Assembly: GCF_011764565.1 (NCBI RefSeq)
Contig: NZ_AP022871.1
Location: 9,672,320-9,736,319 of the forward strand
DNA from: Phytohabitans suffuscus
GTDB lineage: Bacteria > Actinomycetota > Actinomycetes > Mycobacteriales > Micromonosporaceae
DNA: 64,000 nucleotides
Reading direction: 5' to 3'
Part shown: in pieces, positions 1 to 64,000 of the stretch
How positions within the stretch are numbered: the stretch's first letter is position 1
How the letters are laid out: each line of letters starts with the position of its first letter
Translations under genes and position numbers: made by a program
The notes under the pieces: model-generated
Told to the model about the DNA's origin: nothing
The model's database searches: none
What the model saw: the letters and a program-made list of their open reading frames with translations, nothing else

Positions 1-2256
<2,256 letters not shown>

Positions 2257-2311
2257 TAAGGCCCCCGGCGGGCGTTCCCGCCACCGCCCGACCAGCTCCA
2301 GTTCGAGATCC

Positions 2312-2370
2312 GAGCTACCGCGACGCCCGCCGTGGTCCAGACCGTCGCTCCCGCGGCCTCACCCTCCGCC
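2312..2370 (+). repeat. Dispersed repeat, family C, copy 1
   Basis: About 58 bp running from GAGCTACCGCGACG through GGTCCAGACCGTCGCTCCC to GCGGCCTCACCCTCCGC. Relatives lie at 3046-3098 (same strand) and, inverted, at 13641-13710 and 36895-36952. The core can fold (CGCGAC against GTCGC). All four copies are intergenic. Confidence 0.7.
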
Positions 2371-2758
2371 CCCCTCACCCGCCCGCCCCGCCAAGCTCCG
2401 CCCCACCTCGCGCGAGCGGCAGCGGTCACCCGCGCCGAAACCACCCGCTCGCGGACGTGGAGGTCGCCCCGTGGGGGCAGCTCACTCCAAGATCACTCCG
2501 AACCGATCCCCGGCCCGCAAAGAGACGAATAAATCGAACATAAGGGGCAGTCACCCCCGCAGTGGCCACTGTGGACAGGCCCGGACCCCGACCCCGAAAG
2601 ATCCGTCGCCCCCACTCAAGGCCCCTTGTCTCCATCCGATCGGAGGCAGGCATCCGGTTTGCCCTAATCGCCACTGGATCGTGGACCACTGAGCCCGGAA
2701 GATCTCTGTGGAACTTTCGGGGTCAAGGTGATCACGATCCTCAGGTGGAAGATCGCGC

Positions 2759-2817
2759 CTCAGCGGTACCAGAGGCACGTTATGCGGGACCCATAAGGTG
2801 CCTGTAGTACCGCTGAG
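2759..2817. repeat. Dispersed hairpin, family B, copy 1
   Basis: Inverted repeat: CTCAGCGGTAC plus AGAGGCAC on the left, GTGCCTGTAGTACCGCTGAG on the right, around a loop containing TTATG and CATAA. A more perfect relative is at 52294-52348. Confidence 0.7.
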
Positions 2818-2894
2818 CAGACCGGTGCGCCGTGGACCGCACCTTCCGTCCGGTTTGTTCGCTCGCCCCCGGAGCCTGAGATCGGGTTCTCGGT

Positions 2895-2944
2895 GGATCG
2901 TGGTACGGATCCGCCCCTCTGGGGGCTGTTTCATACCACGATCC
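2895..2944. repeat. Dispersed hairpin, family A, copy 1
   Basis: Fifty-base palindromic unit with arms GGATCGTGGTA and TACCACGATCC around a core GGATCCGCCCCTCTGGGGG and CTGTTTCA. Near-identical full units, in the opposite orientation, are at 35529-35576 and 52552-52601; partial units are at 35192-35220 and 35781-35807. Confidence 0.8.
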
Positions 2945-3045
2945 GCCGGTTCTTCGGGCGCACCGCTCGGGAGCCGCGCGGGCGGGCGACATCACGGCCG
3001 AAATCACCTGACGGTCTATTCCAAAGGATCGCCGCGGCCGGTGGC

Positions 3046-3098
3046 CATCAAGTCCGCGGTGGTCCAGACCGCTGCTCCCGGCGGCCTCACCCTCCGCC
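3046..3098 (+). repeat. Dispersed repeat, family C, copy 2
   Basis: Shares GGTCCAGACCG, GCTCCCG and CGGCCTCACCCTCCGCC with the copy at 2312-2370, with the usual few substitutions in between. Confidence 0.65.
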
Positions 3099-3115
3099 TC
3101 ACACACCCGGCGGTG

Positions 3116-3176
3116 GTTGATCAGGGACTGGTGGGCGTGTCGGCCGGCGCGTCCCACCACAAAGGCCCTGATCAAC
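3116..3176. terminator. Long hairpin, possible terminator of devR
   Basis: Perfect 11-bp outer arms GTTGATCAGGG (3116-3126) and CCCTGATCAAC (3166-3176) with a second inner stem GGTGGG/CCCACC (3130-3135 and 3153-3158). It lies about 140 bp beyond the devR stop, so it may terminate devR transcripts. It could equally be another repeat unit; there is no T run. Confidence 0.4.
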
Positions 3177-3313
3177 AACAGACCCCGGCCCACGCGGGCC
3201 GCGATCGACCGTGACCCGCCGCCTGAAAGGGCGGGGTCGGGTCACGCGAAGGGCGGGGCCGCGGAAGCGTGCGGTCCGCGGGTGAGGCGGACCAGGGGCG
3301 GCTCCGACGGGGG

Positions 3314-3955
3314 CTAGGGTTTGCGGTCGCCGAGCAGGCGGGTGGCGAGCACGGCCGCCTGGGTGCGGCGCTCCAGGCCGAGCTTGGCGAGCAGGCTCGA
3401 CATGTAGTTCTTGACCGTCTTCTCGGCCAGGAACATCCGGCCGGCGATCTCGCGGTTGGTCAGGCCCTCCGCGACGTACTCCAGGATGCGCCGCTCCTGC
3501 TCGGTCAGCGACTTCAGCTCGCGCGGCTCCTCGACGCCGTGGCGGATCCGCTCCAGGACGCGCGCGGTCACGGCGGGGTCCAGCAGCGACTGGCCGGCGG
3601 CCACCCGGCGGACCGCGTCCACCAGGTCGTTTCCGCGGATCTGCTTGAGCACGTAGCCGGCGGCGCCGGCCATGATGGCGGCGAAGAGGGCCTCGTCGTC
3701 CTCGTACGAGGTCAGGATCAGGCCCTTGATCGACGAGTCGACGGCTCGCACGTCGCGGCACACGTCGATCCCGCTGCCGTCCGGGAGCCGGCCGTCGAGG
3801 ATCGCCACGTCGGGGCGCAGGGCGGGGATCCGGCGGGCCGCCTCCAGGGCCGAACCCGACTCCCCGACCACCTCGATGTCACCCTCGGCCTGCAGCAGGT
3901 CGGCCAGGCCACGCCGGACGACCTCATGGTCGTCGAGGAGGAAGACTCTGATCAC
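3314..3955 (-). CDS. devR: DevR/DosR-like NarL-family response regulator
   Basis: Receiver plus LuxR-type HTH regulator of 213 residues (GTG start). The receiver has the acidic pair D8-D9, phospho-acceptor D54 (VAILDGRLPDG) and K104 (GYVLKQ); the C-terminal HTH reads LTEQERRILEYVAEGLTNREIAGRMF with the KTVKNYMSSLLAKLG recognition helix typical of DevR. In mycobacteria DevR/DosR switches on the dormancy regulon under hypoxia or NO. Here it is divergent from an Acg-type nitroreductase, a classic member of that regulon, and a DosR box lies between them. The likely kinase partner (1-1288) is tail-to-tail rather than co-directional, separated by an IS and repeats. Confidence 0.88.
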   Translation of the reverse strand: MIRVFLLDDHEVVRRGLADLLQAEGDIEVVGESGSALEAARRIPALRPDVAILDGRLPDGSGIDVCRDVRAVDSSIKGLILTSYEDDEALFAAIMAGAAGYVLKQIRGNDLVDAVRRVAAGQSLLDPAVTARVLERIRHGVEEPRELKSLTEQERRILEYVAEGLTNREIAGRMFLAEKTVKNYMSSLLAKLGLERRTQAAVLATRLLGDRKP

Positions 3956-4011
3956 CCCCCTTTCTACCGATCCGGCGGCCCGTTGTCACAGGGCCCGCCG
4001 TCCGGGGTCCC

Positions 4012-4025
4012 GGGACCAACGTCCC
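4012..4025. promoter_or_regulatory. DosR box
   Basis: GGGACCAACGTCCC: the two GGGAC/GTCCC half sites are separated by exactly four bases, as in the published DosR/DevR consensus. It lies 69 bp upstream of the nitroreductase start and 57 bp from the devR start, so it could serve both genes. Confidence 0.7.
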
Positions 4026-4093
4026 GGACCGGCCCGCGGGGTCAGGACCTCCGGCCCTGCACGCGGCCGCCCGCCGTGACGCACATTTGCGAC

Positions 4094-5083
4094 ATGACCA
4101 GCACCGGCTACGCGCCCGACGTCCTGGCGACCGCGGTCGCGGCGGCCGTCCGCGCGCCGTCCATGCACAACAGCCAGCCATGGCGGTTCGGGTGGCGCGA
4201 CGGCGGCATCGAGGTACGCGTCGAGCGTGGCCGGGCGCTCCCCACCGCCGGGCAGGGCGACCTCGGCGACTGGGCGGCCCAGCTCGCCTGCGGCGCCGCC
4301 GTGTTCAACCTGCGGCTCGCGCTCGCCGCGCGGGGCACGCCGCCACGGGTACGGCTGTGTCCGTACCCGGACGACCCGGACGTGCTCGCCCGGCTGGAGC
4401 CGGACGGACGGCCGCGCCCGGCCACCCCCGCCGAGCTGGCGCTGCTCGCCGCGGTGCCGCGGCGGCGCAGCAGCCGGCTGCCGTTCTTCCCCGAGCCGGT
4501 GCCCGGCGACGTCCGCTGGCGGCTGGTCGAGGCGGCCCGCGCCGAGGGCGGCTGGCTGGACCTGGTGGTGGGGACCGCGGCCGTGTCGGCGTTCGGGGAG
4601 CTGGCCCGGGGCGCCAACCGGGTGCTGGAGCGCGACCCGGGGTACCGGGCGGAGATCGCCGCGTGGACCCGGCACGAACCGGCGCCGGACGGCGTGCCGG
4701 CGCGGGCCGGCGGCCCGGTGGCCGAGCCGCACGACCTGCTGCCGGTGCGGCCGTTCGGCGACCAGGTCCGGGCGCCGGGGCGGGACTTCGAGGTCGAGCC
4801 GCTGGTCGCCGTGCTCGGCGCCGCGGGCGACACCGCGGTCGACCGGGTCACCGCCGGGCAGGCGCTGCAGCGGGTGCTGCTCACCGCCACGGAGGCCGGG
4901 CTCGCGGCGTCGATGCTGTCCCAGCCGATCGAGGTCGCGGCCGCCCGGGAGCGCCTGCGCACCGCGCTGAGCCGCTTCGGCAGCCCGCAGATGGTGCTCC
5001 GCGTCGGGTACGGCCAGCCGGCCTGGCCCACGGCGCGCCGCCCGGTGGCCGAGGTCGTCGACGCGCCGGTCCGCAGCCCCTAG
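4094..5083 (+). CDS. Acg-family nitroreductase
   Basis: 329-residue protein related to mycobacterial Acg, a nitroreductase-fold flavoprotein family of the DosR regulon. The N-terminus carries the family signature RAPSMHNSQPWRF; further blocks are RRRSSRLPFF near residue 130, a central GGPVAEPHDLLPVR stretch and C-terminal AGLAASMLSQPIEV and PQMVLRVGYG. Start chosen at ATG 4094, the first start before the conserved APDVLATAVAAAVRAPS segment. A DosR box sits 69 bp upstream and devR is the divergent neighbour, so hypoxia/NO induction is expected. Acg proteins often lack classical nitroreductase activity and may sequester flavin instead. Confidence 0.85.
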   Translation: MTSTGYAPDVLATAVAAAVRAPSMHNSQPWRFGWRDGGIEVRVERGRALPTAGQGDLGDWAAQLACGAAVFNLRLALAARGTPPRVRLCPYPDDPDVLARLEPDGRPRPATPAELALLAAVPRRRSSRLPFFPEPVPGDVRWRLVEAARAEGGWLDLVVGTAAVSAFGELARGANRVLERDPGYRAEIAAWTRHEPAPDGVPARAGGPVAEPHDLLPVRPFGDQVRAPGRDFEVEPLVAVLGAAGDTAVDRVTAGQALQRVLLTATEAGLAASMLSQPIEVAAARERLRTALSRFGSPQMVLRVGYGQPAWPTARRPVAEVVDAPVRSP

Positions 5084-5181
5084 AACCGGCCGCGGGGCGT
5101 TCACCTGGGTATTCTCAGGGTTCCTTCAGCAAGCGGACGTAGTTTCGCTGGCGTAGTGCCGCCCCTCGATCGGAGCCCGCC

Positions 5182-6327
5182 ATGCCCCACGCCGCCGGAC
5201 GGGCGAGACCTCCGCTCTGGGCGAGGCTCACCGTCATCGTCGGCGCGGTCCTGATGGTGACCAGCGGCACGCTCATCGTCGGCTCCCGGCTGCTGATCTC
5301 CCAGTTCACCTCCGACATCACCCAGACGACGCTGATCGACGGCGCGGCCGGGGCGGCGGCGCAGGCCAGGGGCAACAACATCGACGGGCCGGTCAACCTG
5401 CTCCTCGTGGGCCTCGACGAGCGCGAGGGCAGCGACGAGGAGGGCGCCCGGTCGGACACGATCATCATCCTGCACATCCCGGCCAGCCACGACCAGGCGT
5501 ACCTCGTCTCGATCCCGCGGGACACCCGGGTGCGGATCCCGGCGTACGCGAAGAACGGCTACGGCGGCGGCACCGCGAAGGTCAACGCGGCGTTCGCCGC
5601 CGGATACGAGGGGTCCGGCACCGAGTTGGAGAAGCGGGCCCGCGGCTTCGACCTGCTGGCCAAGACCATCAACGACCTCACGGGTATCACGTTCAACGGC
5701 GCGGCGATCATCGACTTCGGCGGGTTCGAGTCGGTGGTCGAGGAGCTCGGCGGCGTCGACATGTGCGTCGACACCCGCGCCGAGTCGATCCACATCGGTG
5801 TGACCACGGACGGCAAGCTGGTCCGCGGCTGGTACAAGGAGGGCGTCGGCATCCAGGGGCTGCCGGCCGGCGCCAAGCCCCTCGTGCACGAGAAGGGCTG
5901 CCGCCGCATGTCGGCGATCGAGGCGCTCGACTACGCCCGCATCCGCAAGAGCCTGCCGGACGGCGACTACGGCCGCCAGCGCCACCAGCAGCAGCTGCTC
6001 AAGGCGATCGGCAAGGAGGCCACGAGCAGCGGCGTGCTGACCGACCCGCGCAAGCTCAACCGGGTGATCGAGGCCGCGGGCAGGGCGTTCGTGCTCGACA
6101 CCCAGGGAGTGCCGGTCGAGGACTTCCTCTTCACGTTCCGCGGGCTCGCCGCCCACGACCTCATCCTCGTGCGGACCAACGCCGGCGAGTTCGCCTCGGA
6201 GACGATCGGCGGCCAGGCGTTCGAGGAGCTGACCCCGGACAGCATGCGGATGCTCGCCGCGGTCCGGGACGGCACGCTCGCCCAGTTCCTGATGAGCAAC
6301 CCGGCCTTCGTCGCCACCGGATCTTGA
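5182..6327 (+). CDS. LytR-CpsA-Psr (LCP) family cell-wall ligase
   Basis: 381 residues with a short cytoplasmic tail, one membrane helix (about residues 13-36) and an extracellular LCP domain. Visible LCP motifs are NLLLVGLDER, RSDTIIILHI, VSIPRDTRVRIP, AIIDFGGFESVVEELGGVDMC and YARIRKSLPDGDYGRQRHQQ; the conserved Arg/Asp residues that bind the polyprenyl-pyrophosphate substrate are all present. LCP enzymes transfer glycopolymers from lipid carriers to peptidoglycan. Followed after 80 bp by a LuxR-type regulator; no clear operon partner. Confidence 0.9.
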   Translation: MPHAAGRARPPLWARLTVIVGAVLMVTSGTLIVGSRLLISQFTSDITQTTLIDGAAGAAAQARGNNIDGPVNLLLVGLDEREGSDEEGARSDTIIILHIPASHDQAYLVSIPRDTRVRIPAYAKNGYGGGTAKVNAAFAAGYEGSGTELEKRARGFDLLAKTINDLTGITFNGAAIIDFGGFESVVEELGGVDMCVDTRAESIHIGVTTDGKLVRGWYKEGVGIQGLPAGAKPLVHEKGCRRMSAIEALDYARIRKSLPDGDYGRQRHQQQLLKAIGKEATSSGVLTDPRKLNRVIEAAGRAFVLDTQGVPVEDFLFTFRGLAAHDLILVRTNAGEFASETIGGQAFEELTPDSMRMLAAVRDGTLAQFLMSNPAFVATGS

Positions 6328-6407
6328 CAGATCCTGTACGCCCCCGTGGTTGCCTCGCCCTCCTAGATTCCCCATAGGCGGGGTACGCGGACGACCGGGG
6401 GAAGCGG

Positions 6408-8930
6408 ATGGTCATGTGGCCGTTCGAGGGGCGCGACGAGGAAGTGGCCCGGATCGTGTCGGCCTTTCGGGGACACGACCTGGACGCGGCGATGGTCACC
6501 GCGCCGGCGGGGGTGGGCAAGACCCGCCTGGCCCGGCAGGTGGCGCACCGGCTCGACGGGGTGCGCACGGTGTGGATCGGCGCCACCCGGGCGGCGGGCA
6601 CCATCCCGTTCGGCGCGCTCGCGCCGCTGCTGCCCGACGGCGAGCCGGTCGGCGGCCCGCTCAACACGGTCCTGGCGGCCGCCCGGCAGGCCGGCGACTG
6701 GGGCGGCCGGCACGCGGTGGTGATCGTCGTCGACGACGCGCACCTGCTCGACGAGGGCTCGGCCACGGTCGTCGCGCACCTGGCCGGCCGCCGGCTCGGC
6801 TTCGTGCTGATGACCGCCCGCGCGGGCGAGCCGGTCGCCGACGTCCTGCTGCGGCTGTGCGCGGACGAGGGCGCCCAGCGCCTGGAGCTGGCGCCGCTGC
6901 CGGCCGCCGTCATCGACCGGCTGATCGCCCACGAGCGGCCGGCCGGGCTGGCGGCCCGGGAGCGGCGGCGGCTGCACGCGGTGGCCCAGGGCAACCCGCT
7001 GGCCCTCAGCGAGCTGCTGCGCGGGGCCCGGCCCGGCGGCCTCACCGACCTGGTCATGTCCCGGCTGGCCGCGCTCGATCCCGGCACCCGCCGCGCCGTC
7101 GAGCTGGTCGCCTGCGGCGAGCCGCTGCCGGTGTCCATGCTGGAGCGGCTCGCCGGGCCGGCCGCCGCGATCGCCGCGGAGGACGCCGGCCTCGTCGTCG
7201 CCGAGCGCTCCGGCGCGCGTACGCAGGCCCGGCTCGGCCATCCCCTCTACGGCGAGGTGCTGCGCGCCGCGATGGACCCGGCCGGTGCCGCGCGCGTGTA
7301 CGGCGACCTGGCCGGCGCGCTGCTGGCCACCGCCCTGCGCCGCCGGGAGGACCCGCTGCGGGCGGCGCTGTGGCAGGTCGAGGCCGGTGCGGTGACCCGC
7401 GCCGGCGTGGTGCGCGAGGGTGCCCGGCAGGCGGTCGGGCGGGAGGACCTCGGGCTGGCCGAGCGGCTGGCCCGGGCCGCCCGCGCCGCCGAGCCCGGCC
7501 CGGACTCGGACCGGCTGCTGGCCGAGATCCTGGCCTACCGCGGCCGCGCCGAGGAGGCGGTACGGCTGCTGTCCGCCCCCGCGCCGGGCGGGCCGGCCGA
7601 CCGGGTCGCCTGGGCGATCACCCGCGCGGACGCCGTGTACTGGAGCGGCGGCGACACCGACGCCGCCCTGTCCACACTGGACGCCGCGGGCGGGCACCTG
7701 ACCGCCGAGGCGTCCCGCGCCTGGCTGCAGTGCTTCGACGGGCGCTGCGCCGACGCCGCCCGCACCGCCGGGGCCGTGCTCGACCGGCCCGAGGCCGAGC
7801 CGCGCGCGGTCGTCTGGGCGGCCACGGCCGGGGCGGCGGCGGCCGGCTTCCTCGGCCGCGGCGCCGACGCCGGGGCGATCGCCGCGCGGGGCGTGGCGGT
7901 CGCGGCCGCGCACACCGCGGCGATACCGTGGGGCCCGGTCGAGGTGCGCGTCGGCGCCTGCCTGGCCCACCTCGCCAGCGGGTCGCCGGCGGCCGCCACG
8001 GCGGTGAGCGCCGAAGGGTACGCCCAGGTGCGGCGGGGCGGCGCGGCGATGATGGTCAGCGGCTGGGCCCTCTACGGCGGCCTCGCCGCGCTGGCCCGCG
8101 GGCACCTCGACGGGGCGGACCGGCTGCTCGCCGAGGCGCGGGCCGGCTTCGAGGTCGACGACACGTTCCGGCTGCACCGGCACTGCCTCGCCGCCCGCGC
8201 CGCCGTGGCCGCGCTCCGCGGCGACCGGGACGCCGCCGCGCTGACCGCGCGGGCGGACACGCTCGCCCACCCCGCCAACCGCCTGTTCGCGCCGTGGGTG
8301 CAGACGTGGCGGGCCTGGAGCCACCACGCCGCGGGCGACCACGCCGCCGCGGTCGCCGCCGCCGTCCGGGCCGCCGACCTCGCCCGCGAGTGCGGCATGC
8401 CGGCGGTCGAGGCCCTGGCCGGGTACGACGTCGCCCGCCTCGGCGGCCGGCCGGACCTGCGCCGCCTCGCCGCCATCGACCACGAGGTCGGCCGGCTGGT
8501 CACCGCGGCCGCCCGCGCGCTGGGCGACCGGGACGGCGCCGGCGACCTGGAGGCCGCCGCCCGGGACTTCGCCGAGCGGGGGTACGACCTGCACGCCGCC
8601 GAGGCGTACGGCGTCGCGGCGCACCGGCACCACCGGCACGGGCGGGCCGCGCTCGCCGACCTGGCCACGGCGAGCGCCGCCGGGATCGGCGCGCGCTGCG
8701 CGGGCGCGGTCACGCCGCTGCTGCGCCGCAACGCGTTCACCGGCCGGCTCACCCCGCGCGAGCGGCAGATCCTGCTGCTGGCCGCCGAGCACACCAGCGC
8801 CCGGATCGCCGAGTCGCTCGGCCTGGCGGTGGCCACGGTCAACAACAACCTGGCCCGCGCGTACGACAAGCTCGGCATCGGCAGCCGCGACGAGCTGCGC
8901 GCCCTGCTCGACGGCCGCCACCCCCGCTGA
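6408..8930 (+). CDS. LAL-type LuxR transcriptional regulator
   Basis: 840-residue ATPase-regulator. Residues 30-45 hold a Walker A motif (TAPAGVGKTRLARQ), near 110 a Walker B (VVIVVDDAHLLDEG), then a long alpha-helical, TPR-like middle and a C-terminal LuxR HTH (LTPRERQILLLAAEHTSARI ... VATVNNNLARAYDKLG). This is the layout of large ATP-binding LuxR regulators of actinobacteria. The ligand and regulon cannot be read from sequence. ATG 6408 follows a GGGGGAAG ribosome site. Confidence 0.9.
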   Translation: MVMWPFEGRDEEVARIVSAFRGHDLDAAMVTAPAGVGKTRLARQVAHRLDGVRTVWIGATRAAGTIPFGALAPLLPDGEPVGGPLNTVLAAARQAGDWGGRHAVVIVVDDAHLLDEGSATVVAHLAGRRLGFVLMTARAGEPVADVLLRLCADEGAQRLELAPLPAAVIDRLIAHERPAGLAARERRRLHAVAQGNPLALSELLRGARPGGLTDLVMSRLAALDPGTRRAVELVACGEPLPVSMLERLAGPAAAIAAEDAGLVVAERSGARTQARLGHPLYGEVLRAAMDPAGAARVYGDLAGALLATALRRREDPLRAALWQVEAGAVTRAGVVREGARQAVGREDLGLAERLARAARAAEPGPDSDRLLAEILAYRGRAEEAVRLLSAPAPGGPADRVAWAITRADAVYWSGGDTDAALSTLDAAGGHLTAEASRAWLQCFDGRCADAARTAGAVLDRPEAEPRAVVWAATAGAAAAGFLGRGADAGAIAARGVAVAAAHTAAIPWGPVEVRVGACLAHLASGSPAAATAVSAEGYAQVRRGGAAMMVSGWALYGGLAALARGHLDGADRLLAEARAGFEVDDTFRLHRHCLAARAAVAALRGDRDAAALTARADTLAHPANRLFAPWVQTWRAWSHHAAGDHAAAVAAAVRAADLARECGMPAVEALAGYDVARLGGRPDLRRLAAIDHEVGRLVTAAARALGDRDGAGDLEAAARDFAERGYDLHAAEAYGVAAHRHHRHGRAALADLATASAAGIGARCAGAVTPLLRRNAFTGRLTPRERQILLLAAEHTSARIAESLGLAVATVNNNLARAYDKLGIGSRDELRALLDGRHPR

Positions 8931-8946
8931 TCGCCCGGCGGGCACC

Positions 8947-9456
8947 CTAGCGCGGGGCCGCGGGTGCCGTGCTCTCGCCGAACGCGCCCACCGCCTCGCA
9001 CGGGTCGGGCACCGGCTCGATGTTTCGCACGTCGCAGGCGACCCGGCGCAGCAGGTGGCGCAGCGCCTGCCGCTCGTCCGGCGCCAGGGTGCGCAGCAGC
9101 GCGTCCTCGGCCTCGCGGACGCGCCGCTCCAGGTCGGCGTACGTGCCGGCGCCGGCGGCGGTCGCGACGATCCGGCGCTGGCGGCGGTCGGCGGGGTTGA
9201 GCCGCCGCTCGACCAGGCCGGCGTCGACGAGGTCGTCGATCAGGTAGGTCATCACGGTGCGGTCGATGCCCAGGTGGGTGGCGAGCGCGAGCTGGCTCGG
9301 CTGGTCGCCGCGGACCACGGCGGCCAGCGTCTGGTAGCCGCGCGGGCCGTGCGGGAAGTCGCCGAGGACCGTGACGACCAGGCTCTGGTATCCGCTCAGC
9401 AGCACCCCCAGGTGCCACCCGAAGTCGCCGTCGTAGGCGGGCCGGTCGGTCGTCAT
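8947..9456 (-). CDS. MarR-family transcriptional regulator
   Basis: 169 residues with a winged HTH: PRGYQTLAAVV, SQLALATHLGIDRTVMTYLIDDLVDAGLVERR and the wing RRLNPADRRQRRIVAT. The start MTTDRPAYDGDF is preferred over upstream alternatives because the MarR fold begins shortly after it. Divergent from the flavin-oxidoreductase genes at 9551 onward, across a 94-bp gap with a repeated ATCTGTGG motif, so it most likely represses them in response to a small aromatic ligand, as MarR proteins often do. Confidence 0.88.
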   Translation of the reverse strand: MTTDRPAYDGDFGWHLGVLLSGYQSLVVTVLGDFPHGPRGYQTLAAVVRGDQPSQLALATHLGIDRTVMTYLIDDLVDAGLVERRLNPADRRQRRIVATAAGAGTYADLERRVREAEDALLRTLAPDERQALRHLLRRVACDVRNIEPVPDPCEAVGAFGESTAPAAPR

Positions 9457-9495
9457 GACGCGAATCATACCGATCGACGCGCGGTTGCGACTATC

Positions 9496-9526
9496 ATCTG
9501 TGGCACATACGATCTGTGGAACCACT
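9496..9526. promoter_or_regulatory. Candidate MarR operator
   Basis: ATCTGTGG occurs twice (9496-9503 and 9512-9519) and the second copy runs into the short palindrome GTGGAACCAC. It lies between the divergent MarR and oxidoreductase genes, where such an operator is expected. Inferred from position only. Confidence 0.4.
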
Positions 9527-9550
9527 TATTGACGGCCGGGGAGCGCACCG

Positions 9551-11841
9551 ATGAACTACGGTCACCCGCTCGAGTTCGGGACCCTCGTCACCCCACCGGG
9601 GACGGCGCGGTCACGCTCGCGCGGCTCAGCGAGCGGCTCGGCTACGACCTGGTCACCTTCCCGGACGAGCCGGACCAGCCCGCGTTCCACGACACCTGGA
9701 CGCTGATGTCCTGGGTCGCCGGCCGGACCGAGCGGATCCACATCGCGGCCAACGTGCTCAGCGTGCCGCTGCGCCAGCCGGCGGTGCTGGGGCGGGCGGC
9801 GGCCAGCCTCGACCTGCTCTGCGGCGGGCGGTTCGACCTGGCGCTCGGCACCGGCGCCCCGCCCACCGGGGACGGCGCCGGGCCGGACGCGGTCGCGGCG
9901 ATGGGCGGACCCCGGCTGTCGCCCGGCGCGGCGGTCGACGCGCTCGGCGAGGCGGTCGACATCGTCCGCGGCATGCTCGACGCCGGCGAGGACACCCCGC
10001 TGCGGTTCGACGGCGAGCACTACCGGCTCACCGGGGTCGAGCGCGGTCCGCTGCCCCGCCACCGGGTGCCGATCTGGCTCGGCGCCCGCGAGCCGGGCGC
10101 GCTGCGCCTGGTCGGCCGCAAGGCGGACGGCTGGGTGGTCACCGCCGGCCAGCTCAGGCCCGGCGAGCTGCGCGACGGCAACAAGATCATTGACGAGGCG
10201 GCCGCCGGGGCCGGGCGGGACCCGGCGGAGATCCGCCGCCTGCTCAACATCGCCGGCACGTTCGCCGGGCGGCGGTCCGGCTTCCTGCAGGGGCCGCCGG
10301 GCGCGTGGGTCGACGACCTGCTCCCGCTCGCCGTCGAGGAGGGCGCCGGCACGTTCGTGCTCGTGTCCGACGACCCCGCCACGATCGAGCGGTTCGCCCG
10401 CGAGGTGGTGCCGGCGCTGCGCGCGGCGGTCGACCGGGAGCTTCCCGCGCCGCTGGCCGCCGGCCCGGTCCGCGGCGCGGCGGTGCGGGCCAGGCGGCGC
10501 GCCGGCATCGACTACGACGGCCTGCCGCGGTCGCTGGCCGGGACGGCCGTCGAGCCCGGCGACGTCGACTTCCCCCGCGTGCGCTCCAACTACCTGCGCG
10601 GCGGCTCCCCCGGCATCGTGCTGCGCCCGGGCAGCGCCGCCGAGGTCGCCGAGGCGCTCGCGTTCGCCCGCCGCCACCCCGACCTGCCGATGGGCGTGCG
10701 CAGCGGCGGCCACGGCGTCAGCGGCCGCTCCACCAACGACGGCGGCATCGTGGTCGACCTCGGCGCGCTCGACACGGTCGAGGTGCTCGACGAGGCCACC
10801 CGGCGGGTGCGGATCGGGCCGGGCGCGCGGTGGAAGCAGGTCGCCGCGGCCCTCGAGCCGTACGGGTGGGCGCTGACCTCCGGCGACTACGGCGGCGTCG
10901 GCGTGGGCGGCCTGGCCACCGCCGGCGGCATCGGCTTCCTCGGGCGCAAGCACGGCCTCACCATCGACCACCTGCGCGCGGTCGAGATGGTGCTCGCCGA
11001 CGGCTCGGTCGTGCGGGCCAGCGCCACCGAGCACCCCGACCTCTTCTGGGCGGTCCGCGGCGCCGGCGCCAACTTCGGCGTCGTCACCGCGTTCGAGTTC
11101 GAGGTGGACGAGGTCGGCGAGGTCGGCTGGGCCCGGCTCGGGTTCGTCGCCAGCGACATCGCGGGCTTCCTGCGCGGGTTCGGCGAGGCGGCCTCGACCG
11201 CGCCGCGCGACACGACCGCGTTCCTGGTCATGGGCCCGCCGCGGCGCGGGCAGCCGGCGGTCGCCCAGCTGTACGGGATGGTCGACTCCGGCGACCCCGA
11301 CACGGTCGTCGACCAGCTCCAGCCGTTCGCGCGGCTGGCGCCGATGTTCCAGCAGCAGGTGGTGATCGCGCCGTACGCGGCGGTGATGGGCATGGCCCCG
11401 GACGCCGAGCACCAGGGGCGGGGCGAGCCGCTCTCCCGCTCGGCGTTCGTCCGCGAGATCACGCCGGAGTTCGCCGCGGCGGCGCAGCGGCTGCTGCTCA
11501 GCGGCGTCGTGTACTTCTTCCAGCTGCGCACGGTCGGCGGCGCGATCGCCGACGTCGACCCCGACGAGACGGCGTACGCGCACCGCGACGCCGGCTTCTC
11601 GGTCGTCGCGATGGGCGTCGACCGGGAGCGGCTGGACCGGCTGTGGGACGGGATGGGCGAGCACTTCGACGGGCTGTACCTGAGCTTCGAGACCGACCAG
11701 CGGCCCGAGCGGCTCGGCGACGCGTTCCCGCCCCGGACGCTGCGCCGCCTGCGCGAGCTGAAGGGGTACTACGACCCCGACAACGTCTTCCGGGACAACT
11801 TCAACATCCGCCCGCTCGCGGGCGGGGAGGCGAAATCATGA
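9551..11841 (+). CDS. Fused luciferase-like monooxygenase and FAD-linked (BBE) oxidase, one frameshift
   Basis: About 763 residues after correction. The N-terminal ~310 residues are a luciferase-like (LLM) TIM-barrel oxidoreductase close to the next gene: FGTLVTPT, YDLVTFPDEPDQPAFHDTW, HIAANVLSVPLRQPAVL, FDLALGTGAP. From about residue 340 it is an FAD-binding berberine-bridge-type oxidase: VRSGGHGVSGRSTNDGG (FAD PP-loop), GVGGLATAGGIGFLGRKHGL, WAVRGAGANFGVVTAFEFEV, and the C-terminal YYDPDNVFRDNFNIRP. ATG 9551 is out of frame with the body; adding one C to the C4 run at 9591-9594 gives MNYGHPLEFGTLVTPTGDG, matching the paralogue's MTDYGHDLLFGTFVTPTNQ. Its stop overlaps the next start (ATGA). 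Substrate unknown. Confidence 0.8.
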
Positions 11842-12758
11842 CCGACTACGGGCACGACCTGCTCTTCGGCACGTTCGTCACGCCGACCAACCAGCCCGCC
11901 ACGCACGCCGTCGACCTGGCGGTGGCCAGCGACCGGGCCGGCCTCGACCTGGTGACGTTCCAGGACCATCCGTACCAGCCGCGGTTCCACGACACGTGGA
12001 CCCTGCTGTCGTACGCGGCCTCGCGCACCAGCCGCGTCCACCTCAGCGCGAACGTGCTCAACCTGCCGCTGCGGCAGCCGGCCGTGCTCGCGCGCAGCGC
12101 CGCCAGCCTCGACCTGCTCAGCGGCGGCCGGGTGGAGCTCGGCATCGGCGCGGGCGGCTTCTGGGACGCGATCGAGGCGATGGGCGGCCGGCGCCTGTCC
12201 CCCGGCCAGGCGGTCGACGCGCTCGAGGAGGCGATCACCGTGATCCGCGAGATCTGGGCCGCCGACCGGCCCGGCGGGGTGCGGGTGGACGGGAGGTACT
12301 ACCGGGTCCACGGCGCCAAGCGCGGGCCCAAGCCGCCGCACGACATCGGGATCTGGGTCGGCGCGTACAAGCCGCGGATGCTGCGGCTGATCGGGCGGGC
12401 CGCGGACGGCTGGCTCCCCTCGCTCGGCTACCTCTCCGGCGGGCCGGCGGACCTCGCCGAGCTGAACCGGCACATCGACGGCGCCGCGGCGGCCGCGGGC
12501 CGCGACCCGGGGCGGGTGCGGCGGCTGCTGAACGTCTCCGGCCGGTTCGCGCCGGCCGGGCGCGCGTTCCTCGACGGCCCGGCCGAGCAGTGGGCCGAGG
12601 ACCTGGCGGGGCTGACCCTGGAGTACGGGATCACCGGCTTCATCCTGGCCACCGACGACGAGTACACGATCGAGGCGTTCGCGGCCGAGGTCGCGCCCGC
12701 CACGCGCGAGCTCGTCGCCGCCGCGCGCGGGGCCACGGCCGCCCAGCCGGCCCGATGA
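11838..12758 (+). CDS. LLM-class flavin-dependent oxidoreductase
   Basis: 306-residue luciferase-like barrel protein, translationally coupled (ATGA) to the fusion gene and clearly its paralogue (DLVTFQDHPYQPRFHDTWTL, LSANVLNLPLRQPAVL, RVELGIGAGGFWDAIEAMGG). Such enzymes use reduced FMN or F420; the KRGPKPPHDIGIWVGAYKPR segment is typical of the F420-dependent branch, but the cofactor is not certain. Together with the upstream fusion and divergent MarR it looks like a small aromatic or terpenoid detoxification/modification unit. Confidence 0.85.
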   Translation: MTDYGHDLLFGTFVTPTNQPATHAVDLAVASDRAGLDLVTFQDHPYQPRFHDTWTLLSYAASRTSRVHLSANVLNLPLRQPAVLARSAASLDLLSGGRVELGIGAGGFWDAIEAMGGRRLSPGQAVDALEEAITVIREIWAADRPGGVRVDGRYYRVHGAKRGPKPPHDIGIWVGAYKPRMLRLIGRAADGWLPSLGYLSGGPADLAELNRHIDGAAAAAGRDPGRVRRLLNVSGRFAPAGRAFLDGPAEQWAEDLAGLTLEYGITGFILATDDEYTIEAFAAEVAPATRELVAAARGATAAQPAR

Positions 12759-12794
12759 TCCGTGCTGTAACTTTCCCGATGATCGGTGCTGTAA
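12751..12794 (+). repeat. 20-bp direct repeat before the siderophore-interacting gene
   Basis: CCCGATGATCCGTGCTGTAA (12751-12770) is repeated with one change at 12775-12794, a 24-bp period. The first copy overlaps the stop of the LLM gene and the second ends 10 bp before the next ATG. Could be a tandem operator or a recent small duplication. Confidence 0.6.
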
Positions 12795-12804
12795 GGATGG
12801 GGGC

Positions 12805-13614
12805 ATGACGACGCCCCAGCGGCAGCCCCGGGTCCAGCACGTGCTCGACGTGCGGGGCACGGAGTGGCTGAGCCCGCACCTGGTCCGGGTGGTCGCCGGC
12901 GGCGCGTCGCTGGCCGAGTTCGGCGGCGGCGGGCACACCGACGCGTACGTGAAGCTGCTCTTCGCCGACCCCGCGCTGGGCCTCGACCCGCCGTACGACC
13001 TCGCCGCGCTGCGCGCCGAGCGGCGGGTCGCGGTACGCACGTACACGGTGCGCTGGGTGGACCGGGCGGCGCGGCGCCTCGCCATCGACTTCGTGACCCA
13101 CGGGGACACCGGCGTGGCCGCGCCCTGGGCGGGCGGCGCCGCGCCCGGCGACCGCCTGGTGCTGTCCGGGCCGGGCGGGGCGTACGCGCCGGACCCCGCC
13201 GCCGCCTGGCACGTGCTGGCCGGCGACCTGTCCGCGCTGCCCGCGATCGCGGCGTCGCTGGAGGCCATGCCCGGTGACGCGGCCGGCGTCGCGTACCTGG
13301 AGGTCGGCGACCCCGCCGACATCCTCCCGCTCAAGTGCCCCGCGCAGGTCGACGTGCGCTGGCTGGTCAACCCCGACCCGGACGACGCCGCCTTCCTGGC
13401 CCGCGCGCTGGACGGCGGCGCCTGGCCGGTGCCGCCCGGCCGGGTCCAGGTCTTCGCGCACGGCGAGCGCGAGTCGGTCAAGGCCATGCGCGCGGCGCTG
13501 CGCGGGCGCGCGGTGCCCCGCGAGGCGATCTCGATCTCCGCCTACTGGGCCCGCGGCCGCACCGAGGACACCTTCCAGGCGGAGAAGCGCGAGCCGGTCG
13601 GCCGCATCGACTGA
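12805..13614 (+). CDS. Siderophore-interacting protein (FAD/NAD(P)H ferric-siderophore reductase)
   Basis: 269 residues, the normal length for the ViuB/SIP family. The FAD-binding barrel shows RTYTVRWVD and VTHGDTGVAAPWA; the NAD(P)H domain shows DLSALPAIAASLEAMP and FAHGERESVKAMRAAL; the C-terminus ISISAYWARGRTEDTFQAEK is diagnostic. These cytoplasmic enzymes release iron by reducing ferric siderophores. No siderophore transporter or synthetase gene lies nearby. A tandem 20-bp repeat just upstream may be its operator. Confidence 0.92.
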   Translation: MTTPQRQPRVQHVLDVRGTEWLSPHLVRVVAGGASLAEFGGGGHTDAYVKLLFADPALGLDPPYDLAALRAERRVAVRTYTVRWVDRAARRLAIDFVTHGDTGVAAPWAGGAAPGDRLVLSGPGGAYAPDPAAAWHVLAGDLSALPAIAASLEAMPGDAAGVAYLEVGDPADILPLKCPAQVDVRWLVNPDPDDAAFLARALDGGAWPVPPGRVQVFAHGERESVKAMRAALRGRAVPREAISISAYWARGRTEDTFQAEKREPVGRID

Positions 13615-13640
13615 CCTTCGCCGGCGACCTGTGCCACCGC

Positions 13641-13710
13641 GGCGGGTGAGGCCGCGGGAAAGCTGCTGGCACGGACGACGGTCCGGACCACGGCGGGCGT
13701 CGCGGTGGCC
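13641..13710 (-). repeat. Dispersed repeat, family C, copy 4 (inverted)
   Basis: GGGTGAGGCCGCGGGA, then a 16-base stretch not present in the other copies, then CGACGGTCCGGACC and GGGCGTCGCGGT. It fills most of the 168-bp gap between the SIP gene and the next gene. Confidence 0.65.
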
Positions 13711-13782
13711 CGGCTCCGGGTCCCGCTCCTGGCACGGACCGTCCGGGGGACGGCGGCCGGGCGGATCGATACGGTGGCGTGC

Positions 13783-14883
13783 GTGACGGGCGAGGGAAGG
13801 TCGCGGGGCGGGCTGGTCGGGCTGGTGGCCGCCGTCGCCGCGGCCGGTGCGCTGCTGGCCCAGGCGCCGGTCGGCGCGCGGGCGCCGAAGGCACCGCCGC
13901 CGGCCGCGGAGGTGGCGTGGCCCGGGGTCGCGCGGGGCGGCCTGCCCGGCACGCTCGCGGACGGCGCCGCCTACAGCCCGGCACTCTTCCTGGACGGGGG
14001 CGCGTCGGTCGGGCCCGCCCTCGACCCGCGCGGCGGCGGGGTGCGGCTGGTGCTGCGGTCGGCCGGCGGGGCGGTGCGGGTGCTGCGGCGCCCGGACGGC
14101 GCTGGGCGGTCGTACGCCGCCTTCACCCGCGCCGGCGACCAGCTGGTCTGGGCCGAGTCGGTCACCGCCCCGGACGGCTCGCCGCGCACCGAGCTGTGGC
14201 GGGCCGGGGTCGGCGGCGGGGCGGCGGCCAGGGTCACCGCGGACACCGGCTGGGCGACGTTCGCGAACTCGGAGCACGACATCGTCCCCCGGGATGGGCG
14301 GCTGTACTGGACCGCGTCCGCGCCCGGACCCGAGCCGGTCACCGAGATCCGGTCGGTGCCGCTCTCGGGCGGGCCGGTGCGGGTGAGCGCCGAGGCCGGC
14401 ACGTGGGCGCTCGCCGGGTGGCCGTGGCTGGTCGGCACCGGCGGCGGCCAGCGCGGCCCGACCCGGATCCGCGACCTGGACACCGGCCGCACGACCACGG
14501 TCGAGGAGCGCGGCGGCGCGCTGGACCGGTGCGGGCCGGCGTGGTGCCGGCTGTTCGAGCTGTCCGGCGACGCCCCGGTCCGCAGCGTCCTGATGCGCCC
14601 GGACGGCGGCGACCGCCAGACCGCCGCCGACAACGGCGCGACCGCCGCGGTCCCGGACGTGGCGGTGCTGGACCGCTTCGAGGTGCTGCTCGGCGACTCC
14701 AGCGCGATCGCGGCGGCGGTGGGCGGCCAGCGGCTGCTCGTCTACGACCTGCGGACCCGGCAGCTGGTCGCCGTGGCCGACGCGGCGAGCCGCGTGTCGT
14801 ACCGGGGCGGGATCCTGTGGTGGTCCACCAGCGCCGGCACCACCGTCACCTGGCACACCCTCGACCTGCGCACCGTCGACTAG
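13783..14883 (+). CDS. Secreted/anchored beta-propeller-like protein (TolB-like)
   Basis: 366 residues. A hydrophobic N-terminal segment (GLVGLVAAVAAAGALLAQAPVGARA) suggests export or membrane anchoring. The body is a series of about 40-residue blade-like repeats (LVWAESVTAPDG, GRLYWTASAPGPEPVTEIRSVPLSGG, WPWLVGTGGGQRGPTRIRDLDTG, LLVYDLRTRQLVAV), as in TolB/WD40-like propellers. GTG 13783 is chosen because it immediately precedes the signal-like segment. The TAG stop is shared with the target site of the adjacent MITE. Specific function unknown. Confidence 0.65.
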   Translation: MTGEGRSRGGLVGLVAAVAAAGALLAQAPVGARAPKAPPPAAEVAWPGVARGGLPGTLADGAAYSPALFLDGGASVGPALDPRGGGVRLVLRSAGGAVRVLRRPDGAGRSYAAFTRAGDQLVWAESVTAPDGSPRTELWRAGVGGGAAARVTADTGWATFANSEHDIVPRDGRLYWTASAPGPEPVTEIRSVPLSGGPVRVSAEAGTWALAGWPWLVGTGGGQRGPTRIRDLDTGRTTTVEERGGALDRCGPAWCRLFELSGDAPVRSVLMRPDGGDRQTAADNGATAAVPDVAVLDRFEVLLGDSSAIAAAVGGQRLLVYDLRTRQLVAVADAASRVSYRGGILWWSTSAGTTVTWHTLDLRTVD

Positions 14884-15047
14884 GGCGTGTTTCATAAGGG
14901 CATGCCCGGCCCGCGGCGGGCCCAGACGACGACCAGCGGCACCGGACGAAAGGCCACATACAACACCGGTATGCGACCTTCCGCCCGGCACCACCGGACG
15001 CCGCCTCGACCTCGCCTCGGCTCGACCGACCCTTATGAAACACGCCC
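14883..15047. mobile_element. 165-bp MITE
   Basis: Non-coding element with perfect 18-bp terminal inverted repeats (GGGCGTGTTTCATAAGGG at 14883-14900 and its complement at 15030-15047) flanked by TA at 14881-14882 and 15048-15049. It contains an internal imperfect hairpin and no credible gene, so it must be mobilised in trans. Its ends do not match the adjacent IS630 ends or the IS5-like ends in this window, so its helper is elsewhere in the genome. Confidence 0.85.
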
Positions 15048-15049
15048 TA

Positions 15050-16278
15050 GTAGACCGTCGCTTCTAATCGCCGTGAATGTTTGGTAGGTCTTGCCTGTCG
15101 TGAGTCGATGAGGGCAGGAGGACTGGTGGCGCGTAGGCGGGTCCATGCGGTTGTGCTGGACGCGGGGCAGCGGGTGAGGTTGAGGCAGGTCATTGGGTCG
15201 GGCAGGAGTTCGGCGCGGTCGATCGCTCGGGCGCGGATCCTGCTGGCTCTGGACGAGTCCAGCGGGGTCGTGCCGGTCCGGACGCAGGTTGCCCAGAGGC
15301 TGGATGCCTCGGGTGACCTGGTCCGGTCGGTCGCCGAGGCGTTCACGACCTACCAGGACGTGGACCTGGCTATCGGCCGTAAGAGTCGGGTCACGCCGCC
15401 GGTGGAGCCGAAGGTCACCGGGGATGTCGAGGCGCGGGTGACGGCGTTGGCGTGCTCGGCCCCGCCCGAGGGTTACTCGCGGTGGTCGTTGCGGCTGTTG
15501 GAGAAGCACGTCGCGTTGCTGGACGACGTGCCGGGCCTGGACCACTCCACGATCGGGCGGGTCCTGAAAAGGGGGCGCTCAAGCCGCACCTGAAGGCGTG
15601 CTGGACCATCCCACCGCACGCCAACGGTGAGTTCGTCGCCGCGATGGAGGATGTCCTGGACGTCTACGCCCGCCCGCTGGACGAACGCTTCCCGGTGGTC
15701 TGCATGGACGAGAAGCCGTACCAACTGCTGGGCCAGGTCCGCGCGCCGCTGCCGGTCGCCCCGGGCAGGGCCGCCCGGCACGACAACGAGTACGTGCGGC
15801 AGGGTACGTGCGCGATCTTCGTGTTCACCCGACCGCTGGCCGGGTGGCGGCGCGTCCAGGCCCTCCCGCAACGCACCCGCGTGGACTGGGCCCACCAGGT
15901 CCGTCAACTGCTGGACGTCGACTTCCCCCACGCCGAGAAGGTCGTGCTGGTGATGGACAACCTGAACACCCACTCGATCGGATCGCTCTACAAAGCCTTC
16001 GACCCCGCAACCGCGCACGCTCTGGCCCAACGCCTGGAACTGCACCACACACCCAAGCACGGCTCATGGCTCAACGTCGCCGAGATCGAACTGTCCCGCC
16101 TGACCCGCCAGTGCCTCGATCGGCGCCTGGACAACCTCGACACCCTCAACGCCGAACTGGCCGCCTGGCAGAACGCAACAAACACCGACCAACGGCAAGT
16201 CGACTGGCACCTCACCACCCACGACGCCCGAACCCGACTCCGCCACCTCTACCCAGCCAATTAGAAGCGACGGTCTAC
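15050..16278 (+). mobile_element. IS630-family insertion sequence
   Basis: 1229-bp element with perfect inverted ends (GTAGACCGTCGCTTCTAAT at 15050-15068 and the complement at 16260-16278) flanked by TA at 15048-15049 and 16279-16280, the target duplication expected of IS630/Tc1-mariner elements. It abuts the MITE directly, having inserted into the CTAG at the MITE's right edge. Confidence 0.88.
15126..16264 (+). CDS. IS630-family transposase (frameshifted)
   Basis: Start GTG 15126 follows an AGGAGG ribosome site. The N-terminal half carries the HTH region ([18 protein letters not shown], then [19 protein letters not shown]); the C-terminal half, in another frame, carries the DDE core: [32 protein letters not shown] and the [18 protein letters not shown] block with the catalytic Glu. 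The shift is at AAAAGGGGG (15567-15575). Either a missing G, as in many genes of this window, or a programmed -1 slip on AAAAGG, known in IS630 elements, would fuse the halves as [12 protein letters not shown] or [12 protein letters not shown]. About 380 residues when joined. Confidence 0.85.
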
Positions 16279-16684
16279 TAGGGACGGGACGAGATCTGCT
16301 GCACGCCCCAGGAGTTGCCGTCCGGGTCGTCGAAGAACACGAAGCCGACGTTGTCGAGCGGGTCCGGGTCGGGCTCGGGCTCTGGCCGAGCACCTGGATC
16401 TCGCTCACCTCGACGCCGCGCTCGACCAGCTGGGCGCGGGCCTTGCGCAGGTCGGAGACGACGAGCTGCAGGCCCTTGAGCGAGCCGGGCGGCATGTCCG
16501 GCACCGCGCCCTCGCCGATGACCACCGAGCAGCCGGAGCCCGGCGGGGTCAGCTGCACGATCCGCACGCCGTCGCCGACGACCGTGTCGTGGTCGACGTC
16601 GAAGCCGAGCCGGTCGGCGTAGAACGCCTTCGCCCGGTCCACATCGGACACCGGTACGACGACGACCTCAAGAGTCCAGTTCAT
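16278..16684 (-). CDS. Glyoxalase/bleomycin-resistance (VOC) superfamily protein, one frameshift
   Basis: About 135 residues after correction. The VOC fold is recognisable from VPVSDVDRAKAFYADRLGFDVDHDTVV, VRIVQLTPPGSGCSVVIG, LQLVVSDLRKARAQLVERGVEV and the restored C-terminus VGFVFFDDPDGNSWGVQQIS. The frame breaks at a G3 run (16377-16379); one extra G restores EPDPDPLDNVGF and a stop at 16278-16280, right at the edge of the IS630 insertion. Last gene of an ArsR-SRPBCC-VOC operon and overlaps the SRPBCC gene by 17 bp. Substrate unknown. Confidence 0.82.
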
Positions 16685-17159
16685 CGCTGTTCGTTCCCTC
16701 CGTGAGTAGCTGGTCGAGGCGGTCGAAGCTCTCTGCCACGCCGCGGGCCATCGGGTACCGGAGCACGCGGTCGCGCCCTTGCGGGGTGGCGTACCGCACG
16801 GTGGTGGTCAGGTCGGTGCGGCCGGCGCGCCCGGCGAAGTCGTGCGTGATCACCGTCTCGCCCGGGTACGACTGGTCGTCGAAGACCTCGGTGAGCACCA
16901 GCCGCCGGGGCGGCTCGACCACGCGGTAGACGCCGCTCTGCGCCATCCGCTCGCCGCCGGGCCCCCGCGAGACGAACCGGTAGGCGCCGCCGGCGCGCAG
17001 GTCGAGGTCGCAGGAGACGAGGTGCCAGCCGCGCGCGCCGTACCACCGGGTGAGCAGGTCGGGGCGGGTGAACGCGGCGAAGACCAGCCGCGGCGGCGCG
17101 TCGAACGAGCGGGCCAGCACGATCTCCCGGTCGGACGGTGTGGTGACGACGACGCTCAC
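16668..17159 (-). CDS. SRPBCC / AHSA1-like domain protein
   Basis: 163-residue START-like cavity protein: IVLARSFDAPPRLVFAAFTRPDLLTRWYG, AGGAYRFVSRGPGG, RLVLTEVFDDQSYPGET and the C-terminal helix ESFDRLDQLL. GTG 17159 overlaps the ArsR stop (GTGA), giving translational coupling. ArsR-SRPBCC pairs are a very common actinobacterial operon; the SRPBCC partner is thought to bind a small hydrophobic molecule, but the ligand is unknown. Confidence 0.9.
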   Translation of the reverse strand: MSVVVTTPSDREIVLARSFDAPPRLVFAAFTRPDLLTRWYGARGWHLVSCDLDLRAGGAYRFVSRGPGGERMAQSGVYRVVEPPRRLVLTEVFDDQSYPGETVITHDFAGRAGRTDLTTTVRYATPQGRDRVLRYPMARGVAESFDRLDQLLTEGTNSDELDS

Positions 17160-17551
17160 CCGCCGCTCTCCCGCCGCGCCTGCTCGCCCGCGGGCGGCAC
17201 GTCCCCGCCCGCCGGCGGTGCCTGCTCGCCCGCCCGCAGCTCGGTGAGGAGCGCGTCCAGCCGCTGGTAGCTCTCCTCCCAGTAGTCGCGGTAGGTCTCC
17301 AGCCAGTCGACCGCCACCTTGAGCGGGCGGGCCTCCAGCCGGCACGGCCGGCGCTGGGCGTCGCGCCCCCGGGAGACGAGCCCGGCGCGCTCCAGCACCT
17401 TGAGGTGCTTGGAGATCGCCGGCTGGCTCATGTGGAACGGCGCGGCCAGCTCGGTGACCGTCGCCTCGCCGGCCGCGAGCCGGGTCAGGATCGCCCGGCG
17501 GGTCGGGTCGGCGAGGGCCGCGAACGTCGCGTCCAGCAGATCTGCAGCCAT
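17156..17551 (-). CDS. ArsR-family repressor
   Basis: 131 residues with the ArsR winged HTH: FAALADPTRRAILTRLAAGEATVTELA and MSQPAISKHLKVLERAGLVSRGRDAQ. No cysteine metal-binding motif (such as CVC) is visible, so it probably senses something other than arsenite. It carries an extended C-terminal tail (DYWEESYQRLDALLTELR) found in the SRPBCC-linked subgroup. First gene of the operon, with tandem 16-bp repeats covering its promoter. Confidence 0.9.
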   Translation of the reverse strand: MAADLLDATFAALADPTRRAILTRLAAGEATVTELAAPFHMSQPAISKHLKVLERAGLVSRGRDAQRRPCRLEARPLKVAVDWLETYRDYWEESYQRLDALLTELRAGEQAPPAGGDVPPAGEQARRESGG

Positions 17552-17553
17552 TA

Positions 17554-17585
17554 ATAACCTCTTAGTTTTATAACCTCATGGTTTT
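17554..17585 (-). promoter_or_regulatory. Tandem operator of the ArsR operon
   Basis: Two adjacent 16-bp copies, ATAACCTCTTAGTTTT (17554-17569) and ATAACCTCATGGTTTT (17570-17585), each with AACC facing a GTT half. They start 3 bp upstream of the ArsR start codon and are the most AT-rich DNA for kilobases, so they likely contain both promoter and autoregulatory site. Confidence 0.7.
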
Positions 17586-17645
17586 GTACCCGGATCCGGT
17601 CGTCAAGTCAAGTGATCCGGGGCGACCGGCGCGCGTACTGATCGC

Positions 17646-18243
17646 GTGAACGGCGCAGCCGTGTACCTCTTCGGGGTGGTGGCCGCCGACCACCCCGGCC
17701 AACCGGCCGACCTGGTCGGCCTGGGCGGGCCCGACGCCGCCGTGTGGCGGGTGCCCGCCGGACCGACCGCCGGCGTGGTCGCCCCGCGCCCGGCTGGCTC
17801 CGGGCCCGGCCGCGCGACCTGCTCGCGCATCAGCTCGTGCTCGACTGCCTGTGGCAGGGCGGCCCGGTGCTGCCCGCGCGGTACGGGATCGTCGCGCCGG
17901 ACGAGCGGGAGCTCCGCGCCGCGCTGCGCCGGTCGGCGCCACGCCACCTGGACGCGCTCGCGCGGGTGGCCGGCCGGGTGGAGATGGATGTGGGGGTCCA
18001 CCCGGCGGCGGGGGCCGGTGCCGTGTACGAGGCGCTGCGCCCGCTCGCGGTGCGCGCGTCGGCCGGGCGGTTCCTGGTCGACGAGGACACAGTGGACACG
18101 TTCCTGTCCCGGGTGGCGGCGCTCGACCGCGCGCGTGCCGGGCACGGCCGCGTCCGCGCCACCGGCCCCTCCCGCCGTACGCGTTCACCGGGGCCGTCAC
18201 CGGGCTCGCCGGTGCCGGCGCGCTTCTCGACCGCTCCGGCTGA
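17646..18243 (+). CDS. GvpL/GvpF-family gas-vesicle-type protein (two frameshifts)
   Basis: About 200 residues once two single missing Cs (runs at 17782-17785 and 18164-18167) are restored. Matching blocks are VYLFGVVAADHPG at the N-terminus, DLLAHQLVLDCLWQGGPVLPARYGIVAPDERELRAAL in the middle, RFLVDEDTVDTFLSRVAALDRAR, and the typical ending LPPYAFTGAVTG. GvpL/F proteins are minor gas-vesicle shell or assembly factors; no gvpA, gvpN, gvpK or other gas-vesicle genes are in the window, so this copy is isolated and its role is unclear. Confidence 0.72.
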
Positions 18244-18272
18244 CGGCGGTACCGTCGAGGGCGGTGACCGCG

Positions 18273-19213
18273 ATGGATATTCACGACGAGGTGCTCGACC
18301 TGATCGGTGCGTGGGCCCTGGACGCCTGTGACCAGGACGAGGCGGCGCGGGTCGACGCGCACCTGAGCGGTTGCGCCACCTGCGCCGCGCAGGCTCGCCG
18401 CCTGCGTTCGGCCGCGAGCTGGCTGGCCGCCGACCGGGTGGTCCCGGCGCCGCCGGCGCTGCGCCACCGCGTGCTCGCGACCGCCCACGCGGCCCGCCCG
18501 GCGGCGCTGATGCGCACCCTCCTGGGGGCGTACGCGGGGCAGGCCGCCCTGCTGGACCGGCTGCTCGGCGCGGTCCGGGCCGACGACTGGGGCCGGTCCG
18601 ACCCGCGCCACGAGACCGTCGGCGGTGTGGTCGCCCACCTCGCCGGCAACGACGCGATGCTCGCCGCCGACCTCGGCCTCACCGTGGTGCCGCTGCCCGC
18701 CGGGCCCGGCGCCGAGGTGCACGCCGCGTGGCGCGCGCAGAGCCGCGTGATCGTCGACGGCCTCGCCGGCCGCGAGGGCGGGCTCGACCAGCGGGTCCGC
18801 CTGGCCCACACCGGCCCGCCGCCGCTGCGGCCGCTGCGCGACGCGCTGGTGCAGCGGGCGTTCGAGACCTGGATCCACCTGGACGACATCGGCAGCGCGG
18901 TCGGCCACGGCACCACCACGCCCCCGGCGGAGCAGGTGCGCCGCATCGTCGACCTCGCCGCCGCGCTGCTGCCCGGCGCGCTGGCGGACGGCTCGGCCGG
19001 TACGGTCCGCCTCGTGCTGGAGGGCACCGGCGGTGGAGAGTGGACACTCCCCTGTGGACCCGGCGGCGACGCGACGATCTACGCGGACGCGGTCGAGTTC
19101 ACCCGGCTGGTGGCCAACCGGCGGGCCGCCGGCTCGATCCCCACAGCACCACCGGCAGCCCGGCCGTGTCGACGCGGGTCCTCCACGTCGCCGCGACGCT
19201 GGGATGTGACTGA
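18273..19213 (+). CDS. Zinc-finger anti-sigma factor fused to a DinB/maleylpyruvate-isomerase-like domain (frameshift near end)
   Basis: About 313 residues. The N-terminal ~75 residues are an anti-sigma zinc finger (DACDQDEAARVDAHLSGCATCAAQ, HxxxCxxC); a mycothiol-dependent DinB-like domain follows (LLDRLLGAVRADDW, HETVGGVVAHLAGNDAML, FETWIHLDDIGSAVGH). The final ~20 residues are in another frame; one extra C in the run 19139-19142 gives IPHSTTGSPAVSTRVLHVA and a TGA at 19211-19213. It ends 2 bp before the sigma-factor start, so it is probably the cognate anti-sigma, possibly redox- or mycothiol-responsive. Confidence 0.75.
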
Positions 19214-19215
19214 GC

Positions 19216-19785
19216 GTGCCGCCGGACGGGAGCGACGCGCGCCTGCGGGAGCGGCTCGTCGCCGGAGACGGGGACGCGCTCGCCGAGGCGTACGACCGGT
19301 GGTCCGGTCTGATCCACACCCTCGCGCTGCGGATCACCGACGACGCGGCCGCGGCGGAGGACATCACCCAGGACGTGTTCGTGGGGCTGTGGCAGCGGCC
19401 CGGGGCGTACGACCCGGAGCGCGGCGCGCTGCGCACCTGGCTGTGCATGCTGGCCCGCAGCCGCGCCCTCGACTGGACCCGGCGGCGCGAGGCCCGCGCG
19501 CGGTACCACGCCGTCGCCGGCGCCTCCGCGGCCGCCGCCCCGGCGTACGCGGACATCGACGAGGCGGTCATCTGGCACACCGAGACCAAGGTGGTGCGCG
19601 AGGCCGTGCGGGCCCTGCCCGACCTCCAGCGGCAGGCCGTGCACCTGGCCTACTACCGGGGCCACACCTACCGGCAGGTGGCGCTGGAGCTCAACATCCC
19701 GGAGGGCACGGCCAAGTCGCGGCTGCGGCTCGCGCTCGCCAACATCGCCGACCGCCTCGCCGCCGAGGGCATCCTGGAACGCTGA
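19216..19785 (+). CDS. ECF-type sigma-70 factor
   Basis: 189 residues from GTG 19216. Region 2: LAEAYDRWSGLIHTLALRITDDAAAAEDITQDVFVGLWQRPGAYD; region 4: ALPDLQRQAVHLAYYRGHTYRQVALELNIPEGTAKSRLRLALANI. The layout and order (anti-sigma gene immediately before) resemble SigK-like ECF systems. It directs RNA polymerase to a stress regulon that cannot be deduced here; the adjacent cytoplasmic-looking anti-sigma suggests an internal signal. Confidence 0.88.
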   Translation: MPPDGSDARLRERLVAGDGDALAEAYDRWSGLIHTLALRITDDAAAAEDITQDVFVGLWQRPGAYDPERGALRTWLCMLARSRALDWTRRREARARYHAVAGASAAAAPAYADIDEAVIWHTETKVVREAVRALPDLQRQAVHLAYYRGHTYRQVALELNIPEGTAKSRLRLALANIADRLAAEGILER

Positions 19786-19826
19786 GCCTGGTGGCCCGCG
19801 GGCGCGCCGGCGTAGCATCGGCTCGC

Positions 19827-20605
19827 GTGTCGATCGTCGAGCGGCTGCGCGCCGCGGGTTGTGTCTTCGCCGAAGACGAGGCGCGCCTGCTCACCGCCGC
19901 CGCGGACGCCCCCGCCGACCTGGCCGCGCTGGTCGCCCGCCGGGTCGCCGGCGAGCCGCTGGAGCACCTGCTGGGGTGGGCGGAGTTCTGCGGCCTGCGG
20001 ATCGCGGTCGACCCGGGCGTCTTCGTCCCGCGCCGGCGCACCGCGCTGCTGGTCCGCGAGGCGGTGACCCTGCTGGCCGGCCGCCCGTCCCCGCCCACGG
20101 TCGTCGACATGTGCTGCGGCTCCGGCGCCCTGGCCGCCGCGGTGGCCGCGGCCGCCGGCCCGGTCACCGTCCACGCCACGGACGCCGACCCCGCGGCGGT
20201 ACGCTGCGCGCGGCGCAACCTGGCCCCGGCCGGCGGCCACGTCCACCAGGGCGACCTGGACGCGCCGCTGCCCGAGTCGCTGCGCGGCCGGGTCGACGTC
20301 ATGGTGGCGAACGTCCCGTACGTCCCGACCGCCGCGCTGGCCCACCTGCCGCCCGAGGCCCGCGACCACGAGCCCCGGGCCGCCCTGGACGGCGGCGCGG
20401 ACGGCCTCGACGTACTGCGCCGCGTGGCCGCCGCCGCCCCGACCTGGCTCGCGCCCGGCGGCCACCTCCTGGTCGAGACGAGCGACCGCCAGGCCCCGCG
20501 GCCGCCGCCGCCTTCGCCGCCGCCGGCCTCACCCCGCGCGTGGTCACCGACGACACCCTGGCCGCCACCGCCGTGGTCGGCACCCGCGGCCCGACCCCGC
20601 CCTAA
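19827..20605 (+). CDS. PrmC/HemK-like protein N5-glutamine methyltransferase (frameshift near end)
   Basis: About 259 residues. N-terminal helical domain then a Rossmann methyltransferase core: VDMCCGSGALAAAVA (SAM motif I), VHATDADPAAVRCARRNL (acidic loop) and the diagnostic VANVPYVPT, a variant of the NPPY motif that holds the glutamine amide of release factors. The C-terminal strand is broken at the C4 run 20494-20497; one more C gives DRQAPAAAAAFAAAGLTPRVV and ends at TAA 20605. Such proteins methylate GGQ glutamines in release factors; this short actinobacterial paralogue may have another substrate. Confidence 0.78.
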
Positions 20606-22914
20606 CCGGCCGCCCGGCCGGGGTGTGCGCCGCGGAGGGGGACCTTGGACCAGTCGGTGTCGGAGGCCAGGTAGAAGCCGGGGTAGGACGGCTGGTTGTA
20701 GGTGGTCTGCTGGCGGGCGACCTCGGCGCGGTACTGCGGGTCGTGCATGAGCGTGTAGAGCTTGTGGTGCGTGACCTCGGTGCTCAGGTGGACCCGGATC
20801 GCGGTGCTGTCCAGGGTGCGGACCAGCAGCTCCTCGCGCCAGTCGCCCAGGACGTCGGCGACCAGGCCGGGGTTGCCCTTGGTGCCGTTGTTGGTGGTCG
20901 TGCCGGTGGCGGTGAGCAGGCGGCCACGCTTCCAGTCGTCGATCGTCGTCTCCGCGGGGGCCTGGCCGTTCACGATCTGGGTGGTCAGGTCGGCCGCCCA
21001 CCGGATGCTCATGTTCGTGCCGGGCGTGGTGGGGGCGAGCAGGTCGCCGTCGGCGGAGAAGAGGCCGATGCCGAGGTCGGCGGCGTTCGGCGGCATGGCC
21101 GGCCAGACCTCGATGCCGGGCACGGCCGGGTCGACGTCGCCGATCATCGCCCGCCCGGTGTCGCGGCCGGTGTAGTCGCCGAAGATGACCTCGCCGGTGG
21201 CCGCGTCCCGCAGCGCGTGGCCGTACGGGGCGAAGGTGCCGCCCTCGAAGCATCCGTAGATCTCCAGCCCGGGGCGGGCCGGGTCGATGTCGGTCACGTG
21301 CATGGCGTCGCCGTGGCCGAGGCGGACGTTCTGGCCGGCGACCGCGCTCTCCGGCGGGCCCACCGCGAACGAGCTGTACAGCAGCGTGCCGTCGTGGTCG
21401 ATGGTGGCCGCGCCGTACACGATCTCCTGCCTGCCGTCACCGTCCACATCGGCCGCGCTCAGCGAGTGGTACCCCTGCGTGGTGAGCGTCCCGAACTCCG
21501 GGTCGGTGCCGTCGCGGCCGTGCGGGCCGTCGTCGAACGGGTTCGTCATCGGCACCCAGCCGCTGTCCACGTACCAGCGCTCGGACAGGCGCCGCCCGTC
21601 CCAGTCGTAGGCGACCAATGTGGACCGCGTGTAGTAGCCGCGGGCGAAGACCGCCGAGGGGCGGCGGCCGTCCAGGTACGCGACGGCGGACAGGAACCGG
21701 TCCACCCGGTTGCCCGGCTCGATGCGGGCCATCGCGTAGTCGCCCCACATCAGGCCGTCGTCGTGGCGGCCCGGCTTGTAGTCGACGGTCTGCAGCTCGC
21801 GGCCGGTGGCGCCGTCGAAGACGGTCAGGTACTCCGGGCCGTCCACGATGAAGCCCTCGAAGGAGCGCAGCACGTTGCGGGCGCTGCGGGCCGGGGCGTA
21901 CACGTCGACGAAGTGGTCGACCAGCGCGGTGGCGTCCTCTCGGGACAGCGGGTACGTGTAGGCCGGCGCGATGCCGAAGGCGGCCTCCAGTGTGGACGGC
22001 CACCGTCCGGCGACCACCTCGGGATGCTTGTCCCAGCCCTGGAAGACGCCGGTCAGCCGCTCGCGGTAGCCGGCCGCGCTGAGCCGGTAGTCGTCGGCGT
22101 GCGAGTAGCCGGCCTTGAGGTCCCGCTTCGGCATGGTGACGAAGCGGGTGGAGGCGACGGCGCCGTCCGGGCGGTACCGGATCACGCGCGTGCCGGGCGC
22201 GGTCTTGAACATCATCTCCGCGCGGCCGTCGCCGTCGAAGTCGTACACCAGGAACTGGGTGTAGTGCGCGCCGGCGCGGATGTTGACGCCGAGGTCGACG
22301 CGGTACAGCAGGGTGCCGTCCGCCTCGTACGTGTCGATGTAGACCGGGCCGGTGTAGCCGACCTGGGAGACGTCCTTGGAGTTGGAGGGGTCCCACTTGA
22401 CCACGTACTCGTACTGGCCGTCGCCGTCCACGTCGCCGACGCTGAGGTCGTTCGCGGAGTACGTGTACGCCTCGCCGGCCGGGGTCACGCCGTCGGCGGG
22501 CTTGCGCAGCGGGATGTCGCGGGAGGCGCCGGCCCAGGGCGTGACGGCCGCGCTGAGCGAGACCTGCCGGCCGCGCACGACGGCGCCGACCCGGTAGCGC
22601 GAGGTGGCGGTGCCGCCGGCGTCCAGGTAGTTCGTGCTGTCGGTGACGGTGGCGACCGGCGCGCCGTCGCGGTACACCCGGAAGTCGGTGCCGGTCAGCC
22701 CGGTCGCGGAGTGGCCGGTGGCCTCCGGCGCGAGCAGCCGCCAGCTGAGGAAGACGCCGTCCGGCGTGGTGGCGGCGACGAGGCCGCGGTCGAGCCGTTC
22801 GAGCTGGGGCTGGCTGCCGGGCCGGCCGTGGCCGGCGGTCGCCGGTGCCGCGCCGAGGGGCATGAGGGCGATCGTGCAGGCGCTCGCGAGGAGCGCGCGC
22901 AGGCGGGTGTTCAT
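20602..22914 (-). CDS. Secreted rhamnogalacturonan lyase (PL11-type)
   Basis: 770 residues. Start ATG 22914 follows GGAGG and gives a clean signal peptide (LRALLASACTIALMPLGAAPATA). The mature protein has the PL11 layout: an N-terminal Fn3-like part (GVFLSWRLLAPEATG, FRVYRDGAPVATV), then an eight-bladed propeller with calcium-binding repeats (DVDGDGQYEYVVKWDPSNS, DFDGDGRAEMMFKTAPGT, DVDGDGRQEIVYGA) and the C-terminal YNQPSYPGFYLASDTDW. The enzyme cleaves the rhamnose-galacturonate backbone of pectin outside the cell. Its promoter region carries repeated LacI-like palindromes. Confidence 0.92.
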   Translation of the reverse strand: MNTRLRALLASACTIALMPLGAAPATAGHGRPGSQPQLERLDRGLVAATTPDGVFLSWRLLAPEATGHSATGLTGTDFRVYRDGAPVATVTDSTNYLDAGGTATSRYRVGAVVRGRQVSLSAAVTPWAGASRDIPLRKPADGVTPAGEAYTYSANDLSVGDVDGDGQYEYVVKWDPSNSKDVSQVGYTGPVYIDTYEADGTLLYRVDLGVNIRAGAHYTQFLVYDFDGDGRAEMMFKTAPGTRVIRYRPDGAVASTRFVTMPKRDLKAGYSHADDYRLSAAGYRERLTGVFQGWDKHPEVVAGRWPSTLEAAFGIAPAYTYPLSREDATALVDHFVDVYAPARSARNVLRSFEGFIVDGPEYLTVFDGATGRELQTVDYKPGRHDDGLMWGDYAMARIEPGNRVDRFLSAVAYLDGRRPSAVFARGYYTRSTLVAYDWDGRRLSERWYVDSGWVPMTNPFDDGPHGRDGTDPEFGTLTTQGYHSLSAADVDGDGRQEIVYGAATIDHDGTLLYSSFAVGPPESAVAGQNVRLGHGDAMHVTDIDPARPGLEIYGCFEGGTFAPYGHALRDAATGEVIFGDYTGRDTGRAMIGDVDPAVPGIEVWPAMPPNAADLGIGLFSADGDLLAPTTPGTNMSIRWAADLTTQIVNGQAPAETTIDDWKRGRLLTATGTTTNNGTKGNPGLVADVLGDWREELLVRTLDSTAIRVHLSTEVTHHKLYTLMHDPQYRAEVARQQTTYNQPSYPGFYLASDTDWSKVPLRGAHPGRAAG

Positions 22915-22959
22915 CAGCGCCTCCGTGGGGTGGGCGGCCGATCGGGAACGTCGCTCGGT

Positions 22960-23044
22960 ATCGACAGGCGTTTCGACGAGCATCGACAGGCGTTTCGATG
23001 AAACGTTCAAACAGGTAGAAGGCTATGGATCCAGGAAAGCGCTT
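22960..23044 (-). promoter_or_regulatory. LacI-like operator cluster before the rhamnogalacturonan lyase
   Basis: ATCGACAGGCGTTTCGA is repeated exactly (22960-22976 and 22982-22998, 22-bp spacing); the second copy leads into the palindrome CGTTTCGATGAAACG (22991-23005). AAGCGCTT (23037-23044) is a further palindrome of the kind bound by GalR/LacI regulators. All lie 45-130 bp upstream of the start, where a catabolite or substrate repressor would act. Confidence 0.6.
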
Positions 23045-23379
23045 GTCAAGGCATCGCCCCGCCTCGGCGAGCCCCGCCGGGCCGATCGGCCACAGGCCCG
23101 GACCCCCGCCGGACCCCCACTGGACCCCCGCGGGGCGCCAGCTTTTCGGGCGGTTAGCCGTACCTTAAGTTTGTTTCTCGTTCCCGGGATCTCCCACCCC
23201 GCCACCAAGCCACCTGAGCAGCCGCAATCGTGGACAGAACCACCGAATCCGGCACTGGTACGCGCTGACGCACCCTCAAAACTGGCTTAAAACACGGCGT
23301 TCGGCGCGTTTGACAGGGTTCGCCGCGCCGGGAGTACGCTCCGCGCACCCCCCGCTCGCCACCCCTGGAGTTCCGCCTC

Positions 23380-24491
23380 ATGACAGCTGCGTCCTCCCCC
23401 GGCGCCTGCGCGTGGCACTCGCCGCGCTCACCGTGCTCGCGACCGCCGCGACCGCGTTGTCCGGCTGCGCGGGCCAGCCCGGCGAGCAGGTGGTCAACGA
23501 GCCGCAGGCCGCCGGCGACCCGGCGGTGGCCGCCAGCGACGACCAGTACAGCGAGTCGGCGCCCGAGCCGGAAGCGGACCCGACCACCCCGGCGGCGGCG
23601 TCCAAGCGCCCCGCCGACCAGCCGGACCCGACGCGGCAGCCCAACCGCCCGGCGGCGACGACCCCCGCCGCGGAGGAGGACGACGAGCCTTCGCCGGCCC
23701 GTACGACCACCGCGCCGCCGTCCGTCAACCGCGCGACGATCCGCCCGCCGGCCACCACCGGCCCGCCGCGGGGCAGCACCGCGACCACCCGGCCGCCGGT
23801 CACGACCGGCCCGCCGCAGCCGCCGGTGACCACCGGTCCGCCGCAGCCCCCCGTGACGACCGGCCCGCCGCAGCCCCCGGTCACCACCGGCCCGCCGCAG
23901 CCGCCGGCCACGACCGCGCCGCCGCCGACCACGGCCCCGCCCGGACTGGAGTTCGGCCCGGACGAGTGCTCGGAGGGGAACGGCCTGCAGACGCACGACG
24001 GCTTCCAGAACGGCAACCGCTGCGTCGACACCCAGATGGGCGAGGTCGCCGAGGCGGCCGACAACCCGACGCTGCTGATCACCGAGGCACCGGAAAGCGT
24101 CGGCGTCAACCAGCCCTTCACCATCCGGGTCAGCACCCGCAACCTGGTCCGCGACCGGTTCCTGCCGGCCGGGCAGGGCGGCTACTACGTGGACATGTCG
24201 ATCCTGACCGCCCAGGGCCTGGTGCGCGGCCACTTCCACACCGCCTGCCGGGTGCTCACCAGCACCGACGTGGCCCCGGAGCCCGCACCGGCGCCGGCGT
24301 TCTTCGTGGCGACCGAGGACCGGCAGGGCGGCAGCGAGCCGGACATCATCGAGATCCGGGTGCCGGGGCTGCCCCAGGCGGGCACGTTCCAGTGCTCCGC
24401 GTGGGCCGGCGACGCCTCCCACCGGGTACCGATGATGCAGCGCGCCAACCAGATCCCCGCCCTGGACGCGGTCCGGGTCGAGGTCCGCTGA
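23380..24491 (+). CDS. Thr/Pro-rich lipoprotein of unknown function (frameshift in signal peptide)
   Basis: About 370 residues. ATG 23380 follows CTGGAG; adding one C to the C5 run 23396-23400 gives MTAASSPRRLRVALAALTVL and the lipobox LSGCAG, so it should be a lipid-anchored surface protein. Next comes an acidic/proline-rich spacer with four tandem TTGPPQPPV units (bases 23799-23915, 27-bp period) and then a globular C-terminal domain of ~180 residues with four Cys (DECSEGNGLQ, NRCVDTQ, HTACRVL, FQCSAW) that could form two disulphides. I do not recognise the domain. Convergent with the next gene (10-bp gap). Confidence 0.7.
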
Positions 24492-24501
24492 CCGCCCGGC
24501 C

Positions 24502-25848
24502 TCACCCGACTCCCGTCGCGGCGGCCGGATCGAGCGCCGCCGCGACGGCGGTCAGCTCCATCGCGCGGGCGCAGGCCAGCATGTCGTCGCGGGACAGGTA
24601 CCGGGTGTCCGCCTCCAGCGTGAGCCGGAACGACCCGGGTGCCTCCTCGACGGCGGCGAGCAGCCGCTCGCTCCTGCGCCGGGTCAGCGGGCTGTGGCTG
24701 GACGAGGTCCGCGCCAGCGCGGCGCGCACCTGGCCGGGCGCGGGCGGCTCGGCGGGCGGCCCGCCGTCCTGGTCGAGCCGGCGGTCGTTGTAGTAGCAGT
24801 GGACGTCCAGCTCCTCGCCCCGCTCCCGGCCGATGCGGTCGACGAGGTCGGCCACCTGGTCCGGGTCGTAGTAGGCGTTCTTGAACGTGGAGACGACCCG
24901 CCGGGCGAGCCGGGCCAGGGCCTCGTCGAAGGTGACGCCGGCGACGTCGACCGCGCACAGGCCGTACTGCGTGACGACCGCGACCGAGCCGGCCAGCCCG
25001 CGCCGGAACCGGTTGTTGACCGCGACCCGGGTCACCGACGGGTTGACGCCGGTCACCCGGGCCAGCGCGACCAGGAAGAGCGTGAGGATCACCTGGGCGC
25101 TGCCGGCCCGGGTGCGGCTCTGGATGGCCTGGACCGCCAGGTGGGTGGCGGGCGAGACGAAGTCGAGCTTCCAGTGGCGCGGCTCGCCCCGGTCGGCGGG
25201 CGCGGGGAACCGCCGCGCCGGCATCTGGCGCAGCGCGTGCGCCCACTGCCGCAGCACGGCCTCGCTGTGCCGGCGGCCGGCCGGCGAGCGCTGCCAGCGG
25301 GCCTGTTCCAGGGGCTGCATCGCGGTGACCGGCTCCGGCGGCGCGCCGCCCGCGGCCTCCCGCCGGCGCAGGTCGGCCAGGACGGTGAGCGCGCCGAACG
25401 CGTCCCACACGACGTGGCACACGGTCAGCACCCGGTAGGCGGGGACCCCGTCCCGGGTGACCGCGGCCAGGAAGATCGGCCACTGCCGCGCGAGGTCGAG
25501 GTCGTGGCCGGCGTACCGGACGGCGACCCGGTCGGCGACCCGCTCCGGGTCCTCGGCGCCCGCCTCGACGACGTCGAGCCCGATCTCGCCGGCGGCGTGC
25601 ACCACCTGCGTGGCCGGACCGTCCGCGGGAAACCGCAGCAGGGTGCGCAGCACCTGGTACCGGCCCATCACGAACCGCAGCCAGTCGGCGACGTCGTCGA
25701 GGGTGGTGCCGGCCGGCAGGGGCGCCACATTGGACAGTGCCAGCCAGCAGCCCTGCCGCCGCATCGCGCCGAGGATCTCGCGCTGGCCCCAGCTCAGCTC
25801 GGCGACACCGGAGCCCTCGCCCGCGAAGCGCACCACCATCCGGCCCAT
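24502..25848 (-). CDS. Stand-alone condensation-domain protein (NRPS C-domain fold)
   Basis: 448 residues folding as a CoA-dependent-acyltransferase/condensation domain: LSWGQREILGAMRRQ (C1-like), the active-site block VCHVVWDAFGALTVL, VNNRFRRGLAGSVAVVTQYGLC and the C-terminal AMELTAVAAAL. The canonical HHxxxDG is changed to CHVVWDA: the second, catalytic His and the Asp remain, but the first His is Cys and the Gly is Ala. No adenylation or carrier domain is nearby. Start ATG 25848 is chosen just before MVVRFAGEGSGVAELSWGQ. It may acylate a small molecule; no product can be inferred. Confidence 0.75.
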   Translation of the reverse strand: MGRMVVRFAGEGSGVAELSWGQREILGAMRRQGCWLALSNVAPLPAGTTLDDVADWLRFVMGRYQVLRTLLRFPADGPATQVVHAAGEIGLDVVEAGAEDPERVADRVAVRYAGHDLDLARQWPIFLAAVTRDGVPAYRVLTVCHVVWDAFGALTVLADLRRREAAGGAPPEPVTAMQPLEQARWQRSPAGRRHSEAVLRQWAHALRQMPARRFPAPADRGEPRHWKLDFVSPATHLAVQAIQSRTRAGSAQVILTLFLVALARVTGVNPSVTRVAVNNRFRRGLAGSVAVVTQYGLCAVDVAGVTFDEALARLARRVVSTFKNAYYDPDQVADLVDRIGRERGEELDVHCYYNDRRLDQDGGPPAEPPAPGQVRAALARTSSSHSPLTRRRSERLLAAVEEAPGSFRLTLEADTRYLSRDDMLACARAMELTAVAAALDPAAATGVG

Positions 25849-25951
25849 GCCGACCAGCCTCGCCCCGGCCGGTCGAGCACCGGCAGGAAACCGTTCGACC
25901 GGGGGCCCGGGGCGCGGGCGCGAGGCCCGCACCCCGGGGCGGGACCGGCGG

Positions 25952-28828
25952 CTACCGGGTGAACGCCTGGAACTCCGCGACCCGGACCTGGGCCGCGAAC
26001 GGGCTGGCCGTGGCGCAGTCCGTCACGGTGGCCGGGTCGGCGTCCTGCTCGCCGGCGTAGAACGGGTTGCCGGTGCACTGGCTCGCCAGCACCTCGAGGC
26101 GCAGGTGGGTGGCGGGCGTCGGGCTGAACCGGAACTGCCGCAGGTTGAGCGACGGCGCGGTCGGCCGGAAGCTGCCGGACGGGAACGCGTCGGCCGGGCT
26201 GCGGTAGACCCGCCGCCAGCCGGCGTCCGTGGCGCAGTCGGCCCTGGTGGCGTCGCAGGCCCACACCGCGAACGAGCGGAGCGCGGTGAACCGGTTCTGG
26301 GTGTTGGGGTCGGCGTCGCCGGCGACCGCCGGGCGCAGCAGCGCGCTCACGTTGACCACGCTGACCTTCTGCGGCAGGTCGCCGGCGAGGTCGACGGTGA
26401 GCGTGCGGCCGGCCACGCCGTCGAGCGAGGCCCAGTTGGTGCCCTCGGTCTCGTCGATCAGCCGGTCCAGGTTGACGCCGGGGCCGCTGACCGTGGCGCC
26501 GGCGGCCGAGGAGGCCAGGTTGCGCGGCAGGTTGACCTTCAGCTCCTGGGCGCGGCCGGCCAGGAAGAGCGTGCTGAACTTGCGGTGCCCGTACCCGGGG
26601 CCGGCGGCGACCAGGTTGAACTGCTTGCCGCCGACGATCTCGAACGTGTCCGGCAGGTCGGTCTCCGGGTCGGTGTCGGCGACCGGTACGGCCCGCGCCT
26701 CGTAGTCGCCGACGTACAGCCGGATCGGCGCGCCCTCGGAGTCGCCGAGCGGCCGCAGCGTGACGGTGGCGTTGCCGCCGTACGGGGAGGCGAAGCTCGG
26801 CACCGGGTCGGCGTCGCTCGGGCCGCTGGTGGCATCCCGGCCCATGCCGGCCTGGGCGAACGCGTTCCACATCAGCTCCTGGTTGGCGCCGCCGAAGCGG
26901 ACCAGGTCGGCGGCGAGCATGTTGTCGCGCATGTCCAGCATGCTGAACTGGCTGCTGGCCTGGAGCAGGAACGAGTCGAACATCAGCTGCGCCCAGCGCC
27001 GGTTGCCCGGGCACGAGGTGACCTCGACGGCCCCGTCGGCGCAGCGGGCCTGCAGCGACGGGGTGCCCTTGCCGTACCTGGCCAGGAACGCCTCGCGCAG
27101 CCGCACCTGGGTGGCGCTCCAGATCTCGCCGTCGGCGTGCACCTGCTGGCCCACGAGGTCGTACCCGACGTCGGAGTAGTTGAGCGGGCTGCGGGTGGAG
27201 TCGTAGTTGCGGATGCCGTTGGCGTTGTTGCCGGTGACGTAGGCGCCGGTGACGAACTGGCTGTCGCCGGGCGCCCGGAAGCCGTACTCGTACAGGTACT
27301 CGGCGGCGAGCAGGTCGCCCCAGGACTCGCCCATCGCACCGCCCTGCGCGGAGCCGATGCCGGTGTCCGGGCCGGCGATCATGCGGTTGGTGATGGCGTG
27401 CGTGTACTCGTGGCCGATCACCGTCATGTCGTAGTCGCCGTCGACGCAGGGCGGGTACGCCGCGCCGGCCTGCGGCTGCCACAGGAACATGTTGGTGCTC
27501 GGCGGGAGGCCGTCGCGGCCGGTGCCCTGGTTGGCGTTGTTGCGGCTGCCGCCGAGCGCGTTCGCCTGCGCCTGGCCGGTCTCCGGGTCGCCGCCGAGCC
27601 CTTCGCCGGACACGTTGACCACCTGCATGTTCCAGGCCGACTCGGTGAAGCCGAGGTTGAACGCCCAGTCGTGCATGCGGTTGTGCATCGCGAAGAGGTT
27701 GGCGGTGGCCGCGTCGGCGTCGTTGCGCTGGGCGGAGGTGAAGACCGCCGGGTTGCAGCGGGCCTGCCGCCACTGGTCGGTGAACGGGTAGACGTACTCG
27801 CGGGCGGGGCTCGCCGTCGCCGGTACCCGCGGGGTGCCGGCGCCGAGGCTGAGCGCGCTGTCGGCCGCGTTGCCGCGCGAGGTGAAGGTGGGCAGGCCGG
27901 TGGCGACGTCCACGTCCCACGCCTCGCCGGTGTTGGGGTCGCTGACCGCCTTCACGCACCGCCCCTCGTCCTGCTGGCACCAGAGCACGCGCGGGTCGCG
28001 CCCGGCGCTGGCGCTGGCCGGCGGGGTGGCCGGGAAGACCGCCCAGCGGGGGTTGTCCGAGTCGAAGTCGACGAGGTCCTCGCGGACCAGCACCTGCCCG
28101 GTACGACCGTCCACATAGGTCGTCACGGCGACCGGGTCGGCGGCGGACGGGGAGGTGAGCGTCACCGCGTACGCGTCGCGCGGCCCGCCGGCCGGCGTCG
28201 GCACCGCGACCCGCCGCACGTCGCTCGTGCCGGTGTCCGCGCCGAGGCCGGCGTTCTCGCGGGCGATCGCCACCGCCACCGCCTCGCTGAGCGTCGCCGG
28301 CTCGGGCACGCCGGTGTCCCGGGACAGCGACGAGGTGACCCGCAGCGCCTTGCCGCCGGCGACCAGCACGGTGACGAGCCCGTCGTGGCCGGCGGGCAGG
28401 TCGCCGAAGCGCTGCCGCAGCGTCACCACCGTGCCGCTGCCCATCGGGCGGACCAGCAGCGGCTCCAGCGCGGCGACGGCCGCCTCGTCCAGGCCGAACA
28501 GGTCGCGGTTGCCGGCCAGGTAGGCGCGGGCGGCCGCCTCCGGGTCGGCGGGCAGGCCGACGGCGAGGGGCTTCGCGCCGCCGCCGAGCGCGCTGGGCGT
28601 ACCCAGGATGTTGAAGCGGACGTCGCCCAGCGCGCCGGCGCGGGCGCGCTGCGCGGCGTCCGGTGCGACGGCGCCGCCGCGGTTGTCGAGGTCGAGGGAG
28701 AGGTGCTTCTCCCCCGCGAGGCTCAGGTCGGGCGGTGCGGCGGGCGCCGCGGTCGCCGATCGGGAGAAGGCCGGCGGTCCGGCCAGGAACACGACGGCGG
28801 CGATCCATGCCGCGGCCACTTTGCGCAC
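25952..28828 (-). CDS. Secreted M36 (fungalysin-type) metallopeptidase
   Basis: 958 residues. GTG 28828 lies 5 bp after AAGGGGGA and yields a signal peptide (KVAAAWIAAVVFLAGPPAFSRSATA). A long FTP/PepSY-type propeptide precedes the M36 catalytic domain: TANLFAMHNRMHDWAFNLGF, zinc motif HEYTH (H473, bases 27398-27412) followed by GESWGDLLAAEYL with the third ligand. The C-terminal ~250 residues form a discoidin-like domain (VNLDRLIDETEGTNWAS, LRLEVLASQCTGNP). Exported protease, probably nutritional; no autoregulatory element noted. Confidence 0.92.
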   Translation of the reverse strand: MRKVAAAWIAAVVFLAGPPAFSRSATAAPAAPPDLSLAGEKHLSLDLDNRGGAVAPDAAQRARAGALGDVRFNILGTPSALGGGAKPLAVGLPADPEAAARAYLAGNRDLFGLDEAAVAALEPLLVRPMGSGTVVTLRQRFGDLPAGHDGLVTVLVAGGKALRVTSSLSRDTGVPEPATLSEAVAVAIARENAGLGADTGTSDVRRVAVPTPAGGPRDAYAVTLTSPSAADPVAVTTYVDGRTGQVLVREDLVDFDSDNPRWAVFPATPPASASAGRDPRVLWCQQDEGRCVKAVSDPNTGEAWDVDVATGLPTFTSRGNAADSALSLGAGTPRVPATASPAREYVYPFTDQWRQARCNPAVFTSAQRNDADAATANLFAMHNRMHDWAFNLGFTESAWNMQVVNVSGEGLGGDPETGQAQANALGGSRNNANQGTGRDGLPPSTNMFLWQPQAGAAYPPCVDGDYDMTVIGHEYTHAITNRMIAGPDTGIGSAQGGAMGESWGDLLAAEYLYEYGFRAPGDSQFVTGAYVTGNNANGIRNYDSTRSPLNYSDVGYDLVGQQVHADGEIWSATQVRLREAFLARYGKGTPSLQARCADGAVEVTSCPGNRRWAQLMFDSFLLQASSQFSMLDMRDNMLAADLVRFGGANQELMWNAFAQAGMGRDATSGPSDADPVPSFASPYGGNATVTLRPLGDSEGAPIRLYVGDYEARAVPVADTDPETDLPDTFEIVGGKQFNLVAAGPGYGHRKFSTLFLAGRAQELKVNLPRNLASSAAGATVSGPGVNLDRLIDETEGTNWASLDGVAGRTLTVDLAGDLPQKVSVVNVSALLRPAVAGDADPNTQNRFTALRSFAVWACDATRADCATDAGWRRVYRSPADAFPSGSFRPTAPSLNLRQFRFSPTPATHLRLEVLASQCTGNPFYAGEQDADPATVTDCATASPFAAQVRVAEFQAFTR

Positions 28829-29237
28829 GACGGTCCCCCTTGGTCGATGCAGGTCTTTGCATGTTTGGATACTCGACCGCCCCTGGCGGGGCAAGGGCAC
28901 CTGCCCGTACGCACCGCTCGCGGTGACCGTCGGCGCAGGTCAGGGCCGCGCCGCCGGCGGTGGTATGGATCAAGAGGTATGGAATCGACGGGCTTTCCCG
29001 CACCGCCGGCCGGACCGCGCCGGGTCTGGCATGTTTCGTCCTCGCGCGACCGGAACGTCCCACGACCTGATCAGGTCTTGGCCTTCGAACGATGTGTGGG
29101 AAAGGTCCCGATCCGCGCACAGACCTGTCGCTGGGACGTCACATGGGGTTAGGTGAGCAGGCAGAGGGGTACGAAGCGGCCCCGGCCAACGGGGAAATGT
29201 ATTGACGGCTATCGAGCCTCAGCGCGGAGGTGCGGCC
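28829..29237. other. Intergenic region between divergent protease and stress genes
   Basis: 409 bp with no credible coding frame. It must hold the promoters of the M36 peptidase and the universal stress protein. I looked for a GGGAC-N4-GTCCC DosR box because universal stress genes are often in that regulon and found only isolated half sites (for example GTCCC near 29057 and 29112), so no claim is made. Confidence 0.5.
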
Positions 29238-30083
29238 ATGGCGGACACAGAGGCGCCTGTTGCGGTCGGTGTCAAGGATCTGGAGACGGACGGGGCCGCC
29301 CTGCGCATGGCCGCGGACGAGGCGGCGGCGACCGGCCACCCGCTACACGTCGTGCACGCCTTCGTGTGGCCGCTGGAGCTGGCCCCCGGCGACGACGGCG
29401 AGGAGCGCGAGCAGGCGGAGCGGACCGTGGCGGACGCCGCCGCGCTGGCCCGCGAGTGGCACCGCGACCTGGCCGTCCTGCCCGAGGTGGTCGACGGCGA
29501 CATGATCGAGGTGCTGCTGCGCACCGCCGCGCGGTCCTCGATGCTCGTCATCGGCGACGACGGCGACCCGGCCCAGCCGGCCGACCCGAGCGCGTCGGCG
29601 GCGTTCCAGGTGGCGGCGCGGGCGGCCGGTCCGGTGCTGCGGGTCCGCGGCCCCGGCACCGGCGGCGGCCCGGTGGTGGTCGGCGTCGACGGCTCGCCGG
29701 ACGCCGCGGTGGGGCTGACGATCGCGGTCGAGGAGGCCCGGCGCCGGGCCGCCCGGCTGGTCGTGCTGCACGCCGAAGGCACCGACTGCGCCGACAGCCA
29801 CGCCGCCGGCGACCTCGCGGTCGAGCACCGCAAGGTCGAGGGGCCGGCCGGCAAGGCGCTCGTGGCGGCCGCCGCCGGCGCCCAGCTCGTGGTGGTCGGC
29901 GCGCGGGGTGACCGGCCCACGCCGCTCGGCCCGGTCACGCAGACCGTGCTGCGGCACGCCGACTGCCCGGTGCTGGTGGCCCGCCAGCGGTACCAGCCCG
30001 CGCAGTCCCGGATCGCCGCCGCGCAGGCCCGGATCGCCGCCGGGCGCCGGCCCGCTCCCCGGCTGGGCTCGTCCCGCCCCTGA
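29238..30083 (+). CDS. Universal stress protein (tandem UspA domains)
   Basis: 281 residues, two UspA folds. The first (VAVGVKDLETDGAALRMAADEAAATGHPLHVVHAF) has lost the glycine-rich nucleotide loop; the second keeps VVVGVDGSPDAAVGLTIAVEEA and VVVGARGDRPTPLGPVTQTVLRHADCPVLV, close to the G-2x-G-9x-G ATP-binding signature. A ~25-residue Ala/Arg-rich tail follows. Start ATG 29238 follows GGAGG. Such proteins are commonly induced during stationary phase or hypoxia. Confidence 0.88.
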   Translation: MADTEAPVAVGVKDLETDGAALRMAADEAAATGHPLHVVHAFVWPLELAPGDDGEEREQAERTVADAAALAREWHRDLAVLPEVVDGDMIEVLLRTAARSSMLVIGDDGDPAQPADPSASAAFQVAARAAGPVLRVRGPGTGGGPVVVGVDGSPDAAVGLTIAVEEARRRAARLVVLHAEGTDCADSHAAGDLAVEHRKVEGPAGKALVAAAAGAQLVVVGARGDRPTPLGPVTQTVLRHADCPVLVARQRYQPAQSRIAAAQARIAAGRRPAPRLGSSRP

Positions 30084-30086
30084 CCC

Positions 30087-30110
30087 CGCCCGGCCCGATC
30101 AGGGCCGGCC
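30087..30110. terminator. Short hairpin between convergent genes
   Basis: CCGGCCC (30090-30096) and GGGCCGG (30102-30108) form a 7-bp stem with a 5-base loop at the junction of the convergent stress-protein and ligase genes, overlapping the ligase stop. A plausible bidirectional terminator without a T tract. Confidence 0.4.
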
Positions 30111-31175
30111 GGCGCTCAGCACGTCCTCCAGGTCGAAGTTGACCGGCTCTTCGAGCTGCTCGTAGGTGCACGACCGCGGTTCGCGGTCGGGGCGCCAGCG
30201 CACGAACTGGGCCGTGTGCCGGAAGCGGACGCCCTCCATGTGGTCGTAGCGCACCTCGACGACCCGCTCGGGCCGCAGCGGGACGAACGACAGGTCCTTG
30301 CCCGCCGCCCACCGGCTGCCCTCGGAGTTGCGCGGCGTGCGGTGCCCCTCCATCTGCCGGGCCCAGTCCCACGGGTGCTCGTCGAACGTGGTCACCAGCG
30401 GCCGCAGCTCCGCGAACAGCTCGGCCCGCCGGGCCATCGGGAACGCGCCGATCACGCCCACGCTGGCCAGCACGCCGTCGGCGTTGTAGAGGCCGAGCAG
30501 CAGCGAGCCGACACGGTCCGGGCCGCTCTTGTGCACCCGGTACCCGGCGACCACGCAGTCGGCGGTGCGCTCGTGCTTGACCTTGAACATCACGCGCTTG
30601 TCCGGCTCGTACAGCCCGTCGAGCGGCTTGGCGATCACCCCGTCGAGCCCGGCGCCCTCGAACTGGTGGAACCACCGCTGCCCCACCGCCCGGTCGGTGG
30701 TCACCGGCGTGAGGTGGATCGGCGCCCTGGCCGGGGCGAGCGCCTCCTCCAGCGCGGCCCGGCGCCGCGCGAACGGGCGCTGGGTCCAGTCGGTGTCGCC
30801 GAGCGCGAGCAGGTCGAACGCGACGAAGCGGACCGGCACGGTCTCGGACAGCAGCTTGACCCGGCTGGCGGCGGGGTGGATGCGCTGCTGGAGCATCTCG
30901 AAGTCGAGGCGGTCGCCGGACCCGCCGATCAGGATGATCTCGCCGTCGATGACCGCGCGCTCGGGGAAGTTGGCCAGCACGGCCTCGACGAGCTCGGGGA
31001 AGTACCGGGTCATCGGCTTCTCGTTGCGGCTGCCGACCTCCACCTCCGCCCCGTCCCGGAAGATGATCGAGCGGAAGCCGTCCCACTTGGGCTCGAAGCT
31101 CATCGCGCCCTCGGGCAGCCCCTTGACGGCCTTGGCCAGCATCGGCGGGACCGGCGGCATGATCGGAAGTCGCAT
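30099..31175 (-). CDS. ligC: ATP-dependent DNA ligase (LigC-type)
   Basis: 358 residues, the size of LigC/LigC2: an adenylation domain and OB fold without extra domains. Motif I is FEPKWDGFR with the nucleotidyl Lys K30; motif III VRFVAFDLLAL, motif IV LDGVIAKPLDGLYEP, motif V MFKVKHERTADCVVAGYR. LigC enzymes work in base-excision-type gap repair and back up LigD in end joining in mycobacteria. No Ku or polymerase gene adjoins it here. Confidence 0.9.
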   Translation of the reverse strand: MRLPIMPPVPPMLAKAVKGLPEGAMSFEPKWDGFRSIIFRDGAEVEVGSRNEKPMTRYFPELVEAVLANFPERAVIDGEIILIGGSGDRLDFEMLQQRIHPAASRVKLLSETVPVRFVAFDLLALGDTDWTQRPFARRRAALEEALAPARAPIHLTPVTTDRAVGQRWFHQFEGAGLDGVIAKPLDGLYEPDKRVMFKVKHERTADCVVAGYRVHKSGPDRVGSLLLGLYNADGVLASVGVIGAFPMARRAELFAELRPLVTTFDEHPWDWARQMEGHRTPRNSEGSRWAAGKDLSFVPLRPERVVEVRYDHMEGVRFRHTAQFVRWRPDREPRSCTYEQLEEPVNFDLEDVLSAGRP

Positions 31176-31233
31176 GGCCCCATTCTGGCTCGTCCGGGGC
31201 CTGGTGGGCGCCCCGCTCCGTACCCTGGTGCGG

Positions 31234-31878
31234 GTGGACCGGCCGGGGACTCCGCACTTCGGGGCGCTGCTGGCGGCGATCGTCGTGCTCTACATGCTGA
31301 TCATCGCGTTCGGGCAGAGCGATGTCGCCGAGCCGGTGCGGGTGCTCGTGCTCGGCACGGCCCTGGTGCTGGCCGCGCGGCTGGCCGGCCGGCGGCGCTG
31401 GATCCGGACGGCGCTGGCCGCCTCGCTGGGCGCGGCGCTGGTCAGCGCGGTCGCGGTCGCGGCCGGCGGCACCCGCCTGGCCACCGCCCTCACCAGCGCC
31501 GCGACGGTGCTGCTCGTCTGCGCCACGATCGCGGCGACGGCCGTCACGGTGGCCCGGAGCCGGCGCGTCGACGTCCAGGCGGTGTCCGGGGCGCTCGCCA
31601 CGTACCTGCTGCTCGCCCTGCTCTTCTCCGGCCTGCACCAGCTGATCGCCGCGATCTCCGGCGGCCCGTACCTGTCCGGTGTCGCCCGGGTGGACGACGC
31701 GTCCGCGTTCCTCTACTTCAGCGTGATCACGCTGACCACGGTCGGCTACGGCGACATCGTGCCGGTCTCGAACGCCGCCCGCGCGGTCGTGGTCGCCGAG
31801 GCGCTGATCGGCCAGCTGTACCTGGTCTCGGTCGTGGCCGCGGTGGTGGGCCGCTGGACGCCGCACGGCCGGGCATGA
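31234..31878 (+). CDS. Two-pore-domain-like potassium channel protein
   Basis: About 214 residues, mostly hydrophobic: four to five helices (FGALLAAIVVLYMLIIAFG, VRVLVLGTALVLAARLAG, LATALTSAATVLLVCATIAAT, ALATYLLLALLFSGLHQLIAAI) then a pore loop with the K+ selectivity filter TLTTVGYGDIVP and a last helix. No RCK domain. The start is uncertain: GTG 31234 is used, but ATG 31174 or GTG 31204 are in frame and would overlap or abut the ligase start. Its stop is 7 bp from the KdpE-like gene, suggesting co-transcription and K+ or turgor control. Confidence 0.8.
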   Translation: MDRPGTPHFGALLAAIVVLYMLIIAFGQSDVAEPVRVLVLGTALVLAARLAGRRRWIRTALAASLGAALVSAVAVAAGGTRLATALTSAATVLLVCATIAATAVTVARSRRVDVQAVSGALATYLLLALLFSGLHQLIAAISGGPYLSGVARVDDASAFLYFSVITLTTVGYGDIVPVSNAARAVVVAEALIGQLYLVSVVAAVVGRWTPHGRA

Positions 31879-31885
31879 TGTGCCC

Positions 31886-32575
31886 ATGCCCATCCGGATC
31901 CTGGTCGTCGACGACGAGCCGCAGATCGTCCGCGCGCTCCGCATCAACCTGCGCGCCCGGGAGTACGAGGTGGACACCGCCGCCGACGGGGCGGGCGCGC
32001 TGCGGGCCGCCGCGAGCCGCCGACCCGACCTCGTCGTGCTCGACCTGGGCCTGCCCGACATGGAGGGGGTCGAGGTGATCCGCGGCCTGCGCGGCTGGAC
32101 CGAGGCGCCGATCATCGTGCTCTCCGGCCGCGCGGGCAGCACCGACAAGGTGGCCGCGCTGGACGCCGGCGCCGACGACTACGTGACGAAGCCGTTCGGC
32201 GTGGACGAGCTGCTGGCCCGGATCCGCGCGGTGACCCGGCGCGTCACCGCCGCCGGCGGCGGCCAGCCGACCGTCCAGATCGGACGGTTCACGGTCAACC
32301 TCGCCGACCGGGTGGTCACGGCCGGCGACGGCGGCACGGTCCGCCTCACCCCGACCGAGTGGCACCTCGTCGAGATCCTGGCGGCCAACCCCGGCAAGCT
32401 GGTCAGCCAGCGGCACCTGCTGGAACGCGTCTGGGGCCCGTCGTACACGCGGGAGACCAACTACCTGCGCCAGTACATGGCCCAGCTGCGCCGCAAGCTG
32501 GAGCCCGACCCCGCGCACCCCGCGCACCTGCTCACCGAGCCCGGGATGGGCTACCGCCTGCAGCCCGGCCCCTGA
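31886..32575 (+). CDS. KdpE-like OmpR-family response regulator
   Basis: 229 residues. Receiver with D9-D10, phospho-acceptor D53 (VVLDLGLPD) and K102 (YVTKPF), then an OmpR/PhoB winged HTH (VRLTPTEWHLVEILAANPGKLVSQRHLLERVWGP, YTRETNYLRQYMAQLRRKLE); TNYLRQYMAQLRRKLEPDP is characteristic of KdpE. KdpE normally pairs with KdpD and controls the Kdp K+-ATPase. Here neither kdpD nor kdpFABC is adjacent; the neighbour is a K+ channel instead. An upstream in-frame GTG (31880) is also possible. Confidence 0.85.
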   Translation: MPIRILVVDDEPQIVRALRINLRAREYEVDTAADGAGALRAAASRRPDLVVLDLGLPDMEGVEVIRGLRGWTEAPIIVLSGRAGSTDKVAALDAGADDYVTKPFGVDELLARIRAVTRRVTAAGGGQPTVQIGRFTVNLADRVVTAGDGGTVRLTPTEWHLVEILAANPGKLVSQRHLLERVWGPSYTRETNYLRQYMAQLRRKLEPDPAHPAHLLTEPGMGYRLQPGP

Positions 32576-32597
32576 GCCCCTGGAACCGGGGGGGCGG

Positions 32598-33665
32598 CTA
32601 GCGGCGGTGCGGGCTGGGGCGGCGGTCCGTGGCGTCGGCGGCGGCGCGGCGGGCGCGGATCGACTCGCCGATCGTCGGCAGGCTGATCATCTGGGTGGGC
32701 GCGGAGAGCGCGGCGCGCAGCCGGTCCTCGCCGGCCGGCGGCGTCACGCCGGGCGGCGGCTCCTCGGGGTGCGGCAGCGCCTCCCGGGCCAGCAGGTCGC
32801 GCCAGCGGGCGGAGACCTCCTGCCCGGCGGCCAGCTCCTCGCCCCGCCGCAGCAGCTCCCGGTCGTCGGCGGCGCGGCGGCGGCGCCGGTTGCGCTCGGC
32901 CGCGTCGCGGGCCACCTGGCGGGCCATCGCCGCGCCCCGGGACTGCCCCGGCGGCACGGCGACCCGGCTGCGCCGCAGCCACTCCTCGCGCGCCGCCTCC
33001 TGGGCCGCGACCACCTTGCGCCGGTTGTCGGCGATCTGCCGGTTGACCGGGGGCAGCGGGCCGTCGTCGGCGTCGAGCCAGCCGCGCAGGCGCCGCTTGA
33101 GGTACGCCTCGGTGGTCCTGGGGTCGGCGGTCGCGGTGGGCATCTCGCCCTGCTGGGCCTCGCCGGTGGGCAGGTGGTCGAGCGCGTACAGCACGTCGCG
33201 CGGCGTCCACCCGGTCTCGAACCACAGCTGCAGCAGCACCCGCAGCCGGTCGCTGCCCGCGCGGCGCAGCGCCGGGGAGACGTAGCAGAGCCACTCGCAG
33301 GCCATGAGCTGCTCGGTGTACCCGTCCGGCACGTCGTGCATCGGCCACTGCGCCGGGGGCCGGCCGAGCGGGTGGCAGGCGCGGCACTTGCGCGCGCCGC
33401 CGGTGTCGCGCACCATGCGGTCGCGCTTGTCGCACCGCCCGCACCAGGCCCGCCGCCGGTACGGGTCGTCGTCGCGGCCGGCCAGCGGGTTGCACCTCTG
33501 GCAGCGCCGCCCGTCGGCGGTGAGCCGGGTCCGGCGGTGGCACTCGCCGCACCACCGGCGCGCGTCCTCCACGGGGGCGGCCTCGGGGTGGCAGGCGGTG
33601 CAGGCCCGCCCCTCCGGGTCCGTGCGCGAGTGCGGGTCACACCCACCGCACCACGCAGAACTCAC
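32598..33665 (-). CDS. Protein with three tandem zinc ribbons, unknown function
   Basis: 355 residues. The first ~110 contain three repeats of a four-cysteine ribbon: WCGGCDPHSRTDPEGRACTA, WCGECHRRTRLTADGRRCQR and WCGRCDKRDRMVRDTGGARK, each ending CxxC(H/N)P. A helical middle (DGYTEQLMACEWLCYVSPALR, WFETGWTPRDVLYALDHLP) resembles small replication or DNA-binding helical domains, then a long Arg/Ala-rich, probably coiled segment (about 210-290) and a tail. GTG 33665 is the start just before the first ribbon. I recognise no named family; nucleic-acid binding is an inference. Confidence 0.6.
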   Translation of the reverse strand: MSSAWCGGCDPHSRTDPEGRACTACHPEAAPVEDARRWCGECHRRTRLTADGRRCQRCNPLAGRDDDPYRRRAWCGRCDKRDRMVRDTGGARKCRACHPLGRPPAQWPMHDVPDGYTEQLMACEWLCYVSPALRRAGSDRLRVLLQLWFETGWTPRDVLYALDHLPTGEAQQGEMPTATADPRTTEAYLKRRLRGWLDADDGPLPPVNRQIADNRRKVVAAQEAAREEWLRRSRVAVPPGQSRGAAMARQVARDAAERNRRRRRAADDRELLRRGEELAAGQEVSARWRDLLAREALPHPEEPPPGVTPPAGEDRLRAALSAPTQMISLPTIGESIRARRAAADATDRRPSPHRR

Positions 33666-33744
33666 CCCACCGTTCTACACCCTCGCCCCGCCCGCCTCAG
33701 GCGTTGTCCGGTATCTCCCCCTTCACGCGTGTCGCCGTCCCTTT

Positions 33745-33802
33745 CCGGGGGTACGGGGTACGGGGTTACGGGTTCCTGGGGTACGGGTTCCCGGGGTACG
33801 GC
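33745..33802 (+). repeat. G-rich tandem GGGGTACG/GGGTTACG repeat
   Basis: A ~58-bp run of five to six GGG-containing units (GGGGTACGGGGTACGGGG and variants with GGGTTCC) between the zinc-ribbon gene and the next gene. The evenly spaced G3-4 tracts could fold as a G-quadruplex on the + strand. It is 70-125 bp upstream of the ATG at 33871. Confidence 0.6.
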
Positions 33803-33870
33803 CGATGAGTTCGGCGGGCCAGGGCGGTCCTACCCTCCGGACGAGACGACCCCCGACAGGAGGATCCACG

Positions 33871-34362
33871 ATGACTGACGACGACCGGCCCCCGGACGTC
33901 CCCGACGAGCGCCCGGCCTGGCTCGACCACCTGGACGTGCTGGTCGGCGCGTGGGACACGATGGCGACCTTCGACGCCGGCTTCCTCGGGCCGGGCACCC
34001 CGGCGACGGCGGCGGCCGGACGGACGACGTTCGAGTGGCTGGACGGGCGCCGCTTCCTGGTCCAGCGCGTCGACAACGAGCACCCGGACTTCCCGCGCGC
34101 GCTGACGGTGGTCGGGGCGGGCGCCGAGCCGGACACGTTCACGCAGCGCTACTACGACTCGCGCGGCGTCGAGCGGGTCTACGGGATGGGCTTCGACGGC
34201 CGGCGGTGGCGGCTGTGGCGCGAGTCGCCCGGCTTCTGGCAGCGGTACACCGGGGTGCTCTCCGGCGACGGCCGTACGATCACCGGCGCCTGGGAGGCCT
34301 CCGCCGACGGCCGCGAGTGGCGCCACGACTTCGGGCTGACCCACACCCGCGCCGCCTACTGA
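33871..34362 (+). CDS. DUF1579-like small beta-barrel protein
   Basis: 163 residues preceded by a good AGGAGG site. Blocks such as HLDVLVGAWDTMATF, FEWLDGRRFLVQRV, FTQRYYDSRGVERVYGMGF, WQRYTGVLSGDGRTITGAWEAS match DUF1579/lipocalin-like proteins common in actinobacteria. Biochemical function unknown; the fold suggests binding of a small hydrophobic ligand. Its stop overlaps the convergent SARP gene by 7 bp. Confidence 0.75.
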   Translation: MTDDDRPPDVPDERPAWLDHLDVLVGAWDTMATFDAGFLGPGTPATAAAGRTTFEWLDGRRFLVQRVDNEHPDFPRALTVVGAGAEPDTFTQRYYDSRGVERVYGMGFDGRRWRLWRESPGFWQRYTGVLSGDGRTITGAWEASADGREWRHDFGLTHTRAAY

Positions 34363-35105
34363 CCGTGCCCGCCGAGGATCGCCAGGTGCAGCCCCCGCAG
34401 GCCGGGGCCGGGCTCCAGGCCCAGGTCGGCCACGAGCAGGGCGCGGCCCAGGCGGTACGCCTCCAGCGCCTCGGCCCGCCGCCCGCACCGGCTCAGCGCC
34501 AGCATGAGCTGCTCGCGCAGGCGCTCCCGCAGCGGGTGGCGGGCCACCGCCTCGGCCAGGTCCTCGACGACACCGGCGTGCTGGCCGAGGTGGAGCTGCG
34601 CGTCGAAGTACCGCTCCAGCGCGCCCAGCCGGCGCTGCTCCAGCCGGGCGGCCTCGGCGGCCACGATCGGCGTACCGGGTACGAGGGCGTCGCCCATCGC
34701 CGCACCCTGCCAGAGCGCGAGCGCCCGGGACAGCGACGCCACCGCCGCCACCGGCTCACCGCCGGCGAGGCTGCGCTGCCCCTCCCGGCACAGCCGGTCG
34801 AACACGAGGGAGTCCAGGTCCGCGTCGCCGACCGCCATCTGGTACCCGCGGTCCCTGGTCACCAGCGTGCGGGCCGGCCCGTCACCGAGCATGCGGCGCA
34901 GGTGCATCACGTACACGCGGATGGTGGCGACGGCGGTGGGCGGCCGGCGTTCACCCCAGAGCTCGGCGGCGAGGCGCTCGACGGTGACGGCCCCGCCCGC
35001 CCTGGCCAGCAGGACGGCGAGCAGCTGCCGCTGCTGGAGCGCCCGCACGGTCGCCCACCCCGCCCCGGTGCGCACCTGGACCGGCCCGAGCACGCGAAAT
35101 CTCAT
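34356..35105 (-). CDS. SARP-family (AfsR/BTAD) transcriptional regulator
   Basis: 249 residues: N-terminal OmpR-type winged helix (MRFRVLGPVQVRTGAGW, LQQRQLLAVLLARAGGAVTVERLAAELWGE, ATIRVYVMHLRRMLG) and a bacterial transcriptional activation domain (DLDSLVFDRLCREGQRSLAGG, LRERLREQLMLALSRCGRRAEALEAYR). Short SARPs of this kind activate antibiotic or other secondary-metabolite clusters. No biosynthetic cluster is next to it, so the target is elsewhere or lost. Confidence 0.9.
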   Translation of the reverse strand: MRFRVLGPVQVRTGAGWATVRALQQRQLLAVLLARAGGAVTVERLAAELWGERRPPTAVATIRVYVMHLRRMLGDGPARTLVTRDRGYQMAVGDADLDSLVFDRLCREGQRSLAGGEPVAAVASLSRALALWQGAAMGDALVPGTPIVAAEAARLEQRRLGALERYFDAQLHLGQHAGVVEDLAEAVARHPLRERLREQLMLALSRCGRRAEALEAYRLGRALLVADLGLEPGPGLRGLHLAILGGHGQ

Positions 35106-35996
35106 GAGCCGGTCCTACGCGACCGGCGGGCCGCTGTCCTGAGCAGTCCCGCTACCCAGGCGGGCCGCGAGGGCCGGGACCGGGTTTTCGCGGATCCGTG
35201 GTACGGATCCGCCCCCTGGGACTCTGCTGGCTAATTGAGGCAGGCCCACGACCTGCCGAAATGTCCGTCTGGTGGTCGTTGCCCGCTGATTCCGGGTGAA
35301 CGGTGACCGCGCCGACCGCCCCCTTTCCGTGGTCGAGGCTCTGGGATCGGCCCGAGGCGCGAATCGTGGCACCTGGCTGTTGTTTCAGGTGCGGCCGTGT
35401 ACCACGATCTGCCCGGACTCAGCCGCCGCCGATGTCGACCAAGGCCCCGTGGACCTTGATCCTGCGACGGGTCCGGCCCGACGTCGCCGGTCACCGTCAG
35501 ATCCACGACCGACAGCACGATCCCAGCAGATCGTGGTATGAAACAGCCCCCAGAGGGGCGGATCCATACCACGATCCACGGAAACCCCATGCACATGGAC
35601 CACGAGCCCTGGTCTCAGACCCCGCGCCCCAGCGGACAGACCGTCAGAAAGCAGCCAGCCGCACAGACCACTGTGGACAGACCCCGAGGGATCCGTGGAG
35701 ACCGGAGGCGCGCGTATCAGCGATACTCCCGGCTACGTTTCCGCAGGTCACAGCAACCCTCGAACTCGCCAGCAGAGTCCCTTGGGGGCCGTTTCGTACC
35801 ACGATCCCTGGCCGCGAGCCGGCTACCCGGAGAGGAGGGGCCGGGTCCGTCCACAGTGGTCCTTGCGGCCGGCCGCTTCCTGCGGGTTTGTCCGCCCGCC
35901 CGCGCGGTCCGAGGGATCGGTTCCGGCTGCGGCGCCCCCTCGGGGGCGACTTCGGGGACGGCGCGTCGAGGGGCGGCGGCGAAGGCTGGGGGCTGG
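35106..35996. other. Second gene-free mosaic of dispersed palindromes
   Basis: About 890 bp with no credible gene. It holds a full A-type hairpin (35529-35576), two partial A units (35192-35220 and 35781-35807), a hairpin with arms ATCGTGGCACCTG and CAGGTG...CCACGAT (about 35362-35410), and CCACTGTGGACAG-type motifs near 35665 and (inverted) 35853. The same motif set recurs at 2257-3313 and 52044-52678. Confidence 0.7.
35529..35576. repeat. Dispersed hairpin, family A, copy 2
   Basis: Arms GATCGTGGTAT and ATACCACGATC, core GAAACAGCCCCCAGAGGGGC; differs from the copy at 52552-52601 at essentially one core base and is the inverse of the copy at 2895-2944. Confidence 0.85.
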
Positions 35997-36786
35997 TTAG
36001 TAGCCGGGGAAGACGTCGCGGAGCAGGTCGAGGTCGGCGGTGCCGGTGGTCGTGACGGTGGGGGTGTGTGGCGGGGGCGAGGCGGCCGGCGACGAGGCGG
36101 AGCCAGGCTTCGGCGGGGAGGGTGATCGTGCCGTCCGGGGTCTGGGGGGCGGCGGGGTCGACGCTGACCGGCTCCGCCAGGTGGAGGGTGAAGGTGGAGT
36201 CGGGGTCGGTCGTGGTGACGCGCAGGACGGCCTCGCGACCGCCGAGCGCCTCCGGGCGGCTGGTCCAGGCGAGCATGCCGGACGCCGCCTCCAGCAGGGC
36301 GGCGGTGGCATCGGGCGCGAGGGTGGCGTGCGGGTCGGAGCCCACCCGTACGTCCCACGAGTGCAGGGCCAGCTCGCTGAGGCGCATCCGGGCGGCGGTG
36401 GCGACGTCGACCGGTACCGGCAGGAAGCCCAGGTCGACGCGGAGGGCCTCGCGGGTGGCGGCGTCCAGCGACTCGTAGCGGGCGGTCGCGGCCTCGTTCG
36501 AGCGCAGGAAGCCGTCGGCGCGGTCGCGGCGGGACATCGCGTTCCAGCGGTCCCACACCGAGAGGTTGAAGTCACGGCCGGGGTTGGGGTGGCCGTCGAG
36601 GGCGGCCTGGAGGGTGGCCAGGTTGATCTCGGCGCCGCTGCCCAGGTGGCTGAGCACCTGCGAGATGTCCCACTCGGACGCGCCGGAGGGTCCGGCGAGG
36701 TCGCCGTCGCCCAACCCGGACACGAACGAGGCGAGGGTGTCGTGCCCAGCGCGCAGGGCGGCGATGACGGTGTCGGCGTTGCTCAC
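35997..36786 (-). CDS. Mycothiol-dependent maleylpyruvate isomerase-family (DinB-like) protein, frameshift near end
   Basis: About 262 residues. The N-terminal DinB-fold shows MSNADTVIAALRAGHDTLASF, the metal-binding ASEWDISQVLSHLGSGAEI and LSELALHSWDVRVGSDP; the C-terminal SCP2-like part ends AWLRLVAGRLAPPHTP and TGTADLDLLRDVFPGY after correction. The break is at the G5 run 36073-36077 and here the run seems one base too long (or two short), unlike most other breaks. The family uses mycothiol as cofactor or acts as a transferase; this member's substrate is unknown. Confidence 0.8.
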
Positions 36787-36894
36787 GTGCGCTCCAAGGG
36801 TCGTTCCAGCCGGGGCCGGTTCAAACCCTAACCACGCCCCGCGGGCGGCCCGGAGGGGTCCCGCGGGCCGAGCCCCGCCGGGGGTTCGTCGACC

Positions 36895-36952
36895 CGCGGA
36901 GGGTGAGGCCGCGGGAGCGACGGTCCGGACCGCCGCGGACGTCGCGGTAGCT
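36895..36952 (-). repeat. Dispersed repeat, family C, copy 3 (inverted)
   Basis: GCGGAGGGTGAGGCCGCGGG, AGCGACGGTCCGGACC and GACGTCGCGGTAGCTC: the closest relative of the copy at 2312-2370. It occupies most of the 183-bp gap between two genes and contains the perfect palindrome CGGTCCGGACCG. Confidence 0.75.
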
Positions 36953-36969
36953 CAAAAAATGCTTCTTGG

Positions 36970-37623
36970 CTATGGGTTGCGGCGGGCCAGGAGGGTGGCG
37001 TCGTGGACGTCGACGCGGACGCCGTCGCGGGTCATGGTCCGCGGGCGCTGCTGCGCCACGAGGGGCGCGAAGCCGTCCGGTAGGGCGGGCAGCAGGTCCT
37101 CGGCCAGGAACATCGCCCGGAGGTGGCTGGCGCTCATGTGGGCGAACGTCTCGGACGGCGCGTGGCCGACGACGAGCAGGTGGCCGCCGGGCGCGACCGC
37201 CTCGGCCAGGCGGCGGGTGACCTCCACCATGCCGCCCTCCGGGGCGTGCAGGTAGTGGCTGGTGACCAGGTCGTAGGAGCGGCCGGCGGCCGCGAAGGCG
37301 CGGGCGTCGACCCGCCACCAGTCGACGCGGTCGGCGACGCCGGCCTCCTCGGCGTGCCGGGCGGCGCGGGCCAGGCCGTTGGCGGAGAAGTCGGCGCCGG
37401 TGACGGTCCAGCCCTGGCTGGCCAGCCAGATCACGTCGCCGCCCTCGCCGCAGCCGACGTCGAGGGCGGTGCCGGGGGTCAGGCCGGTCGCCGCCGCGAC
37501 GAGCTGGGGGTTGGGGTTTCCGCTCCAGATCTTCTCCGGGCTGGAGTACCGCTCGTCCCAGCTCGCCGGCTCGAACATGGCGGCGGCCTCTTCTTCGCTT
37601 ACCTGGTGTCCGTGTCCACTCAT
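36970..37623 (-). CDS. SAM-dependent methyltransferase (class I)
   Basis: 217 residues from ATG 37623 (MSGHGHQVSEEEAAAMFEPA). The family-typical N-terminus WDERYSSPEKIWSGNPNPQL is followed by SAM motif I ALDVGCGEGGDVIWLASQGW, motif II VTGADFSANGLARAA and YDLVTSHYLHAPEGGM. These resemble thiol/tellurite-type small-molecule methyltransferases of actinobacteria; the substrate is not known. Single gene with a repeat unit downstream. Confidence 0.85.
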   Translation of the reverse strand: MSGHGHQVSEEEAAAMFEPASWDERYSSPEKIWSGNPNPQLVAAATGLTPGTALDVGCGEGGDVIWLASQGWTVTGADFSANGLARAARHAEEAGVADRVDWWRVDARAFAAAGRSYDLVTSHYLHAPEGGMVEVTRRLAEAVAPGGHLLVVGHAPSETFAHMSASHLRAMFLAEDLLPALPDGFAPLVAQQRPRTMTRDGVRVDVHDATLLARRNP

Positions 37624-37717
37624 GCCCACCAGCGTCCGGAACACCTCCCGGCGCGACAAACTATCTTGCCGTTCCGGCAAACGGCCGGCCGCGCCGGCGC
37701 GGTGGCGGCTCCCCCGG

Positions 37718-38700
37718 TCAGAGGGCGGTGAAGGCGCGGGTGCGGCGCATGCCGGCGGCGCGTCCCTTGGCGGCGACCACCAACGCCATCTTGCGCGACG
37801 CCTCGTCGATCATCTCGTCGCCGAGCATCACCGCACCCAACCGCCCACCCACCTCCGACGTCGCGTGCGCATACGCGTCCAGAATCAACTCCGCATGGTC
37901 GAAGTCATCCTGCGACGGCGAATACACCTCGTTCGCCGCCCCGATCTGACCCGGATGCAACACCCACTTACCGTCAAACCCCAGCGCCGCCGAACGCTTC
38001 GCCACCTCGCGGAAACCGTCCACATCCCGGATCTGCAAGAACGGACCGTCGATCGCCTGCCGGTCATGCATCCGCGCCGCCATCAAAATCCGCATCAAGA
38101 TGTAGTGGTACGGATCACCCGGATACTCCGGAATCAACCCACCCACCACCAACGACCGCATGCTGATACTCGCCATGAAGTCCGCCGGCCCGAAAATCAC
38201 CGTCTCCACCCGCGGCGACGCCCCCGCGATCGCGTCCACATTCACCAGACCCGCCGCGTTCTCGATCTGGGCCTCGATCCCGATCCGGCCGACCTCCAGA
38301 CCGAGCGCCTTCTCGATCTGGGTCAACGTCAGATCCAGCCACTCCACATGCGACGCCGACACCACCTTCGGCAACATCACACAATCCAGGTTGGCCCCGG
38401 CACCCTCGACCACCTCGACCACATCCCGGTACGTCCACGCCGTGGTCAGATCGTTGACCCGCACCACCCGGGTCCTCCCACCCCAGCCACCCTCGTTGAG
38501 CGCCGCCACCACGTTCTTGCGCGCAGCCGGCTTCGCCAACGGCGCCACCGCGTCCTCCAGATCCAGGAACACCTGGTCAGCGGGGAGGCCACGAGCCTTG
38601 TCCAGCATCTTCAGGCTCGACCCCGGCACCGCCAGGCAGGAGCGGCGGATACGGGCCGGTCGGTTCGCCGCCCAGTCGGGCGGCGGACCGGCGGCGCCAT
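37718..38700 (-). CDS. CitE/HpcH-HpaI-type CoA-ester lyase (frameshift near start)
   Basis: About 328 residues, TIM-barrel lyase of the CitE family: RRSCLAVPGSSLKMLDKARG, QVFLDLEDAVAPLAKPAARK, VVRVNDLTTAWTYRDV, MLPKVVSASHVEWLD, GIEAQIENAAGLVNVDAIA and the C-terminal DGKWVLHPGQIGAANEVYSP. Actinobacterial members cleave malyl-, methylmalyl- or citramalyl-CoA to acetyl- or propionyl-CoA plus glyoxylate or pyruvate. The best start is ATG 38700 with one C restored at 38678-38680 (MAPPVRRPDWAANRPARIRR); an in-frame ATG at 38713 is the alternative. Last gene of the sugar-catabolism operon; with the CoA transferase and MaoC protein it forms a CoA-ester module. Confidence 0.85.
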
Positions 38701-38757
38701 CTCGGCCTGCCATCGGGTGTTGACGGCCAGGCCGTCCAGGCGCTCCAGCGCGCTCCA

Positions 38758-41571
38758 TCAGCGGACCCACAGGCCGGTCACCGCGTCGACGGTCTCGGGC
38801 AGCAGGGACCGCACCGTCGCCCGGACCGTGTGGCGGCCGGCCGCGAGCGCGAACGTGTCCACCGTGGACGACCAGCTGCCGGCCTGCTCGTGGTGGAAGT
38901 ACGGCCAGCGCTCCGGGGTGACCGGGGCGCCGTCCACCTCCAGCGCCACGGTGACGAGCTCGTGCAGCCGGTCGTTGTGCCAGGCCGCGCCCTCGCGGGT
39001 GACCGACGTGACCAGCGCGCACCGCAGGTCGCCGGCGGCCTCGACCTCGCCCTCCCACCGCCGTTCCACGACGCCCAGCCCGCGGTCGGCGGCCGGCACG
39101 CACGGGAGGATCCGTTCCAGGGTGAGCTCGTCGGGTTTCTCGCCCTTCATCCAGGTGGCGATCTGCGGGGCGCGGCCGAGGTACGCCGCCTTGACACCGT
39201 CGCCGGCCGCCTCCCGGGTCTCCCCCACGGCCCGCCACGAGTACGCCGAGGGCACCAGCGGCTCCTCGCCGGCCGTGGCGGCACCGTCCTCGGTGGACAG
39301 GTGGACGGCGACCACGCTGCCGCCGGACTGCGCCACGCGCAGCACCCCACCGTCCAATGTGGCGCGTGCGGCGGCGCCCTCGGTGACGTAGTCGATCCGC
39401 ACGGAGCGGCGGCCGGCCGGCACCTCGACCTCCACGGTGCCGGTGGGGCCGGGGCGGGACAGCACGACCCAGCTGCCGGTCTCGCCGGACCACAGGTAGC
39501 CGTAGGCGTCGTCGTGCCAGGCCCGGCCGACCGGGCGGCCGCCGCCGAGCAGCTCGGGCTGGCGGGCCCGCTCCAGCGCGAAGAGGGCGGCGATCCGGCT
39601 CTCGCCGGCCATCCGCAGGTCGCCCCAGAGCTGGTTGAGCAGCGAGCCGCGGGCGACGTCGAGCACCTGCGCGTCCTCCCACTGCGCGGCGCCCTGCCGG
39701 CTGGCCCAGATGGTGGTGCTCACCCACACGCCGAGCGAGTCCTGCTGGTGGGCGGGGATCGTGGACCAGCACGACTGCTGGCCGATGTCCTGCGAGGAGG
39801 CGACGGCCAGGCGCAGGTTCCAGGAGGGTACGCCGGAGGGGCCGGCCGCCTCGACGAGGTAGTCGCGTTCCCACAGCGTCGCGCCGTACCGCAGCCACCA
39901 CGGCGAGCGCAGTCCCCAGTAGAGCATCAGGAACGGCGCGCCCGCCGCGACCACGGCCTCGAACGTCTCGACCATCGCGTCCGTCGTGGCCGCGAGGCTG
40001 TGGATGCCGGGCGCGTGGTCGTGTGCGGTGTTGGCGCACCACAGCTCGGTACCGTCCACTTTGAACCCGGTCGCGCCGTTGCCGGTCACGTGCCGCAGCA
40101 GCGCCTCGCGGAACCCGGTCCGCCACGGGTCGGCGGCCGGGCACAGGCGCCACGGGAAGGCGGCGTTGGCGGCCCGCGCGGCTTCGAGACGGGGGTCGGC
40201 CATGCCCAGCTCGTGGCGGAACGCGCGGGCGCCGTCGCTGGGCGACACCCACAGGATGAGGTCGAGGTCGTGCCGTTTCACCACGGACCGCACCGAGGCG
40301 GGGCCGTCGGCGAAGTTGGCGGGGTGGAAGCGGCCCAGGTCGTCCGGGTCGTTCCAGCCGCAGTCCAGCGAGAGCGCGTCGAACGTGACGCCGGCGCCGG
40401 CGAGCCGGTCGAGCAGCGAGTCGATGTCGCCCATCAGCTCGTCGGTCAGCTCGATCTTCGGTTCGTTGACGTGCGAGATCTGGTACCAGCCGTAGGGGTC
40501 GTAGATGCGGTACGGCGTCCGTTCCCGGCCGATGCGGGTGAGCAGGTCGCGCACGTTGGCCGCGCCGTCGCCGGTGGGTCCGGCGCCGGCGACCACGTCC
40601 GGGGCGGCCAGCGGGGTGTCCGGGGTGAGCCGCCGCCCCGGCCAGTACGCGCTGACCGGCCCGGCCTCGCCGGCGTAGGTGACCGCCGAGGGGTGGACGG
40701 CCGCCTGGAAGTGCCTGCCCCACAGCGCCCAGGCGCCGTCCGGGTGGTAGCCGGCGCCGGGTGCCGCCTGCTCGGCCAGGAGCACGTGGGAGACCCACTG
40801 GCCGTCGCCGCGCAGCGTGACCCGCTGGCGGACCAGGTCGGCGGTGGACTCGTACCGGACGGTGGCGGTGAGCCCGTCCGGGTAGGTGAGCACGAGCCCG
40901 TCGCCGTCCGGCCGGGCGTCCACCGCGCCGAGGGTGCGGAACGCGCCGGCCACGTGGACGTGCTGGTAGCAGTACTTGTCGACGCCGCGCCAGCCCTCGC
41001 GCTCGCGGGCCCGGTCGGGTGCGAAGACCGGCTCGACCCGCAGCTGTACCGCGATGGTGACCTCGCCCTCGCCGCCCGGCGGCAGGTCGACCGTCACCAC
41101 ACCGCCGGTGAGCGGCCCGGCCGTGGCCTCCACGCCGTCGGCGAAGACCCGCCAGGTCAGCCGGCGGCGTTCCAGCGGCGAGCCGAGCGTCACCGCGAGC
41201 GGGCCGCCGGCGGCCGGGCGGGCGGTGCGGGTGCGGTACCAGAGGTAGCCGGCGTACGACTCGCCCTCCCAGGTGGGGAAGCCGAACGTGACCTCGTTGA
41301 CCCGGGACGCCGAGTACCAGGCGGAGTCGTCGAGGTCGGCGGCGTGGTAGCCGGCGCGCAGGCCGGCCTCGTCGCCGGGTGCCTCGGTGAGCGGGCCGCC
41401 GGGGATGGTGCGCCAGGCGGCGATGTGCGCCAGCCGCTCCGGCTCGGCCACGACCGGCCGGGGCCAGCGCAGCTCGACGGCCGTGTCGCCGACGGTGACC
41501 CGGGTGGTCCCGTCGCCGGGCCGGTGGCCGGCCGGCCGCCAGCCCAACTCCTCGATGCTCAGCCGCGTCAT
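38758..41571 (-). CDS. GH36-like alpha-galactosidase-type glycoside hydrolase
   Basis: 937 residues, no signal peptide, so it acts on imported sugar. N-terminal ~300 residues are beta-rich (WRTIPGGPLTEAPG, YAGYLWYRTRTA, YCYQHVHVAGAFRTLG); the middle is a TIM-barrel with GH36-like motifs: YDPYGWYQISHVNEPK, FDALSLDCGWNDPDDLGRFH, LDLILWVSPSDGARAF, TGFKVDGTELWCANT (candidate nucleophile Asp in KVDG), SPWWLRYGATLWERDYLVEA. A C-terminal beta domain follows. It starts within the stop of the DUF4038 gene (ATGA), so both are co-translated. Sugar specificity cannot be fixed; assignment to the GH36/GH31 clan is by motif only. Confidence 0.65.
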   Translation of the reverse strand: MTRLSIEELGWRPAGHRPGDGTTRVTVGDTAVELRWPRPVVAEPERLAHIAAWRTIPGGPLTEAPGDEAGLRAGYHAADLDDSAWYSASRVNEVTFGFPTWEGESYAGYLWYRTRTARPAAGGPLAVTLGSPLERRRLTWRVFADGVEATAGPLTGGVVTVDLPPGGEGEVTIAVQLRVEPVFAPDRAREREGWRGVDKYCYQHVHVAGAFRTLGAVDARPDGDGLVLTYPDGLTATVRYESTADLVRQRVTLRGDGQWVSHVLLAEQAAPGAGYHPDGAWALWGRHFQAAVHPSAVTYAGEAGPVSAYWPGRRLTPDTPLAAPDVVAGAGPTGDGAANVRDLLTRIGRERTPYRIYDPYGWYQISHVNEPKIELTDELMGDIDSLLDRLAGAGVTFDALSLDCGWNDPDDLGRFHPANFADGPASVRSVVKRHDLDLILWVSPSDGARAFRHELGMADPRLEAARAANAAFPWRLCPAADPWRTGFREALLRHVTGNGATGFKVDGTELWCANTAHDHAPGIHSLAATTDAMVETFEAVVAAGAPFLMLYWGLRSPWWLRYGATLWERDYLVEAAGPSGVPSWNLRLAVASSQDIGQQSCWSTIPAHQQDSLGVWVSTTIWASRQGAAQWEDAQVLDVARGSLLNQLWGDLRMAGESRIAALFALERARQPELLGGGRPVGRAWHDDAYGYLWSGETGSWVVLSRPGPTGTVEVEVPAGRRSVRIDYVTEGAAARATLDGGVLRVAQSGGSVVAVHLSTEDGAATAGEEPLVPSAYSWRAVGETREAAGDGVKAAYLGRAPQIATWMKGEKPDELTLERILPCVPAADRGLGVVERRWEGEVEAAGDLRCALVTSVTREGAAWHNDRLHELVTVALEVDGAPVTPERWPYFHHEQAGSWSSTVDTFALAAGRHTVRATVRSLLPETVDAVTGLWVR

Positions 41572-43165
41572 GCTGCGTCGCCCTCCTTGTGGCAGATCAG
41601 CAACCAGTCCTCGAACGTGGGAAGGGAGGTGGCGAAGTGGGTGCCGGGCAGCTCCCACTCCCCGGTCGCGTCCACCCGCGCGCGGTGGGTGGCGACGAGC
41701 GCGCCGGTGCGCGGGTCGACCACGTCGACGCGCCACGCGCCGGCGCCCAGCTCGCGGAGCACGAGGGTGCGCAGCTCCAGCGAGATGCCGACGGTGGGGT
41801 CGCGCAGGCTGTTGGCGGGGACGTAGACGACCCGCTCGGTCGCGGTGCCGGCGCAGTACGGCAGGAACGGGCTCTGCCGGGTCGCGGCCGGTGCCACGCC
41901 GCTCTGCCACGGCCGGTGCTCCCACCAGCGCAGCCCGGCCAGCAGGCGCCCGCCGAGCCCGGTCTGCGCCGCGCCGGGCAGCCGCGCCGCCTCGGCCCAG
42001 TCGATCGTGCCCCAGACGTTGCCGGGGTCGTCGGCCTCCCCCGGGCGAACGCCCAGATGCCCTGCGCGCCGTACGTGTGGCCGGCCGCGCCGCCGAGCAC
42101 GTGCGACCAGAACAGCATCCGCTGCAGCGTGGCCGGCGAGCCGGCCGCGATCCCCTCGTAGCAGACCTCGGAGTTGACGACCGGCAGCGGCGGCTCGGCG
42201 GCGAGGGCGCGGTCGAGGGCGCGCAGCGACTGCGCCACCGAGCCCCGGTCGGCGTGGCCGGTCTGCATCCACACCAGGTCGACCTCGGCCTTCTCGCCGA
42301 CCGCGTCGAGCGTGGTGAGGTGGCGGAAGGCCGGGCACGGGTGGTAGGTGACCGGCCGCCGGTACGGGTCGAGCGCGCGCAGCCCGGCGCCGATCGCGGA
42401 CCAGCGGGCGACCAGGTCGGCGACCCGCTCGGGCAGGTCGTCGGCGCCCAGCTCGTCGTAGTGCGGCAGGCCGACCTCGCCGCACACGCACCAGACCACC
42501 GGCAGGGCGGCCCAGCGGGCGACGATCTCGCGCCAGTGCCGGCGGATCCGCTCGTCGCCGAGGTCGAGCAGGTAGTAGCTCCAGGCGCCGACGACGGCCG
42601 GGGTGAGCCCGGCGGAGACCACCGCCGCCAGCCGCTCCTCGGCCGCGTCCCACCACAGTGGATCGGGATGGCCCAGGTCCGGGGTCCAGGACCACCGACC
42701 GCCGGTCGCGGCCTGCGCGGTGAAGGCGGTGGTCTCCGGGTACAGGCCGGCGACGAGCTGCACGACCGTGAAACCCTGGTCGCGGCGCAGCTCGACGAGC
42801 GCGGCGAAGTCGGCGCCGGAGGCGCGCTCGCTGAACGCGTACCACCAGGTGTCGGCGACCCACAGGAACGGCTCGCCGGCCTCGTCGCGCAGGATCCGCT
42901 CGCCGGGCCGGACGGTGAGGTCGCGGCGGGCCGGTGGCGGGCCGGTGACCTCGACGGCGGTCGTCGTGCCGCCGTCGAAGGCGAACTCGTAGGTGCCGGG
43001 CGCGGTGTGCCGCACCCGGGCGCGCAGCCGGCCGTCGGCGCCGGTGAAGGCCGGCACGTCGACGGTGGCGCCGCCGGGGGTGGTGACGCGGCAGGTGCCG
43101 GGGTCGGCGGCGGGGTCGGCCCCGCCGCCCAGCGCCTGCACGACGCCGAGGGCGTTGAAATCCAC
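41568..43165 (-). CDS. DUF4038-family glycoside hydrolase (GH140/apiosidase-like), one frameshift
   Basis: About 532 residues, cytoplasmic. An N-terminal Ig-like DUF5060-type part (TYEFAFDGGTTTAVEV) precedes the barrel: LRDEAGEPFLWVADTWWYAF, LRRDQGFTVVQLVAGLYPE, VVWCVCGEVGLPHYDE, LVWMQTGHAD, PLPVVNSEVCYEGI. The Glu residues in CGEVG and NSEVCYE are the likely acid/base and nucleophile. Characterised DUF4038 enzymes include apiosidases acting on pectin rhamnogalacturonan-II. The frame is lost at CCCCCGGG (42038-42045); one more base restores GIWAFAPGEADDPGNVWG. GTG 43165 follows GGGAGA. Confidence 0.75.
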
Positions 43166-43183
43166 AGTGGTCTCCCGCTCGGA

Positions 43184-44019
43184 CTACTTGACGGCACCGG
43201 CCGACAGGCCGCTGACGAAGGCGCGTTGCGCGACGAGGAAGATGATCAGCACGGGGAGCATGACGATCGCCATGACCGCGAACTGCTTGGGCAGCGACGA
43301 GAAGTACTGCCCCTGGAACGCGATGAAGGCGAGCTGTACCGTCTCGTGCCTGCCGTCGGTCATGAACAGCAGCGCGAGGATGTAGTCGTTCCACGCCGCG
43401 AGCCCCTGCAGGATCGCGATCGTGACGGTGGCGGTGCGGGCCAGCGGCAGGTACATCCGCAGGTAGATGCGGAAGCTGCCGGCGCCGTCGAGGCTGGCGG
43501 CCTCGCGCAGCTCGTTGGGGAGCGCGAGGAACGCGTTGCGGTAGAGCAGCACCGACGCGGCCATGCCGAGCGCGGTGTACGGCCCGACGAGCGCGGTGTA
43601 GCTGTTGAGCAGGCCGAGGTCGAGGATCAGCTCGTAGAGCGGGACGATGATCGCGGCGGGGGCGAGCATGATGCCGGAGAGCAGGACCAGCAGCACCACC
43701 CGGAGCCGCGGAAGCGGTAGTAGGCCAGCCCGAACCCGGCGAGCGAGCCGAGCACGACGACGGCGGCGACCGAGGCGAGCGTGACGACGGTGCTGTTGAC
43801 GAACATGCGCAGCAGGTCGGTCTCCCGCCACACCGCGACGAGGTTGTCGAGGGTCAGGCCGGAGGGCGAGAGGCTGAAGATGTCGGCGGTGCTGGTGCGC
43901 AGCGCACCGTTGAGCAGCAGCGCGATCGGCAGCAGCCAGAGCACCGCGAGGGGCAGCAGGGCGAGGTGGGACCAGGCCAGCCGGTCGGCGGCCACGCGGC
44001 TCGTCGCGGTCCGGCTCAT
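43184..44019 (-). CDS. Carbohydrate ABC transporter permease (MalG-type), one frameshift
   Basis: About 278 residues with six membrane helices (LALLPLAVLWLLPIALLLNG, VVTLASVAAVVVLGSLAGFG, VVLLVLLSGIMLAPAAIIVP, LVGPYTALGMAASVLLYR, FAVMAIVMLPVLIIFLVAQ). The cytoplasmic EAA loop reads ELREAASLDGAGSFRIYLRMYLPL, contacting the ATPase. Frame lost near 43700; one extra C/G restores YRFRGSGVVLLVLL. Overlaps the upstream permease (ATGA). CUT1 importers use a shared MsiK-type ATPase in actinobacteria, consistent with no ATPase gene here. Confidence 0.88.
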
Positions 44020-44984
44020 TCGACGCTCCGGTTGGCCCAGCTGATCAGGCGCAGCAGCACCACGGCGCAGACCGCGGTCAGCGCCAGCAGCGCGGTCGCG
44101 ATGGCCGCGGCGTACCCGGGCCGGGACAGGTCGAACGCCTGGTCGAAGATCTGGATGGAGAGCAGGTCGGTGGCGTGCGCGGGGCCGCCGCGGGTCAGGA
44201 TGTAGACCACCTCGAACTCCCGGAAGGCGCCGATCACGCCGAAGAGGGTCAGCAGCACGGTCATCGGCCGGACCTGCGGCACGGTGATGCGGCGCGCCCG
44301 CTGCCACCACGAGGCGCCGTCGATCCTGGCCGACTCGTACAGGTCGCGCGGGATCATCTGTATCGCCGCGAGGTAGAAGAGCATGAACAGCCCGGAGTAC
44401 CGCCAGGCGCTCACGCCGAAGGCGGCCCAGATCGCGGTGCCCGGGTCGGCGAGCCAGGCCTGGCCGCTGCCCCCGGCGGCGCGCAGGACCCGGGTGGCGA
44501 CGCCCTCGTCGGGGTTGAAGATCCAGCCCCAGGCGAACGCGATGACCGCCGAGGAGAGCACGGCCGGCATGAAGAAGACGGTCCGGTAGACCACCCGGCC
44601 GCGCAGCGCGCCGTCGAGCAGCACGGCGAGGCCGAGGCCGATGAGCAGCTGCGCGGGGACGGTCACGACCGTCCACAGCAGGGTGTTGGTGACCGCCTTC
44701 CAGAAGTACGGGTCGAGCCCGCCGAGCATCTCGCGGTAGTTCTCCAGCCCCACCCACTGCCGGACCGGCGAGATGCCGTCGTAGTCGTAGAAGCTGGACC
44801 GGATGGTGGCGACGATCGGGTAGGCGACGAACACGGCGAAGACGGCGAGCGCGGGAGCGACGTAGAGCCAGCCCGGTGAGGGCCGGCGCCGCCGGCGGGG
44901 TGCCGGGCGGGTGCCGCCGGTGGTCGGGGTGTCGACCACCGGCTGCTCGTCCGCTCTCGTCTCCAGCCGCACCGGCGCCGTCAC
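44016..44984 (-). CDS. Carbohydrate ABC transporter permease (MalF-type)
   Basis: 322 residues with a charged N-terminal tail and six helices beginning SPGWLYVAPALAVFAVFVAYPIV. The EAA loop is ESARIDGASWWQRARRITVP. MalF-type features: VVYRTVFFMPAVLSSAVIAFAWGWIFN and VYILTRGGPAHATD. GTG 44984 overlaps the binding-protein stop (GTGA). Forms the membrane channel with the MalG-type permease for sugar delivered by the lipoprotein encoded upstream. Confidence 0.92.
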   Translation of the reverse strand: MTAPVRLETRADEQPVVDTPTTGGTRPAPRRRRRPSPGWLYVAPALAVFAVFVAYPIVATIRSSFYDYDGISPVRQWVGLENYREMLGGLDPYFWKAVTNTLLWTVVTVPAQLLIGLGLAVLLDGALRGRVVYRTVFFMPAVLSSAVIAFAWGWIFNPDEGVATRVLRAAGGSGQAWLADPGTAIWAAFGVSAWRYSGLFMLFYLAAIQMIPRDLYESARIDGASWWQRARRITVPQVRPMTVLLTLFGVIGAFREFEVVYILTRGGPAHATDLLSIQIFDQAFDLSRPGYAAAIATALLALTAVCAVVLLRLISWANRSVE

Positions 44985-46417
44985 TTCCGGGCGCGCGCCG
45001 CGGCGGCGTCCACCCGCTGGAGCTCGGCCTTGGGGTCGGCGTTGTTGACGCAGACCGCCGCGATCGCCGACTCGATCGCCTTGCGGGTCTCGATGTAGTC
45101 GAACTCGCGGCGCTCGGCGCCCTTGCCGAGCTCGTTGTGCCAGTCGTAGATCCTCTGCCACTCCTCGTTGAGGCCGTCGGGGCGGATGCCCTTGCGGGCC
45201 GGGGTGTACGTGGCCGAGCCGGCCTTCTGCCCCTCCTCGCCGCAGGACCACTCGACGAACTTCCACGCCGCCCACTGCTTGTCGGGCGAGAGGTCGGCGC
45301 GCATGGCCGCGGCGACGTTGACGGTGCGCCAGGGGCGTACCGCGGAGGCGCTGGATGGCTGCGGGATCCCGGAGACGCTGGAGCCCAGCCAGTTGTCCTC
45401 GGGCGCGTCGGGCAGCCTGGGCCACAGGCAGGCGGCCCAGTCGGTGAGCCGGTTGGGGGTGGCGAACAGCGCCGCGGTGCCCCACGTGCCGATCGAGGCG
45501 GCGGCCGCCTTGCCGTTGAAGAACAGGTCGTACGCGTCCGGGAAGGCGGGCGTGGCGAACGGTGCCTTGTTCCACAGCTCGTCGGCGAGCGTGCGCTTGA
45601 GGTACTCGAGGCCGGCCACTATCGCGTCGTCGGTGAAGCTCGCCTGGCCGGCCTCGGCCGCGGCGACGACGCCGGGCTTGAACTGGCTGGCGAACTGCAC
45701 GAGGTAGTCGGTGTTGGGCCAGTTGTCCTTGGCGCCCCAGGTGGCGCCGACCAGGCCCTGGCCGCGCAGGTCCCGGGAGATCCGCACGAACTCCTCGTGG
45801 CTGGTGGGCACCTGCCCGCCGGCCTTGGCCAGCACCGCCCGGTTGACCCACAGCACGCCGCCGATCGAGTACTGCTGGGGCATCGCGACCAGCGGCTGGC
45901 CCTGCGGCACGCTGTCGCGGATCTCCTTGACCGAGCCGTCCAGGAACTGGGTCTCCCAGTCGTCGCCGTACGCCTGCCTGGCCAGGTCCTCCACCGGGGA
46001 CAGGAACTGCGCGTACTGCCGGATCATCGAGCCGGTCTGCAGGTGGAGCACGTCGCCGGAGGTGCCGTTGGGGACGGCGGTGCGCAGCGCGGTCTCGTAG
46101 TCGGGGAACGGGAACTTCTTGACCTCGAGCTTGACCTCGGGGACGGCCGCCTCGAACGCGGCCTTGAGCTGGCCGGCCGCGGGCTCCTCGGGCCAGGCCC
46201 AGGACCAGAGCGTGAGGGTGACCGTGCCGCTCGGCTTGACCAGCGAGGGGGCCGAGCGCGGGGCGGCGGTGCCGCCGTCGTCGGAGCCGCACGCCGCGAG
46301 CAGCGGGGCGGCGGTCATCGCGCCGGCACCGAGCAGCGAGGCACGCAGCACGGTGCGGCGGGAGAGAAGACCGGGAGTGGTCCCGGGGGTCGGGGATATC
46401 TGCGTGCCCACTGTCAC
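44981..46417 (-). CDS. Sugar-binding lipoprotein of the ABC transporter (family 1 SBP)
   Basis: 478 residues. The N-terminus combines a twin-arginine motif (LLSRRTVLRASLLGAGAM) with a lipobox (LLAACGS), so it is probably exported folded by Tat and lipid-anchored. The body is a periplasmic-type solute-binding fold: VTLTLWSWAWPEEPAAGQLKAAFE, YSIGGVLWVNRAVLAKAGG, VPTSHEEFVRISRDL, FPDAYDLFFNGKAAAASIGTWGTAAL. First gene of the transporter-hydrolase operon (SBP, two permeases, DUF4038, GH36, CitE), all overlapping or nearly so, downstream of a LacI-operator region. Confidence 0.92.
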   Translation of the reverse strand: MTVGTQISPTPGTTPGLLSRRTVLRASLLGAGAMTAAPLLAACGSDDGGTAAPRSAPSLVKPSGTVTLTLWSWAWPEEPAAGQLKAAFEAAVPEVKLEVKKFPFPDYETALRTAVPNGTSGDVLHLQTGSMIRQYAQFLSPVEDLARQAYGDDWETQFLDGSVKEIRDSVPQGQPLVAMPQQYSIGGVLWVNRAVLAKAGGQVPTSHEEFVRISRDLRGQGLVGATWGAKDNWPNTDYLVQFASQFKPGVVAAAEAGQASFTDDAIVAGLEYLKRTLADELWNKAPFATPAFPDAYDLFFNGKAAAASIGTWGTAALFATPNRLTDWAACLWPRLPDAPEDNWLGSSVSGIPQPSSASAVRPWRTVNVAAAMRADLSPDKQWAAWKFVEWSCGEEGQKAGSATYTPARKGIRPDGLNEEWQRIYDWHNELGKGAERREFDYIETRKAIESAIAAVCVNNADPKAELQRVDAAAARARK

Positions 46418-46436
46418 CTGCCATGAAGACGGTCTG

Positions 46437-46482
46437 AGGAGACGGTTTTTTAGGAGACGGTTCGAGTTTTGAGGAGACGGTT
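46437..46482 (-). promoter_or_regulatory. Three AGGAGACGGTT repeats in the 5' leader of the SBP gene
   Basis: AGGAGACGGTT occurs at 46437-46447, 46452-46462 and 46472-46482 (spacing 15 and 20 bp), the last two followed by CGAG. They lie 20-65 bp upstream of the SBP start, reading AACCGTCTCCT on the coding strand. They may be binding sites for a second regulator or an RNA-level control element. Confidence 0.55.
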
Positions 46483-46501
46483 CGAGGGATGTTTCGAGCT
46501 T

Positions 46502-46562
46502 GTTAGCGGACGCTAACGCCGGCTGGAATCGTTTGTCAACGCTTCTGGCAACGTTTCCAGAA
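46502..46562. promoter_or_regulatory. LacI-type operators of the sugar-uptake operon
   Basis: Two palindromes: GTTAGCGGACGCTAAC (46502-46517) and TTCTGGCAACGTTTCCAGAA (46543-46562, symmetric but for one pair). The second contains CGTTTCCAG, the complement of the CTGGAAACG found upstream of the enolase/CoA-transferase and E1-beta genes. They lie between the SBP gene and the SDR gene, near the local lacI gene. Confidence 0.7.
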
Positions 46563-46667
46563 TCGTTATTTCCTGCGGAAACGTGCTCCCAGCATGATCC
46601 GCCGGGCCGCCGTCACCGACCGGTGACAGCGCCCGCGCGCACTATGGAGTCGATTCCAGGACGTCGA

Positions 46668-47423
46668 TCAATACATGAGCTGGCCGCCGGAGACGTTGAG
46701 CGTCGCCCCCGTGACGTACGCGGCGCCGGGCCGCAGCAGGTAGGCCACCGCGTCGGCGACCTCCTCCGGCGTGCCCAGCCGGCCCAGCGGCACCTGCGCG
46801 ACCGAGGCCGCCAGCGCCTCCTCGGACAGGCCGCCGCGCATCATGGCCGTGTCGATGAACCCGGGCGCCACGGTGTTGACCCGCACCCGGTCGGCGGCGA
46901 GCGTACGGGCCAGGCCGCGGGTCATCGAGACGACCGCGCCCTTGGCCGCGTTGTAGACCACCGAGCCGCCCAGCCCGCCGGTCCACCAGCCCTGCGAGGA
47001 GAGGTTGACGATCGAGCCGCCCCGCCCCTGCCCGGCCAGGAAGAGCCCGACCGCGCGGTTGAGGAAGAACGTGGCCTTGAGGTTGGTGTCGATCTGCAGG
47101 TCCCAGTCGTCCTCGGTGACGTCTTCGAGGCGGTGCCGCCGGCGCAGCACCGCCGCCAGGTGGGCCAGGCCGGTGAGCGGGCGCCCCGCGGCCCGTACCC
47201 CGTCGAGAAGCACCTCGTGCGACCGCAGGTCGCGCAGGTCGGCCGGCACCGCGCGGTGGCCGGCGCCGGGCAGGTCCGCGACGAGGTCGTCGAGCCGGCC
47301 CGGGTCGAGGTCGACCGCGTGCACCGCGGCCCCGTCGGCGGCGACCAGGCGCGCGACCGCCGCGCCGATGCCACCGGTCGCCCCGGTCACGATCACGGCC
47401 GTGCCGTCGAGCGCTCCCGTCAC
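46668..47423 (-). CDS. SDR-family sugar dehydrogenase
   Basis: 251 residues, classical short-chain dehydrogenase: VIVTGATGGIGAAVARLV (nucleotide loop), AVDLDPGRL (an Asp after the second strand, favouring NAD+), SIVNLSSQGWWTGG (catalytic Ser), YNAAKGAVV (Tyr-x3-Lys) and PGFIDTAMM. In sugar-acid pathways such SDRs oxidise the aldose to a lactone or a 2-keto-3-deoxy acid. GTG 47423; the LacI stop is 10 bp upstream, so lacI and the SDR are co-transcribed. Confidence 0.88.
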   Translation of the reverse strand: MTGALDGTAVIVTGATGGIGAAVARLVAADGAAVHAVDLDPGRLDDLVADLPGAGHRAVPADLRDLRSHEVLLDGVRAAGRPLTGLAHLAAVLRRRHRLEDVTEDDWDLQIDTNLKATFFLNRAVGLFLAGQGRGGSIVNLSSQGWWTGGLGGSVVYNAAKGAVVSMTRGLARTLAADRVRVNTVAPGFIDTAMMRGGLSEEALAASVAQVPLGRLGTPEEVADAVAYLLRPGAAYVTGATLNVSGGQLMY

Positions 47424-47433
47424 GACCGACCAC

Positions 47434-48522
47434 CTACCCCACGGACTTCTTCGGCGCGCTCCGGCGCGCCGGAGCCTTGCGCGGCGCGGGCGTGACCCGG
47501 CGGACCGGGCCGACGCTGTCGCGCGGCGTGAAGTGGGTGTCGATGACGACGGTGCGCGGCTCGGCCCCGTTGAGCATGTCGAGCATCAGCCGGGCGGCGG
47601 CGGTGCCCATCTCCCCGGAGTCCCGCGACACCGAGGCGAGGTCGGGCGCGAGCACGTCGAACATCGGCCACTCGTCGAGCGTCACCAGCGCCACGTCGGT
47701 GCCGACCGCCCGGCGCAGCTGGCGCAGGCCCTGCAGCGCGCCGGCCGCCGAGGCGATGCCGCCGGTGATCAGCGCGGTGGGCTCGTCGCGGCGGGAGAAG
47801 AGCCGGATGACCTCCGCCTTGGCGAAGTCGGCGTCGAAGCTGCCCAGCGCCAGCAGGCTCCGGTCGACCGGCACGCCGGCCGCGGCGAAGGCCGCCTCGT
47901 AGCCGCGCAGCCGCTCCCGCGAGGAGCGCACGGTGAGCGCGCCGCTGACCAGCCCGATCCGCTGGTGGCCGCGGGCCAGCAGCTCGCCGGTGGCCCGGTA
48001 GACCCCCGAGTAGTGGTCGCAGAGCACCGCCGCCGCGCCCAGGCCGCTGACCTCGCGGTCGAGCAGCACCACCGGCCCGTTGATCGCGGCCAGCGCGGCC
48101 CGGGTGCTCTCCGCCTCTTCCGAGACCAGCGAGACGATCACGCCGTCGACCCGGCGGCGGCGCAGCAGCGCCAGGTTGCGCGCCTCCACGTCGAGGTGCC
48201 CGTCGGAGCTGGTGATCAGCATCGAGAAGCCGGAGCGGCGCAGCTCCTGCTCGGCCGCGCGGGCGATGTTGGCGAACAGCGGGTTGGAGATGTCGCGCAG
48301 CACGAAGCCGATCGTCTTGGTCGAGCCGCTGCGCAGCGACTGGGCCAGCAGGTCGGGCTCGTAGCCGAGCTCGGCGACCGCCGCCTCCACCTTGGCCCGC
48401 ATCGCCGGCGACACGTCGGGGTGCCCGGTGAGCACCCGGGAGACGCTCGACAGCGCCACACCCGCCTGGACGGCCACGTCGCGGATCGTCGCGCCGCTGC
48501 CCTCCGAGTCGGACCTTGCCAT
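47434..48522 (-). CDS. LacI-family transcriptional regulator
   Basis: 362 residues from ATG 48522. HTH with hinge: ATIRDVAVQAGVALSSVSRVLTGHPDVSPAMRAKVEAAVAELGY; sugar-binding core: TIGFVLRDISNPLFANIARAAEQEL, VDGVIVSLVSEEAE, RIGLVSGALTVRSSRERLRGYEAA, VALVTLDEWPMFDVLAPDLASV. A basic ~25-residue C-terminal tail (APRKAPARRSAPKK) is unusual for the family. Located in the middle of the catabolic island and probably its regulator; candidate operators lie at 46502-46562, 49725-49745 and 58099-58224. Confidence 0.92.
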   Translation of the reverse strand: MARSDSEGSGATIRDVAVQAGVALSSVSRVLTGHPDVSPAMRAKVEAAVAELGYEPDLLAQSLRSGSTKTIGFVLRDISNPLFANIARAAEQELRRSGFSMLITSSDGHLDVEARNLALLRRRRVDGVIVSLVSEEAESTRAALAAINGPVVLLDREVSGLGAAAVLCDHYSGVYRATGELLARGHQRIGLVSGALTVRSSRERLRGYEAAFAAAGVPVDRSLLALGSFDADFAKAEVIRLFSRRDEPTALITGGIASAAGALQGLRQLRRAVGTDVALVTLDEWPMFDVLAPDLASVSRDSGEMGTAAARLMLDMLNGAEPRTVVIDTHFTPRDSVGPVRRVTPAPRKAPARRSAPKKSVG

Positions 48523-48573
48523 CGACGTCCTCCAGCTCCAGCGGGTCCCGTTCGTCACGGGCAGTAAACCAGG

Positions 48574-49689
48574 TCATCCGTCGGCGCGGTGCCGGCGGAT
48601 GAAGTCCTCGTCGAGCTCCCAGCCGAAGCCCGGGGCCTGCGGCAGCGGCAGCTCGCCGTCGACCAGCGCCGGCCGGTTGGCCAGCAGCGTCCAGAAGATC
48701 GGGTCGCGGGTCGGCGAGAACGCCTCCACGAACGTGCCGTTGGGGACCGAGGCGAGCAGGTGGGAGGCGACCTGCCCCTCCTCGTGGTGGCCGAGCTCCA
48801 CCTCGAACGCCAGCGCGAGCGCGGCCACCCGCCGCCACTCGGTCGGCCCGCCGCCCCACGAGGCGTCGTAGTTGCAGACGTCGACCGCGCCGTTCACGAA
48901 GATCTCCCGCATGCCGACCCGGGAGATCTCGCTCTGGCCGGCGGCCACGTTGACGTTGCCGCGCTGGCGCACGTCGCGCAGGCCGCGCCAGTCGGCGTGC
49001 CAGCGGGTGGGCTCCTCGAACCAGCGCAGCCGCACGTCGTCGCCGAGCAGGCGCAGGAACTCCAGGGCCTCGTTCACCGTGTACCCCTGGTTGGCGTCGA
49101 CGACGAACAGGAAGTCGTCCCCGACGATCTCGCGGGCCTGGCGCAGCCGCTGGGCGTCCTCGGCCGGCGGCTTCGCGCCGATCTTGAACTTCATGCCGAC
49201 CATCCCGTGCTCGGCCTTGAAGAACCCCAGCTCCTTCTCCAGGTCGGCGGCGCTGGACCCGTAGTAGCCGCCGATCCCGATCATGGGGATGCGGTCGCGG
49301 TAGCCGCCCCACAGGCGCCACAGCGGCTGGCCCGCGTACTTGCCGACCGCGTCCCACACCGCGCTGTCGACGCAGGCGATCGCTTGCATGGGGATCGCCC
49401 GGTCGCGCAGCTGGTCGAGGGTGACCGGCAGCATCGCCTGCCAGACCTTCTCGACCTGCAGCACGTCGAGCCCGACGACCCGCTGGGCGATCTCGTTGTG
49501 GATGATGCCGAGCACCTCGTGCTGCTCCTCGTCGGTGTCGGCGTTGTACGCCTCACCGACCACACCGTCCGAGGTGCGGACGCGCGTGATGATCGTGCAG
49601 CGGTTGCGCATCGAGTAGTAGCTGCCCTTGTAGTGGTGGCGTAACGGAACCCGCAGCGGGATCGTCTCGATCGCCTCGATCGTCGTCAT
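48574..49689 (-). CDS. Enolase-superfamily (mandelate racemase type) sugar-acid dehydratase candidate 1
   Basis: 371 residues, start ATG 49689 after CAGGAGAAG. Lid domain IETIPLRVPLRHHYKGS; barrel residues in the usual order: Lys in GMKFKIGAKPP, metal ligands in FVVDANQGY (Asp), RWFEEPTRW (Glu) and AAGQSEISR (Glu), and the general base His in ELGHHEEG. A Lys and a His on opposite barrel faces fit racemisation or syn-/anti-dehydration of a sugar acid. Divergent from the CoA-transferase gene across an operator. Confidence 0.88.
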   Translation of the reverse strand: MTTIEAIETIPLRVPLRHHYKGSYYSMRNRCTIITRVRTSDGVVGEAYNADTDEEQHEVLGIIHNEIAQRVVGLDVLQVEKVWQAMLPVTLDQLRDRAIPMQAIACVDSAVWDAVGKYAGQPLWRLWGGYRDRIPMIGIGGYYGSSAADLEKELGFFKAEHGMVGMKFKIGAKPPAEDAQRLRQAREIVGDDFLFVVDANQGYTVNEALEFLRLLGDDVRLRWFEEPTRWHADWRGLRDVRQRGNVNVAAGQSEISRVGMREIFVNGAVDVCNYDASWGGGPTEWRRVAALALAFEVELGHHEEGQVASHLLASVPNGTFVEAFSPTRDPIFWTLLANRPALVDGELPLPQAPGFGWELDEDFIRRHRADG

Positions 49690-49724
49690 GCACTTCTCCT
49701 GGGGCAGCGCGTTCGGTATCGTTC

Positions 49725-49745
49725 CTGGAAACGCTACCGGTAACG
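49725..49745. promoter_or_regulatory. LacI-type operator between the enolase and CoA-transferase genes
   Basis: CTGGAAACGCTACCGGTAACG: the near-palindrome CGCTACCGGTAACG centred on TACCGGTA, preceded by CTGGAAACG as at 58101 and (complement) 46552 and 58214. It lies 35 bp from one start and 16 bp from the other, well placed to repress both divergent genes. Confidence 0.65.
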
Positions 49746-49761
49746 TCATTCAGAGGTCAAC

Positions 49762-50970
49762 GTGTCTCTTCCCTTGTCGGACGTGAGGATCGTGGCGATC
49801 GAGCAGTACGGCGCCGGGCCGTACGGTTCGATGCACCTGGCGGACCTCGGCGCGGACGTCATCAAGATCGAGCAGCCGCCGACCGGTGACGTGGGGCGCT
49901 ACGTCCCGCCGTACCGCTACGGGACCGACAGCCTCTTCTTCGAGTCGCTCAACCGCAACAAGCGCAGCGTCAGCCTCGACATCGCCCACCCGCTCGGCCG
50001 CGGCGTGCTGGAGGACCTGGTCGCCCGCAGCGACGCCGTCTTCTACAACCTGCGCGGCGACGTGCCGGCCAAGCTCGGCCTGCGCTACGCCGACCTCAAG
50101 GGCGTCAACCCGCGGGTGGTCTGCTGCTCCCTGTCCGGCTACGGCACCACCGGCCCGCGCGCCGCCGAGCCCGGGTTCGACTACATGGTGCAGGGGCTGG
50201 CCGGCTGGATGAGCGTCACCGGCGAGCCGGACGGGCCGCCGACCAAGACCGGCATGTCCGCGGTCGACTTCGCCACCGGCCTGGCCGCGGCGCTCTCGCT
50301 GATGATCGGGATCCACGCGGCCCGGCGCGACGGTGTGGGCGGCGACGCCGACGTGGCCCTGCTGGACACCGCCGTCTCCATGCTCAACTACCTCGCCACC
50401 TGGACGCTCACCCGCGGCCACGTGCCGGAGCGGATCCCGCGCTCGGGGCACCCGACGATCGTCCCGTTCGGCAACTTCCCCACCGGCGACGGCTGGATCG
50501 TGGCCGGCGGCAGCAAGGAGAAGTTCTGGGTGCGGATGACCGAGGCCATGCGGCGGCCGGACCTGGCCGCCGACCCGCGGTTCGCCACCTTCGACGACCG
50601 GCTGCGGCACCGCGACGCGCTGATCGCGCTCCTCGACGCCGAGTTCGCCCGGCGCGGCACCGCCGAGTGGCTGGAGCTGCTGACCCGCCACGGCGTGCCC
50701 TGCGCCCCGGTCAACGACGTCGCCGCCGCGCTCACGGACCCCCAGGTGACCGCCCGCGACCTGGTCTTCGACACCCCGCACCCGACGCTCGGCCCGGTCG
50801 GGCAGGTGGCCTCGCCGGTCCGCTTCGGCGCCGCTGCCCCGCGCCGCGACCGGGGGCCCGCGCTGGGCGAACACACCCGGGAGGTACTTGTGGATCTTCT
50901 GGGCTACACCGACGATCACATCGCGGGCCTCGTGCGCGCCGGCGCCATCCCCACGGAGGGTCAACCATGA
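49762..50970 (+). CDS. Family III CoA transferase (CaiB/BaiF)
   Basis: 402 residues: VRIVAIEQYGAGPYGSMHLADLGADVIKIEQP at the N-terminus, SLNRNKRSVSLDI, and the catalytic Asp in the GFDYMVQGLAGWMSVTGEPDGPPTKTG region (FDYM), plus NFPTGDGWIVAGG. These enzymes move CoA between carboxylic acids; cognate acids in known members include carnitine, formate/oxalate, succinate/citramalate and itaconate. GTG start; stop overlaps the next gene (ATGA). Here it probably activates an acid from the sugar pathway. Confidence 0.9.
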   Translation: MSLPLSDVRIVAIEQYGAGPYGSMHLADLGADVIKIEQPPTGDVGRYVPPYRYGTDSLFFESLNRNKRSVSLDIAHPLGRGVLEDLVARSDAVFYNLRGDVPAKLGLRYADLKGVNPRVVCCSLSGYGTTGPRAAEPGFDYMVQGLAGWMSVTGEPDGPPTKTGMSAVDFATGLAAALSLMIGIHAARRDGVGGDADVALLDTAVSMLNYLATWTLTRGHVPERIPRSGHPTIVPFGNFPTGDGWIVAGGSKEKFWVRMTEAMRRPDLAADPRFATFDDRLRHRDALIALLDAEFARRGTAEWLELLTRHGVPCAPVNDVAAALTDPQVTARDLVFDTPHPTLGPVGQVASPVRFGAAAPRRDRGPALGEHTREVLVDLLGYTDDHIAGLVRAGAIPTEGQP

Positions 50971-52043
50971 GCAAACTGCGGCTCTGCGTCATCGGCGCCG
51001 GCTCCTGGGCGGTCTCGTCCCACCTGCCCGAGCTGGCCAAGCGCCGCGACGACGTCGAGTTCCACGGGGTGTGCCGGCTCGGCGGCGACCTGCTGGCCCG
51101 GATCCGCGACGACTGGGGCTTCGCGTACGCCAGCGAGGACTACCGCGAGGTGCTCGCCCGGGGCGCCGACATCGTGCTCGTCGGCAGCCCGGCCGCGCTG
51201 CACCACGAGCACGCGAAGGCCGCGCTCGAGGCGGGCGCGCACGTGCTGGTGGAGAAGCCCTTCACCGCGACCAGCGCGCAGGCCTGGGACCTCGTCGACA
51301 CCGCCGCGTCCGCCGGGCGCCAGCTGCTGATCGCGTACGGCTACAACTACCGCCCCATGATGCGGGCCGCCCGCGACCACATCGCCGGGCTCGGCGGCAT
51401 CGGGCCGGTCGAGTCGCTGATGGTGCACATGGCCTCGGGCACCCGCGAGCTGCTCTCCGGCGCCGGCGCGTACGCGCGGGCCTCGGACCTGTCCGCGCCG
51501 GACCCGGCGACGTGGGTGGATCCCGCGCTGTCCGGCGGCGGGTACGGGCAGGCCCAGCTCACCCACGCGCTCGGCCTGGCGCTGTGGCTGCACGAGGTCG
51601 ACGTCACGGCGGTCGACGCGGTCGTCGCCAGCCCGCTCGGCGGCACGGTCGAGCAGCACGACGCCGCGGTGCTCCACCTGGCCGGCGGCGGCATCGGCAC
51701 GCTGAGCGGCGCGTCGGCCCACCAGCGGGCGATGGGCTACCGCGACCAGCTCCAGGTCCGCATGGTCGGCCGCGACGGCCAGTTTCAGCTCGACGTGGAG
51801 AACGACCGCCTGCGCGCCTACCGCGAGGGCACCGGCGACGCGGACGTCACCTTTCCCGAGGGCAGCGGCCGCTACGAGTGCGACGGCCCGCCGCACACGC
51901 TGGTCGACCTGGCCCTCGGCCGCGCGGTCCGGAACTGCTCGCCGGGCGAGCTCGGCGCCCGCACGGTGGCGGTGCTGGAGGCCCTCTACGCCAGCGCCGC
52001 CGGGCAGGGCACGGTGCCGGTCGCCCGCCGTCCCGGAACCTAG
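50967..52043 (+). CDS. Gfo/Idh/MocA-family oxidoreductase
   Basis: 358 residues. N-terminal Rossmann fold LRLCVIGAGSWAVSSHLPELAKR; then DIVLVGSPAALHHEHAKAALEAGAHVLVEKPF, the family's EKP motif with the catalytic Lys; C-terminal substrate domain with GGGYGQAQLTHALGLALWL, where the His sits at the expected catalytic place. Members oxidise sugars, inositols or sugar lactones with NAD(P). Translationally coupled to the CoA transferase. Confidence 0.9.
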   Translation: MSKLRLCVIGAGSWAVSSHLPELAKRRDDVEFHGVCRLGGDLLARIRDDWGFAYASEDYREVLARGADIVLVGSPAALHHEHAKAALEAGAHVLVEKPFTATSAQAWDLVDTAASAGRQLLIAYGYNYRPMMRAARDHIAGLGGIGPVESLMVHMASGTRELLSGAGAYARASDLSAPDPATWVDPALSGGGYGQAQLTHALGLALWLHEVDVTAVDAVVASPLGGTVEQHDAAVLHLAGGGIGTLSGASAHQRAMGYRDQLQVRMVGRDGQFQLDVENDRLRAYREGTGDADVTFPEGSGRYECDGPPHTLVDLALGRAVRNCSPGELGARTVAVLEALYASAAGQGTVPVARRPGT

Positions 52044-52293
52044 GTGGGGCCCGCGGGCATCTGGGCCCCAGCTCACCGGTCGCATCAACATCGAACCCGC
52101 TTCTGATTCCACGAAGCCTTCGGGGTCGAGGTCCGCGCGGATCGCGCGGCGTCCCCGCGGCTTCAGCGCCCGCGGTGCACACCCCGGGCGGGCCGGCCAC
52201 CGTCGACCGGCCCGCCGGGACGGCGGATGGGTTGCCACCGGCTCTGAAGCTGGGCGCAGCGGTGCGCCCACCTTCAGAGCGTCGCCCTGCCCC

Positions 52294-52348
52294 CAGCGGT
52301 ACAGGAGGCACCTTATGAAGCCCTCAAAACGTGCCTCCTGTACCGCTG
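52294..52348. repeat. Dispersed hairpin, family B, copy 2
   Basis: Perfect 18-bp arms CAGCGGTACAGGAGGCAC (52294-52311) and GTGCCTCCTGTACCGCTG (52331-52348) with a 19-base loop beginning CTTATGAAG. Very strong hairpin; related to the unit at 2759-2817. It lies in the 635-bp gene-free gap 52044-52678, which otherwise shows only the A unit and a CCACTGTGGA motif near 52656. Confidence 0.85.
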
Positions 52349-52551
52349 AGGGCACGACCAGCACGACGAGGGGTCCGCGTCCGTCCTGCGGACGACCGTT
52401 TCCCACCGGTTCGTCCGTCCACCGTGGCCACGGGCGGCTTCTCAGTCTGTCTTCACTGGTCGAGGCCCACGATCACCCTGACGAGAAGAACAACCAGGCG
52501 AATTCGCCTACCGCCGCCACCCCCGCCCCCGAACGCGCGGCCCCTCGCCAC

Positions 52552-52601
52552 GGATCGTGGTATGAAACTGCCCCCAGAGGGGCGGATCCATACCACGATC
52601 C
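52552..52601. repeat. Dispersed hairpin, family A, copy 3
   Basis: Arms GGATCGTGGTAT and ATACCACGATCC, core GAAACTGCCCCCAGAGGGGC. Almost identical to 35529-35576, with CAG replaced by CTG in the core. Confidence 0.85.
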
Positions 52602-52678
52602 GCCGAAACCGACGCCCCGTCTCCACACCGGGGCGGACAGACCAGCGGAAGCACGGAGGCCACTGTGGAGGGTGGCGG

Positions 52679-53803
52679 CTAGGCGAGGCCGAGGGCTCGC
52701 AGGGCCGGGGCGGCGTCGCCGTCGTCGACGGCGGCCGCGGCGAGTGTCCACAGTGTCCGTACGTCGGGGGCGCCCGCCGCCGCCCACTTGCGCTCGGCGA
52801 GCGCCACCGTGTCCGGGCCGGGGCCGCCCGGTGCGGCGTCCACCTCGACCGCGTCGCCGGGGCGGCCGGCCGGCCAGAGGCGCACCGACTGGACCGGGCG
52901 GCCCTGCTCGGCGTGTACCCGCACGCGCGGCGGCGGGCGGTCGGGCGCGAGGCGGAACGGGTCCGGCGACGCCCAGGCGCGGGCGACCGTCGAGGCCAGG
53001 TCCCACCACGGCGGCGGCCCGGCGCAGGCGGCCGCCACCAGCGGCGCGACGGCCACCTCCAGGGCGTCCGGCGCGCTGACCTCGGCGCGCAGGGCGATCA
53101 CCGCGGCGACCGCGCTCTGCGCGAAGCCGTTGACCGGGTACGGGCGGATCGCCGTGCGGCCCAGCGCGCCGGCGGGCGACGGCGGGGTGGCCGCGGCCCC
53201 GAGCAGCTCGCCGACGCCGGCCGGGCCGTCCAGCACTCCGGCGGGCGGGCGCATCCCCCACGCCGCCGCGCGGGCCGCTTCCAGGCCGGCCAGGGCCGCG
53301 GCGGCGCGGTGCCAGGCGGCGGGTGAGCGTTCGCGCATGGTCTGGCCGATGCCGCCGGCGGTCGTGAGCGCCAGGCCGACCGCGGCGGCGATCGCGTCCG
53401 GGTCGCGCGCGCCGGCCAGCAGCACGGCGGCGGCCGCGGCGGCGCCGGCGTGCCCGGCGGTGGCGGTGGCGTGCCAGCGGGCGGCGTGCGCCGGGCCGAG
53501 CCACGCCGCGGTGACGGCCGCCGCCTCGTAGCCGGCCGCCGCGGCCGGCGCCACCGGCGTGCCCGCCGGCGCCGCCGCCAGGATCACCGGCCACACGACG
53601 GAGCCGGGATGGATCCGGGCGGGCCAGAAGATGTCGTCGCGGTCGCCGTGGTGGGCGCGTACCGCGAGGGCGGCGGCCGGCGCGAGCGGCGCGGCCGGCG
53701 CGGAGGCCACGCAGGCCAGGTGGTCGGCGAGCAGCAGGAGGGCACGGTCGCGGTCGGCGGGTACGGTGGCGGCGTACCCGGCGACGGCGGCGAGCGTGCT
53801 CAT
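52679..53803 (-). CDS. MmgE/PrpD-family protein (short)
   Basis: 374 residues, against about 450 in typical members. Blocks: DRALLLLADHLACVASAP, HPGSVVWPVILAAAPAG, YEAAAVTAAWLGPAHAARWHATATAGHAGAAAAAAVLL (the family's central H-x-T-x-T-x-G-H region), ALTTAGGIGQTM and IRPYPVNGFAQSAVAAVIAL (the KxYPxC-like block). The family includes 2-methylcitrate dehydratase and cis-aconitate decarboxylase, and many uncharacterised members near sugar-acid genes. Overlaps the next gene (ATGA). Exact reaction unknown; a dehydratase or isomerase of a pathway acid is the inference. Confidence 0.78.
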   Translation of the reverse strand: MSTLAAVAGYAATVPADRDRALLLLADHLACVASAPAAPLAPAAALAVRAHHGDRDDIFWPARIHPGSVVWPVILAAAPAGTPVAPAAAAGYEAAAVTAAWLGPAHAARWHATATAGHAGAAAAAAVLLAGARDPDAIAAAVGLALTTAGGIGQTMRERSPAAWHRAAAALAGLEAARAAAWGMRPPAGVLDGPAGVGELLGAAATPPSPAGALGRTAIRPYPVNGFAQSAVAAVIALRAEVSAPDALEVAVAPLVAAACAGPPPWWDLASTVARAWASPDPFRLAPDRPPPRVRVHAEQGRPVQSVRLWPAGRPGDAVEVDAAPGGPGPDTVALAERKWAAAGAPDVRTLWTLAAAAVDDGDAAPALRALGLA

Positions 53804-54924
53804 GCCCGGTAGCGGTCCACGACGCTCTCGTCGACCGTGACGCCCAGGCCGGGCCGTCCGACCGGCGGCAGCATCCACCCGTCGACGTGGGTGAAGGGCT
53901 CGGCCACGAGGTCGTCCTGCATCGGGTTGGGCAGCGGCTTGAGCTCGAAGACCTTGCAGACCGGCGTGCTGAACGAGATGGCGAGGCTGGCGGCGGTCAC
54001 GATCGCCGACGACCAGGCGTGCGCGTTGGCCTGCCGGCGGTGGGCCTCGACCCGGTCGACCACCTTCTTGAACCCGGTGATCCCCTCGGCCCGCGCGGGG
54101 TCGACGCCGAGCACGTCGCAGGTGCCGGTCGCCAGGACGCGTTCGAAGCCTTCGAGGGTCCACTCCTTCTCGCCGTACGCGATGGAGGTCTGGGTCTTGG
54201 CCCGCAGGGTCGCGTAGCCTTCCGGGTCCCAGGCGCCGAGCGGCTCCTCGATCCATTCGATGGCGTACTCCTCGAAGGCGCGGACGCGGCGCACGGCGGT
54301 GGCCACGTCCCACCTGATGGCGATGCCGAGGTCGATCATCAGGGCGCGGTCCGGGCCGATCGCCTCGCGCATCGCGCGCACGTACTCGACGTCGCGGTCG
54401 TGCTCGTAGCCGAGGCGGGCCTTGCCGCGCTTGCCGAAGCCAACCTTGACCCCCTGAAGGCCGGTGGCGAGCCAGCCGGACGCCTCCCGCGCCATGTCGG
54501 GGATCGACTCGTGGTGGGCGTGGGCGGAGGCGATGGCCGGCAGCCGTTCGTGCACCGGGCCGCCGAGCAGGTCGAGCACGCTGCGCCCGAGCGCCTGCCC
54601 CTTGAGGTCCCAGAGAGCGATGTCGAGGGCGGCGACGGCGTACGAGGCCAGGCCGCCGCCGTACCCGTACCACCAGGCGCGGTCCTTGAGGGTGCGCCAG
54701 ATCGCCTCGGTGTGCACCGGGTCGCGGCCGACGACCGCCTCGGCCATCCCCTCGATGAGGCGGGCGACCGCGTGGTTGGCGTCCGGGAACTGGGTGATGG
54801 CCTCGCCCCAGCCGACCGCGCCCTCGTCGGTCGTGACCTTCACCAGGCACAGGTAGCGGGTCGCGCCGAAGTCGTTGGGCTCCGGGTAGGCGACCGGGAT
54901 CGGCTCGACCGCGGCGACCTTCAC
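53800..54924 (-). CDS. Enolase-superfamily (mandelate racemase type) sugar-acid dehydratase candidate 2
   Basis: 374 residues. Lid: VEPIPVAYPEPNDFGATRYLCLVKV; barrel: GVKVGFGKRGKARLGYEHDRD (Lys), ALMIDLGIAIRWD (Asp ligand), IEWIEEPLGAWDPEG (Glu), IAYGEKEWTLEGF (Glu) and ANAHAWSSAI (His). The second metal-ligand and His spacing differ from candidate 1, so the two enzymes probably act on different acids or steps. GTG 54924 overlaps the stop of the amidohydrolase (GTGA). Confidence 0.88.
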   Translation of the reverse strand: MKVAAVEPIPVAYPEPNDFGATRYLCLVKVTTDEGAVGWGEAITQFPDANHAVARLIEGMAEAVVGRDPVHTEAIWRTLKDRAWWYGYGGGLASYAVAALDIALWDLKGQALGRSVLDLLGGPVHERLPAIASAHAHHESIPDMAREASGWLATGLQGVKVGFGKRGKARLGYEHDRDVEYVRAMREAIGPDRALMIDLGIAIRWDVATAVRRVRAFEEYAIEWIEEPLGAWDPEGYATLRAKTQTSIAYGEKEWTLEGFERVLATGTCDVLGVDPARAEGITGFKKVVDRVEAHRRQANAHAWSSAIVTAASLAISFSTPVCKVFELKPLPNPMQDDLVAEPFTHVDGWMLPPVGRPGLGVTVDESVVDRYRA

Positions 54925-55805
54925 GGCGCCAGCCGGTAGACGTCGAGCGCGTTGCCGGACAGCACGGCCCGCTGCTCGTCCTCCGAGAGCGTGGACACGT
55001 AGTCGCGGTAACAGTCCATGATGGAGTCGTACGAGCTGAAGAGCCGGTCGACGGGCCAGTTGGAGCCGACCACGCACCGCCCCGCGCCGAAGCTCTCCAG
55101 GCAGTGCTCGGCCCAGGGCCGCAGCGAGTCGCGGCTGAAGAGCGGGTCGGTCATCGCCAGGCCGGAGATCTTGCAGACCACGTTGGGGTGCTTGGCGAGG
55201 TCGGTGAGCGCGGCCCGCCAGGCGGCGAAGTAGTCCGGGTCGCGCCGCCGCGGGTAGCCGAAGTGCTCCAGCACGATCCGCAGGTTGGGGTGGCGGGCGG
55301 CGAGCGCGCCGGCGGCGGCCATGTTGGGGTGCTCGCAGTCGAGGTCGAACACCAGGTCGTGGTCGGCCAGGAAGCGCAGCGACCGCTCGTACCCGGCGGG
55401 CAGCTCGCCGGCGGCCAGGGCGGGCTCGGCGGCGAAGTCGCGTACGCCTTTGAAGAGCGGGGACTCCAGGTGGCGTTCGAGCTGGGCGCGCGCGCCGTCG
55501 AGGCCGAGGTCGGCGTGGCCGACGATCGCGGCCGGGATGCCACCGTGCCGGGCGGCCATCCCGGTCAGCCACACCGTCTCGGTCACCGGGTCGGGTGAGC
55601 CGATCGCCGCCTGTACGTGCACGAAGTGGGTGACGCCGGCGAAGCGCGCCTCGGCCCACACGTGGCGGGCGTCGAAGACCTCGCTCTTGATGCCGTCGAT
55701 GTCGCCGAGGATCGGGTGCACCGCCTCCGGCGCCAGCCAGTCCCAGCGCAGCTCCGGATGCTTGCGGTTCCAGAAGTGCACGTGGGTGTCGACAATGGAC
55801 AGCAC
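54921..55805 (-). CDS. Amidohydrolase-family lactonase (COG3618, L-fuconolactonase-like)
   Basis: 294 residues. TIM-barrel hydrolase with VDTHVHFWNRKHPELRWDW (HxH), EHFGYPRRRDPD (His) and CVVGSNWPVDRLFSSYDS (catalytic Asp). The HVHFW start and GSNWPVD end are typical of COG3618 lactonases such as L-fucono- and L-rhamnono-lactonase. It would open the sugar lactone made by the dehydrogenases, giving the acid for the neighbouring enolase-type dehydratases. Confidence 0.88.
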   Translation of the reverse strand: MLSIVDTHVHFWNRKHPELRWDWLAPEAVHPILGDIDGIKSEVFDARHVWAEARFAGVTHFVHVQAAIGSPDPVTETVWLTGMAARHGGIPAAIVGHADLGLDGARAQLERHLESPLFKGVRDFAAEPALAAGELPAGYERSLRFLADHDLVFDLDCEHPNMAAAGALAARHPNLRIVLEHFGYPRRRDPDYFAAWRAALTDLAKHPNVVCKISGLAMTDPLFSRDSLRPWAEHCLESFGAGRCVVGSNWPVDRLFSSYDSIMDCYRDYVSTLSEDEQRAVLSGNALDVYRLAP

Positions 55806-55817
55806 GGCGCTACCTCC

Positions 55818-56057
55818 TCAACCCGCCTGGATGACGGCGATCGGCTGCCCGGTGCGCACCTCGTCGTCCTCCTTGACCAGATGTTCCCGCACCACGCCCG
55901 CCACCGGGGACGGAACCTCGACGACGGCCTTGTCGGTCTCCACCTTCACGAGCGGGTCGCCGGCCGCCACGGCGGCGCCGACCGCGACCTCCCACTCGAT
56001 GACCACGACTTCGTCGACGGTCTCCGCCACCCGGGGCAGCTTCACGGTCACCTTCAC
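55818..56057 (-). CDS. Stand-alone lipoyl/biotinyl-domain protein
   Basis: Only 79 residues: one lipoyl domain (VTVKLPRVAETVDEVVVIEW, KVETDKAVVEVPSPVAGVV) with the modified Lys K43 in the ETDKA motif. In normal 2-oxoacid dehydrogenase complexes this domain is fused to a subunit-binding and a catalytic acyltransferase (E2) domain; both are absent and the gene ends in a clean stop with the next gene 12 bp on. Its GTG start overlaps the E1-alpha stop (GTGA). It may shuttle acyl groups from E1 to an E2 core encoded elsewhere. Confidence 0.88.
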   Translation of the reverse strand: MKVTVKLPRVAETVDEVVVIEWEVAVGAAVAAGDPLVKVETDKAVVEVPSPVAGVVREHLVKEDDEVRTGQPIAVIQAG

Positions 56058-57054
56058 GCCGTTGCTCCCCGCACGTTGTGGAACATCGTGGCCGGCTCCG
56101 GGTCGGGCAGCGCGGCCACGGTGTCGGTGACCGCGTCGAGGTCTTCGCGGACCGCCTTCTCCAGCGCGGTCAGGTCGTCCGCGGTGGCCGCGCCGGTGGC
56201 CAGCAGCTCGACCCGGGCCAGCGTCAGCGGGTCGCGTTCGCGCCACCGCTCCAGCTCCCCCGCCGGGCGGTAGGTCGCCTGGTCGGCGCGGGAGTGGCCG
56301 GCGAAGCGGTAGGTCTTGGCCTCCACCAGCGTCGGCCCAGCCCCGGCCCGGGCCCGCGCGACCGCCTCGGCCAGCACCGCCCGGGTCGCGGCGACGTCCA
56401 TGCCGTCGACCGGCACGCCGGGGATGTCGTAGGAGCCGGCGCGGCGGTACAGGTCGCTGAGCGGGGTGGTGACGTCGATCCGGCTGTACTCGGCGTAGAC
56501 GTTGTTGTCGCAGACGAAGACGACCGGCAGCTTCCACACGGCGGCCAGGTTGAGCGCCTCGTGGAACGCGCCGATGTTGGCCGCGCCGTCGCCGAAGACG
56601 CAGACCGCGACGCGGTCCTCGCCGCGGGTCTGGAAGGCCAGCGCCGCCCCGGCGGCCACCGGCAGGCCGGCGCCGACGATCGCGAACGTGGGCAGCAGGC
56701 CGACGTCCGGGTCGGAGAGGTGCATCGAGCCGCCGACCCCGCCGGTACACCCGGCGGCCTTGCCCATGATCTCGGCCAGCACCGAGTGGACGGTCATGCC
56801 GAGGGCGAGCGCGATGCCGTGCCCCCGGTAGGTGGCGCTGACCGTGTCGGTGGGGCGCAGCTCCAGCGCCAGGCTGACGTCGAGCGCCTCCTGCCCGGCG
56901 CACAGGTGGGTGGTGCCGTGGATGGCGCCGCGCGCGAACAGCTCGTTGACCCGGTCCTCGAAGCGGCGGATCTCGTACATCCGCTCGTAGCGGGCGACCG
57001 GGTCGGTGAGCGCCGCACGGCGCTCCCCGGATCCTGCGAACGCACAAGCGTCAT
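56054..57054 (-). CDS. 2-Oxoacid dehydrogenase E1 component, alpha subunit (frameshift near start)
   Basis: About 333 residues. MYEIRRFEDRVNELFARGAI, HLCAGQEALDVSLAL, TYRGHGIALALGMTV, GGVGGSMHLSDP and the thiamine-diphosphate motif CVFGDGAANIGAFHEALNLA, then the phosphorylation-loop-like AGHSRADQATYR. ATG 57054 overlaps the E1-beta stop; one base restored in the C4 run 57025-57028 gives MTLVRSQDPGERRAALTDPV. With E1-beta it decarboxylates a 2-oxoacid and reductively acylates lipoyl groups. The AcoA/PdhA-like length fits pyruvate, acetoin or another small 2-oxoacid. Confidence 0.9.
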
Positions 57055-58067
57055 GCCGCCACTCCCTCCCGGCGCCACCACGGGTCCGGCACCTCGCCGG
57101 TCTCCAGGTAGGCCCTCAGCTGGTACTCGATCTCGTCGGCCGACGGGCTGAAGCGGGCCTCCAGACCCTTGTTGTAGGGGACGGGCACGTCCGGCGCGGT
57201 GATCCGGAACGGTGGGGCCTGCAGCGCCCGGAACGCCGCCGACGTCACCGCGGCCACGATCTCGCTGCCCCAGCCGCCGCTGGCCGGCGCCTCCTCGACC
57301 ACGACGAGCCGGCCGGTCCTGGCCACCGAGGCGAGCACGGTGGCGCGGTCCCAGGGCACCAGCGTGGACAGGTCGACCACCTCGACGCCGGTGCCGAGCC
57401 GCTCGGCGGCGCCGAGCGCGGTGCGGACGGTCTGCCCGAGCGCGACGACGGTCACCGCGTCGCCCCGGCGGACCACGCGGGCGGTGCCGAGCGGGACGAT
57501 GCCCTCGTCGCCGGTGACGCAGTCGCCGCGCTCGGCGTAGAGCACGCGCGGCTCCAGGATGGCGACCGGGTCGGGGTCGCGGATGGCGGCGCGCAGCAGC
57601 CCGTACGCGGTCTGCGCGTCGCTGGGCACGGCGACCTTGAGGCCGGGTGTGGCGGTGAGCCAGTTTTCCAGCGTCTGGCTGTGCTGGGTGCCGAAGCCGA
57701 GGCCGGAGCCGGTGCTGGCGCGGACCACCAGCGGGACCGTGACCCGGCCGTTGCTGAGGTAGCGGAACGTGGCCGCCTCGGTGACCAGCTGGTCGAGCGC
57801 GACGCCGAGGAACTCCATGAACATGATCTCGGCGACCGGCCGCATGCCCATCGTCGCGGCGCCGACGGCCGCGCCGACGAAGCCCATCTCGGAGATCGGG
57901 GTGTCCCGCACCCGCAGCGGTCCGAACTCGGCCAGCAGCCCCTCCGAGGTCTTGAACGGGCCCTCGGCGGCGGCCACGTCCTCGCCGAAGAGCATCACTG
58001 AACCGTCTTCGCGCATCGCGTCGGCCAACGCCGCCGCGATGGCCTGCCGCACCCGCATCCGCGCCAT
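57051..58067 (-). CDS. 2-Oxoacid dehydrogenase E1 component, beta subunit
   Basis: 338 residues. MARMRVRQAIAAALADAMREDG, VMLFGEDVAAAEGPFKTSEGL, DTPISEMGFVGAAVGAATMG, STGSGLGFGTQHSQTLENWL (active-site His region), VVDLSTLVPWDRATVLASV and PYNKGLEARFSPSADEI. First gene of the E1-beta, E1-alpha, lipoyl, lactonase, enolase, PrpD operon; all junctions overlap or are under 15 bp. A LacI-type CTGGAAACG sequence lies 34-42 bp upstream of the start. Confidence 0.93.
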   Translation of the reverse strand: MARMRVRQAIAAALADAMREDGSVMLFGEDVAAAEGPFKTSEGLLAEFGPLRVRDTPISEMGFVGAAVGAATMGMRPVAEIMFMEFLGVALDQLVTEAATFRYLSNGRVTVPLVVRASTGSGLGFGTQHSQTLENWLTATPGLKVAVPSDAQTAYGLLRAAIRDPDPVAILEPRVLYAERGDCVTGDEGIVPLGTARVVRRGDAVTVVALGQTVRTALGAAERLGTGVEVVDLSTLVPWDRATVLASVARTGRLVVVEEAPASGGWGSEIVAAVTSAAFRALQAPPFRITAPDVPVPYNKGLEARFSPSADEIEYQLRAYLETGEVPDPWWRREGVAA

Positions 58068-58098
58068 CCGACCTACCCCTCCGGCCTGCATCTTCTCG

Positions 58099-58224
58099 GG
58101 CTGGAAACGATTCTAATCCTGACCCGACCACGGCCGTGCAGTCAAGCGCCGGAGCGGACATGTGACGGTGCGGCGGGCCCTGGCCGGGCCTGGAGGGGCT
58201 CAGATCTCGGTAACGTTTCCAGCC
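58099..58224. promoter_or_regulatory. LacI-type operators upstream of the E1-beta operon
   Basis: GGCTGGAAACGATTCTAATCC (58099-58119) in the intergenic gap and CGGTAACGTTTCCAGCC (58208-58224) inside the last codons of the MaoC gene. Their shared GGCTGGAAACG, one on each strand, could let a repressor tetramer loop the DNA between them (about 105 bp). Confidence 0.6.
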
Positions 58225-59036
58225 TCGTGCCGGCTGTGCGCGGTGAGGCGGCCGGCCCCGTCCAGCACGCGCGCGCCCGCCCCGGCGCCGTCGGGTCCGG
58301 GCAGCACCGTCAGCGTCTGCACGCCGACCATCGGCGCCACCAGCCGGTACCCGAACGTCCGCCCGACCAGGCCACCGCCGTGCCGGCGGGCGAGCTCGGC
58401 CATCATCAGCGCCTGCAGCGGCCCGTGCACGACCAGCCCCGGGTACCCCTCCGCGCTCGCCCACCCCGGGTCGTAGTGGATGCGGTGCGCGTTGTAGGTC
58501 AGGGCCGAGAAGCGGAACAGGAACGCCTCGTCGACCGCCAGGCGCAGCCGCGGCCCCTCCGCCTGCTCCCGCTCGGGCTCGCCGCCGGTCGGTGTGGCGC
58601 CGCCGGCCGCGCGGTACACCAGGTCGCCCTCCTCGACGATCGCGACCTGCCCGCCCTGGCTGATCTCGGTGCGCAGGGTGAGGAAGGTCAGCGGGCCGGT
58701 GCGCCCGACCTTCTCGCTGGTCCGCGCCACCCAGCTCACCCGCGTCGCCCGCTGCCCGATGCGCAGCGGCCGGACGGTGGTGACGCGCCCGCCGGCGAAC
58801 ATCCGCCTCAGCCCGGGACCGGGCGGCGCCGGCACGCCCGACGTGGGATGACCGTCGGGGCCCAGGTCCGCGGTGCGGCGCCGCTCCAGCAGGTACACCC
58901 AGTGCCACATCGGCGGCAGCACGGACTCGGGGACCTCGGTCTCCAGCAGGTTGGCGAGGGCCTCCGCGGGCTCGGGCGCGATGACCTCTTCCCGCACCAC
59001 GCCGCCGGCCGGCGGCGGCACCGTCATGATCGACAT
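58200..59036 (-). CDS. MaoC-like (HTD2 / mesaconyl- or itaconyl-CoA hydratase type) dehydratase
   Basis: 278 residues with two hot-dog folds. N-terminal part: VLPPMWHWVYLLERR, RRMFAGGRVTTVRPLRIG, LRTEISQGGQVAIVEEGDLVYRAA; C-terminal part with the hydratase residues: FRFSALTYNAHRIHYDPGWA and YPGLVVHGPLQALMM (Asn-His ... His). PPMWHWVYxLE is characteristic of mesaconyl-C4-CoA/itaconyl-CoA hydratases and related HTD2 proteins. With the CaiB and CitE proteins it gives the enzyme types needed for a C5-dicarboxyl-CoA route. Confidence 0.85.
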   Translation of the reverse strand: MSIMTVPPPAGGVVREEVIAPEPAEALANLLETEVPESVLPPMWHWVYLLERRRTADLGPDGHPTSGVPAPPGPGLRRMFAGGRVTTVRPLRIGQRATRVSWVARTSEKVGRTGPLTFLTLRTEISQGGQVAIVEEGDLVYRAAGGATPTGGEPEREQAEGPRLRLAVDEAFLFRFSALTYNAHRIHYDPGWASAEGYPGLVVHGPLQALMMAELARRHGGGLVGRTFGYRLVAPMVGVQTLTVLPGPDGAGAGARVLDGAGRLTAHSRHEAGNVTEI

Positions 59037-59123
59037 GGGAACACGCTACCGCGACCCCGGTGGGCGGTGATATGACCAAACATATATGTATTTACTTCGA
59101 TGCATCGCGCCTACCCTGAGGTG

Positions 59124-60259
59124 ATGCTGCGCAGGCTCGCCCACGTCGCCGCCGCGTCCCTCCTGGTCACCGCGGGGCTGCTCGCCCCGGGCCGCCCGGC
59201 CGTGGCCGCCCCGGCTCCCGAACCGGCCGCCCCGCCCGGCCCGCTCGCCGCGATGGCGCGCGACCTCGGCCTCGACGCCGCCGGGCCCGGCGGCACCTGA
59301 CCGCCACCGCGGCGGCCGCGCGCGCCGAGGCGGTCCTGCGCCCCGCGCTCGGCGGCCGGTTCGGCGGCGCCTGGGTCGACCCGGCCGGCGACCCGGTCGC
59401 CGCGGTCACCGATCCGGCCGGCCTGGCCGCCGCCCGCGCCACCGGGGTCCGGGCGCGGCTCGTCCGGTACTCCGAGGCGGAGCTGGCCGCGACCGCCGCC
59501 CGGCTGGACCGCGCCGCGCGCACCGCACCCGCCGGCGTGACCGGCTGGTCCGCCGACCTGGGCGCCAACCGCGTCGTCGTGACCGCCCTGCCCGGCACGG
59601 CCGCCGCCGCGCGCGCCTTCGCCACGGCCGCCGGCGCGGCGCCCGGCACGGTCCTGGTCGCCACCGCGGCGGCACACCCGGCGCCGCGCGCGGACGTCTA
59701 CGGCGGAGACCCGTTCCGGACCGCGGCCGGCGGCCGGTGCTCGGCCTCGTTCACGGTGGTCGGCGGGTTCCTCACCGCGCGGCACTGCGCCAGCCGGGTC
59801 GGCGAGCCGGTGTACACGCCCGGCGGACTACGGATGGGCCAGGTCGCGGCGGTCGGCCCGGCCACCTCCGACTACGCGTTCGTGCGGCTCGACCCCGGCT
59901 GGAACCCGGTGGGGCGGATCCGCGCCGGCGCGTCGCTGCTGCCGGTGGCCGGTGCCACGTCCGCCCCGGTCGGCGCCGCCGTGTGCCGGCTGGGCAGCAC
60001 CACCGGCTGGCGCTGCGGCACGGTCCAGGCCAAGAACGTGACCGTCGTCTACGCCGGTGGCGCCGTCCACGGACTGACCAGGACCAGCGCCTGCTCCGAG
60101 CCGGGCGACTCGGGCGGCCCGTTCCTGGCCGGCAGCCAGGCGCAGGGCATCACCTCCGGCGGGTCCGGCAACTGCACCACCGGTGGCGTCACCTACTTCC
60201 AGCCGGTCGGGGTGCCGCTGGCCGCCCTCGGCCTGACCCTGCTGACCTCGACCACCTGA
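59124..60259 (+). CDS. Secreted S1 (alpha-lytic/streptogrisin-type) serine protease, one frameshift
   Basis: About 378 residues. Signal peptide LAHVAAASLLVTAGLLAPGRPAVA, then an inhibitory propeptide (HLTATAAAARAEAVLRPALG, GVTGWSADLGANRVVV) and the protease with triad His (GGFLTARHCAS), Asp (TSDYAFVRLDPGW) and Ser (CSEPGDSGGPFLAGSQAQG); VCRLGSTTGWRCGTVQ is typical of streptogrisins. The frame breaks at C3 59286-59288; one more C gives AAGPRRHLTATAAAA. Extracellular protein digestion. Confidence 0.88.
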
Positions 60260-60265
60260 CGGCCC

Positions 60266-60300
60266 GACCGCCTGACCCGGGCACGCCGGGTCAGGCGGTC
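60266..60300. terminator. Strong bidirectional terminator
   Basis: Perfect 14-bp stem GACCGCCTGACCCG / CGGGTCAGGCGGTC with a 7-base loop, between the convergent protease and katG genes. Confidence 0.75.
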
Positions 60301-60326
60301 AGACGCCGGTCAGGCAGAGGCGCCGG

Positions 60327-62993
<2,667 letters not shown>

Positions 62994-62995
62994 TC

Positions 62996-63025
62996 AACAT
63001 ATGCCACTTATCTGGAAGCGTTCAA
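62996..63025 (-). promoter_or_regulatory. furA promoter (leaderless)
   Basis: On the minus strand TTGAAC (63020-63025) and TATGTT (62996-63001) are separated by 18 bp, and the furA GTG lies 6 bp after the second hexamer, where transcription would start. The AT-rich stretch around it is the likely FurA binding site. Confidence 0.65.
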
Positions 63026-63223
63026 GTTTTCGGGAAATTGGCGGCGGCCGGGTGGCGGCCGTCACCCCGCGGGGGTGTCATCAGCGGTGCCCCGGTCCGC
63101 GCCACTCGCGGACCGTATGCTCCCGCGGGCACCGCTGCGGCCGGCGGCTCGCGGGGCGAGCCGGGACCCCCGGCCTCCGCTGCCGGGTCCGCGGTGAGAA
63201 TGGTCGGTGAGGGAGGGACGAGC

Positions 63224-63514
63224 ATGGCTCTGGGCTTCATCCGGCGGCACGCCGCCGCCGTCGCGGCCGCCAGCCTGCCCGCCGCGCTGCTGGCCGGCTG
63301 CGGGTTCCGGGACGCGATCTGCGGGTCGGACCAGTACCCGGTCCTGCAGGTCGGCGGCACCGGCCGCCAGTGCGTCAGCGAGAGCGACGGGCCACCGGCC
63401 GGGTGGACGCGCTTCCCGGCCGGCAAGGAGCCGAAGCACGTGGACGACGAGTGGGACGTCTACTGGCGGACCCACACCATCGACGAGAGCGGCGAGATCG
63501 TCGAGTCCCGCTGA
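63224..63514 (+). CDS. SCO0607-family small lipoprotein
   Basis: 96 residues. Signal peptide with lipobox (FIRRHAAAVAAASLPAALLAGCG), then a short domain with two further Cys (AICGSDQYPV, GRQCVSESD) and PAGWTRFPAGKEPKHVDDEWDVYW, the conserved block of the Streptomyces SCO0607 family. Preceded by GGGAGGG. Function unknown. Confidence 0.8.
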   Translation: MALGFIRRHAAAVAAASLPAALLAGCGFRDAICGSDQYPVLQVGGTGRQCVSESDGPPAGWTRFPAGKEPKHVDDEWDVYWRTHTIDESGEIVESR

Positions 63515-63620
63515 CCCGTGACGCGCGTCCGGGCGGGGGGCGCGGTCTCGGCCGCCACCCTCCGCCCGGACGGTCCTCCACACCGTCTCCCCCGGCACCG
63601 CGGCGCCGGGACGCCCGGGA

Positions 63621-64000
63621 TCAGCCGCCGGTCGCCGACGGGACCGGGGTCGGCGACGGGCTGGCCGCCGCGCCCTGCTGCTGGGCCTGCGCCGCGGCCG
63701 GGACCGGCAGCGCGCTGCCCTTGACGAACTCGTCCCAGCTGACGTTCCACGCCGTCCAGCCGTTGCCCTGCTCCAGCTTCGTCTCGGTGCCCTTGACCGT
63801 CACCAGGTCGCCGACCTGCGTGACCCCCATGAGCCAGTTGGCGGCGGAGGCGGACAGGTTGGTGCAGCCGTGCGAGACGTTCCGGTAGCCCTGGTCCCCC
63901 ACCGACCACGGGGCCCCGTGGATGAACTCGCCGCCCCAGGTGAGCCGCTGCGCGTCCGCGACGTCGACCACGTAGCCGCCGTCCGGCTCGCCGCGGGTGT
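63621..64000 (-). CDS. L,D-transpeptidase (YkuD), C-terminal part
   Basis: The gene runs off the right edge; about 126 C-terminal residues are present. The YkuD catalytic block is clear: WGGEFIHGAPWSVGDQGYRN and VSHGCTNLS with the catalytic Cys and the two His residues, followed by WNVSWDEFVKGSALPV typical of actinobacterial Ldt proteins and a Pro/Ala/Gln-rich tail. Such enzymes make 3-3 cross-links in peptidoglycan outside the membrane. Confidence 0.9.
   Translation of the reverse strand, partial: TRGEPDGGYVVDVADAQRLTWGGEFIHGAPWSVGDQGYRNVSHGCTNLSASAANWLMGVTQVGDLVTVKGTETKLEQGNGWTAWNVSWDEFVKGSALPVPAAAQAQQQGAAASPSPTPVPSATGG

Follow-up and report, generated by a model that had tools for sequence, protein, structure and literature searches.

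The locus studied here raises the question of what a chromosomal protein does when it combines three zinc-ribbon-like motifs with a body that resembles no named family. It lies in a 64,000-nucleotide stretch of a 10.15 Mb contig of Phytohabitans suffuscus, which we call the window. A first-pass annotation made from the sequence had described three tandem WCGxC ribbons, suggested that they arose by duplication and left the helical body without a family. It advised profile searches, structure prediction and neighbourhood analysis, and regarded a clear match to a known replication or recombination family as fatal to its reading. It gave no strand for the ORF, which runs from 33665 to 32598 on the minus strand and comprises the following features.

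32598..33665, minus strand: whole gene, GTG start, 355 aa, stop included, computed pI about 9.6
33585..33653, minus strand: zinc-ribbon-like motif 1, residues 5–27, WCGGC..CTACHP; absent from the congeneric copy L007
33486..33554, minus strand: zinc-ribbon-like motif 2, residues 38–60, WCGEC..CQRCNP
33369..33446, minus strand: zinc-ribbon-like motif 3, residues 74–99, WCGRC..CRACHP
33048..33350, minus strand: helical domain, residues about 106–206, containing GWTPRDVLYALDHLP; common to the C-terminal domain of winged-helix plasmid proteins
32778..33047, minus strand: basic helical stretch, residues 207–296, with modelled helices at 207–232 and 243–296
32601..32777, minus strand: variable C-terminal tail, residues 297–355, shortened in P. 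flavus (L006) and in L007

A conserved chromosomal gene

A simple gene-finder favoured a later start at 33572, which would lose ribbon 1; the GTG at 33665 was kept because ribbon 1 is conserved in relatives. The full-length query matched 20 of the 200 genomes in the family sample, its own included, several of these matches being partial. Long matches occurred in four congeners (G103, G091, G077 and G031) and a contig-end fragment in G057, and the nearest named relatives are P. flavus and Phytohabitans maris. The gene is accompanied in the window, G103, G077 and G091 by homologues of the genes at 25952, 29238 and 30099, which we read as encoding an M36-type peptidase, a universal-stress-type protein and an ATP-dependent DNA ligase. 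Because these neighbours are kept in the window and three congeners, and the four syntenic copies give pairwise dN/dS values of 0.17–0.24, the ORF is a genuine gene and no chance frame. The G031 copy (L007) lies at a different genomic place, is non-syntenic and has two ribbons; pairs that include it gave values of 0.34–0.58. The three-ribbon form of Phytohabitans is chromosomal, syntenic and under purifying selection.

Neighbourhoods were read with a gene-finder based on a simple codon-position score, gene names being assigned by eye unless a Pfam match is cited. No par, integrase or transfer gene was recognised near the window gene, so that the neighbourhood analysis advised at the outset yielded a syntenic chromosomal locus free of recognisable element genes. 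A domain-profile search of the own genome returned no second convincing copy, the only match besides the gene itself (E 0.12) being taken as chance. The lack of element genes, the flanking order kept in the window and three congeners and the purifying selection all count against the gene being an active or decayed initiator of an element integrated in Phytohabitans. We consider that explanation very improbable, even with divergent-ribbon genes of other Micromonosporaceae lying on contigs with ParA, ParB or FtsK.

The ribbons

Three tandem ribbons in the motif order first described are indeed present within the first 99 residues, where their 12 cysteines occupy positions 6, 9, 22 and 25, 39, 42, 55 and 58, and 75, 78, 94 and 97; two further cysteines, 123 and 127, fall in the body. 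Three CxxC..CxxC units arose in none of 20000 shuffles of the protein. The ribbons are 41–52% alike, a likeness for which the motif itself accounts in part, and on this basis the suggested duplication is likely and offers a plausible origin for all three. The same three-ribbon arrangement was found in G103, G091, G077 and L134, a 44% identical orthologue from another genus that keeps all 12 ribbon cysteines. Other Micromonosporaceae carry either one ribbon of the same type (L008–L013) or one divergent CxxC..CxxC unit (L014, L016–L020 and L136–L139), whose second pair reads CRRC[HN] in L014–L020 and differs in L136–L139.

The window protein has the paired CxxC in each unit, conserved in relatives, and would on that pattern be expected to bind zinc; no Pfam zinc-ribbon model exceeded its cut-off for this protein. 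AlphaFold2 confidence was low over residues 1–100 (block means of 39–60), compared with 72–93 for residues 111–200. That the ribbons bind nucleic acid or protein, as the first-pass annotation supposed, is plausible.

A CxxCH motif may also signal haem, and weak Pfam matches to the c3/c7 cytochromes, the best at E 0.023 and all below the curated cut-offs, would suit a multihaem c-type cytochrome in which CxxCH binds haem instead of zinc. This reading fails because the histidine is not kept: motif 2 reads CQRCN and L014 carries CRRCN, so that CxxCH does not occur at every site. Each unit, moreover, has a second conserved CxxC, and inspection found no N-terminal hydrophobic stretch; we give the cytochrome hardly any credence.

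The helical body is shared with winged-helix plasmid proteins

Searches of the window protein against Pfam, NCBIfam, PHROGs and PDB sequences returned nothing significant at E-values up to 10, in keeping with the statement that the body has no nameable family. Its relatives emerged from other collections. A tblastn search of PLSDB matched 12 plasmid records, with the aligned parts of the query confined to residues 95–242. The phages collection gave no match to the window protein and single-protein scans of the viral_contigs collection no relative; two alignment scans of the latter gave 5 and 7 loci, overlapping. An hhalign comparison of the three-ribbon alignment with winged-helix proteins of virus-collection contigs reached a probability of 99.0% (E 2.2e-18, 112 columns). 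This profile comparison establishes homology between residues ~107–210, and with them the body of the protein, and the C-terminal domain found in winged-helix proteins of actinobacterial plasmids. The profile search thus replaced a body of no family by a shared domain.

Among 16 aligned domains, A, L and W positions are invariant and G, W, D, A and P positions nearly so. This 16-row alignment (A2) served as the profile for genome samples, in which it found the domain in 34 of 394 genomes at class level, 24 of 354 at family level and one of 396 at phylum level, the own genome being counted in each and standing alone in the last. The domain profile finds nothing in G050, so that the match of the full-length query there, L022 (E 3e-4), appears to be due to chance. 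Neither the window protein nor the relatives scanned gave a significant match to the domain in Pfam, NCBIfam or PHROGs, the better database matches of the relatives falling in their N-terminal HTH; the winged-helix plasmid proteins, which look like replication initiators, come close to what the first-pass annotation regarded as fatal, but they form no known, curated replication family, and no clear match to a known replication or recombination family emerged. We found no description of the domain in the open-licence literature, most subscription papers lying outside the scope of that search.

Structure prediction modelled the body as helical, with good confidence over residues 111–200, the ribbons remaining of low confidence and no PDB fold being matched. 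Helices were modelled at residues 116–129, 138–150, 155–163, 182–194 and 207–232, with a long one at 243–296; net charge across residues 207–300 is about +9. Residues 101–232 modelled alone had a mean pLDDT of 88.4 and a pTM of 0.78. Foldseek against PDB and viral models gave no match at E 0.001 or better, and VIA, run with the whole model, gave Z-scores of at best 4.8 on the long helix and 2.8 within the domain; with the domain alone it gave 2.4. Given the absence of a fold match for the domain, its structure gives no clue to function; nor does the PDB search thereby show that the predicted fold is new.

Architectures that carry the domain

The winged-helix plasmid proteins and the window protein share the helical domain and differ in what precedes it: an N-terminal winged helix in the former and three ribbons in the latter, for which Pfam gave no HTH match at E up to 10. 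The single-ribbon and divergent-ribbon proteins of Micromonosporaceae join a CxxC..CxxC unit to the same helical domain, with one ribbon instead of three. A further group, the MAEFRISS-type proteins (f19), has the same domain (hhalign 96.9%, E 1.3e-10) behind an N-terminal part that lacks a ribbon, and its scanned member L061 had no Pfam hit. In the class sample, 29 loci had extracted ORFs, of which 28 were read: 9 have an N-terminal half that we read as a winged helix and 19 a MAEFRISS-like N-terminal part.

The winged-helix type is the form met on plasmids and integrated elements. The f19 proteins, which are not, occupy a conserved chromosomal locus, where a neighbour read as a purine nucleoside phosphorylase was common to 11 of 12 neighbourhoods. 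Matches to f19 at E below 1e-49 occurred in 35 of 150 genomes of that actinomycete family, and any match in 52 of these 150. The MAEFRISS-type locus in L080, L081 and L104–L113 includes genes read as a nucleoside phosphorylase, an aldolase and an aldehyde dehydrogenase.

An unrooted tree of the domain (66 rows, 124 columns) united the three- and one-ribbon proteins in one clade (97/88) and the divergent-ribbon group in another (100/99). Every ribbon or f19 architecture formed a single clade; the winged-helix rows did not. With 124 columns for 66 rows and no root, the tree does not settle the direction of descent.

Ribbon-plus-domain proteins also occur in element-like settings: the divergent-ribbon gene of L143 lies directly before ParA and ParB, and that of L145 is on a contig with ParA and FtsK. 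In two genomes, genes for 105–119 aa proteins that look alike by eye adjoin divergent-ribbon genes (L143:10436-10753 and L144:8957-9316). These small proteins had no Pfam match at E 0.01 and possibly act as partners.

The plasmid setting of the winged-helix relatives

One winged-helix plasmid relative matched 60 PLSDB records at 63 places, and 59 of the 60 best matches reach the domain; H141 is the single record matched outside it only. Arthrobacter, Paenarthrobacter, Kocuria or Micrococcus account for 44 of the 60 records. Three plasmids with the gene (L025, L026 and L114) also have an annotated tyrosine integrase, and in L086, L090 and L091 the gene adjoins what look by eye like integrase genes.

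CopG-type ribbon-helix-helix repressors precede rep in rolling-circle plasmids, and a ribbon-helix-helix ORF followed by the gene and then by ParA is a usual layout of a rep region. Of 20 held-out winged-helix loci, 11 showed a short ribbon-helix-helix-like ORF upstream of the gene, versus none of 30 ribbon or f19 loci, some held-out rows being close kin of each other (L035/L037, L039/L040) or of a profile row (L150 of L151), and the controls being chromosomal as read except for the element-like L143 and L145. Held-out loci were counted because the profile had been built from 15 loci chosen for showing such an ORF. It left out the first choice of L117, which was unrelated; L077 was excluded from the count as the same element as L084, and E-values were computed for a nominal 100 sequences. 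Four of the nine held-out loci in which the ORF was missing (L026, L036, L135 and L089) had less than 0.8 kb before the winged-helix ORF. Pfam weakly supports the identification as a ribbon-helix-helix protein: of ten upstream ORFs, one exceeded the cut-off (Arc, L153), and three matched at E 0.002 or better below it. On a Kocuria rosea plasmid, a 71 aa ribbon-helix-helix-like ORF (L152:2368-2583) is labelled rphB (rifampin phosphotransferase) by PLSDB, which is probably a mislabel.

In eight of 19 plasmid neighbourhoods (L024, L028, L030, L094, L116, L117, L150 and L153) ParA follows the gene in the same orientation at a distance of no more than 3 kb, and in five of the 19 at no more than 1 kb; on Kocuria pCE7 and on p2 and p3 of Rothia terrae the distance is within about 220 bp. 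ParA was absent within 3 kb downstream in the remaining 11, among which L096, L149, L151 and L152 had less than 3 kb of downstream sequence. The winged-helix gene is thus often accompanied by an upstream ribbon-helix-helix-like ORF and a nearby ParA, and it sits on plasmids or integrated elements, whereas the window gene lacks both companions (best upstream-ORF match E 2.6 within 2600 nt) and is chromosomal among syntenic neighbours. No clear iteron array was found beside eight mobile relatives, where repeats were weak and limited to two or three copies.

Database matches of these proteins point in two directions. All six mobile relatives compared with Pfam had weak HTH-type matches, only L024 exceeding a curated cut-off (HTH_IclR and HTH_24). 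PHROG families named replication initiation match the N-terminal half, the best at E 5e-6 (L024) and most weakly, and transcription regulators in PHROG and Pfam match the same half. Existing annotation calls several plasmid copies GntR or BlaI/MecI/CopY family regulators and others hypothetical or HTH proteins. In Paraoerskovia pNBRC108565a the annotated HTH gene (L028:5255-6519) is off the domain-coding frame, a mismatch due to a frameshift or sequencing error.

The regulator annotations, the transcription-factor type of the HTH and PHROG matches and the occurrence of the Phytohabitans and f19 forms outside replicons would all fit a family of transcription regulators, in which partition or transfer genes would be the targets of the winged-helix forms on plasmids, and the ribbon form would be a regulator on the chromosome with no link to replication. 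The mostly weak PHROG matches to replication initiation families speak against this, as do the succession of ribbon-helix-helix ORF, gene and ParA, which is usual for a rep region, and the presence of the gene on plasmids with no other recognised rep. We regard a purely regulatory family as possible but unlikely.

Plasmids without a recognised replication gene

The last point concerns Antarctic Arthrobacter. According to a 2018 study (PMC6305408), a replication system was recognised on pA2H1 only among 11 unique plasmids, and Mihasan 2015 is cited there for the conclusion that current knowledge probably does not allow identification in silico. Our PLSDB search placed the winged-helix gene on seven of the ten plasmids without a recognised rep (MH067969, 71, 72, 73, 74, 75 and 77), two of which are nearly identical to each other by that study; the other three lack the gene, and so does pA2H1, with its recognised rep. 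For pA19BH1, pA40H1 and pA58H3 no domain match was better than E 0.009, in a search that genes spanning the record start would escape. On pA40H1 a gene for a 633-aa MarR-annotated protein (L100:28386-30287) ends at the record end and so adjoins the ParA at the record start; this protein is possibly a different initiator.

Further plasmids qualify the picture. For the linear plasmids pLMA1 and pLMA7, the authors state that replication genes are present, leaving them unnamed (PMC5823993); pLMA7 carries the winged-helix gene, and therefore 'unrecognised' may not fit this plasmid. On Kocuria pCE7, the winged-helix gene and nine other genes of unclear role were compared with Pfam, and none matched a known rep family above cut-off. 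Another pCE7 gene (28102-28797) matched Replic_Relax at E 0.001, below the cut-off, and is a possible competing rep candidate.

Among known replication proteins, DnaD/DnaB_2 (PF07261) initiators and helicase loaders have a winged helix in front and a helical domain behind it, a general plan that the mobile relatives share. A closer relationship is unsupported: the own genome had no PF07261 matches at E 0.01, 2 of 14 control genomes being matched, and comparison of the domain model with PDB folds gave no fold match. RepSA, RepAM (DUF3631) and Prim-Pol belong to the same kind of host and element as the mobile relatives, and RepSA, RepAM, Prim-Pol and RepPP are the replication proteins named for actinomycete integrative elements in PMC3218068. 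The six mobile relatives had no Pfam match to RepAM (DUF3631) or Prim-Pol, their matches being of HTH type with weak others that included RepL (E 0.06 and 0.24, below cut-off); RepSA is not a Pfam model in the table of PMC3218068.

Proposed role of the ribbon protein

We propose, with a probability of about 0.5, that the window protein is related to a mobile-element family resembling replication initiators and is itself fixed on the chromosome. It probably derives from an unrecognised plasmid initiator family. The broader proposal, to which we would give slightly less than even odds, is that the winged-helix relatives constitute the unrecognised initiator family (ribbon-helix-helix regulator, initiator and often ParA) of many Arthrobacter, Paenarthrobacter, Kocuria, Rothia and Nonomuraea plasmids and integrated elements. 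Their C-terminal domain would have been fixed on actinomycete chromosomes more than once with a new N-terminal module, here three ribbons, giving a host protein able to act on the same replication partner. No replication assay of any relative was found in the open-licence literature, and we infer the initiator function of the winged-helix proteins, together with the direction of descent and the chromosomal role of the window protein.

The three ribbons stand where the winged helix of the relatives would be. In the most likely mechanism they would, together with the basic helices, bind nucleic acid or a partner protein. The helical domain would make the contact that plasmid relatives would use at the origin, either self-association or the recruitment of host replication proteins, and the chromosomal protein would in this way modulate replication, segregation, expression or a similar DNA transaction. 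We do not file it as an initiator, because it lacks the winged helix, the upstream ribbon-helix-helix ORF, ParA and any element gene; it is most simply taken as a host relative of the winged-helix family in which ribbons replace the winged helix. The unrooted domain tree agrees with this account, each of the other architectures forming one clade and the winged-helix rows none, though it does not give the direction.

Tandem CxxC ribbons, basic helices, a pI about 9.6 and chromosomal conservation in Phytohabitans would also suit a zinc-ribbon protein associated with RNA, ribosomes or RNA polymerase, whose helical domain serves protein contacts. Its domain relatives sit on mobile DNA, however, and the family searches linked it significantly to neither ribosomal nor RNA polymerase proteins, which leaves such a protein distinctly improbable. 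The domain marks one candidate rep gene on seven of the ten Antarctic plasmids and on 59 PLSDB records, where a role in replication is directly testable. The initial observation is confirmed and the body explained as a shared domain with no significant Pfam, NCBIfam or PHROG match; for the function, the ribbon protein gains a first hypothesis.

Further observations in the window

The intergenic sequence upstream of the gene contains imperfect repeats spaced 15 bases at 33743–33801, with three 29-nt copies in register (GTACGGG/TTCCGGGG). Two consecutive plus-strand ORFs at 15153–16264 were read by eye as a split IS630-type transposase, and a further transposase-like piece, also read by eye, lies at 1931–2233.
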